DNA of 44,518 nucleotides from an uncultured Intestinimonas sp. (GTDB lineage Bacteria > Bacillota > Clostridia > Oscillospirales > Oscillospiraceae), in NCBI RefSeq assembly GCF_944387725.1, contig NZ_CALXGA010000010.1, positions 1 through 44,518 on the forward strand, in the 5' to 3' direction. The number at the start of each line of letters is the position of its first letter. The stretch's first letter is position 1. Positions 1-44,518 of this stretch are shown piece by piece. The translations under genes and the position numbers were made by a program. The notes under the pieces were generated by a model. The model did no database searches. It had not been told where the DNA came from and worked only from the letters and a program-made list of their open reading frames with translations.

Positions 1-302
1 TTCATGGCCAGGTTCAGGCCGGTCTGGCCCCCCAGGGTGGGCAGGATGGAGTCGGGCCGCTCCATCTGGATGACCTGAGTGATGGAGGCGATGTTCAAGG
101 GCTCGATATAGACGTGGTCGGCGATGTCCTTGTCGGTCATGATGGTGGCGGGGTTGGAGTTCACCAGCACCACCTCCACCCCCTCCTCCTTGAGGGCCCG
201 GCAGGCCTGGGTGCCGGCGTAGTCGAACTCTGCGGCCTGGCCGATGACAATAGGGCCGGAGCCCAGCACCAGCACCTTTTTGATGTTCGGATTTTTGGGC
301 AT
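1..302 (-). CDS. carB: Carbamoyl-phosphate synthase large subunit, N-terminal part (cut by window edge)
   Basis: Reading from 302 down to base 1 gives the first ~100 residues of the ammonia/ATP-using large subunit of carbamoyl-phosphate synthase, which makes carbamoyl phosphate for arginine and pyrimidine synthesis. The N-terminus [20 protein letters not shown] and the following [20 protein letters not shown] region are typical of the family. Its ATG shares a base with the carA stop (TAATG), so the two are translationally coupled. The rest of the gene lies outside the window. Confidence 0.95.
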
Positions 303-1387
303 TACCAGGCTCCTCCTTCCATGCGACGGACAAAGCGGTCGAAGAGGTATTCCGTGTCCTGGGGGCCGGGGCTGGCCTCTGGGTGGAACTGGACGGTGTA
401 GACGTTGCCGTTGGCGTAGCGCAGGCCCTCCACGCTCCCCTCGTTGACGTTGACGTGGGAGACCTGGGCCACCGCCGGGTCCACGCTCTCGGCGCGGACC
501 ACATAGCCGTGGTTCTGGGAGGTGATGAATACCCGCCCGGCGTCCAGGTCCTTTACCGGGTGGTTGGCCCCCCGGTGGCCGAAGGTCATCTTCTGGGTGG
601 AGGCCCCGGTGGCCAGGGCCATGAGCTGGTGGCCCAGGCAGACGGCGAAGATGGGCAGGCCGGAGGCGTAGAGGTCCCGGATCTCGGCGATGATGGCCTT
701 GTTGTCGGCGGGGTCGCCGGGGCCGTTGGAGAGCATCACCCCGTCGAAGTTCCCGGCCAGAATCTCGTGGCAGGTGGTGTGGGCGGGGAAAACCGTCACC
801 TCACAGCCCCGCTCCTGGAGGCAGCGGATCATGTTCTCCTTCACCCCGAAGTCCATCAGGGCCACCCGGAGCTTCCGGCGGGTCCGGGCAGGGTAGATCT
901 GGACCTCCTTCCGGCTCACCCGCTCCACGGTGCCCTGGACCCGGTAGGCCCGGATGCGCTCCAGGGCCTCCTCCATAGAAAAATCCTCCGTACAGGTGAT
1001 CATGCCGTTCATGGTGCCCTGGCTGCGGAGGATACGGGTCAGGGCCCGGGTGTCCACCCCCTGAATGCCCGTGATGCCGTTTTGCTTCAGGTAGTCGTCC
1101 AGGTCCCCCTCACAGCGGAAATTGCTGCCTCGGCGGGACAGGTGGCGCACCACAAAGGCCTCGGCCCAGGGGCGGCAGGACTCGTTGTCCTCCTGGTTGA
1201 CGCCGTAATTGCCGATGAGCGGATAGGACATGACAATGCCCTGCCCGGCGTAGGAGGGGTCGGTCAGAATCTCCTGATACCCCACCATGGAGGTGTTGAA
1301 GACCATCTCGCAGACGCGCTCCTCCGGCGCGCCAATGCTCTGCCCCTGGAAGACGCTGCCGTTTTCCAGAATGAGAGTTGCTTTCAT
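302..1387 (-). CDS. carA: Carbamoyl-phosphate synthase small (glutaminase) subunit
   Basis: 361 aa, normal length. It hydrolyses glutamine and feeds ammonia to CarB in the heteromeric synthase. Residues 1-150 are the small-subunit N domain. Residues 170-361 are the class I glutamine amidotransferase, with nucleophile Cys250 in FAVCLGHQ and His335/Glu337 in FHPEASPGP. The chosen ATG at 1387 starts [10 protein letters not shown] and follows an AAAGGCGG ribosome site; a longer open frame upstream has no family-like residues. It is directly followed by carB. No PyrR or ArgR site was recognised upstream, though argR is encoded at 15.6 kb. Confidence 0.96.
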
Positions 1388-1508
1388 CGTCTCGTATCCC
1401 GCCTTTCTCCAGATGTTTATCCCATCAATTTTATCCCAAAAATCCAGCGGTGGCAAGGGCCATTTTCCCGCCGGGAAAAATCTGTGCATTTGGCCCAAGC
1501 CGCCCGGC

Positions 1509-2333
1509 CTACCGGGCGGGAACCACGTCCAGGACGACCAGCTCCGGCGGGTTAAAGAGCCGAGGGACCCGGGTGGACTCCCGGGCGAGGCCCCGGCTCA
1601 CCGCCAGGGTGGTCTCCCCCATTTGGTAGAGGCCCCCGGCGAAGGCCGGCAGGGGCCCCTGGTCGGGGGCAAAGAGGCCGTTGAGGAGGCCGGGGAGTCG
1701 CCACTGCCCCCCGTGGGCGTGGCCGGCCAGCACCAGGTCGAAGCCCCGGTAGTCCTCCGCCCGCTCCGGCCGGTGGGAGAGGAGAAGGGTGAAGTAGGCG
1801 GGATCGGCAGCCTCCGCCGCACGCAGGAGCTGCGCCTGCCAGGCCTCCTCCCCCACCGCCGGGTCGTCCACCCCGCAGAGGTTCAGGGGCTGGCCCTGAA
1901 AGACCACCGTGGCGCAGTCTCCCGCCAGCACGGTGACGCCCAGGGCGGCGATCCGCCCCTTCCAGACCTCCGCCCGGCCGCTCCAGAACTCGTGGTTTCC
2001 GGTGACATAAAAGGTGGGGTAGGCCGTCCCCAGGGCCCGGAGCACCGCCCAGGCGTTTTCCGGGTCCAGGGCGGGGTCGTCGTCCAGAATGTCGCCCCCC
2101 AGCAGCACCAGGTCGGGGTGGGCGGCCTCCACGGCGTCCAGCAGCTCCCGCTGGCCCGGACCGTAGGTGCAGGCGTGGAGGTCGGTGAGCAGGGCCAGCC
2201 GGACGGGCCGGGAGAGCTTTTCGGTGGAGAGGGTGTAGGTGCGGGTGACCAGCTCCTGGTCCAGGCCGGCGGCGGTGACGGCGGCGGCGGCGCAGGCCGC
2301 CGCCAGAAAAATCCAGCGTTTCTTGTGCTTCAT
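1509..2333 (-). CDS. Calcineurin-like metallophosphoesterase, membrane-anchored (YkuE type)
   Basis: 274 aa. An N-terminal hydrophobic segment (about residues 6-24) suggests a membrane anchor or uncleaved signal. The metallophosphoesterase metal motifs occur in order: TDLHA (Asp51, His53), GGDILD, GNHEF, LSHRPE and AGHAHGGQW. Such proteins hydrolyse phosphoesters at the cell surface; the YkuE group has been linked to lipid and envelope substrates, but the substrate here is unknown. The start ATG at 2333 follows GGAGGGACCCC. The same frame stays open further upstream only because it runs into the broken SLH gene. Confidence 0.88.
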   Translation of the reverse strand: MKHKKRWIFLAAACAAAAVTAAGLDQELVTRTYTLSTEKLSRPVRLALLTDLHACTYGPGQRELLDAVEAAHPDLVLLGGDILDDDPALDPENAWAVLRALGTAYPTFYVTGNHEFWSGRAEVWKGRIAALGVTVLAGDCATVVFQGQPLNLCGVDDPAVGEEAWQAQLLRAAEAADPAYFTLLLSHRPERAEDYRGFDLVLAGHAHGGQWRLPGLLNGLFAPDQGPLPAFAGGLYQMGETTLAVSRGLARESTRVPRLFNPPELVVLDVVPAR

Positions 2334-2403
2334 GGGGGTCCCTCCGGGGTGTTTGATTTGGATGCAGTCCCATTGTACCACAGGAGGGGCGGACTGGGAA
2401 GCG

Positions 2404-2437
2404 GAAAAAGGGCCGGAGGCAAGCCTCCGGCCCTTAC
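2404..2437 (-). terminator. Rho-independent terminator of the SLH pseudogene
   Basis: On the minus strand an 11-bp GC stem (AAGGGCCGGAGGC / GCCTCCGGCCCTT) is followed by a T-run (TTTTTCC). It lies just after the stop codon of the SLH reading frame. Confidence 0.85.
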
Positions 2438-2455
2438 CGCGACCGCTGGGTGAAC

Positions 2456-3303
2456 TCAGGGGTCTATATACTGCTGGCAGAACCGCATGAGCATCACCGC
2501 CACCTGGGCCCGGATGATGAAGTCGTTGGAGCCAAACAGGCCGTTGCCGTAGCCCCCGGCGATGCCCGCGCCGGCCGCCCAGCGGACTGCCCCGGCATAC
2601 CAGGCCCCCTCCGGAACGTCCAGGAAGGGCAGGGGGCCGGGTTCCGGCTGGGGCTCCGGTTCCGGTTCTGGCTCCGGGACCTCCCGGAAGGTGAGGGAGA
2701 CGGTCACATTGCCGCCGGGCTGGGTAAAGGACCAGGTGCCGTCGCCGTTGCCGGTGACCTCCACCGGACGGCCCCCCCGGGCCGGTGACGGTGATTTCGT
2801 CCACCACATAGCCCGCCTCGGGCTCCGGGGTGATGGTAACGGTGCCGCCCCGCGCCGGCCTGGCGGGGGAGAGGCTGACGCCGCCGCCCTGGGACGTCTC
2901 CACGCTGGGCCGGTAGGTGGGCTGGGAGGCGGAACCGCCGCCGGAGCTGCCACCCCTGCCGCCTGTGCTTGTTCTTTCAAAGACAGCAACAAGATTTCGG
3001 TCTGCGGAAAGGGTAAATTGATAGTTCGCGTTGGTGCTGACCTCCGCGCCGTTTTCCGTCCAGCGAACAAAGCGGCAGCTGCTGTTGGGGGCGGCTGTCA
3101 CAGTCACGAGGGCGCCGTCCTCAAACGTCCCGCCGCCGCTGACGGCGCCGCCATTCCCGGCGGTAACGGTCACTGTCCAGGAATGATAGGACGTGGCGGT
3201 AATCGCGCCGTTTATCTCGGTGGTAGTCGCTTCCGCGTAGGTGCTGGTGGCGGGATTCCCGGTATCAATCCCTTTGGAGAGGGTAACGGTAAGGGCGCGG
3301 AGC
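2456..3303 (-). pseudogene. Broken surface protein: bacterial repeat domains plus one C-terminal SLH motif
   Basis: The 3' part of a cell-surface protein. From 3303 downward the frame encodes beta-rich repeats resembling divergent InlB B-repeats (WTVTVTAGNGG, CRFVRWTENGAEV, LVAVFERTSTGG, TVTITPEPEAGYVVDEITVT). In a second frame the sequence continues GTWSFTQPGGNVTVSLTF, a Pro-Glu linker and one S-layer homology motif (FLDVPEGAWYAGAVRWA to FIIRAQVAVMLMRF). The frame switch falls at a run of seven C at 2772-2778. The 5' end is cut at base 3303 by a repeat element, so no signal peptide or start remains. The gene is therefore broken twice. The frameshift alone could be a sequencing error or a slippery tract; the 5' loss is certain from the sequence. 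Confidence 0.8.
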
Positions 3304-3362
3304 TAGGGCTTGTTTGAAAAATGTCAACATGCCCAACCGGCGGGTCTTTTGCCCCCTGGACG
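3304..3362 (+). repeat. MITE-like repeat, partial copy A (left part only)
   Basis: Begins TAGGGCTTGTTTGAAAAAT, the terminal inverted repeat shared with copies B, C and D, and matches them through CCCCCTGGACG, where it switches to integrase sequence. The missing right half, and the loss of the upstream gene's 5' end, indicate a deletion or recombination rather than a simple insertion. Confidence 0.8.
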
Positions 3363-3445
3363 TATACGGGCACGTCACTGACCAGATGAAGAAGGAAAGC
3401 GCCGCCTGCATGGAGTCCTACATCAAGGACATTCTAAACCTGTAG
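3356..3445 (+). pseudogene. Tyrosine integrase, C-terminal remnant
   Basis: From the LD codons on, the frame reads LDVYGHVTDQMKKESA and ends at a stop at 3443-3445. This is the end of phage/ICE tyrosine recombinases: the YGHVTD segment contains the nucleophile Tyr region, followed by the MESYIK tail. Only ~29 residues remain. It is fused in frame to codons of repeat copy A, which provide an ATG at 3329. It sits about 80 bp from the 3' end of tRNA-Ser, the usual place for an integrase beside its attachment site, so it is probably the scar of a lost integrative element. Confidence 0.7.
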
Positions 3446-3484
3446 AGGGTAAATTAAAGGGTATTTGCCCTCAAACAGCAAAAG

Positions 3485-3520
3485 AAAAAGCCTAGAACCG
3501 TTGCGGCTCTAGGCTTTTCT
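3485..3520 (-). terminator. Terminator of tRNA-Ser
   Basis: On the minus strand a hairpin AAGCCTAGAGCCG / CGGTTCTAGGCTT with a short CAA loop is followed by TTTCTTTT, directly downstream of the tRNA 3' end. Confidence 0.88.
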
Positions 3521-3522
3521 AT

Positions 3523-3614
3523 TGGCGGAGAGAGAGGGATTCGAACCCTCGAGACGCTATTAACGCCTACACGATTTCCAATCGTGCGCCTTCGACCAGC
3601 TCAGCCATCTCTCC
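3523..3614 (-). tRNA. tRNA-Ser(GGA)
   Basis: 92 nt including an encoded CCA. The acceptor stem GGAGAGA pairs with TCTCTCC. The anticodon arm CACGATTGGAAATCGTG carries GGA in the loop. A long variable arm, typical of class II serine tRNA, follows, then the T-arm GAGGGTTCGAATCCCTC. Own terminator downstream. Confidence 0.96.
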
Positions 3615-3751
3615 ACTGGACAACGTGGATTATTATAACTGTTTTTTCACCACACGTCAAGGGGAAAACAAAAAAACTTATAAATTTTCTGGTCGTCCCA
3701 CTGCAAAAGGAAAACGGGAGCGGGATTCACCCGCCCCCGTCCAGAGTGGCC

Positions 3752-4144
3752 TCACCGCCGGCCGGTAAGATCGTCGCCGATCTCCTCTATGGCCCGTCCA
3801 GTACCCCTGGCTGCATCCTTGACTGCGTTGCCGGCATCGTCCACCGCGTCCTTGACATCGTCGCCAACGGAGTTCCCGTTCTGACTGTCACCCTCCACCT
3901 GTCCGTCCTCACCGGCATGGTAATTGTCGGTGGGCATGACCCCGTCCGACTCCATGGGAGAGACCGAGTGCGTGGGCTCCAGCGTGGCGGAGGGCCGGGC
4001 GGTCTCCACCGGGCGCACGGTCTCCGGCGGGGCGGCGCTGGCCGAGGGCTTGGCCGTCACGTCGGGGGCGTTGCTTCTGGAGCAGCCCGTCAGGGCGCCT
4101 GCCAGCGTCAGGGCACAGAGCAGGGTGAGATACCTTCCTTTCAT
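3752..4144 (-). CDS. Small acidic lipoprotein of unknown function
   Basis: 130 aa. A signal peptide with lipobox LTGC (Cys21) is followed by a Ser/Pro/Thr/Glu-rich low-complexity region (about 22-75) and a repetitive acidic tail (DDVKDAVDDAGNAVKDAARG), which could form an amphipathic helix. No known family was recognised; similar small lipoproteins are common in Clostridia. The start at 4144 follows GGGAGGAACGGAT. It stands alone, opposite to the perR-like gene. Confidence 0.7.
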   Translation of the reverse strand: MKGRYLTLLCALTLAGALTGCSRSNAPDVTAKPSASAAPPETVRPVETARPSATLEPTHSVSPMESDGVMPTDNYHAGEDGQVEGDSQNGNSVGDDVKDAVDDAGNAVKDAARGTGRAIEEIGDDLTGRR

Positions 4145-4261
4145 ATCCGTTCCTCCCTCATGACAAATGATACTGCGTTCAGGTTCCCATCCGAGGGTTA
4201 GTATGCCTGTTCCCCGTGGCATTACCCGCGGAAAAATTTTTTGTAAGTTTGAAAAAAAGAC

Positions 4262-4315
4262 TTGCAAACAGGAATGATTCCTGTTATACTACAAACAGTA
4301 ACGAGAATTATTCCT
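4262..4315 (+). promoter_or_regulatory. Promoter with overlapping Fur/PerR-type operators
   Basis: A near-consensus promoter TTGCAA-N17-TATACT (4262-4267, 4285-4290). The whole 17-bp spacer is a perfect 8-1-8 palindrome, ACAGGAAT-G-ATTCCTGT (4268-4284). A second half-similar site, GAGAATTATTCCT, lies at 4303-4315, at or just after the expected transcription start. Such 7-1-7-like inverted repeats are the usual operators of Fur-family regulators, so the gene downstream probably represses itself. Confidence 0.8.
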
Positions 4316-4334
4316 ATTTATGGCGAGGTGGACT

Positions 4335-4721
4335 ATGACCGGCAAGCGTTATTCCCGGCAGAGGGAGCTGATCTATCAGAAGCTGCTGGAGACGGATGCG
4401 CACCCCACAGCAGAGATGCTCTACCAATGGCTCAAGCCGGAAAATCCCAGTCTGAGCCTGGGGACGGTCTACCGGAACCTGAACCTGCTGGCGGAGGACG
4501 GGGTCATTGTTCGGATGCCGTTCCCTGTGGAGCGGTATGACGCCCGCACCCATCCCCACCCCCATTTTCGGTGCAAGGTATGCGGCGGCGTCTACGACCT
4601 GGGGGAGCTGCCCTATGACGGCGGCCTGGACCAGGCTGCCGAGCGGTGCAGCGGCCACCAGGTGGAGCGCCACGAGCTGATCTTCACCGGAACCTGTGTC
4701 CACTGCACACAAAAGCATTGA
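4335..4721 (+). CDS. perR: Fur-family regulator, probably peroxide sensor PerR
   Basis: 128 aa. An N-terminal winged helix (HPTAEMLYQWL, LGTVYRNLNLL) is followed by a dimerisation domain with His-rich metal ligands (HPHPHFRC) and a structural zinc site Cys80-x2-Cys83 / Cys121-x2-Cys124. An ATG at 4320 is in frame but has no ribosome site; the ATG at 4335 follows GCGAGGTGG and is preferred. The assignment to PerR rather than Fur or Zur rests on the downstream superoxide reductase and rubrerythrin genes, the classic peroxide/oxygen defence regulon of anaerobes. The operator in its own promoter suggests autoregulation. Confidence 0.82.
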   Translation: MTGKRYSRQRELIYQKLLETDAHPTAEMLYQWLKPENPSLSLGTVYRNLNLLAEDGVIVRMPFPVERYDARTHPHPHFRCKVCGGVYDLGELPYDGGLDQAAERCSGHQVERHELIFTGTCVHCTQKH

Positions 4722-4746
4722 TTTTCCACCAAAAATATGATATTGT
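4718..4746 (+). promoter_or_regulatory. Possible promoter of superoxide reductase gene
   Basis: TTGATT-N17-TATTGT overlaps the stop codon of the perR-like gene. It is of moderate quality; the gene may also be read through from the upstream promoter. Confidence 0.4.
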
Positions 4747-4795
4747 GAACAAAGAGTCAAGCGAAGATCCAAAAATTTTTAGGAGGTCATATGAC

Positions 4796-5167
4796 ATGGA
4801 ACTGAAACTTTACCGCTGCGCCCACTGCGGCAACATCGCCTTCAAGCTGGTGGACAAGGGGGTCCCCCTGATGTGCTGTGGTCAGAAGATGGAGGAGCTG
4901 GTCCCCAACACCACTGACGCCGCCCTGGAGAAGCACGTCCCCCAGATCACCCGGGATGGCAATCACGTCACCATCCAGGTGGGCTCCACCATCCACCCCA
5001 TGCTGGAGGAGCATTACATCCAGCTCATCGCCGCCGTGTCCGGCAACAAGGTCACCTTCCAGCTCCCCAAGCCCGGCGACGAGCCCGTTCTGAAGACCGG
5101 CGGCGCCGACCCCGTCACCGCCTATGAGTACTGCAACCTCCACGGATTCTGGAAGGCCCAGGAGTAA
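4796..5167 (+). CDS. Superoxide reductase (desulfoferrodoxin, 2Fe type)
   Basis: 123 aa. Reduces superoxide to hydrogen peroxide in the cytoplasm without making oxygen, using electrons from rubredoxin. An N-terminal desulforedoxin-like centre is formed by Cys8, Cys11, Cys27 and Cys28. The catalytic iron centre has ligands His47, His67, His73, Cys113 and His116 (EKHVPQI, GSTIHPMLEEHYI, YCNLHGFWKA). The start was chosen because AGGAGG lies nine bases upstream. It sits between the perR-like regulator and rubrerythrin. Confidence 0.95.
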   Translation: MELKLYRCAHCGNIAFKLVDKGVPLMCCGQKMEELVPNTTDAALEKHVPQITRDGNHVTIQVGSTIHPMLEEHYIQLIAAVSGNKVTFQLPKPGDEPVLKTGGADPVTAYEYCNLHGFWKAQE

Positions 5168-5217
5168 GGGGCTCCCTTCCCAGCCGATTTTCATTTTTAG
5201 AAAGGACGTGTATTTCA

Positions 5218-5751
5218 ATGGAACTGAAGGGCAGTAAGACCGAGGCTAATCTTTGGAAAGCCTTCGCCGGGGAGTCCATGGCCCGCAACAAGTATACTTA
5301 CTTCGCCAGCAAGGCCCGCAAGGAGGGCTACGAGCAGATCGCCGCCATCTTTGAGGAGACCGCCGGCAACGAGAAGGAGCACGCCAAGCTGTGGTTCAAG
5401 GCCCTGGGCGGCATTGCCACCACCGCCGAGAACCTGCTGGCCGCCGCCGAGGGCGAGCACGAAGAGTGGACCGAGATGTACAAGGAGATGTCCGAGACCG
5501 CCCGGGAGGAGGGCTTCCACGCCCTTGCCGACGCCTTCGCCGCCGTGGCCAAAATTGAGAAGAGCCACGAGGAGCGCTATGTGAAGCTGGCTGAGAACCT
5601 CTCCAACAGCGAGGTCTTCAAGCGCAGCGAGGTCAAAGTGTGGTACTGCCGCAACTGCGGCCATCTGGAGTACGGCGTGGAGGCCCCCGAGGTCTGCCCC
5701 GTCTGCGCCCATCCCCAGGCCTACTTCGAGATTAAGGCCGAGAACTACTAA
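5218..5751 (+). CDS. rbr: Rubrerythrin
   Basis: 177 aa. A peroxide-reducing non-haem di-iron protein. The N-terminal ferritin-like four-helix domain carries the usual glutamate ligands (AGESMARNKYTYFA, AGNEKEHAKLWF, KIEKSHEERY). The C-terminal rubredoxin-like domain has two CxxC pairs (WYCRNCGH, VCPVCAHPQAYF). It follows the superoxide reductase by 50 bp with AAAGGACG as ribosome site and removes the peroxide which that enzyme makes. Confidence 0.95.
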   Translation: MELKGSKTEANLWKAFAGESMARNKYTYFASKARKEGYEQIAAIFEETAGNEKEHAKLWFKALGGIATTAENLLAAAEGEHEEWTEMYKEMSETAREEGFHALADAFAAVAKIEKSHEERYVKLAENLSNSEVFKRSEVKVWYCRNCGHLEYGVEAPEVCPVCAHPQAYFEIKAENY

Positions 5752-5772
5752 GCATTTCCCCCGACAGAATCA

Positions 5773-5807
5773 GGGCCCGGCGGCGCGTATTGCGCCGCCG
5801 GGCCCTT
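5773..5807 (+). terminator. Terminator after rubrerythrin
   Basis: Perfect 14-bp stem GGGCCCGGCGGCGC / GCGCCGCCGGGCCC with a 5-nt loop, about 20 bp after the stop. Only a short T-tract follows. Confidence 0.65.
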
Positions 5808-5824
5808 CCCTGCTGTGCGGGGAA

Positions 5825-5868
5825 GAAAAGCGTCCCCCCGGCGCCGCTGTGCGGCGCCGGGGGGACGC
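5825..5868 (-). terminator. Terminator of the DUF4358 lipoprotein gene
   Basis: Very strong stem (GCGTCCCCCCGGCGCCGC and its complement, 4-base loop) followed on the minus strand by TTTTCTTCC. Confidence 0.75.
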
Positions 5869-5903
5869 GCCTTTTCCGGGAATGCTGTTTTTAACAGGGC
5901 GCC

Positions 5904-6425
5904 TCAGGCGCTCAGGGCGGACTGAATGGCGTCGAAGACGGTGTCCTGGTCCTCGCACATCACCAGGAGGATGGTGCCGTCGTCCAGGGTCTCCAGCCGG
6001 GCGGCATTGGCAATTTCATACTGGTCGGCCAGGTACTGCTCAAAGCTCTGCTTCTGCTGGTCGATGAAGCCCTGGAGGCCCGCCTGAACCTCCTCGCTCG
6101 TGCCGTCGGCGGGGAGGACGGCGGCGATGCCATAGGCCCGGATGTTCATGGGCGAGACGGCCACGGCGAAGGCGGCGGCGTTCTCTTCGGTGATGCCCAG
6201 CATGGGCAGAATGAGGGCGGCCATGTCGTCATCGGCGGAGGTGATGACGGGCACAGCTTCGTTCATCTCCGCGTCCCGGGCCCCCTCAATGGCGGCCTGG
6301 TAGGCGGCGGTGTACTCCTCCGGGGTCATGACGGCCTGGCTCTCCTGGCCTCCGCCGCCGGAGCAGCCCGTCAGGGCGGAGACGAGAAGGACAGCGGCCA
6401 GGGACAAGGTCAAAATTCGTTTCAT
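5904..6425 (-). CDS. DUF4358-type lipoprotein
   Basis: 173 aa. Lipoprotein signal with lipobox LTGC (Cys21), then a Gly-rich linker and a compact domain. The domain pattern (region around AALILPMLGITEENAAAFAV, then MNIRAYGIAAV, then QKQSFEQYLADQYEIA) resembles the DUF4358 family common in Clostridia; the function is unknown. Its ATG overlaps the end of clpC by 4 bp, so it is probably co-transcribed with clpC. Confidence 0.75.
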   Translation of the reverse strand: MKRILTLSLAAVLLVSALTGCSGGGGQESQAVMTPEEYTAAYQAAIEGARDAEMNEAVPVITSADDDMAALILPMLGITEENAAAFAVAVSPMNIRAYGIAAVLPADGTSEEVQAGLQGFIDQQKQSFEQYLADQYEIANAARLETLDDGTILLVMCEDQDTVFDAIQSALSA

Positions 6426-8938
6426 GGGTTGGATTCTCCTTTTCTATTTGTGTCACACCCTCCTTGGACGGCGGCCGCCGGGATTTGTTCCCCCGGCGCA
6501 GAAATAATTTTGATCTGGCTCCCGTCGGCCAGGATCACGGCGGTGCCGCCGGGCTCCAGGGCGCCGCAGAGCAGGAGCTCCGCCAGGGGGTCCTCCACCT
6601 GGGCCCGGATGGTCCGGCGCAGGGGCCGGGCGCCGTAGGCCGGGTCAAAGCCCGCCTCGGCCAGCAGATCCAGGGCCTTTTCACTGACCTGGAGGGCCAC
6701 CTCCCGGGCCTCCAACCGGGGACGGAGCCGGTCCAGGAGCCGCTGGGCCACCCGCCGCAGCTCCGGCCGGGTGAGCTGCCGGAAAACGATGGTCTCGTCG
6801 ATGCGGTTGAGGAACTCGGGCCGGAAGACCTTTTTCAGGTCCTCCAGCACCCCCTCCCGCGCCGCCCCGGCGGAGTGGGTCTCCCCAGTCTCCTGAGAGA
6901 CGAAGCCCAGAGGGGCGCTCCGGCTGGTGAGCCGGGCGGCCCCCACATTGGAGGTCATCACCACCACGGTGTTCCGAAAGTCCGTCTTGTGCCCCTGGGC
7001 GTCGGTGAGGACGCCGTCCTCCATAATCTGGAGGAGGATGCCCCACACATCGGGGTGGGCTTTCTCGATTTCGTCAAAGAGGACCACAGAATAGGGCCGG
7101 CGGCGGACCCGCTCGGTGAGCTGTCCCCCCTCCTCGTGGCCCACATACCCCGGCGGGGAGCCCAGGAGCCGGGAGACGGTGTGCTTTTCCATATACTCGG
7201 ACATGTCGAAGCGCAGCAGGGCCTCCTCGGTGCCGAAGAGGGCTGCGGCCAGGGCCTTGCACAGTTCCGTCTTGCCCACCCCGGTGGGGCCCAGGAAGAG
7301 GAAGGAGCCGATGGGACGGTCTGGCTCCTTGAGTCCTACCCGCCCCCGGCGGACGGCCTTGGCCACCGCCTTCACGGCGTCGTCCTGTCCCACCACCCGG
7401 CGGTGGAGCTCTGCCTCCAGGGCCAGCAGCCGCTCCGACTCCGCCCGAGTGAGGGCGGTCACTGGGATGCCGGTGGCGTCGGCCACCACTGCGGCCACAT
7501 CCTCCGCCTCCACGCTCTGGGGGGCCTGGTCCAGCCGCCAGGCACGGCGCTGGGCGGTGAGCTCGCTGCGAAAGTCCCGCTCCGCGTCCCGGAGCATGGC
7601 CGCCCGCTCGAAGTTTTGACCCCGGATGGCGGCCTCCTTTTCTAGGGCGGCCTGCCGGGCCTTGTGCTCCAGGCTTTGGAGCGCGGGGGGCGTCTCCAGC
7701 TCTCCCAGGCGGACTCGGGCGGCGGCCTCGTCGATGAGGTCCACCGCCTTGTCGGGCAGGAAGCGGTCGGGCAGATACCGGGCGGAGAGCCGCACCGCTG
7801 CCTCCAGGGCCCCGTCGGTGATGCGCAGGTGGTGATGGTCCTCGTACCGCTCCCGCAGGCCCCGGAGAATCTCCAGGGCGGCGGCGGGGGCGGGCTCCTT
7901 CACCAGCACAGGCTGGAAGCGGCGCTCCAGGGCGGCGTCCTTTTCAATATACTTCCGGTACTCGGCCAGTGTGGTGGCCCCCACCACCTGGAGATCTCCC
8001 CGGCTCAGGGCAGGCTTGAGGATGTTGGCCGCGTCAATAGCCCCCTCGGCGCTCCCCGCCCCCACGATGGTGTGGAGCTCGTCCAGAAAGAGGATCACAT
8101 CCCCGGCGCGCCGGACCTCAGCCAGGAGGGCCTTCACCCGCTCCTCGAACTCCCCCCGGTACTTGGTCCCCGCCACCATGGAGGACAGGTCCAGAGCCAG
8201 CAGGCGCTTGCCCCGCAGGTCCTCGGGCGCCTGTCCGGCGGCGATGCGCCGGGCCAGGCCCTCGGCGATGGCGGTTTTACCCACGCCGGGCTCTCCGATG
8301 AGGGCCGGGTTGTTCTTCTGCCGCCGGGAGAGGATCTGAATCACCCGGCGGAGCTCCTCCTCCCGGCCCACCACCGGGTCCAGGAGGCCGGCGGCGGCCT
8401 GCCGGGTCAAGTCTTTTGCGAATTGTTCCAACACCTTTGCATCTCCCCGTTCTGTATAGGGCTGCTTTGGCGCCCTGCCGGTCCGGGCGGGGCCCGGCGG
8501 AGCGCCCCCCATGGCCCCCAAGAGGGCGGCCCGGAGATGGGCGGGGTCCACCCCCGCGCCGGCCAGGACCTGGAGGCCGGCCCCCTCGCCGGCCCCCAGG
8601 AGGCCCAGCAGCAGGTGCTCGGTGCCGATGTGCCGGGCCCCCAGCCGGCCCCCCTCGCCGGCGGCCAGCTCCACCGCCCGGCGGCAGCGGGGGGTCAGGC
8701 CCTGACAGGGCCGCCGGCCGGCGGACCCCGTCCCCACCTGGCGGACCACTGCGGTCCGAAGGCACTCCGAGTCCGCCCCGGCGTTTCGCAGCACCCGGCA
8801 GGCCGCTCCCTGGCCCTCCCGGGCCAGGCCCAGCAGCAGATGCTCGGTTCCCACATAGCTGTGGCCCAGCTCCGCCGCGGCGGTATGGGCCAGCTTCAGG
8901 GCCGACTGGGCCCCTGGGGTGAATCGGACTTCCTGGAT
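6422..8938 (-). CDS. clpC: ClpC-type AAA+ unfoldase; start codon unclear
   Basis: About 838 aa from the homologous N-terminus. ClpC unfolds proteins for ClpP and in Firmicutes takes part in protein quality control. Two Clp N repeats at the N-terminus (both with GTEHLLLGL) are followed by AAA+ domain 1 ([24 protein letters not shown]), a UVR-like middle coiled coil, AAA+ domain 2 ([23 protein letters not shown]) and the ClpB D2-small C-domain. The family-like reading starts around [19 protein letters not shown], but no ATG, GTG or TTG exists there: a good ribosome site (GAGGTGAG) is followed five bases later by ATC at 8938. The first conventional start is GTG at 8854, inside the first Clp N repeat. 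Either a rare ATC start, a mutated start or a base error is possible. Confidence 0.9.
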
Positions 8939-9078
8939 GACGTCTCACCTCGCTCCTCTCGTTCCTGCGTCGGCGGCGGCTGCCGCCGGGCGTGGGCCCG
9001 GCTGTGTGGGGCCCCCTCCAGCTCCGGGGCCAGGGCCCCGGCAAACTCGGCGTCATAGCGCTGTTTTTGTTCCCGCAA
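8896..9078 (-). CDS. Possible small protein before clpC (uncertain)
   Basis: 60 codons with TTG start at 9078, preceded by GGGAGGTG at good spacing, ending inside the first codons of clpC. The product (LREQKQRYDAEFAGAL..., Arg/Glu/Pro-rich) matches no family I recognise; the usual ctsR-mcsA-mcsB partners are absent. It may be a leader peptide coupling clpC translation, or a spurious frame in the clpC leader. Confidence 0.3.
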   Translation of the reverse strand: MREQKQRYDAEFAGALAPELEGAPHSRAHARRQPPPTQEREERGETSSRKSDSPQGPSRP

Positions 9079-9187
9079 TGGTACGCACCTCCCGACAATC
9101 TGAACCATGCAGGTCTATTTTGCCCAGGTGTGGAAAAGTTAGACAAGCGGAAAGAAAATTGGTGTGGGAATTTTGAAGAAATAAGGA

Positions 9188-9215
9188 TTGCTTTTTTTGA
9201 AATCTGTGATAGAAT
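9188..9215 (+). promoter_or_regulatory. Candidate promoter of ferredoxin gene
   Basis: TTGCTT-N16-TAGAAT about 30 bp before the ATG, in an AT-rich stretch between divergent genes. Confidence 0.45.
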
Positions 9216-9245
9216 GGGGGTACATTGAAATTGGAGGTGTTCCCA

Positions 9246-9416
9246 ATGGCCTATGTTATCAGCGACGCTTGCGTGAGCTGCGGCTCCTGCGCCGACTCCT
9301 GCCCCATGGGCGCGATTTCTCAGGGCGACAGCCAGTATGTCATCGATGCCAATACCTGCATCGACTGCGGTTCCTGCGCTGACACCTGCCCCACCGGCGC
9401 CATTTCCCAGGGCTAA
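9246..9416 (+). CDS. 2[4Fe-4S] ferredoxin
   Basis: 56 aa clostridial-type ferredoxin, a soluble low-potential electron carrier. Two CxxCxxCxxxC clusters: Cys9/12/15/19 and Cys38/41/44/48, with the internal duplication (CVSCGSCADSCPMGAIS and CIDCGSCADTCPTGAIS) clearly visible. Start follows GGAGGTGTTCCCA. Monocistronic, with its own terminator. Confidence 0.96.
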   Translation: MAYVISDACVSCGSCADSCPMGAISQGDSQYVIDANTCIDCGSCADTCPTGAISQG

Positions 9417-9437
9417 GCGCAATCGTTGAGCTACATA

Positions 9438-9475
9438 AAAAGCGGCGGGTCCTCTTGGACACCGCCGCTTTTTAT
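9438..9475 (+). terminator. Terminator after ferredoxin gene
   Basis: AAAAGCGGCGG-GTCC / GGAC-A-CCGCCGCTTTTT hairpin with T-tail; the flanking A-run makes it usable on both strands. Confidence 0.9.
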
Positions 9476-9543
9476 GTTATGATGGTCCTGGCGGAGAGGG
9501 CTGTGGCTCCCCCGCCGGAAAAAGACAGAACGGAGGGCCAAAT

Positions 9544-10866
9544 ATGAACCAGATCGGCAAAAAGGACCAGCTCCTCGTCGGCTTCACCCTGTTCTCTCTG
9601 TTCTTCGGGGCGGGGAACCTGATCTTTCCCCCGGAGGTGGGGTCCCAGGCTGGAACTCTCACCTGGCTGGCCATGGCGGGCATGGCCCTCAGCGCGGTGG
9701 GCCTGCCGGTGCTGGGGGTGGTGGCGGTGGCCCGGGCCGGGGGGCTGGACGCCCTGGGAAACCGGGTCCACCCCCTCTTCTCCAAGGTCTTCGCCGTGGC
9801 GGCCTACCTATCCATCGGGCCCTGCCTGGCCATTCCCAGGACGGCCAGCACCTCCTTCGAGATGGCGGTCCCCCCCTTCGCCGGGCCGGAGGCCCCTACG
9901 GCCCTGCTCCAGCTCCTCTACTCCCTGGCCTTCTTCGCCGGGGCCCTGGCCCTGGCCCTGCGGCCGGAAAAGCTTACGGACCGGCTGGGGAAGCTCCTGT
10001 GCCCCCTGCTGCTCCTGCTGATCGTGGTGTCCTTCGCGGGGTGCCTGCTGAACCCCCTGGAGGGCTACGGCCCGCCCCAGAGCCCCGACTACGCCGCCCA
10101 TCCGACGGCCCAGGGCTTTCTGGACGGCTATCAGACCATGGACACCATCGCGGCCCTGGCCTTCGGCATTGTCATCGCCCTGAACATCCGGGCCAGGGGC
10201 GTGGAGGAGGACAGGACTGTGGTGGGCTGCACCGTCCGGGCCGGCTGGATGGCAGGAGCCCTGCTGCTGGCGGTCTACTCCATGCTGGCCCACATGGGCG
10301 CCCTGTCCGGCGGGGCCTTCCCCGGGGCCGCCAACGGCGCGGAGGTCCTGTCCCAACTGATTACCGCCCTCTTCGGACTGCCGGGCAGTATTCTGTTGGC
10401 GGCCATCTTTGTGGTGGCCTGCTTCAACGTCTGCGTGGGCCTCATCAGCTCCTGCGGGGAGTATTTTGCCAAGCTCTTTCCCCGCCTGCCCTACCGGGCC
10501 TGGGCGGTGCTCTTTGCCGTGGTGAGCATGGTCATCGCCAACGCCGGGCTGGACCTTATTTTGCAGGTTTCGGTGCCGGTCCTCAACATCATCTATCCGG
10601 CGGCCATCGTGCTGATCCTCCTCTCCTTCCTCCAGCGGTGGATCGGCTCTCTGCGGTACCTCTACCCGGCGGCGGTGCTCCTCACCGTCGCGGCCAGCCT
10701 CCTCTTCACCCTGGGGGACCTGGGCCTGCTGCCCGCCGCCCTGCGGGAGCTGCTCTACCGCCTGCCCCTGGCCGCCCAGGGCCTGGGCTGGCTGCTCCCC
10801 GCCGCTCTGGGGGCCGTGGCGGGGGGGCTCCTCTCCCTCCTGCCCGGCCGCAGCACCGCCGGATGA
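9544..10866 (+). CDS. brnQ: Branched-chain amino acid transporter, LIVCS family
   Basis: 440 aa, about 12 hydrophobic segments across the whole length, as usual for BrnQ (Na+- or H+-coupled uptake of Leu/Ile/Val). The N-terminus LLVGFTLFSLFFGAGNLIFPP is the family signature. Start ATG at 9544 follows GGAGGGCCAAAT. Monocistronic. Confidence 0.93.
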   Translation: MNQIGKKDQLLVGFTLFSLFFGAGNLIFPPEVGSQAGTLTWLAMAGMALSAVGLPVLGVVAVARAGGLDALGNRVHPLFSKVFAVAAYLSIGPCLAIPRTASTSFEMAVPPFAGPEAPTALLQLLYSLAFFAGALALALRPEKLTDRLGKLLCPLLLLLIVVSFAGCLLNPLEGYGPPQSPDYAAHPTAQGFLDGYQTMDTIAALAFGIVIALNIRARGVEEDRTVVGCTVRAGWMAGALLLAVYSMLAHMGALSGGAFPGAANGAEVLSQLITALFGLPGSILLAAIFVVACFNVCVGLISSCGEYFAKLFPRLPYRAWAVLFAVVSMVIANAGLDLILQVSVPVLNIIYPAAIVLILLSFLQRWIGSLRYLYPAAVLLTVAASLLFTLGDLGLLPAALRELLYRLPLAAQGLGWLLPAALGAVAGGLLSLLPGRSTAG

Positions 10867-10987
10867 CCCGCCGGCAGCACCGCCTCTTCCGCTCCAAACG
10901 GAGTGAAATGGGCGGTGTTTTCTGTGGAGAGCCACCCCCAAAAAAGGTGGAAACGGCCCCAGGAGCCTAAATCGTCGATATGCACAA

Positions 10988-11027
10988 AGAAAATGGACGC
11001 TGCGCAGAACGCGGCGTCCATTTTCTG
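10988..11027 (+). terminator. Terminator after brnQ
   Basis: AAAATGGACGCTGCG...CGCGGCGTCCATTTT hairpin. The rest of the 400-bp gap between brnQ and the hydrolase gene holds only the promoter at 11188; no gene was seen. Confidence 0.8.
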
Positions 11028-11187
11028 ATTCAGGCTACGATATTTTTTCCAAGATTGACAAAATACCCGGCTGTTGTCAGCGAAAATCTGCGCCGGAAAT
11101 TGTGCAGAGTGTCCCCTGTCCCAGTGGGAACCCAGAGCATAAACCGCTCCGAATGGAACATAAATGAAACCGTTTGGAAAAATAGTC

Positions 11188-11216
11188 TTGCAAAGTACAT
11201 TCAAATCGGTTACAAT
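11188..11216 (+). promoter_or_regulatory. Promoter of SleB-like hydrolase gene
   Basis: TTGCAA-N17-TACAAT, a good vegetative promoter, about 55 bp before the ATG. Confidence 0.7.
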
Positions 11217-11271
11217 CTGGTTACAAACAAAGACAATGAGAAACAAACTTCATAAGGAGGAAACACGCGAC

Positions 11272-12246
11272 ATGCACAAGCACCTTTTGAGTCTCATGCT
11301 TTGTCTGACCCTGTTCGGTTCCCTGAGTACCATGGCCCTGGCGGCGGAAGAGACTGCGGAAGACGCCGGGACGGCTGAGGCGGAAGCAGTCATCGAGCTC
11401 ACTGCGGAGGAGGGCTCCGAAGCGGCTCCTGTGTCCACAGAGACGGCTGAGCCCGCCGAAGCTCTGGAGGCGGATGTGTCCACTGAAACTGCGGAGGCGG
11501 CCGCCGGGATCACCGGCCCCTACTTCCTGCTGGACGGGGTACCCTATGCGGACCCCGCCATGACGGCCTGCAACAATGTCTACTATGTGTCTCTGACCAA
11601 CGCGGTGCAGGCCCTGCGGCCCGACGCCGCCATCACCTGGGAGGGGGAGTACGCGGTGGTCACCGCTGACGGCCTCACCATCCGGGTCCGGGTGGGGGAC
11701 CAGTATCTGGAGGCCAATGGCCGCTATCTCTATATCTATCATCAGGTCTTGTCCGGCGGCGGACAGGTCCTGGTCCCCGCCCGGATCATCGCCCAGGCCA
11801 TGGGCGCCTGGGTGGAGTGGCACCAGGACACCGGGGAACTGGAGTTCCACGCCGGCAGCGGGGCCATCGAGTCGGGGGATACCTTCTATGACAGCGACTC
11901 CGTCTACTGGCTCTCCCGGATCATCAGCGTGGAGAGCGGCAACCAGCCCCTGGACGGAAAGCTGGCGGTGGGGACCGTCATCATGAACCGGGTGGAAAGC
12001 CCCCTGTTCCCCGACACCATCTATGACGTCATCTTCGCCCCCAACCAGTTCAGCCCTGCCCAGAACGGCACCATCCACCGGGAGCCCAACGCTGAGAGCG
12101 TCATCGCCGCCAAGCTGGTGCTGGAGGGCATCCGTGTGGGAGGGGAGAGCCTGTACTTCGTCAACCCCAGCGTCACCCCCAATAGCTGGGCCCAGCGCAA
12201 CCGCACCTATGTCACCACCATTGGAGCCCACGCGTTCTTTCGCTGA
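11272..12246 (+). CDS. Secreted cell-wall hydrolase, SleB domain with copper-amine-oxidase-like N domain
   Basis: 324 aa. Signal peptide (cut near ALAAEE), a Thr/Ala/Glu-rich acidic linker (about 25-80), a copper-amine-oxidase-N-like segment (YFLLDGVPYADP to VLVPARIIAQAMGAWVEWHQDTG) that probably binds the cell wall, then a hydrolase_2 / SleB domain (WLSRIISVESGNQPLDGKLA, VGTVIMNRV, FSPAQNGTI). The Glu in ISVESG is the probable catalytic acid for glycan cleavage. SleB proteins act in spore cortex lysis or wall turnover; the vegetative-type promoter suggests the latter. AAGGAGG ribosome site. Confidence 0.88.
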   Translation: MHKHLLSLMLCLTLFGSLSTMALAAEETAEDAGTAEAEAVIELTAEEGSEAAPVSTETAEPAEALEADVSTETAEAAAGITGPYFLLDGVPYADPAMTACNNVYYVSLTNAVQALRPDAAITWEGEYAVVTADGLTIRVRVGDQYLEANGRYLYIYHQVLSGGGQVLVPARIIAQAMGAWVEWHQDTGELEFHAGSGAIESGDTFYDSDSVYWLSRIISVESGNQPLDGKLAVGTVIMNRVESPLFPDTIYDVIFAPNQFSPAQNGTIHREPNAESVIAAKLVLEGIRVGGESLYFVNPSVTPNSWAQRNRTYVTTIGAHAFFR

Positions 12247-12256
12247 GGGGCCTGAG

Positions 12257-12294
12257 AAAAACCGCAGACGCCAGTTCGGCGTCTGCGGTTTTTT
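12257..12294 (+). terminator. Terminator after the SleB-like gene
   Basis: AACCGCAGACGCC / GGCGTCTGCGGTT stem with T6 tail. It can also serve the minus-strand dus operon end about 110 bp away; the gap to 12405 shows nothing else. Confidence 0.9.
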
Positions 12295-12405
12295 GTCACA
12301 CGCGCACCACCCGGCCCTGCTTCCGCTCCGGCGGGTCAGGAGACAGCGCAGCACTTCTTCCTTCCTATTGCTTCCATCCTTTCGTCCGGCTTTTGGTGGA
12401 TGCAT

Positions 12406-13383
12406 TCATCCAAAGAGGGGCCGGTCCCGCCAGCCCCCGGCGGAGTCCTCCCGAAGGGGGAGGTCTCGAAAGACGGCCTCTGCCGCCGCCAGAAAGGCCG
12501 CCGGGTCGGCCGCCTTCCGCAGGGCCTTGGCGTGGCGCTCCCCGCCCGCAAAGAGGAAGATGAGGTAGGACCACAGCTCCTTCATCCGCATCATGGCGGC
12601 CCGGCGGTTCTGGAAGGCCCCGGCATAGCCCTCATACAGGGTCTGGTGGTACTCCCGGAGCTCCTGCCGCCCGGCGGCAGGGCCCCCCTGGGCCTTTCGG
12701 AAGAGGGCTGGGTCCCCCGCCAGGCCCCGGCCGGCCATCACCGCCTCCAGGCTGGGGAAGCGCTTCTTCAGGGCGGCGATCTCTCCCACCGCCGCCAGGT
12801 CCCCGTTGTAGCACAGGGGCAGCGCCAGGGCCTCCGCCGCCTGCTGGAATGCCTCCAGGTGGACGCCGCCCCGGTAAAACGCCTCCCGGACCCGAAGGTG
12901 GACGGTGAGCTCCGCCATGGGGTAGCGGCCCAGGAGGGCCAGCAGGGGGCCGAACTCCGCCGGGTCCCGCCAGCCGATTCGGGTCTTCACCGAGACAGAC
13001 ACCTCAGCCCCGGCAAAGACGGCGTCCAGGAACCGCTCCAGCTCCCCCAGGTCCCGGAGGAGACCGGCCCCCTTCCCCTTGGCGCTCACCGTCCCCGAGG
13101 GACAGCCCAGGTTCAGGTTGACCTCCCGGTAGCCCAGGTCCCCCAGGGCGCGGGCGCACCACAGGAAGTCCTCCGCACTCCGGGTCAGGAGCTGAGGGAC
13201 GGCGCACAGCCCAGCGTTCTGCTCCGGGGCGAGCTCCCGGAGGTCCCGCTTCTGAAAGTGGTGCTCCTTCCCCGGGGAGAGAAAGGGCATGAAATACTTG
13301 TCCACCCCCGGGAAAAAGCGGTGGTGGATCGAGCGGAACACCTGGCCGGTGATCCCCTCCATGGGGGCGGCATAGCAGCGCAC
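12406..13383 (-). CDS. dus: tRNA-dihydrouridine synthase family protein
   Basis: 325 aa. FMN enzyme that reduces uridines in tRNA D-loops. TIM-barrel start CYAAPMEGITGQVFR, substrate/catalytic region VNLNLGCPSGTVSAKGKGAGLL with the catalytic Cys, VSVKTRIGW, ELTVHLRVRE (family usually TIHGR) and YNGDLA, followed by a helical C domain. GTG start at 13383 follows GGAGGGTCTGACC and lies 2 bp after the stop of the upstream gene. Last gene of the long nusB operon. Confidence 0.9.
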   Translation of the reverse strand: MRCYAAPMEGITGQVFRSIHHRFFPGVDKYFMPFLSPGKEHHFQKRDLRELAPEQNAGLCAVPQLLTRSAEDFLWCARALGDLGYREVNLNLGCPSGTVSAKGKGAGLLRDLGELERFLDAVFAGAEVSVSVKTRIGWRDPAEFGPLLALLGRYPMAELTVHLRVREAFYRGGVHLEAFQQAAEALALPLCYNGDLAAVGEIAALKKRFPSLEAVMAGRGLAGDPALFRKAQGGPAAGRQELREYHQTLYEGYAGAFQNRRAAMMRMKELWSYLIFLFAGGERHAKALRKAADPAAFLAAAEAVFRDLPLREDSAGGWRDRPLFG

Positions 13384-13385
13384 GG

Positions 13386-13937
13386 TCAGACCCTCCCCCC
13401 TGCCGGGCCCCGCCACACCCGAAACCGCAGCTCCGGGCAGGCGGCCCTGGCCAGGGCCTCGAAGTGCCGCCGGTCCTCCTCGCTCTGGAAGGCCCGGAGG
13501 GGGAGAATCAGATAGCCCTCCTCCTCCCCAAAGAGGTAGTAGAACTCCCGCCCCCGCCAGAGCTTTTTCAGCTTCCAGTCCAGCAGGACGGCGGTGTTGG
13601 CGTCCTGCCGCGCGATGTCCTCCCGGGTGAAGAGGAAGGAGACCGGCTTCCCCAGCTCCGGCCGGCGGTCGAAGATTCGCCCCGGCTGGATGCCGTACAG
13701 CCAGACCCCGTAGAGGGCCACCATGACCGAGAGCACCAGAATCAGAGTGTTGAGAAAGCTCACCCGCTCCATGAGGACGGTCATCACGGCGGATAGCCCC
13801 AGGGCCAGGGCCAGCACCAGCACCTGGACCCAGCTCACCAGATGGCTTTTGCGCAGATAGCAGCGAACCGCCCGGACATACTCCCCCCGGCTGAGCTGGA
13901 AGGAGGCCCGGACCTGTTCCTCTGGGGGCCGACTCAT
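13386..13937 (-). CDS. YcxB-like membrane protein
   Basis: 183 aa. Two adjacent transmembrane helices (about residues 36-80), then a soluble domain (IARQDANTAVLLDWKLKKLWR, FYYLFGEEEGYLILPLRAF) like the YcxB C-terminal domain, function unknown. Its ATG overlaps recN's stop (ATGA). Confidence 0.75.
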   Translation of the reverse strand: MSRPPEEQVRASFQLSRGEYVRAVRCYLRKSHLVSWVQVLVLALALGLSAVMTVLMERVSFLNTLILVLSVMVALYGVWLYGIQPGRIFDRRPELGKPVSFLFTREDIARQDANTAVLLDWKLKKLWRGREFYYLFGEEEGYLILPLRAFQSEEDRRHFEALARAACPELRFRVWRGPAGGRV

Positions 13938-15628
13938 GAGAGCCCCCGCTTATAGGCCTCGGCGGCCTCCAGAAGCTCCCCGGCCCCGGCCAGCTGGGCG
14001 GGGGTGAGGCTCCCGCCCCCGGTGAGCCGGGCCAGCTCCTCCTGGCGGCGCCGGCGGGAGAGGCGCTCCACCGCTGTGAAGGTCCGGCCCTCCCGCTCCC
14101 CCTTCTCCACCGAGAAGTGGACGTCGGCCATGGCGGCAATCTGGGGCAGATGGGTGACGCAGAGGACCTGCTTGCGCCGGGCCACCTGGGCCATTTTCTC
14201 TGCCACCTTCTGGGCCGCCCGGCCGCTGACGCCGGTGTCCACCTCGTCAAAGACCAGGGTGGTGACGTCATCGTTCTCCGCCAGGACGTTCTTGAGGGCC
14301 AGCATGATGCGGGAGAGCTCGCCCCCGGAGGCGATCTTCTGGATGGGCTTCAGGTCCTCCCCCACGTTGGCCGACATGAGAAACTGCACCTGGTCCATGC
14401 CGGTGGCGTCCATGGCCTCCTCCCCCTCCTTGGGGGCGAACTCCACCTGGAAGCGGACCTTAGGCATGTCCAGCTGCCGCAGCTCCTCCTGGATGCGCCC
14501 CTCCAGCTCCTCCGCCGCAGCCCGGCGGGCCTGGGAGAGGACCTCCCCCAGGGCCCGGGCCTCCTTCCGGGCGGCAGCCAGCTTCTTCTCCAGCCGGGCC
14601 AGGGCGTCACTGGAGCACTGGAGCTCCTCCAGCTCCGTCCGGCACCGCTCCAGATAGGCGAGCATGTCCTCCACGGTGTCGCCGTACTTCTTCCGCAGGC
14701 GGTAGATCACGTCCAGGCGGCCCTCCACCTCGTCCAGGGCTCCGGGCTCCATGTCCAGGCCGTCCAGGAGGTCCCGGACCTGCTCGGCGGCATCGTCGGC
14801 GGCGCAGCGGAGCTCAGTGAGCCGCTCCGCCAGGTCGGAGACCTCCCCGCTGACGTTCCGCACCCCATGGATGGCCCCCTCGGCCTCGGAGAGCAGGGCG
14901 GCCGCCCCGGGGCTGTCCTCGTCCCCGGAGAGGGCCAGCCGGGCCCCCTCCACCGCGCTGAGGAGCTTTTCAGCGTTGCGCAGCACATTCCGGCGCTCCA
15001 GAAGGGCCTCCTCCTCCCCGGGCTGGAGCTCGGCCCGCTCCAGCTCCCCGATCTGGAAGGCGAGGCTGTCCGCCCGCCGGGCCTTCTCGGCCTCGTCCAT
15101 CTGGAGGGCGGCCATCTCCCGGCGAATGGCGCTCATGGCCTCATAGGCCCTCTGGAAGGCGGAGAGGGCCTCCCCGGCGCCGCCGAAGCGGTCCAGGTAG
15201 TCCAGGTGGCAGGCGGGGTCCAAGAGCTGCTGGCCGTCGTGCTGGCCGTGGATGTTCAAAAGCTGCCGCCCCAGGGACCGGAGCTGGGAGACCGTCAGGG
15301 GCCGGCCGTTGAGGCGGCAGACGTTCTTCCCGTCGGCCTGAATCTCCCGCTGGAGGAGCAGGCTCCCCTCCCCGTCGGGGCCCAGGCCGTTCCCGGCAAA
15401 CCAGGGCAGGGCGGGCAGCGCGGTGAACTCGGCGCTCACCAGGGCGGACCTGGCCCCGGTGCGGATGAGGTCCCGGGAGGTCCGCTCTCCCAGCACGGCG
15501 CCGATGGCGTCCACCACAATGGACTTGCCGGCGCCGGTCTCCCCGGTGAGGGCGTTGAAGCCCCGGTCGAACTGGATGTCCGCCGACTCGATGACCGCGA
15601 TATTTTCAATGTGGAGCAGAACGAGCAT
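13934..15628 (-). CDS. recN: DNA repair protein RecN
   Basis: 564 aa, normal length. SMC-like ATPase for double-strand-break repair. Walker A GETGAGKS near residue 30, long coiled-coil middle, ABC signature region ASGGELSRIMLALK and Walker B VTTLVFDEVDTGVSGRAAQKV. Follows argR by 15 bp, the usual Firmicute order argR-recN. Confidence 0.96.
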   Translation of the reverse strand: MLVLLHIENIAVIESADIQFDRGFNALTGETGAGKSIVVDAIGAVLGERTSRDLIRTGARSALVSAEFTALPALPWFAGNGLGPDGEGSLLLQREIQADGKNVCRLNGRPLTVSQLRSLGRQLLNIHGQHDGQQLLDPACHLDYLDRFGGAGEALSAFQRAYEAMSAIRREMAALQMDEAEKARRADSLAFQIGELERAELQPGEEEALLERRNVLRNAEKLLSAVEGARLALSGDEDSPGAAALLSEAEGAIHGVRNVSGEVSDLAERLTELRCAADDAAEQVRDLLDGLDMEPGALDEVEGRLDVIYRLRKKYGDTVEDMLAYLERCRTELEELQCSSDALARLEKKLAAARKEARALGEVLSQARRAAAEELEGRIQEELRQLDMPKVRFQVEFAPKEGEEAMDATGMDQVQFLMSANVGEDLKPIQKIASGGELSRIMLALKNVLAENDDVTTLVFDEVDTGVSGRAAQKVAEKMAQVARRKQVLCVTHLPQIAAMADVHFSVEKGEREGRTFTAVERLSRRRRQEELARLTGGGSLTPAQLAGAGELLEAAEAYKRGLS

Positions 15629-15643
15629 GGGTCCACCTTCCTT

Positions 15644-16096
15644 TTACTGGAGCATCGTGTGAATTTCGTCGCAGAAGGCCGCCGCCTGCTCGTTATCCCG
15701 CATAATGAGGAGGGCGGTGTCGTCCCCCGCCAGGCTCCCCACCAGGCCGGCGATCTCCATCCCGTCAATGGCGGCGCAGGCCGCCGAGGCCAGCCCCGGC
15801 ATGGTTTTGAGCACCACGATGTTCTGGGCCCGGTCGAAGGAGGTGACCCCCTCCTTGAAGATGGTCCGCAGGCGTCCGGCGAAGTTGAGGCTGTTCTTCC
15901 GGCCGGAGACGGCGTACCGGTAGGCGCCGTAGCCGGTGAGCTCCTTCACCAGATGGAGCTCTTTGATGTCCCGGGAAATGGTGGCCTGGGTGGAGGTAAC
16001 GCCCCGCGCCCGCAGCTCTGAGAGGAGCTGGTCCTGAGTCTCCACGTCCACCTCCTCGATGATGCGGAGAATTTCCGCCTGCCGCTTGCTCTTCAT
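15644..16096 (-). CDS. argR: Arginine repressor ArgR
   Basis: 150 aa. N-terminal winged helix (MKSKRQAEILRIIEE, VTSTQATISRDIKELHLVK) and C-terminal arginine-binding/hexamerisation domain (MPGLASAACAAIDG, VGSLAGDDTALLIMRD). Arginine-dependent repressor; carAB at the left of this window is a plausible target. Confidence 0.96.
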   Translation of the reverse strand: MKSKRQAEILRIIEEVDVETQDQLLSELRARGVTSTQATISRDIKELHLVKELTGYGAYRYAVSGRKNSLNFAGRLRTIFKEGVTSFDRAQNIVVLKTMPGLASAACAAIDGMEIAGLVGSLAGDDTALLIMRDNEQAAAFCDEIHTMLQ

Positions 16097-16102
16097 TTCC
16101 CG

Positions 16103-16969
16103 TCACGTCCTTCCCAACTTTTGGTTGATGATCTCGTAGAAGCTGTGGTCCATGAGCCGCACCAGCCGGGTCACCCGCCGGGAGCGCCGGACCTCTACCA
16201 CGTCTCCCCCGCTGAGCCGGAAGGCCCGGCCTCCGTCCGCCGAGAGGTAGGCCGTCTTCCGGGACTGCCGCCCAATGCGCACCGAGACCACCCGGTCCCG
16301 GCCCATCACCAGGGGCTTGGCATGGAGGGAGTGGGCGCAGATGGGGGTCACCAGGATGTTCTCCGCCGTGGGCTCCACAATGGGGCCCCCAGCCGACATG
16401 GAGTAGGCCGTGGACCCTGTGGGGGTGGCCAGAATGACCCCGTCCCCGGAGAACTCGTAGACGTGGACCCCGTCCCCCCGGACGCTCAGGTCAATCACCC
16501 GGGCCACCGCCCCCTTGGTGACGACGGCGTCGTTGAGGGCCAGGTCCCGGTAGAGGACCTCCCGGCCCCGGCGCACCGCCACATCCAGCATCATGCGGTG
16601 TTCGATGGTATATTTCCCCTCCACCAGCCGGGCCAGCTGGTCCAGCTCCCCGTGCTCCAGCTCGGCCATGAAGCCCACGCTGCCCATGTTCACCCCCAGC
16701 ACGGGGATGTCGCGGGTCAGGGCGTCCTTGGCGGCGTGGAGGATGGTGCCGTCTCCCCCGAAGCAGAGCAGGAAATCCGCTGTTTTCAGCTCCTCCTGCA
16801 TGTTTCGGTAGTCCTGGCCCTTGGGGAGGTCCATCCTGGCCCCCTGGTCCAGGGAGAAGGGAAGGCACAGGGCGGTTTCGATGCCGCAGCGGGCCAGGAC
16901 CTCCCGGGCCCGCAGGGCCGTCTTGAGCCCCCGGTCCCGGTAGGGGTTGGGGCTGAGCACCACCTTCAT
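16103..16969 (-). CDS. nadK: NAD kinase
   Basis: 288 aa. Phosphorylates NAD to NADP. GGDGT motif at 71-75, LGVNMGSVGFMAEL, NDAVVTKG and the glycine-rich GDGVILATPTGSTAYSMSAGGP. ATG at 16969 overlaps the stop of tlyA (4 bp). Confidence 0.96.
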   Translation of the reverse strand: MKVVLSPNPYRDRGLKTALRAREVLARCGIETALCLPFSLDQGARMDLPKGQDYRNMQEELKTADFLLCFGGDGTILHAAKDALTRDIPVLGVNMGSVGFMAELEHGELDQLARLVEGKYTIEHRMMLDVAVRRGREVLYRDLALNDAVVTKGAVARVIDLSVRGDGVHVYEFSGDGVILATPTGSTAYSMSAGGPIVEPTAENILVTPICAHSLHAKPLVMGRDRVVSVRIGRQSRKTAYLSADGGRAFRLSGGDVVEVRRSRRVTRLVRLMDHSFYEIINQKLGRT

Positions 16970-17778
16970 GGCCGCTCCCCCCCCCCCAGCTCCCGGTGGG
17001 ACCGGTCCACTAGTCCGGCCAGGTCCCCGGCATAGGGCTCTCCTGCCCCGGCGGAGAGAAGGCCCAGGTACTCGATGTTCCCCTCGGGCCCCCGGATGGG
17101 GGAGAAGTCCAAGCCCGCCACCGTGAAGTCCCCCTGGGCGGCGTGGGTCAGGAAGCCCTCCAGCACCTCCAAATGGACCTTGGGGGCCCGGACCACCCCC
17201 TTCTTGCCCACCTTCTCCCGGCCGGCCTCGAACTGGGGTTTTACCAGACAGACCGCCCGGCCGCTGTCCTTCAGCAGGCCCCGGAGGGCGGGCAGGATGA
17301 GCCGCAGGGAGATGAAGGAGACATCCACGCTGGCGAAGTCCAGGGCTTCGGGGATCTGCTCCCGGGTGAGATAGCGGGCGTTGGTCCGCTCCAGAGGGAC
17401 CACCCGGGGGTCGGTGCGGAGCTTCCAGGCCAGCTTGCCGTAGCCGGTGTCCACGGCGTAGACCTTCTCCGCCCCCTGCTGGAGCATACAGTCGGTAAAG
17501 CCCCCGGTGGAGGCTCCGATGTCGGCGCACACCAGACCGGTGAGGTCCAGGCTGAAGACCTCCATGGCCTTGGCCAGCTTCAGGCCCCCCCGGCTCACAT
17601 AGGGGATGGCCTGGCCCCGGACCTCAATCCGGGCCTCCTCGTCCACGCCCTGCCCCGCCTTCAGGGCGGGGCGGCCCTCCACAAAGACGCAGCCCCCCAT
17701 GATATCGGCCTGGGCCCGCTGGCGGCTCTCCGCCAGGCCCCGCTCGCACAGGAGAACGTCCAATCGTTTTTTACCCAC
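16966..17778 (-). CDS. tlyA: TlyA family rRNA methyltransferase
   Basis: 270 aa. An N-terminal S4 RNA-binding domain (KKRLDVLLCERGLAESRQRA) is followed by an FtsJ-like methyltransferase (CADIGASTGGFTDCML, VYAVDTGYGKLAWKL, FASVDVSFISLRLILP, LVKPQFEAGR). Family members 2'-O-methylate rRNA; some are called hemolysin A by old annotation. GTG start at 17778 after GGAGGTGTGGAAGC, overlapping the dxs end by 8 bp. Confidence 0.93.
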   Translation of the reverse strand: MGKKRLDVLLCERGLAESRQRAQADIMGGCVFVEGRPALKAGQGVDEEARIEVRGQAIPYVSRGGLKLAKAMEVFSLDLTGLVCADIGASTGGFTDCMLQQGAEKVYAVDTGYGKLAWKLRTDPRVVPLERTNARYLTREQIPEALDFASVDVSFISLRLILPALRGLLKDSGRAVCLVKPQFEAGREKVGKKGVVRAPKVHLEVLEGFLTHAAQGDFTVAGLDFSPIRGPEGNIEYLGLLSAGAGEPYAGDLAGLVDRSHRELGGGERP

Positions 17779-19618
17779 GCTTCCACACCTCCAACGCCGC
17801 CCGCTCCAGGGAGGCATGGTCCAGACCGCACAGCCGCCGCAGCTCGGTGACGGCGCCCTGGGGGAGGTACCCCTCCCCGGCGCTGCACAGCCGCACCGCC
17901 CGGAGGGAAATCCCCTTCTGAGCCAGGCCGGCGCACAGCCGCTCCCCCGCAGAGCCGATGGCGGCGCACTCCTCCGCCACCAGCAGCCGCCCGGTCTTCC
18001 CCACCGAATCCGCCACCGGCCCAATGTCCAGGGGGGCGAGCCGGTTGAGCTTGAGGACCTCCGGGCGGCAGCCCCTGGCCTCCAGGGCCTGGACAGCCTC
18101 CAGCACCTGATTCACCGTCACGCCGTAGGTCACGATGGTCAGGTCCCGGCCCTCCCGCAGGACGGCGGCGGAGGCGGGGCCGCCGTCGGCCTGGTAGGCC
18201 CCTTCGCCCCCTCGGGGGTAGCGGATGGCCACAGGCCCCCGGTCCTCCAGCACCGCCCGGCGCAGCATGACGCGCAGCTCGGCAAAGCTGGCCGGGGCGT
18301 AGAGGGTCAGCCCCGGCACGGTGGAGAGGTAGGCCACGTCGAAGATCCCGTGATGGGTCTCCCCGTCCTCCCCCACCAGTCCGGCCCGGTCCACCCCCAG
18401 CACCACATGGAGCCCCAGGATGCCCACGTCGTGGAGGAGCATGTCGTATCCCCGCTGGAGAAAGGAGGAGTAGACGGCAAAGACCGGCAGGCTCCCCTGC
18501 TTGGCCATCCCCGCAGCCATGGCCACGGCGTGGCCCTCGGCGATGCCCACGTCAAAGAAGCGGCCGGGGAACCGCTCCGCAAAGGCTCCCAGGCCGGTGC
18601 CGTCCCGCATGGCGGCGGTGATGGCGCAGACCCGGCGGTCCTCCTGGGCCAGTGCGCACAGGGTCTCGCCGAAAACGGCGGAGAAGGAGGGGCCGGAGGA
18701 CTGGAGGGGCTTTCCGTCCTGGACGCAGAACCGCCCCACCCCGTGGTAGGCGTCTGGGTTCTTCTCGGCGGGAGGATAGCCTCTGCCCTTTACCGTGCGG
18801 ATGTGGAGGAGCACCGGGGACCTGAGCTCCCTGGCGTAGCGCAGCAGCCGGGTGAGGCCCCGGACGTCGTGGCCGTCCACCGGCCCTAAGTAGGTAAAGC
18901 CCATGTCCTCGAAGAAACTGCATGGGAGCAGGGTCTCCTTCACCGCCGTCTTGACTTTGTGGGTAAGGCGGTAGACATGCTGCCCGCCGGGCAGGGCGGA
19001 CATCAGCCGCCGGTAGCCCTTTTTGAAGCGGAGGTACTGGGGCTTGAGGCGCTGGTGGGCCAGGTACCTGGCCACGCCCCCCACATTCTCCGTAATGGAC
19101 ATACCGTTGTCGTTGAGAATGACCAGAAGGGGCTCCCCGCTCTGGCCGGCGTTGGACAGGCCCTCGTAGGCCAGCCCTCCGGTGAGGGCCCCGTCCCCCA
19201 ACAGGGCGATGACGCTGTAGTCCTCCCCCAGCTGGGTCCTGGCCCGGGCCATGCCCAGGGCCACCGACACCGCGTTGGAGGCATGTCCGGCGATGAAGGC
19301 GTCGTGGATGCTCTCCCGGGGCTTGGGGAAGCCGGAGAGGCCCCCGAAGCTCCGCAGGGTCTCCATGGCCCCGTCCCGGCCGGTTAGGAGCTTGTGGATA
19401 TAGCACTGGTGCCCCACGTCAAAGACCAGCCGGTCCCGCCCGGTGTCAAAGACACGGTGGAGGGCCACGGTGATCTCCACCGCCCCCAGGTTGGAGGCCA
19501 GATGGCCTCCGGTCCGGGAGACCACGTCCAGCAGCCGGGCCCGCAGGCGGGTGCACAGGGCCTCCGCCTCCCCATCGCTGATGGCCCGCAGATCGGGCGT
19601 CTCTTCAAATCCTGTCAA
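17771..19618 (-). CDS. dxs: 1-deoxy-D-xylulose-5-phosphate synthase
   Basis: 615 aa. First enzyme of the MEP isoprenoid pathway; condenses pyruvate and glyceraldehyde-3-phosphate with TPP. FDVGHQCYIHKLLTGR, TPP-binding LLGDGALTGGLAYEGLSNA...ILNDNGMSI, GPVDGHD, transketolase pyrimidine-domain DVGIAEGHAVAMAAGMA and the C-domain are all present. TTG at 19618 sits six bases after GGGAGGTG; the GTG six bases earlier is too near the ribosome site. Next to ispA, so isoprenoid genes are grouped. Confidence 0.95.
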   Translation of the reverse strand: MTGFEETPDLRAISDGEAEALCTRLRARLLDVVSRTGGHLASNLGAVEITVALHRVFDTGRDRLVFDVGHQCYIHKLLTGRDGAMETLRSFGGLSGFPKPRESIHDAFIAGHASNAVSVALGMARARTQLGEDYSVIALLGDGALTGGLAYEGLSNAGQSGEPLLVILNDNGMSITENVGGVARYLAHQRLKPQYLRFKKGYRRLMSALPGGQHVYRLTHKVKTAVKETLLPCSFFEDMGFTYLGPVDGHDVRGLTRLLRYARELRSPVLLHIRTVKGRGYPPAEKNPDAYHGVGRFCVQDGKPLQSSGPSFSAVFGETLCALAQEDRRVCAITAAMRDGTGLGAFAERFPGRFFDVGIAEGHAVAMAAGMAKQGSLPVFAVYSSFLQRGYDMLLHDVGILGLHVVLGVDRAGLVGEDGETHHGIFDVAYLSTVPGLTLYAPASFAELRVMLRRAVLEDRGPVAIRYPRGGEGAYQADGGPASAAVLREGRDLTIVTYGVTVNQVLEAVQALEARGCRPEVLKLNRLAPLDIGPVADSVGKTGRLLVAEECAAIGSAGERLCAGLAQKGISLRAVRLCSAGEGYLPQGAVTELRRLCGLDHASLERAALEVWKRG

Positions 19619-19647
19619 GCGCACACCTCCCACCCCCGCAGGGGCCT

Positions 19648-20109
19648 TTAGTGAAACAGCCAGGAGCCGAAATAGCCGATGGCCGCCCCCAGCACCGCCC
19701 CGGCGAAGACCTGGAAGGGGGTGTGGCCCAGCAGCTCCTTGAGCTCCTTGCCGAAGAGCTCCGGCTTCATTTCCGTCCAGTGCTCCATCATATAGTTGAG
19801 AATTTTGGCCTGTTCCCCGGCGGCCTTGCGGACGTGGGAGGCGTCGTACATCACCACGATGGCCAGCACCGACGCAACGGCAAAGAGGGCCGAGGACCAG
19901 CCGTACAGGTTCCCTGTGGCGGCGGCGCAGGCGCAGACAAAGGCCGAGTGGGAGCTGGGCATTCCGCCGCTGCTGAGGATGCTCCGAAAGTCCAGCCGGT
20001 GCTTCTGCACCAGGACCCCGATGACCTTCAGCACCTGTGCCACCGCCCAGGCCGCGGCGGAGAGAACCAAAATCAGGTTTCCCAGGTGGTAGTTGGGGAA
20101 ATTGTCCAT
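19648..20109 (-). CDS. Divergent PAP2 family membrane protein (DUF212)
   Basis: 153 aa with about four hydrophobic helices. SSGGMPSSHSAFVCACAAATG and MYDASHVRKAAGEQA are signatures of the DUF212 / acid-phosphatase-VanZ-like group. It probably acts on a lipid pyrophosphate at the membrane; its place between ispA and dxs suggests isoprenyl phosphate metabolism (inference). Confidence 0.85.
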   Translation of the reverse strand: MDNFPNYHLGNLILVLSAAAWAVAQVLKVIGVLVQKHRLDFRSILSSGGMPSSHSAFVCACAAATGNLYGWSSALFAVASVLAIVVMYDASHVRKAAGEQAKILNYMMEHWTEMKPELFGKELKELLGHTPFQVFAGAVLGAAIGYFGSWLFH

Positions 20110-20115
20110 AGGCCC

Positions 20116-20997
20116 TCAGCACTCCCGTCCCGCCAGGGAGACGGCCAGCCACCGCAGGAAGCCGGCCTCCGGCCCGAAGGGGGCCAGGGCCTCCACCGCC
20201 TCCCCGGTGAGCTTCTCCACCAGCTCCCGGCAGGCGTCCATTCCCAGCAGGGTCACAAAGGTGGTCTTCTCGTTGGCCCGATCGGAGCCCACGGGCTTGC
20301 CCAGGGTAGCCTGGTCCCCCTCCACATCCAGCATATCGTCCCGAACCTGGAAGGCCAGGCCCAGCTTCTGGGCGTAGCGCCGGACGGCGGCCCGGGCCTC
20401 CTCCCCGCCCCCGGCGGCGATACAGCCCATCTCGGCGGCGGCGCTGAGGAGGGCCCCGGTCTTGCACCGCTGGAGGTACTCCACCTCAGAGCGGCTCACC
20501 GCCCGCCCCTGGGCGGCCATGTCCAGGGCCTGTCCCCCCACCATTCCCCGGGCCCCCGCCGCCCGGGCCAGGCAGGCCGCAGCGGCCAGCACCCGCTCCG
20601 GGGGCAGGCCGCCGCTCCCCTCCAGGGCGGTCTCGAAGGCGGCGGTGAGCAGGCCGTCCCCGGCCAGCACCGCCGTGGCATCCCCGAAAATTTTGTGATT
20701 GGTGGGCTTGCCCCGGCGCAGGTCGTCATCGTCCATGCAGGGCAGGTCGTCGTGGATGAGGGAGTAAGTGTGGACCATCTCCACCGCGCAGGCGAAGGGC
20801 AGGGCCTGCTCCGGCGTCCCGCCGCACATGCGGCAGGCCTCCAGGGTGAGCACCGGCCGGATGCGCTTGCCGCCCCCCAAAAGGCTGTACTCCATGGCGT
20901 CATAGAGGTCGGCCATGGGCTCCCGGTCCCGGAAGCTGGCCGCCAGCCGCTCTTCGATGAGGGCCTGGTCCTCCCGCAGGCGCAGTTGTCCCTCCAC
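20116..20997 (-). CDS. ispA: Short-chain polyprenyl (farnesyl) diphosphate synthase
   Basis: 293 aa. Builds GPP/FPP from IPP and DMAPP. GGGKRIRPVL, first Asp-rich motif DDLPCMDDDD (83-92) with the bacterial short-chain two-residue insert, and second motif FQVRDDMLDVEGD. Start 3 bp after the xseB stop. Confidence 0.94.
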   Translation of the reverse strand: MEGQLRLREDQALIEERLAASFRDREPMADLYDAMEYSLLGGGKRIRPVLTLEACRMCGGTPEQALPFACAVEMVHTYSLIHDDLPCMDDDDLRRGKPTNHKIFGDATAVLAGDGLLTAAFETALEGSGGLPPERVLAAAACLARAAGARGMVGGQALDMAAQGRAVSRSEVEYLQRCKTGALLSAAAEMGCIAAGGGEEARAAVRRYAQKLGLAFQVRDDMLDVEGDQATLGKPVGSDRANEKTTFVTLLGMDACRELVEKLTGEAVEALAPFGPEAGFLRWLAVSLAGREC

Positions 20998-21000
20998 GGC

Positions 21001-21228
21001 TCACCCCTCCCCGTCCAGCGGCTCCTCCACCGGCTGCCCGTCGGCGCCGGCGGTGAGCCTGGTCACCTTCTGCTCCGCCTTGTCCAGCAGCGCGGAGCAC
21101 TGCTTCATCAGGCCGGTCCCCTCCTCAAAGAGGGCCAGGGACTCCTCCAGGGGGGCCTCCCCCTTCTCCAGCAGGGCCACGATCTCCTCCAGACGGGCCA
21201 TGGCCTGCTCAAAGGTCTTTTTCTCCAT
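21001..21228 (-). CDS. xseB: Exodeoxyribonuclease VII small subunit
   Basis: 75 aa. FEQAMARLEEIVALLEKGEAPLEESL is the XseB signature; helical hairpin that binds XseA. Overlaps the xseA end by 20 bp in another frame. Confidence 0.94.
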   Translation of the reverse strand: MEKKTFEQAMARLEEIVALLEKGEAPLEESLALFEEGTGLMKQCSALLDKAEQKVTRLTAGADGQPVEEPLDGEG

Positions 21229-22468
21229 CGTCTTTTCCTCCCTGGGTCCCGGAGGTCCGGGCCCGCAGTGTTTTCTTTCCCTCCACCCGGCAGTCCAGGC
21301 TGCCGTCGGCGAGGCGCACCGCCAGAAGATCCCCGGGGTCCACCCCCCGCACCGAGGAGACCACATCCCCCTCCGGCGTGCGGGCCACGGCGTAGCCCCG
21401 CCCCAGCACCTTCAGGGGGCTCAGGGCGTCCAGGGCGGCGGCCAGCCGGGCGAAGCGCTCCCGCTCCCCCGCCAGGCTTCTGGTAAGGGCGTGGGAGAGC
21501 CGCCGGCCCTCATAGTCCAGGAGCATCCGCCGGTCGGCCAGGTAGTTCATGGGGTCCTGGAGGACCCGGCTGCGCCCCAATCGGTCCAGCTCCCGCCGGG
21601 TCCGGTCCAGCCGGCCCTCCATCAGCGCGGAGAGCCTGCCGGCGTAATTGGCCAGACTGGCGCGGAGCTCCTTCTGGTCGGGCGCCGCCAGCTCGGCGGC
21701 GTTGGAGGGGGTGGCCGCCCGGAGGTCGGCCACAAAGTCGGCGATGGTGACGTCTGGCTCATGTCCCACGGCGGAGATCACCGGGATCTCGCAGTCGTAG
21801 ATGGCCCGGGCCACCCTCTCGTCGTTGAAACACCACAGGTCCTCCATGGAGCCGCCCCCCCGGCCGGTGATGAGGAGGTCGGCCACCCGGTGGGCGCTGG
21901 CGCAGCGGATGGCGGCGGCGATCTCCGCCGGGGCCTCCGCCCCCTGGACCCGCACCGGCAGCAGGACCACCTCCGCCAGGGGATACCGGGCCCCCAGAAT
22001 CCGCAGCATGTCCCGCACCGCCGCCCCGGCGGAGGAGGTCACCAGGGCGATCCGCCTGGGATAGCGGGGCAGGGGCTTTTTGTGGGCCGGATCGAAGAGC
22101 CCCTCCCGGTAGAGCTTCTCCTTGAGCTGCTCGAAGGCAGCGTAGAGGTCCCCCACCCCGTCGGGGGAGAGCTCCGAACAGTAGAGCTGGTACTGCCCGT
22201 CCCGGGGGAAGGCCGACACCCGGCCGAAGGCGATGACCTTCCTGCCGTTCTCCGGCCGGAACCGCAGACGGGCGGCCTCCCGGCGGAACATGACGCAGCG
22301 GATGGCCCCGCCCTCGTCCTTGAGGGAAAAGTAGTGGTGGCCGGAGGGGTAGGTTTTATAGTTGGAGAGCTCCCCCCGGACGAAGAGCCCCCCGAGAAAG
22401 CCGTCCCGGTCCAGCAGCTCCTTGATGTAGCCGTTGACCTGGGAGACGGTGTAGATATTCTGGGTCAT
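21209..22468 (-). CDS. xseA: Exodeoxyribonuclease VII large subunit
   Basis: 419 aa. N-terminal OB-fold (LFVRGELSNYKTYPSGHHYF, LKDEGGAIRCVMFR) and the catalytic domain (ALVTSSAGAAVRDMLRIL, LITGRGGGSMEDLWCFNDE, IPVISAVGHEPDVTIADFVAD), then a coiled-coil C-terminus. Degrades single-stranded DNA with XseB. ATG overlaps the stop of the gene upstream. Confidence 0.95.
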   Translation of the reverse strand: MTQNIYTVSQVNGYIKELLDRDGFLGGLFVRGELSNYKTYPSGHHYFSLKDEGGAIRCVMFRREAARLRFRPENGRKVIAFGRVSAFPRDGQYQLYCSELSPDGVGDLYAAFEQLKEKLYREGLFDPAHKKPLPRYPRRIALVTSSAGAAVRDMLRILGARYPLAEVVLLPVRVQGAEAPAEIAAAIRCASAHRVADLLITGRGGGSMEDLWCFNDERVARAIYDCEIPVISAVGHEPDVTIADFVADLRAATPSNAAELAAPDQKELRASLANYAGRLSALMEGRLDRTRRELDRLGRSRVLQDPMNYLADRRMLLDYEGRRLSHALTRSLAGERERFARLAAALDALSPLKVLGRGYAVARTPEGDVVSSVRGVDPGDLLAVRLADGSLDCRVEGKKTLRARTSGTQGGKDDGEKDL

Positions 22469-23409
22469 GCTTCTCTCCCTTCCGTCAGGGCCCGGTGGGC
22501 CAGGACGGCCACCCCCAGGGCGTTATCGGCAGAGTACTGGGGCGGGGCAAAGACGGCCCCGCAGGCCGCCGTCAGCTCCGCCCGGAGGATCCGGTTGGAG
22601 GCCACCCCGCCGGAGCAGAGCACCGGCAGGCCGGGGCGCTCCTCCAGGGCCGCCTGGGTGACCCGCCGCACCACATCGGCCACAGTGGAGAGGGCGAAGC
22701 GGGCCACCTGTGCGGGCTCCGCCCGCCCGGCCAGGGTCCGGACCTGGTTCTCCACCCCGGAGAGGGAGAAGGCGAGCCCCTGGGTCTTCACCCGGAACCC
22801 CTCCCCAGGCCCGGTCTCCCCGGCCAGGGCGTCCAGGGCCTTTCCGGCGGGGAAGTCCAGGCCCAGCAGCTTCCCGGTGCGGTCGATGAGCTTCCCTGCG
22901 GAGAGGTCGCTGGCGCCGCCGATCTTCTCGGCCCGGACGCCGCGCCCTTCCGGCGTCACATAGAGCAGCTCCGTGGTGCCGCCGGAGAGGTGCCAGGCCA
23001 GGCAGGGCCGGTCCAGCAGGTCGGGCCGGCCGGCGGACCAGGCGGCGGCGGCGATGTGCCCCTGTTGGTGGGAGCAGGGGAAAAAGGGGATCCCCAGGGC
23101 GTCCGCCAGACAGCGGCCCAAGGACTCCCCCGCCAGAAAACAGGGCATGTAGGAGCCCTCTACCCACCGGGGTTTTACGCTGGCCCCCACGGCGGCCAGG
23201 CCGGCCAGCCGTCCCTCCTCCCGGAGCTGGTCCAGGAGCTCCGGCAGGCGCTTGACGTGCTGGAAGAGGGCGTCGCTCTGCCGCAGGCCCAAAGTTCCCG
23301 GGGGCACCTCCAGCAGACGGCCCAGCCCGCAGACCTCCGCCCCGTCGAAGAGGGCGGCGGAGGTGGTGTAGTTGCTGGTGTCCAGGCCCAGACAGCGAAG
23401 GGCGGTCAT
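22465..23409 (-). CDS. TsaD/Kae1-like ASKHA protein (second TsaD-type paralogue)
   Basis: 314 aa. CLGLDTSNYTTSAALFDG is the ASKHA phosphate loop; His114 and His118 (CSHQQGHIAAA) match the TsaD metal ligands; AWHLSGGTTELL and CSGGVASNRILR are also present. True TsaD makes the t6A modification of tRNA with TsaB/E. This protein is shorter, sits in the nusB-xseA operon without tsaB/tsaE, and is the divergent second copy seen in many Clostridia, so the exact role is uncertain. Confidence 0.8.
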   Translation of the reverse strand: MTALRCLGLDTSNYTTSAALFDGAEVCGLGRLLEVPPGTLGLRQSDALFQHVKRLPELLDQLREEGRLAGLAAVGASVKPRWVEGSYMPCFLAGESLGRCLADALGIPFFPCSHQQGHIAAAAWSAGRPDLLDRPCLAWHLSGGTTELLYVTPEGRGVRAEKIGGASDLSAGKLIDRTGKLLGLDFPAGKALDALAGETGPGEGFRVKTQGLAFSLSGVENQVRTLAGRAEPAQVARFALSTVADVVRRVTQAALEERPGLPVLCSGGVASNRILRAELTAACGAVFAPPQYSADNALGVAVLAHRALTEGREA

Positions 23410-23897
23410 GCCTCTTCCTCCGCCGCCGGTGCGGGGGCCTTGGCCCGCTCCGGAGGGAGCTCCCCCCGGACGAAGGAGCCCAGGATGCCGTTGATGAAGG
23501 CCGCAGTCTCCGGGGTCTCGTACCGCTTGGCCCCCTCCACCGCCTCGTTGATGGCGGCCCCGGCGGGGATCTCCGGCATATACAGGATTTCATACATGGC
23601 CACCCGCATCACGGCGGCGGCCGTCCGAGAGATGCGGGAGAAGGACCAGCCCACGGCGTACTTGGCGATATAGCCGTCCAGCTCGGGACCATGGGCGTCC
23701 ACGCCCTTGACCAGCTCGGTTATGTACCGCCGCTGCTTCTCGTTGGGGAACTCGTTGTAAAGGGGGTCCTCCTCTTTGAGCTGTTCAAAGTTCTCCCGGG
23801 TCAGGGAGACCGCCAGCAGCTCGTCCGCGGTCCGGTTGGAAAAGCCCAGGGCGAAGGCCAGATGGACGGCAATCTCCCGGGCGCTGCTTCTGGTCAT
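23406..23897 (-). CDS. nusB: Transcription antitermination factor NusB
   Basis: 163 aa. All-helical RNA-binding factor for rRNA antitermination: SSAREIAVHLAFALGF, RRYITELVKGVDAHGPELDGYI, WSFSRISRTAAAVMRVAMYEI, AAINEAVEGAKRYETPETAAFINGIL. ATG at 23897 chosen because GGGAGGAAGCGACC precedes it. First gene of the long operon; a possible -10 TATAAT (23953-23958, minus) with a weak -35 lies about 55 bp upstream. Confidence 0.92.
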   Translation of the reverse strand: MTRSSAREIAVHLAFALGFSNRTADELLAVSLTRENFEQLKEEDPLYNEFPNEKQRRYITELVKGVDAHGPELDGYIAKYAVGWSFSRISRTAAAVMRVAMYEILYMPEIPAGAAINEAVEGAKRYETPETAAFINGILGSFVRGELPPERAKAPAPAAEEEA

Positions 23898-24005
23898 GGT
23901 CGCTTCCTCCCACATCTCTTGTAACTGGCGTATGCGTAATCATATACATTTTATTATATACAGTTCCGCCTGGAAAATAAACCCCCAATTTCCCCGGAAA
24001 GGCGC

Positions 24006-24050
24006 AAAAAAGGGCATTGAGCCCGCCGAAGCCGCCCAATGCCCCTGGAG
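24006..24050 (-). terminator. Terminator between asp23 and nusB
   Basis: On the minus strand GGGGCATTGGGCGGCTTCGG to GCTCAATGCCC, then TTTTTTG, nested in an outer GGCGCC...GGCGCC pairing. Confidence 0.85.
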
Positions 24051-24059
24051 GCGCCTTTC

Positions 24060-24446
24060 TTACGGAGCCTTCTTGGGCTCCTTTTCAAAGAGCACGCCGC
24101 CCACGCTGACATTGACGGCGGCGACGGTGAGACCGCTGGTGGCCTCGACGCTGTTGGCCACAGCCTCCTGAACCGCCCGGCCCACCTCGGGGATGGTATA
24201 GCCGTACTTCACCAGGATGGCCACATCCACGGTGACGCTCTCCTCCTCCACATGGAGGTGGATGCCCCGGCTCAGGGTCTTCTTGCCCAGCAGCTCGGCC
24301 AGGTCGGTGCCCAGGTTGGCGGCCAGACCCCCCACGCCCTCCACCTCCAGGGCGGCGGCGGCGGCGATGACCGCCAGCACTTCCTCAGAAATATGGATAT
24401 TCCCCAGCTCGTCGGACCGGGAGACGTACTCTCTGCCTTCGCTCAC
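24060..24446 (-). CDS. Asp23/Gls24 family envelope stress protein
   Basis: About 128 aa. GNIHISEEVLAVIAAAAALEV, GIHLHVEEESVTVDVAILVKYG and VAAVNVSVGGVLF are the Asp23 pattern. These abundant proteins sit at the membrane through partners such as AmaP, which is not in this window. GTG at 24446 has GGAG ten bases upstream; GTG at 24455 is in frame but only one base from the ribosome site. Monocistronic. Confidence 0.9.
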   Translation of the reverse strand: MSEGREYVSRSDELGNIHISEEVLAVIAAAAALEVEGVGGLAANLGTDLAELLGKKTLSRGIHLHVEEESVTVDVAILVKYGYTIPEVGRAVQEAVANSVEATSGLTVAAVNVSVGGVLFEKEPKKAP

Positions 24447-24477
24447 TGTGGTCACGCTCCTTTTTCGGTTTGTGGTT

Positions 24478-24506
24478 ATTGTACCACAATGAACGCCGCT
24501 TTACAA
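24478..24506 (-). promoter_or_regulatory. Promoter of asp23 gene
   Basis: TTGTAA-N17-TACAAT on the minus strand, about 35 bp before the start codon. Confidence 0.75.
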
Positions 24507-24557
24507 TCCAAATTTTGAAACGGAAACGGGCGGAGCGCCAGAACAGCGAGAGGGCAG

Positions 24558-24603
24558 AAACCGGCGGTCATCGAGCGGGCCCGGCGGCGTTCTCCGCCGG
24601 TTT
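24558..24603. other. GC-rich hairpin beside repeat copy B
   Basis: AAACCGGCGG...CCGCCGGTTT inverted repeat 36 bases across, directly left of repeat copy B. It may be the terminator of a lost gene; nothing else was seen in this 350-bp gap apart from copy B. Confidence 0.4.
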
Positions 24604-24607
24604 CCCC

Positions 24608-24773
24608 TAGGGCGTGTTTGAAAAATGTCAACATGCCCAACCTGCGGGTCTTTTGTCCCCTGGACGGCGCAATTTTTCCTTGAAATCCGCCAGGATTCCT
24701 GGGTCAAAATTGCTTGCCAGCGGCCCAAAATCCCTCGCTGCTGGACACATCGCCAATTTTCAAACAAGCCCTA
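24608..24773 (+). repeat. MITE-like repeat, full copy B
   Basis: 166 bp bounded by TA, with terminal inverted repeats TAGGGCGTGTTTGAAAA / TTTTCAAACAAGCCCTA. Internal sequence nearly identical to copy C. No coding capacity. Sits harmlessly between the spoIIIA operon end and asp23. Confidence 0.88.
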
Positions 24774-24794
24774 AACCCTCCGGGCGCCAAACAT

Positions 24795-24830
24795 CAAAAA
24801 ACAGGGACGGCGGCCGCCGTCCCTGTTTTG
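24795..24830 (-). terminator. Terminator of the spoIIIA operon
   Basis: AACAGGGACGGCGG / CCGCCGTCCCTGTT stem with TTTTTTG on the minus strand, 10 bp after the spoIIIAH stop. Confidence 0.9.
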
Positions 24831-24839
24831 CGGTTCCCC

Positions 24840-25427
24840 TCAGCTCGCCTCGATGATCTTAATCTGGCTGGCCGAGAGGCCGGTCTCCTCCTGGACAATC
24901 TCGCTGATCCTGGCGGTGTCTGTCTCGGTGAGGGCGGCGCCGCCGTTGGAGACCACCACACTGATGCTGCCGTCGCTGAGAAACGCCACACAGTCGGCGT
25001 AGCCCTTGGCGGTGACCAGGTTTTCGATGTTGGCCTCGGCGATGGTGTAGGCCGCCATGGTCTGGATGGCCTCGTTTGCCTGGGCCACCGCCTCCTCGCC
25101 GGCAGCGGCGTCGGCCGCCGCCTCCTGAAGGAGGGACAGGGCGCTGTCCCGGGCCTGCTGCCGGTTCAGCCGGGCGCTGTCGAAGTAGCCGGAGCTGCTC
25201 CCGGAGGCGCTCCCCTCCTCCGCCGCCGGGGTGGCCGTAGGGGAGGGCGTGCCCTCCAGCAGGGGGTCGCTGGTCTGGGCCCCCACCAGGGCGGCCTCTC
25301 CCAGGACCTTCCCCGTGTCCTCCGAAGCCGACATGCCCTCCTGGCTGTAGGACCAGTTGAGGTACACCGCCGCGCACACGAAGAGCACGATTGCCGCCAC
25401 CACCGCGTTCCGCTTCCAAAGTTTCAT
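24840..25427 (-). CDS. spoIIIAH: Stage III sporulation protein AH
   Basis: 195 aa. One N-terminal membrane helix (about 8-24), a Ser/Pro linker, then the YscJ/FliF-like ring-building domain (ARLNRQQARDSALSLL, NLVTAKGYADCVAFLSDGSI, ISEIVQEETGL). In the mother-cell membrane it binds forespore SpoIIQ to form the feeding-tube channel. Last gene of the operon. Confidence 0.93.
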   Translation of the reverse strand: MKLWKRNAVVAAIVLFVCAAVYLNWSYSQEGMSASEDTGKVLGEAALVGAQTSDPLLEGTPSPTATPAAEEGSASGSSSGYFDSARLNRQQARDSALSLLQEAAADAAAGEEAVAQANEAIQTMAAYTIAEANIENLVTAKGYADCVAFLSDGSISVVVSNGGAALTETDTARISEIVQEETGLSASQIKIIEAS

Positions 25428-25441
25428 CCCGCGTCTCCTCC

Positions 25442-25975
25442 TTACCTTCCTTTACAGATCGAAATTTTGTCGCTGCCCAGGCCGGTGAGGGCGGACACCG
25501 CCTCCACCAGCTTGAGCTGCACCGCCGGGTCGTCCCCGCCGGTACACACCACCAGGGCCCCCTGGAACTGGGGGTAGACCTGCTGGAGGGCCACCGCCTC
25601 CTCCCGGCCGGAGCCGGCGGAGACCACCACCGTGGTCCGCTCCTCCGTCTCCTCCTCCCCGGCACGGGCGGAGGAGATATCCTGGGCCAGCACCTGCCGG
25701 GTCCCAGAGCGCAGGGTCAGCACCACCGACACCTCCCCCGCCCCCTCTACCCGGGAGAGGGCCGCCTCCATCCGCCGCTCCAGGTCCTCCAGGTCGAAGT
25801 CCGCCCCGGCCAATGCCGGGGCCTCCTCCCCTGCCGCCTCCGTCCCGCCCCCGCCGGGGAGGGGCAGCGCCAGCAGGAGCACCCCCGCCAGCAGCACCAG
25901 CAGCACAAACTTGTACTTCTCCAGCGCTGCGGCCAGCTTTCTCCCCGCGTTGACTGCGCCTTCCGTCCCTTTCAT
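25442..25975 (-). CDS. spoIIIAG: Stage III sporulation protein AG
   Basis: 177 aa. Short cytoplasmic start, membrane helix (FVLLVLLAGVLLLALPL), then a ring-building domain (ALSRVEGAGEVSVVLTLRSG, TVVVSAGSGREEAVALQQVYP, GALVVCTGGDDP). Forms a large oligomeric ring of the mother-cell channel. ATG overlaps spoIIIAF's end. Confidence 0.92.
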   Translation of the reverse strand: MKGTEGAVNAGRKLAAALEKYKFVLLVLLAGVLLLALPLPGGGGTEAAGEEAPALAGADFDLEDLERRMEAALSRVEGAGEVSVVLTLRSGTRQVLAQDISSARAGEEETEERTTVVVSAGSGREEAVALQQVYPQFQGALVVCTGGDDPAVQLKLVEAVSALTGLGSDKISICKGR

Positions 25976-26460
25976 GGCTCCTCGCCCCCGCTTTCGTAGG
26001 TTTGGCAGCTTGCCGGGATGGCCAGGTCCGTCTCGATGACCCGGCCCAGCGCCTCCCGCTCCTCCTCTGTGAGGGCCCCGGCGATCTCCACCGCCGAGGG
26101 GTAGGGCACTCCGTCCTCCGTCACCGAGCAGGTCACCGTCACCCTCTGGCAGGAGATGCCCAGCTCCTCCGCCTTGTCCAGAATATATGCGCCGGTCTCC
26201 TGGCCTATGATTGTCTTCATCAGCTCCAGGTTGGTTTTTTCCAGCTCGCTCTCCTCCAGCTCCAGGGGGACGCTGGCCGAGGCCAGGGCGCTGAAGTCTA
26301 CCTCCAGCACCGGCTGGACCAGGGCGATGAGGAGGAGGAGCCCCCCCGCCATGCGCCCGATTTTCTTCCCGGTCCCCGCCGGGGTCAGGCTGTCGGCCAG
26401 GGCGGCGATCATGGCCGCGCAGGTGACCCCGGTGAGCCACTGCCGCAGCAGCTCCATCAT
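25972..26460 (-). CDS. spoIIIAF: Stage III sporulation protein AF
   Basis: 162 aa. Two N-terminal membrane helices (about 7-27 and 35-53: RMAGGLLLLIALVQPVL) and a ring-building-like soluble domain. Part of the SpoIIIA complex. ATG overlaps spoIIIAE's end by 4 bp. Confidence 0.9.
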   Translation of the reverse strand: MMELLRQWLTGVTCAAMIAALADSLTPAGTGKKIGRMAGGLLLLIALVQPVLEVDFSALASASVPLELEESELEKTNLELMKTIIGQETGAYILDKAEELGISCQRVTVTCSVTEDGVPYPSAVEIAGALTEEEREALGRVIETDLAIPASCQTYESGGEEP

Positions 26461-27557
26461 GACGGCGAGGCCAGGGAGACCGAGGCCACCATGGACACCA
26501 GCAGCAGCAGGGCCGAGGCCCCGGTCATGCCCAGAATGAGGCCGAAGGCCCCGCCGATGCCGTCGATGAGTCCCGCCACCCGTCCGTCGGCCACAGTGGC
26601 CGCCAGGGCGGCGGTGAGCTTATAGGCCAGATAGTGGACACCCAGCTGCAAAAAGGGCGCCAGGCACATGGACAGCACCGCCAGCATCCCGAACACCCCC
26701 ACCGCGCTTTTGAGAATCCCCGCCCCGGCCAGCACGGTCTCCGCCGCGTCGGAGAGTATGCCCCCCACCACCGGCACCATGCTGGAGACGGTGAACTTGG
26801 CCGCCTTCACCGCCACGGCGTCCGCCGTGCCCGCCACCACGCCGCTGACCGTCAGATATCCCACATAGGCCAGCAGCAGCACCGTGAGCACCGTGGTCAC
26901 CGCCCACTTGAGGGTCCCGGCGATGCGCTTGAGCCCCTCGTTGCCCACCGCCGCGTGGGCGGCGCAGGCGGCGATGTAGCCGTAGACCAGGGGAAGGAGC
27001 AGTCCGTTGATGAGCCGCAGCAGGGCGCCGGAGAAGAGCATGGCGGCGAACTGCCGGGCCGCCGCTGCCCCCGGGTAACCGCTGGCCGCCGTCACCGCCG
27101 CCATGGTGGGCAGCAAAATATTGGAAAATGCCTCCATCCGCTCCAGCGCCTGGACGCCCATGCCGATGAGGGAGTGGACGTCGGCCACGGCGATGGCCGT
27201 CACCGCCAGGGCCGCCGTCATGGGGACCGCCTGGAGGGCGCCCCCCGCCGCCCCCGCCGCCTCATAGGTCCCCTGGGCCAGGGCGCACAGGAGGACCACC
27301 GAGAGGAGCAGCACCCCGCTCCGCACCGCCTTGCGCACCACGCCGGTGAGCTGGGCGCTGCCGGTGTCCAGCAGGCCGGCGAGCCCCTGGTTCAGGTCCA
27401 CCTCCCCCACCGCCCCCTCCGGTGCGTATTCCCCGGCGGCGTCGGAGAGCCCGTCCAGCCCCAGGGCGCCGGACTGCTGTGCCAGCACGTCCCCGGAGGC
27501 CGCCGCCGGGGTCCAGGTCAGGCACAGGCACAGTAAGAGCATCCACATTCGTCTCAT
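26457..27557 (-). CDS. spoIIIAE: Stage III sporulation protein AE
   Basis: 366 aa. Signal sequence followed by about seven or eight membrane helices; FSNILLPTMAAVTAASGYP, SSMVPVVGGILSDAAETVLAGAGILKSAVGVFG and FGMLAVLSMCLAPF are typical. Probably the multipass export core of the SpoIIIA machine. Confidence 0.93.
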   Translation of the reverse strand: MRRMWMLLLCLCLTWTPAAASGDVLAQQSGALGLDGLSDAAGEYAPEGAVGEVDLNQGLAGLLDTGSAQLTGVVRKAVRSGVLLLSVVLLCALAQGTYEAAGAAGGALQAVPMTAALAVTAIAVADVHSLIGMGVQALERMEAFSNILLPTMAAVTAASGYPGAAAARQFAAMLFSGALLRLINGLLLPLVYGYIAACAAHAAVGNEGLKRIAGTLKWAVTTVLTVLLLAYVGYLTVSGVVAGTADAVAVKAAKFTVSSMVPVVGGILSDAAETVLAGAGILKSAVGVFGMLAVLSMCLAPFLQLGVHYLAYKLTAALAATVADGRVAGLIDGIGGAFGLILGMTGASALLLLVSMVASVSLASPS

Positions 27558-27575
27558 TCGTTCCGTCCTTCCTTT

Positions 27576-27962
27576 TCACAGCAGGCCGGTGACCATCCGC
27601 AGCACCGTCTCCAGCAGGGGCAGGGCCACATAGAGGGCGGCCAGGCCCCCCGCCGTCTCCACAAAGGCGGCGATGCCGCTCTCCTTGGCGTCCCGGCACA
27701 GCTCGGCGGAGAGCCTGGTGAGCACGGCAATCCCCGCCGTCTTGAGCACCGGGGCCACCACCGCCGGGGAGAGCCCCGCCGCGTCGGTGAGGGTGTCCAG
27801 CAGTCCCCGGACGGCCTCCAGGGCCCCCAGGACCCCGGAGAGAATCACCGCCCCCGCCGCCAGGGCCAGCACCACCCCCAGCTCGGCGGCGCCCTTCCGA
27901 ACCACCACCGCGCACAGGGCGGCCGCCACCCCCAGCACGGCGAGTTTCAGCATATCCGGCAT
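27576..27962 (-). CDS. spoIIIAD: Stage III sporulation protein AD
   Basis: 128 aa small membrane protein with about four helices; VLKTAGIAVLTRLSAELCRDAKESGIAAFVET is the family core. Same general fold class as SpoIIIAC. Confidence 0.92.
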   Translation of the reverse strand: MPDMLKLAVLGVAAALCAVVVRKGAAELGVVLALAAGAVILSGVLGALEAVRGLLDTLTDAAGLSPAVVAPVLKTAGIAVLTRLSAELCRDAKESGIAAFVETAGGLAALYVALPLLETVLRMVTGLL

Positions 27963-27968
27963 AATCCG

Positions 27969-28163
27969 TCACAGTCCGAAGAGGTCCTGGACCAGATGGA
28001 AGAGGTCGCTGATCTCCTGGACCACCATCATAAGCACCACCACCAACCCCGCCAGGGTGGTCATGGTGGCCTGCTCCTCCCGGCCGGAGCGGCTGAGCAC
28101 CTGGTTGAGCACCGACACCAGAATGCCGATGGCCGCAATTCGGAAAATGAGGTCGATATCCAT
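27969..28163 (-). CDS. spoIIIAC: Stage III sporulation protein AC
   Basis: 64 aa, two membrane helices (MDIDLIFRIAAIGILVSVLN and MTTLAGLVVVLMMVVQEI). ATG at 28163. Sits between AB and AD as in all spoIIIA operons. Confidence 0.93.
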   Translation of the reverse strand: MDIDLIFRIAAIGILVSVLNQVLSRSGREEQATMTTLAGLVVVLMMVVQEISDLFHLVQDLFGL

Positions 28164-28189
28164 ACGTTTTCCACATCCCCGCAGACGAT

Positions 28190-28705
28190 TTATAACAGTA
28201 TGAGCACCAGCATGGCCCCGGAGCCCAGGCCCAGGGCGGTGTAGACCCGGCCCAGCCGGTCCCGGTCCTCCTCCGCCCGGCGCAGGCACCGCTCCAGCTC
28301 GGCTGCGGCGGTCTGAAGGGCCTCCCGCTGGCCCGCCGCGTCATAGCGGCCCAGCACCTCCCCCAGCCCGGCGAGCACCTCCCGCTCCCGGTCTCCCAGC
28401 AGCAGGTCGCTCTCCTCCTCCAGGGCCTCCCGCCAGAGTGTGCCGAAGGACTTCTCCCCCAGCTCCCACAGGTGGTCCCGGCAGTGGGCGAAGAGAAAGC
28501 GGGCCGGCTCCCCGGCCTGGCGGGAGATCCGCTCCATGAGCTCCGGCATGGGGGTCAGGCGGAAGGAGAGCTCCCGCTCCGCCTGCTCCAGGGCCCCGGT
28601 GAGGGTCCGCAGACTCTCCACCCGCCGCCGGAGCTGGCCCGCCGCCCCCAGACCCAGGCCGGCGGCCCCCAGCATCAGCAGGACCACCCCCGCCAGCCTC
28701 AGCAC
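28190..28705 (-). CDS. spoIIIAB: Stage III sporulation protein AB
   Basis: 171 aa. N-terminal membrane helix, soluble helical domain (LRTLTGALEQAERELSFRLTPMPE, GLGEVLGRYDAAGQREAL) and a C-terminal helix, resembling GspF-type secretion proteins. GTG start at 28705 overlaps the end of spoIIIAA. Confidence 0.9.
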   Translation of the reverse strand: MLRLAGVVLLMLGAAGLGLGAAGQLRRRVESLRTLTGALEQAERELSFRLTPMPELMERISRQAGEPARFLFAHCRDHLWELGEKSFGTLWREALEEESDLLLGDREREVLAGLGEVLGRYDAAGQREALQTAAAELERCLRRAEEDRDRLGRVYTALGLGSGAMLVLILL

Positions 28706-29640
28706 AGGGCCCCCTCCAGGTCCTCCACCCGGCAGACCCGCCGGCCCTCCCGGACCTGGAGGAGCACCACCTTTTGGAAGAGGCCCTCCTCCGCCAGCCG
28801 GCGGCACACCGGCCGCCGCCGGATATCCTCCAGGGATCCGCCATGGACGGTGCACAGGAGCTTCACCCCGCACCCGGCGGCCTGGGCCAGGGCCTCGGCG
28901 TCTGCGGGGGCGGTGATCTCGTCGGCGGCCAGGACCTGGGGGTTCATGGCCCGCAGGAGCATCATCAGGGCGGGACCCTTTGGGCAGCCGTCCAGAATGT
29001 CGGTCCGGGCCCCCAGGTCGTTCTGGGGCGCGCCGCCGTACATGGCTGCCAGCTCCCCCCGCTCATCGGCCACCCCCACCCGCAGGGGGACCGTTCCAAG
29101 TCCGTCGGAAATCCGGCGGATGAGGTCCCGGAGGAGGGTGGTCTTCCCTCCGCCGGGGGGCGAGAGGAGCACCGTGCTCTGGAGCGCGCCCCCCTCCAGC
29201 AGCCGGGGGAGCACCCCCTCCGCCGCCCCCGGGACCTCCCGGGCCACCCGAATGGCCAGGGAGGAGAGCTGCCGCAGGGTGCGGATCTCCCCTGCCTCCA
29301 CCGCAGCCGTACCGCACAGCCCAACCCGGTGCCCCCCCCGGACGGTGACGAAGCCGTCCCGGACCCGGTCCAATACTGTATGGACCGAGGCCTGGGTGGC
29401 CACCTCCAGCACCAGGGACAAATCTTCCGGCCGGACGGGGGTATCCTCCAGGCCGGGCAGGGGTCCCTCCCCCTCCGGCCACACGACGGACGGGGGCCGT
29501 CCCACCCGGAGCCGCAGCTCCTCCGCCCGGGCCTTGTCCCCTTTGGAGAGCCCCAGCGCCCCCTGCCGCAGGGCCCAGGGCAACAGGGCCGCCGCCTGTT
29601 CAAACCGCTCCGCAGCGTAATGCTCCCGTGGAGCCTTCAT
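28699..29640 (-). CDS. spoIIIAA: Stage III sporulation ATPase AA
   Basis: 313 aa. Type II/IV-secretion-like ATPase that powers the mother-cell-to-forespore channel. Walker A PPGGGKTT at 161-168, Walker B-like PQVLAADEIT, arginine-rich DGFVTVRGGHRVGLCG before it. ATG at 29640 follows GAGGAGCGGAAAGGCG. First gene of a complete AA-AH operon. Confidence 0.94.
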   Translation of the reverse strand: MKAPREHYAAERFEQAAALLPWALRQGALGLSKGDKARAEELRLRVGRPPSVVWPEGEGPLPGLEDTPVRPEDLSLVLEVATQASVHTVLDRVRDGFVTVRGGHRVGLCGTAAVEAGEIRTLRQLSSLAIRVAREVPGAAEGVLPRLLEGGALQSTVLLSPPGGGKTTLLRDLIRRISDGLGTVPLRVGVADERGELAAMYGGAPQNDLGARTDILDGCPKGPALMMLLRAMNPQVLAADEITAPADAEALAQAAGCGVKLLCTVHGGSLEDIRRRPVCRRLAEEGLFQKVVLLQVREGRRVCRVEDLEGALC

Positions 29641-29675
29641 CGCCTTTCCGCTCCTCTCTTCTGTGTGGATGCTCC

Positions 29676-29704
29676 ATCCTATGCGGGCTCGTCCCCGTCT
29701 ATGC
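29676..29704 (-). promoter_or_regulatory. Weak candidate sigma-E promoter of spoIIIA
   Basis: GCATA-N16-CATAGGAT on the minus strand, about 30 bp before the start; resembles the sporulation sigma-E pattern, as expected for spoIIIA, but the spacing is slightly long. Confidence 0.3.
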
Positions 29705-29748
29705 CCCCGGGCTGGATTTTTTGTCTGGGCCTTTTCCATCCAAACAGG

Positions 29749-29782
29749 AAGGACCCCCGGTTTTGACCGGGGGTCCTTCCAA
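29749..29782 (-). terminator. Terminator of the glmS-ABC transporter operon
   Basis: AAGGACCCCCGGT / ACCGGGGGTCCTT perfect stem with a 4-base loop, downstream of the oppC-like stop. Confidence 0.8.
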
Positions 29783-29818
29783 TGGGGTGCAATTCGTGCG
29801 ATATGGTTTCCGAAGCCA

Positions 29819-30682
29819 TTATTTGGCTGCTATTTTAGGGATAAACCTGGGGTCCAGGGCGTCCCGGAGGCCGTCCCCCACCACCTGGAGGCAGACCACG
29901 GTGAGGACGATGAGCAGGCCCGGCGGCAGCCACACCCAAGGCCGGGCGGTGAGGACGGTGAGGCTGGAGGCGTACTGCATCAGGTTCCCCCAGCTTGCCT
30001 GGGGGGGCCGGATGCCCGCCCCCAGGAAGCTCAGGCTGGACTCGGACAGGATGGCCCGGCCCACCCGCTGGGCCAGGGCGGCCCACACCGGAGCCGCAGC
30101 GTTGGGGAGGACGTTCCGGGTGAGGATGGTCCAGGGGCCGCCCCCCAGGGCCCGGACCGCCAGGATGTACTCCTGCTCCCGGACCGCCAAGGTGTTGCCG
30201 TAGACCAGCCGGGCGATGGAGGGCCAGCCCAGAAGCCCAATGACCAGGATCAGATTGCCCACCGAGGCCCCCGTCAGCGTCACCAGGCACAGCACCAGCA
30301 CCAGAGTGGGAAAGGACTGGAACACGTCGGCCCAGCGCATGATCCAGAACTCCCAGGACCCCCCGTGATAGCCCGCCGCCAACCCCAGGGGAACCCCCGC
30401 CCCCACGCTGAGGGCGGCGGCGGCAAAGCCCACCAGCAGGGACACCCGCCCCCCGCAGATCAGCCGGGCAAAGAGGTCCCGGCCCACGTCGTCGGTGCCC
30501 AGCCAGTGCTCCGGGGAGGGGGGGGCCCAGAAGCCCGCCGCCCGGTCGGTGAGTGTGGGCTCCAGCCCCAGCAGAGGGGGCAGCAGGAGGACGGCCAGGA
30601 CCTCCAGGGCCAGGACCCCCAGGCAGGCCATGGCCCGCCGGTCCCGCCGCAGCCGGCTGAGGACCCGTCCGGCCTCACTCAT
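29819..30682 (-). CDS. Peptide/nickel-type ABC transporter permease (DppC-like)
   Basis: 287 aa. OppC N-terminal segment, then a six-helix BPD_transp_1 domain with the EAA-like loop (VRALGGGPWTILTRNVLPNAAAP). WLGTDDVGRDLFARLICGGRVSL is the DppC signature. Overlaps the DppB-like gene by 8 bp. Confidence 0.92.
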   Translation of the reverse strand: MSEAGRVLSRLRRDRRAMACLGVLALEVLAVLLLPPLLGLEPTLTDRAAGFWAPPSPEHWLGTDDVGRDLFARLICGGRVSLLVGFAAAALSVGAGVPLGLAAGYHGGSWEFWIMRWADVFQSFPTLVLVLCLVTLTGASVGNLILVIGLLGWPSIARLVYGNTLAVREQEYILAVRALGGGPWTILTRNVLPNAAAPVWAALAQRVGRAILSESSLSFLGAGIRPPQASWGNLMQYASSLTVLTARPWVWLPPGLLIVLTVVCLQVVGDGLRDALDPRFIPKIAAK

Positions 30683-31625
30683 AGCGCACCCTGGGGTCCA
30701 CCAGGCCGTAGACCAGGTCCAGCAGGAGGCCGGTCCCCAGCACCGCCAGGGCCATCACCGCCGTGACCCCCATGATGACGCTGTAGTCCCGGCCGCTGAT
30801 GGCCGAGAACAGGAGGCTCCCCATCCCCGGCCAGCCGAAAACCCGCTCCACCACCACCGAACCGCCGATGATGTGGGGGATGTGGGAGAGGAGGGTGGTG
30901 AGCACCGGAATCAGGGCGCTGCGGAGGCCGTGGCGGACCACCACCGCCCCCTCCCGGAGGCCCTTGGCCCGGGCGGTGCGGATGTAGTCCTCCCCCAGCA
31001 CCTCCAGGCAGGCGCTGCGGGTCTGCTTGAGGAGCCCCCCCACATTGGTCAGGCCGATGACTCCGGCGGGGAGAATCAGGTGCCGCAGCAGGTCCGAAAG
31101 GCTCCCGGACGCCCCGGATGCATACATGCCGGAGGCGGGCAGCCACCGGAGCCGCACGGCAAAGAGCCAGATGGCCGCCAGGGCCAGAAAGAAGCCGGGG
31201 ACGGCGGAGCCCGCCACAGTGAAGCCGTTGGACAGGCCGTCCCACAGGGAGCGGGGCCTCCAGGCCGCCAGCACCCCCAGGGGAAGGGCGATGAGGACGG
31301 CCAGCCCCACCCCCGCCCCCACCAGGAGGAGGGAGGGCCCCAGCCGCTGGGCGATAAGGGAGGCCACGCTCTGGCCGTAGTGGACCGACTCCCCCAGATC
31401 CCCGCGCAAAAGCCCCGCCAGCCACAGCAGATAGCGGACCGGCAGGGGCTTGTCCAGACCCAGGGCGGAGGCCAGGGCCGCCTGTTCCTCCGCGCCGGCC
31501 GCCCCCTCCCCCAGCAGGTCGGTGGGGTCCCCGGGGGCCAGGTCGGTGAGCAGGAACACCAGCAGGGTGATGCCGAAAAAGACGGGTACGGCGGTGAGCA
31601 GCCGCCGGCGGATATACTGAGCCAT
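30675..31625 (-). CDS. Peptide/nickel-type ABC transporter permease (DppB-like)
   Basis: 316 aa. MAQYIRRRLLTAVPVFFGITLLVFLL start, six membrane helices, EAA-like loop (YIRTARAKGLREGAVVVRHGLRSALIPV) and PHIIGGSVVVERVFGWPGMG. Forms the channel with the DppC-like subunit. Confidence 0.93.
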   Translation of the reverse strand: MAQYIRRRLLTAVPVFFGITLLVFLLTDLAPGDPTDLLGEGAAGAEEQAALASALGLDKPLPVRYLLWLAGLLRGDLGESVHYGQSVASLIAQRLGPSLLLVGAGVGLAVLIALPLGVLAAWRPRSLWDGLSNGFTVAGSAVPGFFLALAAIWLFAVRLRWLPASGMYASGASGSLSDLLRHLILPAGVIGLTNVGGLLKQTRSACLEVLGEDYIRTARAKGLREGAVVVRHGLRSALIPVLTTLLSHIPHIIGGSVVVERVFGWPGMGSLLFSAISGRDYSVIMGVTAVMALAVLGTGLLLDLVYGLVDPRVRYE

Positions 31626-31749
31626 GTGGAATCAATCCTCCTACACTTCCGGCACGGAGGCCCCGCCGGAGCCCGGTATGCCACCGCTCCGGCAGGATCT
31701 CCGGGCACAGGCGGACCCCTTCTGGGGCCGCCCTACGGAGGTATGTTTT

Positions 31750-33351
31750 CTATTTTCTGACCACCCACTCCCAGACGTTCTCGTTGGAGAAGCTGGAGGA
31801 GGCGTAGTCGATGCCCTCCACTGTGGGGGACTGGACATGGAGGGCGGCGCCGAACCACAGGGGCAGGAAGGGCCGCTCCTGGGCCAGAAGCCCCTCCAGC
31901 TCTTCCACCAGGGCGGTCCGGGCCCCCTGGTCCGTCTCCCCCTTAATGGCCTGGATGAGTTGGGTGTAGGGCGCCAGGTCGGAGACGTGGAAGATGTTGT
32001 TGTTTCCGGCAAAGCGGCTCTCCACAAACCACAGGGGCAGGGCTCCGGGGGTGTGGCTGGCGATGCCCATGTCATAGATGCCGTCGGCCATTCCGGCGAA
32101 CATGGCCGCCGAGTCCACCGTCTCAATCTCGATGGCGATGCCCGCCTCGGCCAGATTCTGCTGGATGAGGGCGGCCAGCCCCGCGCGGTTGGAGGTGCAG
32201 GCCAGGGTGTAGCTCCTCCCGTCGTAGCCCGCCTCAGCCAGGAGGGCCCGGGCCTCCTCCAGGTCCCGCGCCGGGGCCCCGGCGGCCGCCTGAGCGTAAG
32301 GGCTGGCCGGGGAGATGCTGCTGCCCGTCACCATCCCCCGGCCCTGGGCGGCCTGCCGGCACAGCAATTCCCGGTCCAGGGCCAAATCCATGGCCCGGCG
32401 GATGCGGGCGTCGGAGATGGCCTCACAGTTGAGCATCAGCTCAAAGAAGGTGTTGGGGACCGTACCCTCCAGGACCTCCAGGCCGGCGGCCTCCGCCGCC
32501 GGGGCGTCCTCCGCCGTGACGCTGCCGCCGAAGGCGTAGTAGTCCAGATCCCCGGCGATGAGGGCGGTGAGGAGGTTGGACTTGTCCACCACCGTGATGA
32601 CCAGGTAGTCAAAGTCCGGCGTTCCCAGGTGGTAGTCCGTGTGGGCCGCCAGGGTCAGGCGGCTCCCCGCCGCCTGTTCCACAAATTTACAGGGCCCGGA
32701 GCCCACCGGGGCCTCCCAGAGGTCCAGGTCCATCACCGCCGCTGGGTCCACCCCCTCCAGCAGGTGGGTGGGCAGGACGTAGAACTCCCGGTTCTTGTCC
32801 AGCAGAAACTCCTCCGGCGTGGTGGGGTCCTTGAAGGTGAGCCGGAGGGTGTATTCATCCACCGCCTCGGCCCCGAAGGCCTCCCCCTCCACCCGGTTAC
32901 CGTTCTCGTCGGTGCCGGTGAGCAGGGCGAAGTTGGCCTTCCCCAGGGTGGGACAGGCCGGGTCGGTCATCAGGCGGAAGGTCTCCGCCCAGTGCTCCGC
33001 CGTCACCGGGACACCGTCGTGGAAGACAGCCTCCGGGTCCAGGCGGAAGACCACGGCATATCCCTCCCCGTCGCTCTCCCAGCTCTCGGCCCCCCGGGGG
33101 GAGAGGGTCCCGCCGGCGTGGACATAGGCCAGGCGGTCGTAAATTTTATCGTAGATGATGCGGGCGTAGTTGCTGCCTGAGACGCTGTAGTAGGGCATGA
33201 GGGCGTCCCAGGGGTTGGAGATGCCGTAGTTCACCGTCACCGCCCCTCCCGCGCCCCCCGGGGCGGCGGTCTCCTCCACGGACGCGCCGCCGCAGGCGGA
33301 GAGGGCCAGCACCAGGGCCAGGGCGGCCGCCAGAATACTCCGCCGCCTCAT
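31750..33351 (-). CDS. Peptide/nickel-type ABC transporter solute-binding lipoprotein (SBP_bac_5)
   Basis: 533 aa. Lipobox LSAC (Cys20), then a family 5 binding protein (ARIIYDKIYDRLAYVHAGGTLSPRGAESWE, YAVVFRLDPEAVFHDGVPVTAEHWAETF, INPWD-like NPWDALMPYY). Ligand unknown. Its ATG overlaps the glmS stop (ATGA), so translation is coupled to glucosamine-6-phosphate synthase. A 124-bp gap separates it from the permeases; no ATPase subunit follows. Confidence 0.92.
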   Translation of the reverse strand: MRRRSILAAALALVLALSACGGASVEETAAPGGAGGAVTVNYGISNPWDALMPYYSVSGSNYARIIYDKIYDRLAYVHAGGTLSPRGAESWESDGEGYAVVFRLDPEAVFHDGVPVTAEHWAETFRLMTDPACPTLGKANFALLTGTDENGNRVEGEAFGAEAVDEYTLRLTFKDPTTPEEFLLDKNREFYVLPTHLLEGVDPAAVMDLDLWEAPVGSGPCKFVEQAAGSRLTLAAHTDYHLGTPDFDYLVITVVDKSNLLTALIAGDLDYYAFGGSVTAEDAPAAEAAGLEVLEGTVPNTFFELMLNCEAISDARIRRAMDLALDRELLCRQAAQGRGMVTGSSISPASPYAQAAAGAPARDLEEARALLAEAGYDGRSYTLACTSNRAGLAALIQQNLAEAGIAIEIETVDSAAMFAGMADGIYDMGIASHTPGALPLWFVESRFAGNNNIFHVSDLAPYTQLIQAIKGETDQGARTALVEELEGLLAQERPFLPLWFGAALHVQSPTVEGIDYASSSFSNENVWEWVVRK

Positions 33352-35183
33352 TCCACCGTCACCGATTTGGCCAGGTTCCGGGGCTTGTCGATGTCACAGC
33401 CCCGCATGAGGGCCACATAGTAGGCGAACAGCTGCATGGGAATGACATCCAGGCTGGGCAGCAGCATGGGGTGGGTGTCGGGCACGGTAATGACGTGGTC
33501 CACCGTCTTCTGGAAGATCTCCCCCCGGGACTCCACCGTCAGGCCCAGCACGTCGGCCCCCCGGGACTTGACCTCCACCACGTTGCTCACCAGCTTGTCA
33601 AAGAGGGGCACGCAGCTGGCCAGAGCCACCACCAGAGTCCCCGGCTGGATGAGGGAGATGGTGCCGTGCTTGAGCTCTCCGGCGGCGTAGGCCTCGGAGT
33701 GGATGTAGGAGATCTCCTTGAGCTTCAGGGATCCCTCCAGGCCGATGGCGTAGTCGATATTCCGGCCGATGAAAAAGATGGATTCGTGGTTGAAGTAGAT
33801 GGAGGCATAGTACTGGATGGCCTCCCGGTTCTCCAGCACCCGCTCCATCTTGGAGGGGAGGGTGAGCAGCTCCTCCACCAGGGCGGCGTACTCCACCGCC
33901 CCGATGGTGTCCAGCAGCTCGGCAAAGCGCAGGGCGATGAGGTAGATCACCGCCAGCTGGGTGGAATAGGCCTTGGTGGTGGCCACGGCGATCTCCGGCC
34001 CGGCCCAGGTGTAGAGCACATCGTCGGACTCCCGGGCGATGGAGGAGCCCACCACATTGACGATGGAGAGGATGCGCCCCCCCAGCCGCTTGGCCTCCCG
34101 GAGAGCGGCCAGGGTATCGATGGTCTCTCCGGACTGGCTGATGACCAGACAGAGGGTCCGGTGGGTCACCAGGGGGTCGCAGTAGCGGAACTCCGAGGCC
34201 AGGGTCACCTCCACCGGCTTGCGCAGAAGCTTTTCCAGGATGTATTTGGCCACCATGCCCACATGGTAGGAGGAGCCGCAGGCGATAATGTAAATCTTAT
34301 CTATCTCCCGGAGGTAGGAGGCGCTCAGGCGCAGCTCCTCCAGCGCCACCCGGCCGTTTTGAATCCGGGGGAAGACGGTGTCCCGGAAGGCCTTGGGCTG
34401 CTCCATGATCTCCTTGGCCATGAAGTGCTCATAGCCGCCCTTCTCCGCGGCGGAGACCTCCCAATCCACATGATGGCGCTCCTTCTCCACGGGCTGGAGG
34501 TAGGGGTGGCTGTAGACCTGGATGCCCTCCCGGGTGAGGACGGCAATCTCCCCGTCCTCCAGGTAGCACACCTCCCGGGTGTACTTGAGGAAGGCGGTGA
34601 CGTCGCTGGCCAGGAAGCTGAAGCCGTCGCCGCAGCCCAGGATCAGGGGGCTGTCCTTTCGGGCGGCGATGAGCTGGTCGGGGCAGTCGGCGCACAGAAT
34701 GCCCAGGGCGTAGGCCCCCTCGATGCGGTGGAGGACCTTGGTGACGGCCTCCATGATGTCCCCCCGGTAGTAGTACTCCAAAAGCTGGGCCACCACCTCG
34801 GTGTCGGTCTGGGAGACAAAGCGCACCCCCTTGGACTCCAGGAATTCCTTGATTTGGGCAAAGTTTTCGATGATGCCGTTGTGGACCACGGCTACCCGCC
34901 CCGACATGCCCACATGGGGGTGGGCGTTGACATCGGAGGGCTCCCCGTGGGTGGCCCAGCGGGTATGGCCCAGGCCCACGGCGCCGCGGATGGACTTCCC
35001 GCCCTCCACGATATCCGAGAGGACCCGGAGACGCCCCTTGGCCTTCACCACCTTTAGGCCGTCCTCCGGGGAGTAGACCGCCAGTCCGGCCGAGTCATAG
35101 CCCCGGTACTCCAGCCGCGCCAGGCCGTCCAGCAGAATGGGGGCGGCCTCCTCCGCGCCGATGAATCCGACAATACCGCACAT
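33348..35183 (-). CDS. glmS: Glutamine-fructose-6-phosphate aminotransferase
   Basis: 611 aa. Makes glucosamine-6-phosphate for peptidoglycan. N-terminal class II amidotransferase with nucleophile Cys2 (MCGIVGFIG, RWATHGEPS), then two SIS sugar-isomerase domains (IIACGSSYHVGMVAKYI, ISQSGETIDTLAALREAK) and the C-terminal KSVTVE. Not preceded by the glmS ribozyme; the leader is only about 65 nt. Confidence 0.97.
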   Translation of the reverse strand: MCGIVGFIGAEEAAPILLDGLARLEYRGYDSAGLAVYSPEDGLKVVKAKGRLRVLSDIVEGGKSIRGAVGLGHTRWATHGEPSDVNAHPHVGMSGRVAVVHNGIIENFAQIKEFLESKGVRFVSQTDTEVVAQLLEYYYRGDIMEAVTKVLHRIEGAYALGILCADCPDQLIAARKDSPLILGCGDGFSFLASDVTAFLKYTREVCYLEDGEIAVLTREGIQVYSHPYLQPVEKERHHVDWEVSAAEKGGYEHFMAKEIMEQPKAFRDTVFPRIQNGRVALEELRLSASYLREIDKIYIIACGSSYHVGMVAKYILEKLLRKPVEVTLASEFRYCDPLVTHRTLCLVISQSGETIDTLAALREAKRLGGRILSIVNVVGSSIARESDDVLYTWAGPEIAVATTKAYSTQLAVIYLIALRFAELLDTIGAVEYAALVEELLTLPSKMERVLENREAIQYYASIYFNHESIFFIGRNIDYAIGLEGSLKLKEISYIHSEAYAAGELKHGTISLIQPGTLVVALASCVPLFDKLVSNVVEVKSRGADVLGLTVESRGEIFQKTVDHVITVPDTHPMLLPSLDVIPMQLFAYYVALMRGCDIDKPRNLAKSVTVE

Positions 35184-35252
35184 ATGGCTTCTTCCTCCTG
35201 TGTTCCAAGGCGTCTCCCCGGCGCAGTCCGCCGGAGCGCATCAGCCTGCTGT

Positions 35253-35281
35253 ATTATATCATCCGCCGGGCCCCGCGACAA
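35253..35281 (-). promoter_or_regulatory. Promoter of glmS
   Basis: TTGTCG-N17-TATAAT on the minus strand, about 65 bp before the ATG. Confidence 0.75.
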
Positions 35282-35299
35282 CAGAAATTTGAGCGGCGA

Positions 35300-35331
35300 A
35301 AAAATCCCCCGTCCGCCTCGGACGGGGGCAT
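35300..35331 (-). terminator. Terminator of the FUSC-like gene
   Basis: CCCCCGTCCG / CGGACGGGGG hairpin followed on the minus strand by ATTTTTTCG. Confidence 0.88.
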
Positions 35332-35335
35332 GTGC

Positions 35336-35872
35336 TCAGCCCTCGGGCGGCTCCCCGCCCCGGTGGTCCGGAAGCAGGGCGTTCACCGCCAGGGCGATGG
35401 CCACCCCCACCGCCGTCTCGATGATGCGGGCGGCGGCATAGAAGAACCGCTCCGCCCCCATCAGATTGTTCACCAGGATGATGCAGGGCACCACACAGGC
35501 CATGGTGCAGGCGGCGGGCCGGTTGAGCAGCAGGCACAGCCAGATGCCGGCCACACAGACCAGCCCCAGGGCCAGGGCCTTCACCAGGGGATGGCGCATC
35601 GCCTCCCCCGGCACCAGGGCCAGCACTCCCAGGACGCCGCCCACCGCCACCCCCAGCAGCCGGGACAGTCCGATCTGGAAGCTCTGCCCCAGGGAGCTCT
35701 GCATACAGACCACGCAGGCGATGCAGGCATAGAGGGGCCCCAGCTGACCCAGCAGTCCCCCCAGCTCCTCCCGGTAGATGAGGTTGAAGGGGACGAAGAT
35801 CAGATAGGACAGCATCACCGACACAGCGGTTTTGATGGTGCGCATTCCCACGCCGGGGAGCTGCAATTTCAT
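35336..35872 (-). CDS. Aromatic acid exporter / FUSC-like membrane protein
   Basis: 178 aa, about five membrane helices covering nearly the full length (MRTIKTAVSVMLSYLIFVPF, ACIACVVCMQSSLGQSFQIGLSRLLGVAVGGVLG). Matches the N-terminal membrane half of the ArAE/FUSC family; the soluble C-terminal half is absent, as in many short Firmicute members. Substrate unknown. Confidence 0.8.
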   Translation of the reverse strand: MKLQLPGVGMRTIKTAVSVMLSYLIFVPFNLIYREELGGLLGQLGPLYACIACVVCMQSSLGQSFQIGLSRLLGVAVGGVLGVLALVPGEAMRHPLVKALALGLVCVAGIWLCLLLNRPAACTMACVVPCIILVNNLMGAERFFYAAARIIETAVGVAIALAVNALLPDHRGGEPPEG

Positions 35873-35903
35873 TGTCTTCGCCTCTTTAGTCAGTTTGCCC
35901 CGT

Positions 35904-36069
35904 TAGGGCTTGTTTGAAACATGTCAACATGCCCAACCGGCGGGGCTTTTGCCCCCTGGACGGCGCAATTTTTCCTTGAAATCCGCCAGGATTCCTGGGT
36001 CAAAATTGCTTGCCAGGGGCCCAAAATCCCTCCCTGCCGGACACATCGCCAATTTTCAAACAAGCCCTA
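35904..36069 (+). repeat. MITE-like repeat, full copy C
   Basis: 166 bp, TA ends, TAGGGCTTGTTTGAAAC at the left and TTTTCAAACAAGCCCTA at the right. Lies between the FUSC-like gene start and a GNAT gene of different base composition. Confidence 0.9.
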
Positions 36070-36122
36070 GCCTGAAAAATGGGGAGGCACTGCTCTACAG
36101 CAAACTTCATGCGATGCCTCAC

Positions 36123-36623
36123 TTATAAAGTTTTATCGTAAGCTAACTTACCGCTTCCCTGAAAATTGATGATCCCGCACTTCGAAAATCCGTTCTTTTT
36201 CAAAATATGCTGCATCCGTTTATTGGCAAAGCCGGTATCCATGCGGATATTTTTTATGCTCTTTGAACGGCATAAGCTCTCGATTAAAGATAGCGCTATG
36301 CTGCTCAGGCCTCTGTCTCTAAATGCTTCACAGAATGCCATGCGGTGAATCACTGCGTATGGCAGGCCTGTGTTCCACTTTCCATCTATGTTCTCATAGG
36401 CAGGCTCACCGGAAAAATCAATACACATGTAACCTGCAATTTGTTTGTCAGATATGAGCACATAGCCCTTTCCAGTTTGTATATCCTGTTGGATGGTGTC
36501 TTGATTTGGATAATCGTCCGTCCATTGCGCAAATCCCTGTTCCCTTTGAAATTGCTTTGCCTCTTTGATGATGCTGTAACATTTCTGTGCGTCATCAAAT
36601 CCCGCCAGCTCAAGCACATACAT
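36123..36623 (-). CDS. GNAT family N-acetyltransferase, probably recently acquired
   Basis: 166 aa. Acetyl-CoA-binding core around AVIHRMAFCEAFRDRGLSSIALSLIESL (motif A, RxxG-type loop) and IRMDTGFANKRMQHILKKNGF (motif B). Substrate unknown. The gene is visibly AT-richer, with codons unlike its GC-rich neighbours (many AAA, ATA, TTT), and is flanked by repeat copy C and a diverged relative, which points to horizontal transfer. AAGGAGGGG ribosome site. Confidence 0.85.
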   Translation of the reverse strand: MYVLELAGFDDAQKCYSIIKEAKQFQREQGFAQWTDDYPNQDTIQQDIQTGKGYVLISDKQIAGYMCIDFSGEPAYENIDGKWNTGLPYAVIHRMAFCEAFRDRGLSSIALSLIESLCRSKSIKNIRMDTGFANKRMQHILKKNGFSKCGIINFQGSGKLAYDKTL

Positions 36624-36680
36624 TCCTACCCCTCCTTGCCATCATTCTTTGCTATCGTTTCTGTCCGCCGGGCAAACGCC

Positions 36681-36822
36681 ACGGCTTGAAAGGCAGGCGC
36701 CCCGCAGCGGGGTATTTTGTTTCGCTGGCCGACAGCTTTCCACAGATCTGCGAGGAATTTCATAAAAAATTGCGCCGCCTGGGCAGAAACCGCCCGCCGG
36801 TTGGGCATATAGCAACCCCCTA
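36681..36822 (-). repeat. Diverged relative of the MITE-like repeat
   Basis: Read on the minus strand, the sequence keeps several blocks in the same order as copies B-D: ATGCCCAACCGGCGGG, GGCGCAATTTTT, TGAAAT, GCCAGCG, AAAATACCCCGCTGC (for AAAATCCCTCGCTGC) and a degraded end TTTCAAGCC. Terminal repeats are damaged. Together with the GNAT gene it fills the gap before ebfC; no other gene was seen. Confidence 0.6.
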
Positions 36823-36918
36823 CTCCATCCGGGATACCAGTTCGCACAGGTGCACAGTCTGCCCATGCGCAGGCGCAAGATTCTAACCTGATGGCGCACG
36901 AGATCTCAAAGGGGCCCG

Positions 36919-37266
36919 TCAGAAGGGCAGGTTGAGTCCTCCGGTGAGCTGGCCCATGGCGGAGGCGGCGTCGGCGGAGGCCGCGCGCATGGCCTCGTTC
37001 ACCGCAGCCACCACCAGGTCCTGGAGCATCTCCACGTCGTCTGGGTCCACGGCCTCGGGGTCGATGGTCACGGACTTGAGCTCGTGCCGGCCGGTGACGG
37101 TGGCGGACACCACGCCGCCCCCCGCCTGGGCGGTGTACTCCTTCTGCTCCAGCTCCGCCTGCATCCGCTGCATGTCCTGCTGCATCTTCTGGGCCTGCTT
37201 GATCATGTTCATATTGATGCCGCCGCCCATGCCGCCCATGCCCCGGCTGCCGAATCCTTTCGCCAT
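36919..37266 (-). CDS. ebfC: YbaB/EbfC nucleoid-associated protein
   Basis: 115 aa. Gly/Met-rich start, then MIKQAQKMQQDMQRMQAELEQ and VSATVTGRHELKSVTIDPEAVDPDDVEMLQDLVVAAVNEA. Dimeric DNA-binding protein. Start at 37266 follows AAGGAGTGACGCAGCA, 7 bp after dnaX. The recR gene that usually comes next is missing. Confidence 0.93.
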   Translation of the reverse strand: MAKGFGSRGMGGMGGGINMNMIKQAQKMQQDMQRMQAELEQKEYTAQAGGGVVSATVTGRHELKSVTIDPEAVDPDDVEMLQDLVVAAVNEAMRAASADAASAMGQLTGGLNLPF

Positions 37267-37273
37267 TGCTGCG

Positions 37274-38968
37274 TCACTCCTTAATGATGATATTGTCACA
37301 CTGCTGCCCTCGGGCCAGCAGGTTCTCCAAGGGGTCGTGGGTTCCGGCGGACCCGCCGGAGGGCTCCTCCGGCGCCCTCCCCTGCTGCACCCGGACCTGG
37401 ACCGGACGCCCCAGCTGAGCCTGGGCCTGGGCCCGCGCCGCCTCCAGCACCGCCGGGCGCTCCACCACCCGCTTTACCACCTCTTCGCCCACCCACAGGG
37501 TCAGGATGCCGCCGCTCCAGCGGCCCTGGACCATGTCCGGCCGGCTCAGGTAGGCCCAGGCGTTCCGGGGGACCTTCTCCCGGAGTCCGGCCACCAGGGC
37601 CGGCCAGGGGATATCTGCCGCCGGGGCGGAGGGCTCCGGCCCGGCCTGGACCGGCTCCGCAGGGGCCTCCCGCAGCGGCGCGTCTTCTGCCGGCGGGGCT
37701 TCCTCCCAGGGAGGGCGGTCCTCCGCTGTCTGGCCGGCCGGGGCCCCGGACGGCTCCAGGGCCGCCGGGGCCGGGGCTGGGACCGGAGTCTGAACGGGAG
37801 CTTGGGCCGCCGGGATGGATACTCCGGCGGAGAGCTGGGCCTCTACCCGGTCCAGCCGGGCGGCCAGGCCCAGGGGGCTGTCGTCCAGGCGCTCGTCGCA
37901 CAGCCGGATGAGGCACAGCTCGGCGTCGGTGCGGCGGCTGCTGCTCCGGGGCAGGCCGGCCAGCACCCCCTGGAGGGTGGTGAGGAGCCACACCAGCCGG
38001 GGGGCGGTAAACTGCTCCGAGAGACCCCGGAGGGTGGCGTCGTCAAAGCTGCCGCTGAGGAGGGCCGCCCCAGCGTTGGGGGCGGTTTTGCAGAGGAGGA
38101 GGTCCCGGACCAGGGCGGAGAGCTCCCCCAGCACGGCGGCGATGTCCCGCCCGCCGCCATAGAGCCGGTCCAGGTCCTCCAGGGCCCCCCGGGTATCCCG
38201 CCGGGCCACCCGATCCAAGAGCCGGGCGGTCTCCAGGCTGCCGGCCAGGCCCAGGGCGTCCAATACCTGCCGCTCCCCGATGGGGCCGGCCGGGCCGGCG
38301 CACTGGTCCAGCAGGGAGAGGGCGTCCCGGAGCCCCCCATCGGCCAGCCGGGCCAGGAGATTGGCCCCCTCCTGGGTGAGCTCGATGCCCTCCTGTCCGG
38401 CCACATACGTCAGCCGTCCGGCGATATCGGCGGGCAGGATGCGGCGGAAGGCGAACTGCTGGCACCGGGACTTGATGGTGGCCGGTACCTTGTGGAGCTC
38501 GGTAGTGGCCAGAATGAACATCAAATGCTCCGGGGGCTCCTCCAGAATCTTCAGCAGGGCGTTGAAGGCGGCTGCGGTGAGCATGTGGACCTCGTCTATG
38601 ATGTAGACCCGCTTCCGAACGGCGGCGGGGGTGTAGACGGCCTCGTCCCGAAGGGCCCGGACCTGGTCCACGCCGTTGTTGGAGGCGGCGTCCAGCTCCA
38701 GCACATCCAGGATGGAGCCGTTTTCGATGCCCCGGCAGGCGCCGCACTGGTTACAGGGGTTGCCGTCCACCGGGTGCTCACAGTTCACCGCCCGGGAGAG
38801 AATTTTGGCGCAGGTGGTCTTTCCGGTGCCCCGGGTGCCGGTGAAGAGGTAGGCATGGGAGATATGGCCGGAGGCCACCTGCCGCTTGAGGGTATCGGTG
38901 ATGTGGGCCTGCCCCACCACGTCGTCAAAGGTGCGGGGCCGCCACTTTCGGTATAGAGCCTGGTACAT
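37274..38968 (-). CDS. dnaX: DNA polymerase III gamma/tau subunit
   Basis: 564 aa. Clamp-loader ATPase. Walker A GTRGTGKT (44-51), zinc-binding Cys cluster (NCEHPVDGNPCNQCGACRG), Walker B IIDEVHML, SRC motif (KSRCQQF), domain III, then a Pro/Ala-rich linker and tau-like C domain (ALVAGLREKVPRNAWAYLSR). ATG at 38968 begins MYQALYRKWRP. No clear slippery site for a gamma form was seen. Confidence 0.95.
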   Translation of the reverse strand: MYQALYRKWRPRTFDDVVGQAHITDTLKRQVASGHISHAYLFTGTRGTGKTTCAKILSRAVNCEHPVDGNPCNQCGACRGIENGSILDVLELDAASNNGVDQVRALRDEAVYTPAAVRKRVYIIDEVHMLTAAAFNALLKILEEPPEHLMFILATTELHKVPATIKSRCQQFAFRRILPADIAGRLTYVAGQEGIELTQEGANLLARLADGGLRDALSLLDQCAGPAGPIGERQVLDALGLAGSLETARLLDRVARRDTRGALEDLDRLYGGGRDIAAVLGELSALVRDLLLCKTAPNAGAALLSGSFDDATLRGLSEQFTAPRLVWLLTTLQGVLAGLPRSSSRRTDAELCLIRLCDERLDDSPLGLAARLDRVEAQLSAGVSIPAAQAPVQTPVPAPAPAALEPSGAPAGQTAEDRPPWEEAPPAEDAPLREAPAEPVQAGPEPSAPAADIPWPALVAGLREKVPRNAWAYLSRPDMVQGRWSGGILTLWVGEEVVKRVVERPAVLEAARAQAQAQLGRPVQVRVQQGRAPEEPSGGSAGTHDPLENLLARGQQCDNIIIKE

Positions 38969-39070
38969 TCCTGTATCACCTCTTGGCAGGGGGGCAGCGG
39001 ACCGCCCCTGCGGCATAGAAAAAGGGGCCCGGTACCCGCCGCGCCCCTTTGTGTGTTCCCGCGCCTGTGT

Positions 39071-39369
39071 TCCGGCGCGAAGCAAGACCGCACACCGGCC
39101 TTTGAAGCCTGCGCTATGCCCGTAACCCCGGCAGCCAGCTCAAGAACGGCCGCCCCGCGGCACACGGGAGGGTCCGCTTAATGCTGCTCGGTTCCCCGCC
39201 TGACATGGTTCACGGGTTCCCGTTGCGCGGGACCGGTCTATCATCGCCGCTTACCAGGGGCAGACGGCACAGCGCAGGTCCGGGGGCCGGAATTCATCCC
39301 TGCTGCAGCGGGTTGCAGGTACAGGGCACCGCTAACTCCCCGACTAGTGCGGTCCTGCTTCGCGCCGGA
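39071..39369 (-). ncRNA. ffs: Signal recognition particle RNA, large Gram-positive type
   Basis: About 299 nt. The ends pair over 21 bases (TCCGGCGCGAAGCAGGACCGC with GCGGTCTTGCTTCGCGCCGGA). The Alu domain has GGGGAGTTAGCGGTGCCCTG and TACCTGCAACCCGCTGCAG. The conserved S-domain helix 8 reads GTCAGGCGGGGAACCGAGCAGC. It lies just upstream of dnaX on the same strand, a common Firmicute arrangement. Confidence 0.9.
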
Positions 39370-39401
39370 CCCTCAGGGCCCGGCGCGAGCCGGTATAGAT
39401 T

Positions 39402-39430
39402 ATTGTACTACATTCTGCGGAATTTATCAA
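39402..39430 (-). promoter_or_regulatory. Promoter of SRP RNA
   Basis: TTGATA-N17-TACAAT on the minus strand, about 30 bp before the RNA's 5' stem. Confidence 0.75.
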
Positions 39431-39478
39431 TCCCGGATTTTTGCCGGACGTGTCAAGATGTTGCAGGGGGTATTATGT

Positions 39479-39661
39479 TTATTGCGCACCACTTTTCTGC
39501 CCTCCAGTGACAGCTCGTTGCATCATGCCGGCTGCCATAATGTAATGAGTGGAACACTCCGTACCGCCATATCGACGAGACTTGTCGCAGCAGAAATGTC
39601 CCTGAGATTTACGTCCCTTTCTTGCCGAAAAGACCATCCTTGTGTTGTAGCCCCCGCAGAT
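39479..39661 (-). pseudogene. Serine recombinase zinc-ribbon remnant
   Basis: A short frame reading LICGGYNTRMVFSARKG, FCCDKSRRYGGTECSTHYI. This resembles the recombinase zinc beta-ribbon of large serine recombinases (pattern LxCxxCGxxM ... C ... C..HYI), with one expected Cys now Tyr. Both ends of the gene are missing; the left end of repeat copy D starts exactly where the fragment begins. A remnant of a mobile element, by motif only. Confidence 0.5.
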
Positions 39662-39826
39662 TAGGGCTTGTTTGAAAAATGTCAACATGCCCAATCAGCG
39701 GGTCTTTTGTCCCCTGGACGGCGCAATTTTTCCTTGAAATCCGCCAGGATTCCTGCGAAAAAATTGTTTGCCAGCGGCCAAAATCCCTCGCTGCTGGACA
39801 CGTTGCTATTTTTCAAACAAGCCCTA
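39662..39826 (+). repeat. MITE-like repeat, full copy D
   Basis: 165 bp with TA ends and perfect-looking 18-bp terminal repeats (AGGGCTTGTTTGAAAAAT / ATTTTTCAAACAAGCCCT). Slightly diverged from B and C in the right half. Sits between two different mobile-element remnants. Confidence 0.9.
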
Positions 39827-39828
39827 GA

Positions 39829-39954
39829 TCGTGTCTACAGACATTGCGAAAAAATTGTTTTGGTCATGGATCATTTAAATATCCGCTCCACCGCTCCGCT
39901 GTAGAAAGCCTTTGAGCCTGATATAGCCAGGCGGATTGCACAGCGTTTGGAAAT
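39829..39954 (+). pseudogene. IS630-family transposase remnant
   Basis: In frame from 39829: HCEKIVLVMDHLNIRSTAPL, a stop, then KAFEPDIARRIAQRLEIH. This matches the second catalytic Asp region of IS630 DDE transposases (KIVLVMDNLNTH...AFxPxEARRIxxRLEIHYTPKHGSWLN). A nonsense codon and loss of both ends make it dead. It directly abuts repeat copy D. Confidence 0.7.
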
Positions 39955-39961
39955 TCACGGT

Positions 39962-40195
39962 AGGGAACGCCGGCCTTGACCGCCGCCTGACGGGCCACGT
40001 TCTGGTCCAGGCCGGCGGTGAGCACGCCGCCGAAGATGACCTCGTCCACCTGCTCAGGGGCCGCGCTGGCCCGATAGAGCGCCTCCTTGACTACGGCGGC
40101 GCACATCTCCACGGCGGAGGCGTCCTTTAGGCCCCCGCCAAAGGAGCCGCTTCGGTGCGGCAGCAGTTGACGATGTAGATGTCTTTCATATCCAT
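39962..40195 (-). pseudogene. Acetyl-CoA acetyltransferase (thiolase), N-terminal remnant
   Basis: Start MDMKDIYIVNCCRT, then after a one-base frameshift (near 40155) GSFGGGLKDASAVEMCAAVVKEAL, VDEVIFGGVLTAGLDQNVARQAAVKAG. This is the thiolase N-terminus, stopping well before the catalytic Cys; downstream it is replaced by IS630 sequence. Confidence 0.75.
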
Positions 40196-40221
40196 ACCCC
40201 AATCCTTTTGTTTCAATTTGG

Positions 40222-40260
40222 AAAGCTGTGCCCCGCCTCTTCCGGAGGGGCACAGCTTGT
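40222..40260 (-). terminator. Terminator after the acyl-CoA dehydrogenase remnant
   Basis: AAGCTGTGCCCC / GGGGCACAGCTT 12-bp stem, 20 bp downstream of the stop. Confidence 0.7.
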
Positions 40261-40279
40261 AGAAGATATGCCGCGCGGG

Positions 40280-40580
40280 TTACTTCACGCCCATCCAGCC
40301 GGATATGACCATCCGCTGGACCTCGGAGGCACCCTCATAGATCTCGGTGATCTTGGCATCGCGCATGAAGCGCTCGAAGGGATACTCACAGGTGTGGCCG
40401 TAGCCGCCGGGGAGCATCCACCTTGGCCTGCATGTCGGCCAGCTGGAACTGGGTGTTCTGGAACTGGCTGATGCGCTTGCCGAACTGCACGCGCTCCTCG
40501 GTGTACTTTACGCACTCGTCGATGGCCGCCTGAGCAATGCCCATGGCCTGAGCGCCGATGCCAATCCGGCCGCCGTCCAG
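40280..40580 (-). pseudogene. Acyl-CoA dehydrogenase remnant with internal deletion
   Basis: Starts in the middle of the protein at LDGGRIGIGAQAMGIAQAAIDE, continues to [11 protein letters not shown], then jumps (with a frame change) to [33 protein letters not shown] and a proper stop. About 60 codons between these motifs are missing, including the helix before the GGYG segment. The 5' half is replaced by repeat copy E. With the thiolase remnant it suggests that a butyryl-CoA-type gene cluster once lay here. Confidence 0.8.
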
Positions 40581-40632
40581 GGGGCAAAAGCCCCGCCGGT
40601 TGGGCATGTTGACATGTTTCAAACAAGACCTA
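40571..40632 (-). repeat. MITE-like repeat, partial copy E (left part, inverted)
   Basis: On the minus strand: CTAGGTCTTGTTTGAAAC, then ATGTCAACATGCCCAACCGG, ending in CCCCCTGGACGGCG, where it passes in frame into the acyl-CoA dehydrogenase remnant. Same internal end point as copy A. Confidence 0.85.
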
Positions 40633-40659
40633 GTATCATTCCATACTAAAGGACAAGAA

Positions 40660-40690
40660 AGCGGCCAGCCGCAGAGACGGCTAGCCGCAT
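40660..40690 (-). terminator. Terminator downstream of the flagellin gene
   Basis: GCGGCTAGCCG / CGGCTGGCCGC stem followed by TTTCTTGTCCTTT on the minus strand, 230 bp after the flagellin stop. Confidence 0.7.
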
Positions 40691-40727
40691 AGCGCTTAAA
40701 TCTGTTGCTGTTTTGTTTTTGCCGCTT

Positions 40728-40753
40728 ACTGGAGCAGCTGGAGGACGCCCTTC
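40728..40753 (-). repeat. Second copy of the flagellin gene's last 26 bases
   Basis: Matches 40920-40945 base for base (codes ..GVLQLLQ-stop on the minus strand). The 165 bp between the copies hold a GC-rich hairpin (40825-40850, CCCCGCGCGGC / GCCGCGCGGGG) and no gene. Confidence 0.8.
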
Positions 40754-40920
40754 GTCGTCGCGGACTTCGGATCACGCGCTTCGCCGCAAGCGGCAAAGCG
40801 CATTCCCTCCGTCGCTCCTCCTCTCCCCGCGCGGCTTACGCCGCGCGGGGGCCCCTGCCCCAGGGCGGGGCGGACAAGAAACATTTATGAGACGTTGAGC
40901 GTACGGAAGCGGATTTCCGC

Positions 40921-42405
40921 TTACTGGAGCAGCTGGAGGACGCCCTGGGGCACCTGATTGGCCTGGGCCAGCATGGCCTGGGCGGACTGGACCAGGATGT
41001 TGTTCTTGACATAGGACATCATCTCTTCGGCCACGTCGGTGTCCCGGATGGTGGACTCGGCGTCCTGGATGTTCTCCTCCATGACGGAGAGGTTGTTGAT
41101 GGTGTGGTCCAGCCGGTTCTGGGTAGCGCCCAGAGTACCCCGGACGTCGGACACATAGTTGATGGCGTTCTTGATGGTGTCCAGAGCGGAGGCGGCCCCG
41201 TCCTGAGTGGCGATGCTCAGATCCCCGATGCCGATGGCGGCGGCGTCGGTGGCTTTAATGGAGACCTTCAGCTGGTTCCACTCGTCGCTGGTGTCGCCAA
41301 TCTGGAGGACCAGGGCGGCGCCGTCAGATTCTGCCACAAAGTCCAGGTTACCAGCACCATCCTCCGACACGGTGACGCCAACGCTCTCCAGAGCCTTATT
41401 GATATTGTCGATGGTCTCCGCGTCGGTGGCGCCGATCAGGACGGCGGTGGCGCCCTCCGTGGTGGGATCATCCAGCGCGTCGGCCACCAGCTCATAGGTC
41501 GTGCCGTTCAGCGTGAAGCTATCGCCCGCAGCCAAGTCCTGGCCAGTAGCGCCGGCGGTTATGCCGGCTTGGACCTGCTTATAGGCGTCGGCGCCGTCCA
41601 CAAAGGCGGGGGCGCCGGCGGTCACGGTGGCATCGCTGGTAGACATATTGGTCACCTTGGCGCCCTGAGCCCCGGCCTCCTTGGCGGTGAAGACAACCTG
41701 TGTGCCGGTGCCGGTGGTGATGTCGAACACAGCGGACAAGTCGCTGTTCTGCGCCAGCGCGTCCACCAGCGCGGTTGCATTCGTATTGGCGGTGGCAGTG
41801 GCCGTAAAATCCACCGTAACAGTTTTCAATGTGCCGTCGGCAGCGGTGAACTCCACAGTCGCGGTCTGCGCACCCGCAGTACCAGCAGCGACGGTCATGG
41901 TGCTGGCGGCCTTTGTAGCGGCCACGTCGGTCACGGTGGTCACAGCGTTCAGGTTCACAGAGGTGATATTCACCTCCGGATCCGCCAGGGATCCGTCCAG
42001 GAGCTTGATGCCGTTGAAGTTGGCGGACTCGGAGATGCGGTCGATCTCGGTCTTGAGCTCGGTGACCTCCTTCTGGAGCTGCTCCCGGTCGATGCCGTCG
42101 TAGGTGCCGTTGGCGGACTGCTCGGCCAGCGAGTACATGCGGTTGAGCATGTCGTGGACTTCCTGCAGGGCGCCCTCGGCGGTCTGCACCAGGCTGATGC
42201 CGTCCTTGGCATTGTCCTGGGCCTTGCCCAGGCCGGTGATCTGGGCCCGCATCTTCTCGGAGATGGCCAGGCCGGCGGCGTCGTCCCCCGCCCGGTTGAT
42301 CTTGTAGCCGGAGGACAGCTTCTCCAGGTTGCCGGACAGGGCGTTGGTGTTGTTGGTGTAGTTGCGGTAGGCGTTCATCGCCATGATGTTATGCTGGATC
42401 CTCAT
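40921..42405 (-). CDS. Flagellin
   Basis: 494 aa filament protein. Conserved N-terminal D0/D1 domain ([39 protein letters not shown], to about 150) and C-terminal D1/D0 ([20 protein letters not shown] to [14 protein letters not shown], last 90 residues), separated by a Thr/Ala-rich variable region of about 245 residues that forms the exposed surface. ATG follows GGAAGCGCACGAA. No convincing sigma-28 promoter was found in the 388 bp before it; the nearest one is in the invertible segment upstream of the TnpB-like gene on the same strand, so expression may depend on that switch. It could be one of several flagellins in the genome. Confidence 0.95.
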
Positions 42406-42585
42406 TTCGTGCGCTTCCTTTCTTTGAAATGATTTTGGGGCTTTGCGCGTCGCCGCGCCGTAATCCTCTGGCGCGGGGTCTTGCTTCGGCGGTCCGGCGC
42501 AGCCTCCGTGGCCTTTGGCGGTCTGAGCCCTCCCGCGCACTTCTCTATTTCAACCGGCTCGCGAGGCCGGGTGAAACCATTGGAA

Positions 42586-42793
42586 TGGTCATCGTCATAA
42601 TATTTGGAACGCCCCTCCGGGCTTCGGACGCGGCCCCAGGGGGGAGGCGTCCTCTCGTTTCCCAACGGTCCCCCGCCGGTTTGGGTGCGCTGAGCGAAGC
42701 CGCGGTCCCTTGTCCGCCCCTTCGCTCAACGCGCCCCCACCGGGGGCATGGGCCTGCACCGGCGTTCCCACCGGCAATTTTTTCCTGCGTTTT
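42586..42793 (-). ncRNA. Candidate guide RNA (omega-RNA-like) of the TldR-like protein
   Basis: Directly after the tldR-like stop, the minus strand holds an ordered set of hairpins: GCCCCC/GGGGGC (42733-42747), a 13-bp stem GCGTTGAGCGAAG / CTTCGCTCAGCGC (42687-42732), CCCAA/TTGGG (42661-42685) and GGACGC/GCGTCC (42626-42652). The tail GAAGCCCGGAGGGGCGTTCC (42606-42625) looks like the 3' end of IS200/IS605 TnpB RNA scaffolds, and GGAGG there can pair with CCTCC inside the previous hairpin (pseudoknot). If the scaffold ends near 42606, the guide would be about 42605-42586. No match to that stretch exists elsewhere in the window. Position and guide border are inferred. Confidence 0.55.
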
Positions 42794-43978
42794 TTAAGAA
42801 ACAGCCTCCTGGACCTGTCCGGCCTGATACTGGACCAGCCCCTTGGCCTTGATGTTGACGGCGGCGTTGACGCCCCGCCTGTGCTCCGCCCCGCACACAG
42901 GGCAGATCCACCGCTGTGCCTTGGGCGGGATGCTCTCAGTCACCGCACCGCAGGCGGAGCAGACCTTGGTGGTGGGGACAAAACGGTCCACCTCCAAAAG
43001 CTGCTTGCCCTGCCGCTCCAGCTTATAGCGGAGCATCTCCCGGAACATCCCGAAGCCGGAATGGAGGACCTCGCCGCCACCCAACGCCCCGGAGATCGCC
43101 CGCAGAGAGTCGCCCCGGATACATACGGCGTCCCAGGCGTTGGCTATCCGCCGGGACTCCTTGTGGAGGAAGTCGCGCCGCTGGTTGGCGATGCGCTCAT
43201 GGAGCAGGCGATATGTTTGGACTTGCTCTTGATAATTCCTGGAACCTGGCTGTAAGCGGCTGAGCTTCTGCTGGATGGCGGCCAGCTTCTCCTGGGACTG
43301 TTTCAGCCACCGGGGCGGGTCGGCGGCGGCTCCGCCATCCGTCACATAAAAGTGCGTGACGGAGTATTTCAGACCGATGGTCCGCTCCGCTGTGGGCTCC
43401 ACCGGCTCCGGCTTATGCACCGGGCAGGCGAAGAGCAGACAGCCGTAATACCTGCCCGTCTTGGTCCGCTCCACCGTGATCCGGGTGAGCCTCCAGCCGC
43501 TTCGGGGGCGGCGGGGGAACTTGGCCCGGACCAGGCCGGCCTTGGTCATACGGACGGCGTTTTGGGTGATGTAGATGGTGGCGCTTTCCCCCATCACATG
43601 GTTGCAGGCGGTGAAGCGGTCCCGTCCGTCCTTTTTGCGCTTGAACCTGGGATAGCCGAACGCCGCCGGATTGCGGAAAAAATTCCGAAACGCCTGGGAG
43701 AGCTTGTTGTGCTCCTGAATCAGCGCCTGATTGTCCACCTCTCTCAAAAAGGGGACTTCCTTCTTGTATTTGGCCGGAGTGGGGATGAAGTGTTTGTCCG
43801 TGGCGTAGTAGAACTCCTCGTGATCCGCAAGCATCCGGTTCCAGATGTACCGGCAGCAGCCGAAGGTCTTTTGAAAAAGTGCCTCCTGCTCCGGCGTGGG
43901 ATAGAGGGGGACCTTGATGGTGTTGTATTGGATGCTGGATTTTGACTGCTTCCCATCCGCTCCCCGTTTGCTTCCCAT
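42794..43978 (-). CDS. Nuclease-dead TnpB homologue (TldR-like RNA-guided repressor)
   Basis: 394 aa, full TnpB length. N-terminal REC/wedge part (IKVPLYPTPEQEALFQKTFG, CRYIWNRML), RuvC I region IGLKYSVTHFYV, coiled coil, RuvC II region VCIRGDSLRAIS, zinc ribbon (CSAC 340-343, CPVC 359-362) and RuvC III HRRGVNAAVNI. Related active TnpBs have IGLDYS, VCVEDLNMKAMS and HRDVNAA-like motifs; here the three catalytic acids are Lys204, Arg288 and Gly369. The frame is intact and the fold motifs are kept, so loss of cutting looks selected rather than decay. No tnpA or transposon ends were seen. ATG at 43978 follows GGGAGGTGACAGCA. It lies upstream of flagellin and downstream of an invertible promoter. 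Alternative: a degenerate transposon relic. Confidence 0.88.
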   Translation of the reverse strand: MGSKRGADGKQSKSSIQYNTIKVPLYPTPEQEALFQKTFGCCRYIWNRMLADHEEFYYATDKHFIPTPAKYKKEVPFLREVDNQALIQEHNKLSQAFRNFFRNPAAFGYPRFKRKKDGRDRFTACNHVMGESATIYITQNAVRMTKAGLVRAKFPRRPRSGWRLTRITVERTKTGRYYGCLLFACPVHKPEPVEPTAERTIGLKYSVTHFYVTDGGAAADPPRWLKQSQEKLAAIQQKLSRLQPGSRNYQEQVQTYRLLHERIANQRRDFLHKESRRIANAWDAVCIRGDSLRAISGALGGGEVLHSGFGMFREMLRYKLERQGKQLLEVDRFVPTTKVCSACGAVTESIPPKAQRWICPVCGAEHRRGVNAAVNIKAKGLVQYQAGQVQEAVS

Positions 43979-43997
43979 TGCTGTCACCTCCCGCCAG

Positions 43998-44027
43998 CTG
44001 TTCCAAAAAGTGTACTTTTTGGAACAG
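43998..44027 (+). repeat. Left inversion site (hix-like), 14-2-14 palindrome
   Basis: Arms CTGTTCCAAAAAGT and ACTTTTTGGAACAG, perfect inverted repeats, around a 2-bp core GT (44012-44013). The format (about 12-bp arms, 2-bp asymmetric core, A/T-runs) is that of serine-invertase crossover sites. It lies 19 bp upstream of the tldR ATG. Confidence 0.75.
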
Positions 44028-44127
44028 AAAAAATTTTTTCAAAAACGGCTTAACTTTGCCCCAAAACAGCCGATAAAGCTAATGAAACGGAAGTGAAAAA
44101 AGCGGTTGTGCAGCTGTTCTAAAAAGT
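44014..44127. promoter_or_regulatory. Putative invertible promoter segment (OFF orientation)
   Basis: 114 bp between the cores of two sites whose asymmetric cores are in inverted orientation (GT left, AC right). It contains a sigma-28-type promoter that now points right, away from the tldR-like gene and flagellin. Inversion would place the promoter at about 44065-44091 on the minus strand, reading into tldR about 80 nt later. No recombinase gene is in the window. Confidence 0.65.
44050..44076 (+). promoter_or_regulatory. Sigma-28 (SigD/FliA) flagellar promoter
   Basis: TTAA-N15-GCCGATAA: the -10 box is an 8/8 match to the flagellar sigma consensus and the spacing is the canonical 15. No gene lies downstream on the plus strand in this window, only terminators. 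Confidence 0.75.
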
Positions 44128-44143
44128 ACACTTTTTGGAATGG
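44114..44143 (+). repeat. Right inversion site (hix-like)
   Basis: Arms GTTCTAAAAAGT and ACTTTTTGGAAT around core AC (44128-44129). Its reverse complement shares an unbroken 20-bp block, TTCCAAAAAGTGTACTTTTT, with the left site. The flanking CAGCTG also recurs at the left site. Confidence 0.72.
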
Positions 44144-44172
44144 CCTTTTTATTTAAAAAGACGAAACATTAT

Positions 44173-44242
44173 CTTGCGGAATTTGCAAAATTTCCGCAAA
44201 AAAGCGCGAATTTCCGTATAAAAACGGAGATTCGCGCTTTTT
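44173..44242. terminator. Two hairpins, bidirectional terminator
   Basis: TTGCGGAA...TTCCGCAA (44173-44199), then a long stem GCGCGAATTTCCGT / ACGGAGATTCGCGC (44204-44237) flanked by A6 and T5. It would stop transcription from the sigma-28 promoter in its present orientation. Confidence 0.8.
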
Positions 44243-44321
44243 GACGGGGCGCCGGCGGAAGGGAACCGGCGGGGGCTGGGCAAGCCCTCACCAAAAGGGC
44301 AGGAAAAGACGCAAATAAGCA

Positions 44322-44370
44322 AAAAAATACACCGGACTTAGCCATACCGACTAAATCCGGTGTACTTTTT
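44322..44370. terminator. Bidirectional terminator
   Basis: ACACCGGACTTAG / CTAAATCCGGTGT hairpin (one mismatch) flanked by A7 and T5. The stretch 44243-44321 shows no gene. Confidence 0.75.
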
Positions 44371-44440
44371 CATGTTCCAATCCCGCCAGACAGCCGCCGA
44401 GCGTTGTTTCATTCAAGTCACTGTCTTATGGGCACGCGGC

Positions 44441-44518
44441 CAGGGCTTGTTTGAAAATTGGCGATGTGTCCGGCAGCGAGGGATTTTGGGCCGCTGGCAA
44501 GCAATTTTTTCGCAGGAA
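44441..44518 (-). repeat. MITE-like repeat copy F (cut by window end, inverted)
   Basis: Starts CAGGGCTTGTTTGAAAATTG (TA end changed to CA) and follows the right half of copies B-D in reverse complement to the last base of the window. Confidence 0.85.

Follow-up and report, generated by a model that had tools for sequence, protein, structure and literature searches.

The window, that is, the whole stretch of 44,518 nucleotides analysed here, carries a unit that consists of a putatively invertible promoter segment, the gene tldR, a guide RNA (gRNA) and a flagellin gene (Table 1). The initial annotation had likened this locus to the Hin-fljBA switch, and all parts of such an anatomy are indeed present.

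Table 1. Features of the tldR-flagellin unit in the window
Feature	Position	Strand	Remarks
Linked flagellin	40921..42405	-	494 aa, ATG at 42405; Flagellin_N and Flagellin_C
Codons 6-7 of linked flagellin, AAC ATC	42385..42390	-	synonymous to AAT ATT; proposed self-escape
Flagellin-leader hairpin GGTTTCACCCGGCC...GGTTGAAATA	42546..42578	-	also precedes C2 flagellin; left out of guide
Putative guide AATATTATGACGATGACC	42587..42604	-	first six nt (42604-42599), proposed seed AATATT
Guide-RNA scaffold (omega-RNA-like), long hairpin	42605..42774	-	covariation; structured RNA directly 3' of tldR
tldR	42794..43987	-	397 aa, GTG start; nuclease-dead TnpB homologue
Left recombination site	43998..44027		30-nt near-perfect dyad, asymmetric centre (read from sequence); arm proper 44001-44027
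Sigma-28 (FliA-type) promoter TTAACTTT-N11-GCCGATAA	44050..44076	+	between arms; own scoring
Right recombination site	44114..44143		arm proper 44114-44140
Stem-loop past inverton, T-rich 3' arm	44194..44247		inverted-repeat search; absent from terminator-scan list

The two arms of the inverted repeat, each of which is a near-perfect dyad by itself, are complementary at 26 of 27 positions and enclose a spacer of 86 nt, leaving no room for a gene inside the inverton. With a score of 18.0, the enclosed promoter is the top sigma-28-like match of the 44.5-kb window in our own scoring, the next best elsewhere reaching 14.5. An invertible sigma-28 promoter ahead of tldR had been proposed earlier; it does sit between matching arms, but in this assembly it is directed away from tldR, which corresponds to the OFF state. 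The right site and the T-run after it (44113-44144) are terminator-like for plus-strand transcripts according to a terminator scan, and the stem-loop past the inverton might terminate OFF-orientation transcripts. Nothing sigma-28-like on the minus strand between 42400 and 44000 scores above 12.5 (own scoring), 42300-44518 contains no sigma-70-like site, and no further promoter was found between the inverton, tldR, the guide RNA and the flagellin. The contig stops 0.4 kb beyond the inverton, a stretch that contains no hin, and no ON-orientation copy was found in this genome (85% complete, 116 contigs). Inversion in the source strain is predicted by analogy to the related TldRs of Walker et al. 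2026.

TldR possesses the Pfam domains Cas12f1-like_TNB, OrfB_IS605 and HTH_OrfB_IS605, and its RuvC catalytic residues D/E/D are replaced by K/R/G. All 18 TldR-type loci have other residues in place of the first D and of the E, and three of them (L015, L039 and L041) retain the third D, whereas the contrast locus L044 keeps the complete D/E/D set. DNA binding and repression would be expected from the related TldRs tested by Walker et al. 2026. Searches of 50,697 phage records and of viral contigs returned only distant TnpB-type relatives of TldR, with best identities of 38% and 30%, respectively.

Guide RNA and predicted target

The guide-RNA scaffold shows two-sided changes in 25 of 32 consensus pairs over 17 loci, a number reached by none of 500 shuffles; 94.8% of the cells are paired, and the covariation also exceeds all six slid controls. 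Rfam gave no match for the guide RNA within 39000-44518 (E up to 0.5). In the same range it placed an SRP RNA at 39088-39352, along with one sub-threshold mir-553 match.

As supposed earlier, the genome encodes other flagellins, two besides the linked one. It also encodes a Hin-type recombinase. A second unit on contig C33 has a TldR 88% identical to that of the window, the same guide and an identical left recombination site, and is likewise OFF. The third flagellin, on contig C2, has its own sigma-28-like promoter (score 17.0) and adjoins a 203-aa Hin-type serine recombinase; a Hin-type gene is also found on contig C36. The guide matches this C2 flagellin at 15 of 16 nt over codons 6-11 (L013 6956-6941, minus strand), its first letters AATATT coinciding with codons 6-7. 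By sequence match, the genome thus holds a candidate repressor target in a second flagellin. The earlier idea of an RNA-guided silencing of another flagellin is therefore plausible, but the guide is predicted to act at the beginning of the coding sequence, not at the promoter. TGGTTTCACCCGGCC also agrees exactly with the C2 leader over 15 nt, a match that was rejected, as it is part of a leader hairpin found ahead of both linked and unlinked flagellins.

In alignment A2, 16 of the 17 gRNAs share the hexamer AATATT, which varies less than the adjoining letters; the exceptions are L111 with AATATA, and L037 and L124, both outside A2, with AACATT. Position 10 of the guide is mismatched in all 20 guide-target pairs, mostly as A versus G, and matching fades beyond about position 15, so AATATT might partly belong to the scaffold. 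For the bases 3' of AATATT, no convincing match emerged in the four loci scanned in this genome, namely L012, L013, L014 and the window.

Codons 6 and 7 of linked and unlinked flagellins

Among flagellins matching CARCAYAAYATHATGGCNATG, to which counting was limited, codons 6-7 read AATATT in 16 of 17 unlinked and in none of 17 TldR-linked genes from 12 TldR genomes (Fisher 1.5e-8), the linked ones diverging by synonymous codons. L111, a linked flagellin with AATATT whose own gRNA reads AATATA (genome G306), was excluded from both classes and labelled linked on the tree, and L045 was classed as unlinked with an internal tldR deletion, the gRNA remnant and csrA being kept. Upstream sequence amounts to only 661, 393, 375 and 60 nt for the unlinked L045, L056, L062 and L069, where a tldR past the contig end is possible; among the unlinked rows whose upstream sequence spans 1.4 kb or more, 13 of 13 carry AATATT (p 8.4e-9). 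L056 is the sole unlinked row deviating from AATATT, reading AATATC, and L069 is an odd, internally shortened flagellin on a very long tree branch. In genomes without detected TldR, AATATT occurs in 12 of 28 cases (p 0.0013 versus linked, 0.0005 versus unlinked). At positions 3 and 6, the guide agrees with the unlinked flagellin of the same genome in 90% and 95% of 20 pairs, compared to 18% and 6% of 17 own flagellins. Linked and unlinked flagellins could not be told apart by CsrA-site-like motifs in their leaders.

Individual genomes add detail to this pattern. G122 has three TldR units and contributes linked rows only, the motif search revealing no unlinked flagellin. The intact TldR of G284 has a gRNA with AACATT, which deviates at one of six positions from its own flagellin and equally from the others; mismatch count therefore does not discriminate here. 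An order-level search for more loci added a single new genome, G342 (L124), with the gRNA AACATT and an own flagellin reading AACATC; both new G577 loci fall in the genome already counted as G306, one sequence being checked as identical and the other agreeing by contig number and kind.

Could AATATT instead be a constant scaffold element of the same switch, with the true guide 3' of it (GATGACCATTCC...) and a target outside this assembly? Its constancy relative to the adjacent letters, the invariable mismatch at position 10 and the 85% completeness of the genome would fit, and in that case the codon pattern would have to arise in a different way. We consider this unlikely, as the hexamer is not fully constant (L111, L037, L124), the more 3' bases lack a convincing match in the four loci scanned, and it leaves unexplained that codons 6-7 are the strongest separators of linked and unlinked flagellins among codons 2-45.

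Somewhat less probable still is that the difference reflects general codon usage or the descent of linked flagellins rather than guide avoidance. In keeping with such an origin, 65-75% of linked-unlinked pairs are also unlike at codons 2, 9 and 11; however, codons 6 and 7 differ most, each in 18 of 20 such pairs versus 2 of 13 and 5 of 13 same-class pairs, whereas codons 2 and 9 vary within a class as well (8 of 13 and 7 of 13). Descent is further opposed by the flagellin tree, computed with the first 11 codons left out, on which linked and unlinked flagellins are interleaved and are often nearest neighbours inside one genome. Linkage changes 15 times on this tree, and independent pairs on well supported branches gave six differences one way, none in the opposite direction and two ties (p 0.031).

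The reading that we regard as probable is that codons 6-7 serve as an RNA-readable identity tag: the guides of the clade would seed on AATATT, rivals keep AAT ATT, and the linked flagellin (or the guide) would be selected to mismatch. It would amount to self/non-self discrimination within one gene family, with the protein unchanged, atop a DNA-inversion switch.

Conservation and orientation of the unit

The order hin, inverted repeat, tldR, gRNA and flagellin, which the initial annotation had proposed to survey from the inverton onwards, recurs in other genomes of several genera. A Hin match lies upstream in 10 of 18 TldR loci; three of the other eight (the window, L012 and L038) end within 0.6 kb. 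The promoter is directed away from tldR in six of the 18 loci by a clear score margin and towards it in five (L017, L022, L036, L041 and L042). L012 was also counted as away, being identical to the window up to the contig end, and six were left uncalled as near ties or for want of a promoter in the sequence. Both orientations are thus represented among relatives, and this assembly is OFF only.

As both units are OFF and the remaining 0.4 kb of the contig lacks hin, the inverton might no longer flip in this lineage, the unit being an OFF relic. We deem this improbable: the arms still match at 26 of 27 positions, the left sites of both units are identical, in the same-genus genome G250 hin immediately precedes a closely similar recombination site, Hin-type genes reside on C2 and C36, and tldR, scaffold and flagellin are intact. 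An ordinary TnpB insertion beside a flagellin, without regulatory role, would account for the TnpB Pfam domains, but is very hard to reconcile with the loss of RuvC residues across the compared clade, the gene order kept over several genera and a guide RNA under selection for structure.

No csrA was found within 3 kb of tldR in the window, whose sequence reaches 0.5 kb upstream of tldR. A CsrA profile from 13 relatives had no match in the window, L012, L013, L014, L015 or L033, and PF02599 was not found in this 85% complete genome (G000) at E <= 1.

A probable flagellar phase switch and its known counterparts

In Salmonella, an invertible promoter drives the flagellin gene fljB together with fljA, the repressor of the other flagellin, and hin sits inside the invertible segment. 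The present unit would share with Hin-fljB/fljA, a system that Walker et al. 2026 also name, an invertible sigma-28 promoter, a switched flagellin with a co-expressed repressor of the rival flagellin, and a Hin-type serine recombinase; the repressor differs, being an RNA-guided TldR in place of FljA, and here no gene lies in the invertible segment.

We consider it quite likely that the locus is a Hin/fljBA-like flagellar phase switch in which an RNA leads the repressor to the rival gene, while synonymous codons protect the unit's own flagellin. We propose that a Hin-type serine recombinase, probably the C2 Hin acting in trans, inverts the 140-bp segment carrying the sigma-28 promoter. In the OFF state, the promoter would read outward to the terminator-like sites and the cell would make the C2 flagellin. 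Once switched ON, a single transcript would cover tldR, the guide RNA and the linked flagellin. TldR and its guide would then bind the C2 flagellin gene where its coding sequence begins, through the seed AATATT at codons Asn6-Ile7, the guide pairing with the template strand, and block transcription. The linked flagellin, which has AAC ATC for the same amino acids, would therefore be spared, and one filament would replace the other.

The initial annotation knew of no system joining an inverton with TldR, a view contradicted by Walker et al. 2026 (PMC13418256), who report inversions of FliA promoters along with hin genes, and TldRs directed at flagellin ORFs, the targets lying within fliC ORFs. 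The inverton-TldR pairing itself is already known, and the window unit is a variant without csrA. The csrA-associated TldR-fliC loci of that study likewise combine a dead TnpB, a long-hairpin gRNA, a flagellin and an inverted promoter segment upstream, and are likewise chromosomal and from gut Oscillospiraceae; they have hin upstream, as does the G250 unit, and a Flavonifractor plautii locus of this kind encodes a TldR 64% identical to that of the window. Unlike them, the window unit, the sequenced part of the C33 unit and the G250 unit have no csrA that we could find. In the Enterobacter prophage fliC-TldR (FRphi; PMC13418256), TldR and gRNA also adjoin a flagellin and the host flagellin is repressed, the seed being 6 nt long and 6-nt guides sufficient; that system resides on a prophage and targets the fliC promoter, whereas here the predicted target is the coding start and the best phage match is 38%. 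A target at flagellin codons 6-11 with synonymous self-escape, as proposed here, does not occur in the available text of Walker et al. 2026 (PMC13418256), relative to which the proposed escape of a switched gene from its own repressor appears to be new.

Altogether, heritable DNA inversion and RNA-guided repression would form two stacked switches acting on one surface protein of gut commensals. The codon pattern provides a simple, testable rule to tell the rival from the own gene, and could predict targets from sequence alone.

Composition of the unit and its surroundings

The source genome is 2.18 Mb in size (85% complete, 116 contigs), and the window represents one entire contig (C10). The original paper on TldR, a nuclease-dead TnpB homologue, reportedly appeared in Nature in 2024. 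The window TldR, which has a 79% identical counterpart in an Intestinimonas sp. record, carries substitutions at each of its three RuvC acidic residues. Of 18 TldR-type loci compared, every one has lost the first two residues and 15 have lost the third, whereas the contrast locus L044 retains D/E/D. The fold of the guide-RNA scaffold beats 200 of 200 shuffles (z -3.5), with two-sided changes at 25 of the 32 consensus pairs across 17 loci.

Features of the unit and its surroundings in the window
Feature	Position	Strand	Remark
Inverted-repeat segment	44001-44140		first part of the minus-strand unit
tldR	43987-42794	-	after the inverted-repeat segment
Guide-RNA scaffold	42774-42605	-	followed by AATATTATGACGATGACC
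Leader hairpin	42546-42578	-	before the linked flagellin
Flagellin of the unit	40921-42405	-	last in unit order
Terminator-like sites	44113-44144; 44344-44363		in the direction the inverton promoter reads
Flagellin 3' end, short second copy	40722-40751		compare 40917-40946
Gene fragments	39864-40626		broken, flanked by repeats
MITE-like repeat	39662-39826		165 bp, palindromic
Stretches related to the repeat	40571-40632; 44442-44518
Bacterial large SRP RNA	39088-39352	-	Rfam RF01854, 203 bits

The MITE-like repeat has at least 44 near-full-length copies in the source genome at 90-100% identity, a lower bound with 40 of 207 first-look candidates scored, and the window contig ends within a related stretch. 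Judged from their ORFs, the gene fragments resemble a thiolase start and a portion of an acyl-CoA dehydrogenase. The duplicated flagellin 3' end suggests past recombination between flagellin genes.

The inverton and its relation to described switches

The two inverted-repeat arms are complementary at 26 of 27 positions, and each reads as a dyad with an asymmetric centre, as expected of serine-invertase sites. The sigma-28-like promoter between the arms, the top score in the window by our own scoring, points away from tldR in the assembly and towards two of the terminator-like sites, from a scan of both strands of 42300-44518 that gave 8 such sites against 4.1 expected from shuffles. In 42400-44000, the minus strand gave no sigma-28-like match scoring above 12.5, and 42300-44518 contains no sigma-70-like site. 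Among 18 TldR loci, a script search placed inverted repeats upstream of tldR in 12; the promoter faces away in 7, with the source-genome locus L012 assigned from its identity to the window. It faces tldR in 5 of the 18 and was left uncalled in 6, and 10 of these loci have a Hin-type gene upstream.

The initial annotation knew of no described system that joins an inverton with TldR, a novelty claim that fails because Walker et al. 2026 (PMC13418256) report such a pairing, with hin upstream of most loci and FliA-promoter inversions in F. plautii. They further describe targeting of flagellin ORFs by csrA-linked TldRs, cleavage of the Oscillibacter gRNA by RNase III and a 6-nt seed for an Enterobacter TldR. 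Full-text literature on TldR with flagellin and TnpB, or with hin invertase, gave nothing beyond this paper, and the wider literature gave no further paper on a TldR-flagellin switch among the matches listed. Whereas Walker et al. 2026 (PMC13418256) describe csrA-linked TldRs, no csrA was found with the window unit. CsrA was not found in the source genome (85% complete) either, and the Pfam model does recognise CsrA-like proteins of two relatives scanned. Judged by its sequence, the window unit is an intact, csrA-free switch of the published kind.

Several relatives carry variant loci. A decayed sister locus (L045:1-700, G284:C134) has an internally deleted tldR and retains the gRNA scaffold, csrA and flagellin; it possibly supplies a guide in trans. 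Locus L060 (G086:C61), with the order hin, inverted repeat, csrA and flagellin, without tldR and with a promoter facing away by eye, is a switch with CsrA only. In L016 and L124, a csrA-like gene lies directly upstream of tldR, not between gRNA and flagellin.

Guide match and predicted flagellin targets

The source genome encodes three flagellins, in the window unit and on contigs C33 and C2. The C33 flagellin sits behind a second tldR, 88% identical to that of the window, in a unit that has the same guide and an inverton likewise in the OFF orientation and is cut by the contig end. The C2 flagellin has its own sigma-28-like promoter and, directly upstream, a 203-aa serine recombinase. Contigs C36 and C50 carry relatives of this enzyme, C61 a weak one. 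A leader hairpin similar to that of the linked flagellin precedes the C2 flagellin (locus L013, about 7098-7129, minus strand).

The initial annotation envisaged an RNA-guided analogue of the Salmonella Hin-fljBA phase switch, and a second flagellin with a candidate guide target is indeed present in the same genome. Aligned from the inferred guide start, the gRNA end AATATTATGACGATGA agrees with the C2 flagellin over codons 6-11 in 15 of 16 positions, compared to 13 for the linked flagellin (mismatches at 3, 6 and 10).

Across 12 genomes, 16 of the 17 flagellins that lack a TldR read AATATT, the proposed seed, at codons 6-7, versus 0 of 17 TldR-linked ones, where six of the 17 unlinked flagellins (G305-G308) were examined only once the pattern had been seen. 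All 13 unlinked flagellins whose available upstream sequence extends to 1.4 kb or more have AATATT, as do 12 of 28 flagellins in genomes without detected TldR. On a flagellin tree that leaves out the first 11 codons, linkage changes 15 times, at least 8 of them forced by well supported branches, and codon state follows linkage in six independent pairs and the reverse in none, with two ties. Guide and own flagellin are never identical over the six letters in the 19 linked loci in which both are readable; in L111 it is the guide, not the flagellin, that deviates from AATATT. Position 10 of the putative guide is mismatched in 20 of 20 pairs. Motif search gave no target in G122, and the intact unit of G284 has the guide AACATT, one letter off its own and other flagellins alike.

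The main text of Walker et al. 2026 (PMC13418256) contains none of the terms “synonymous”, “self-target”, “off-target” or “escape”. In the target comparison, the codon 6-7 pattern across TldR genomes is the result of most weight, and the sequence rule that would govern target choice and self-escape appears to be both new and well supported.
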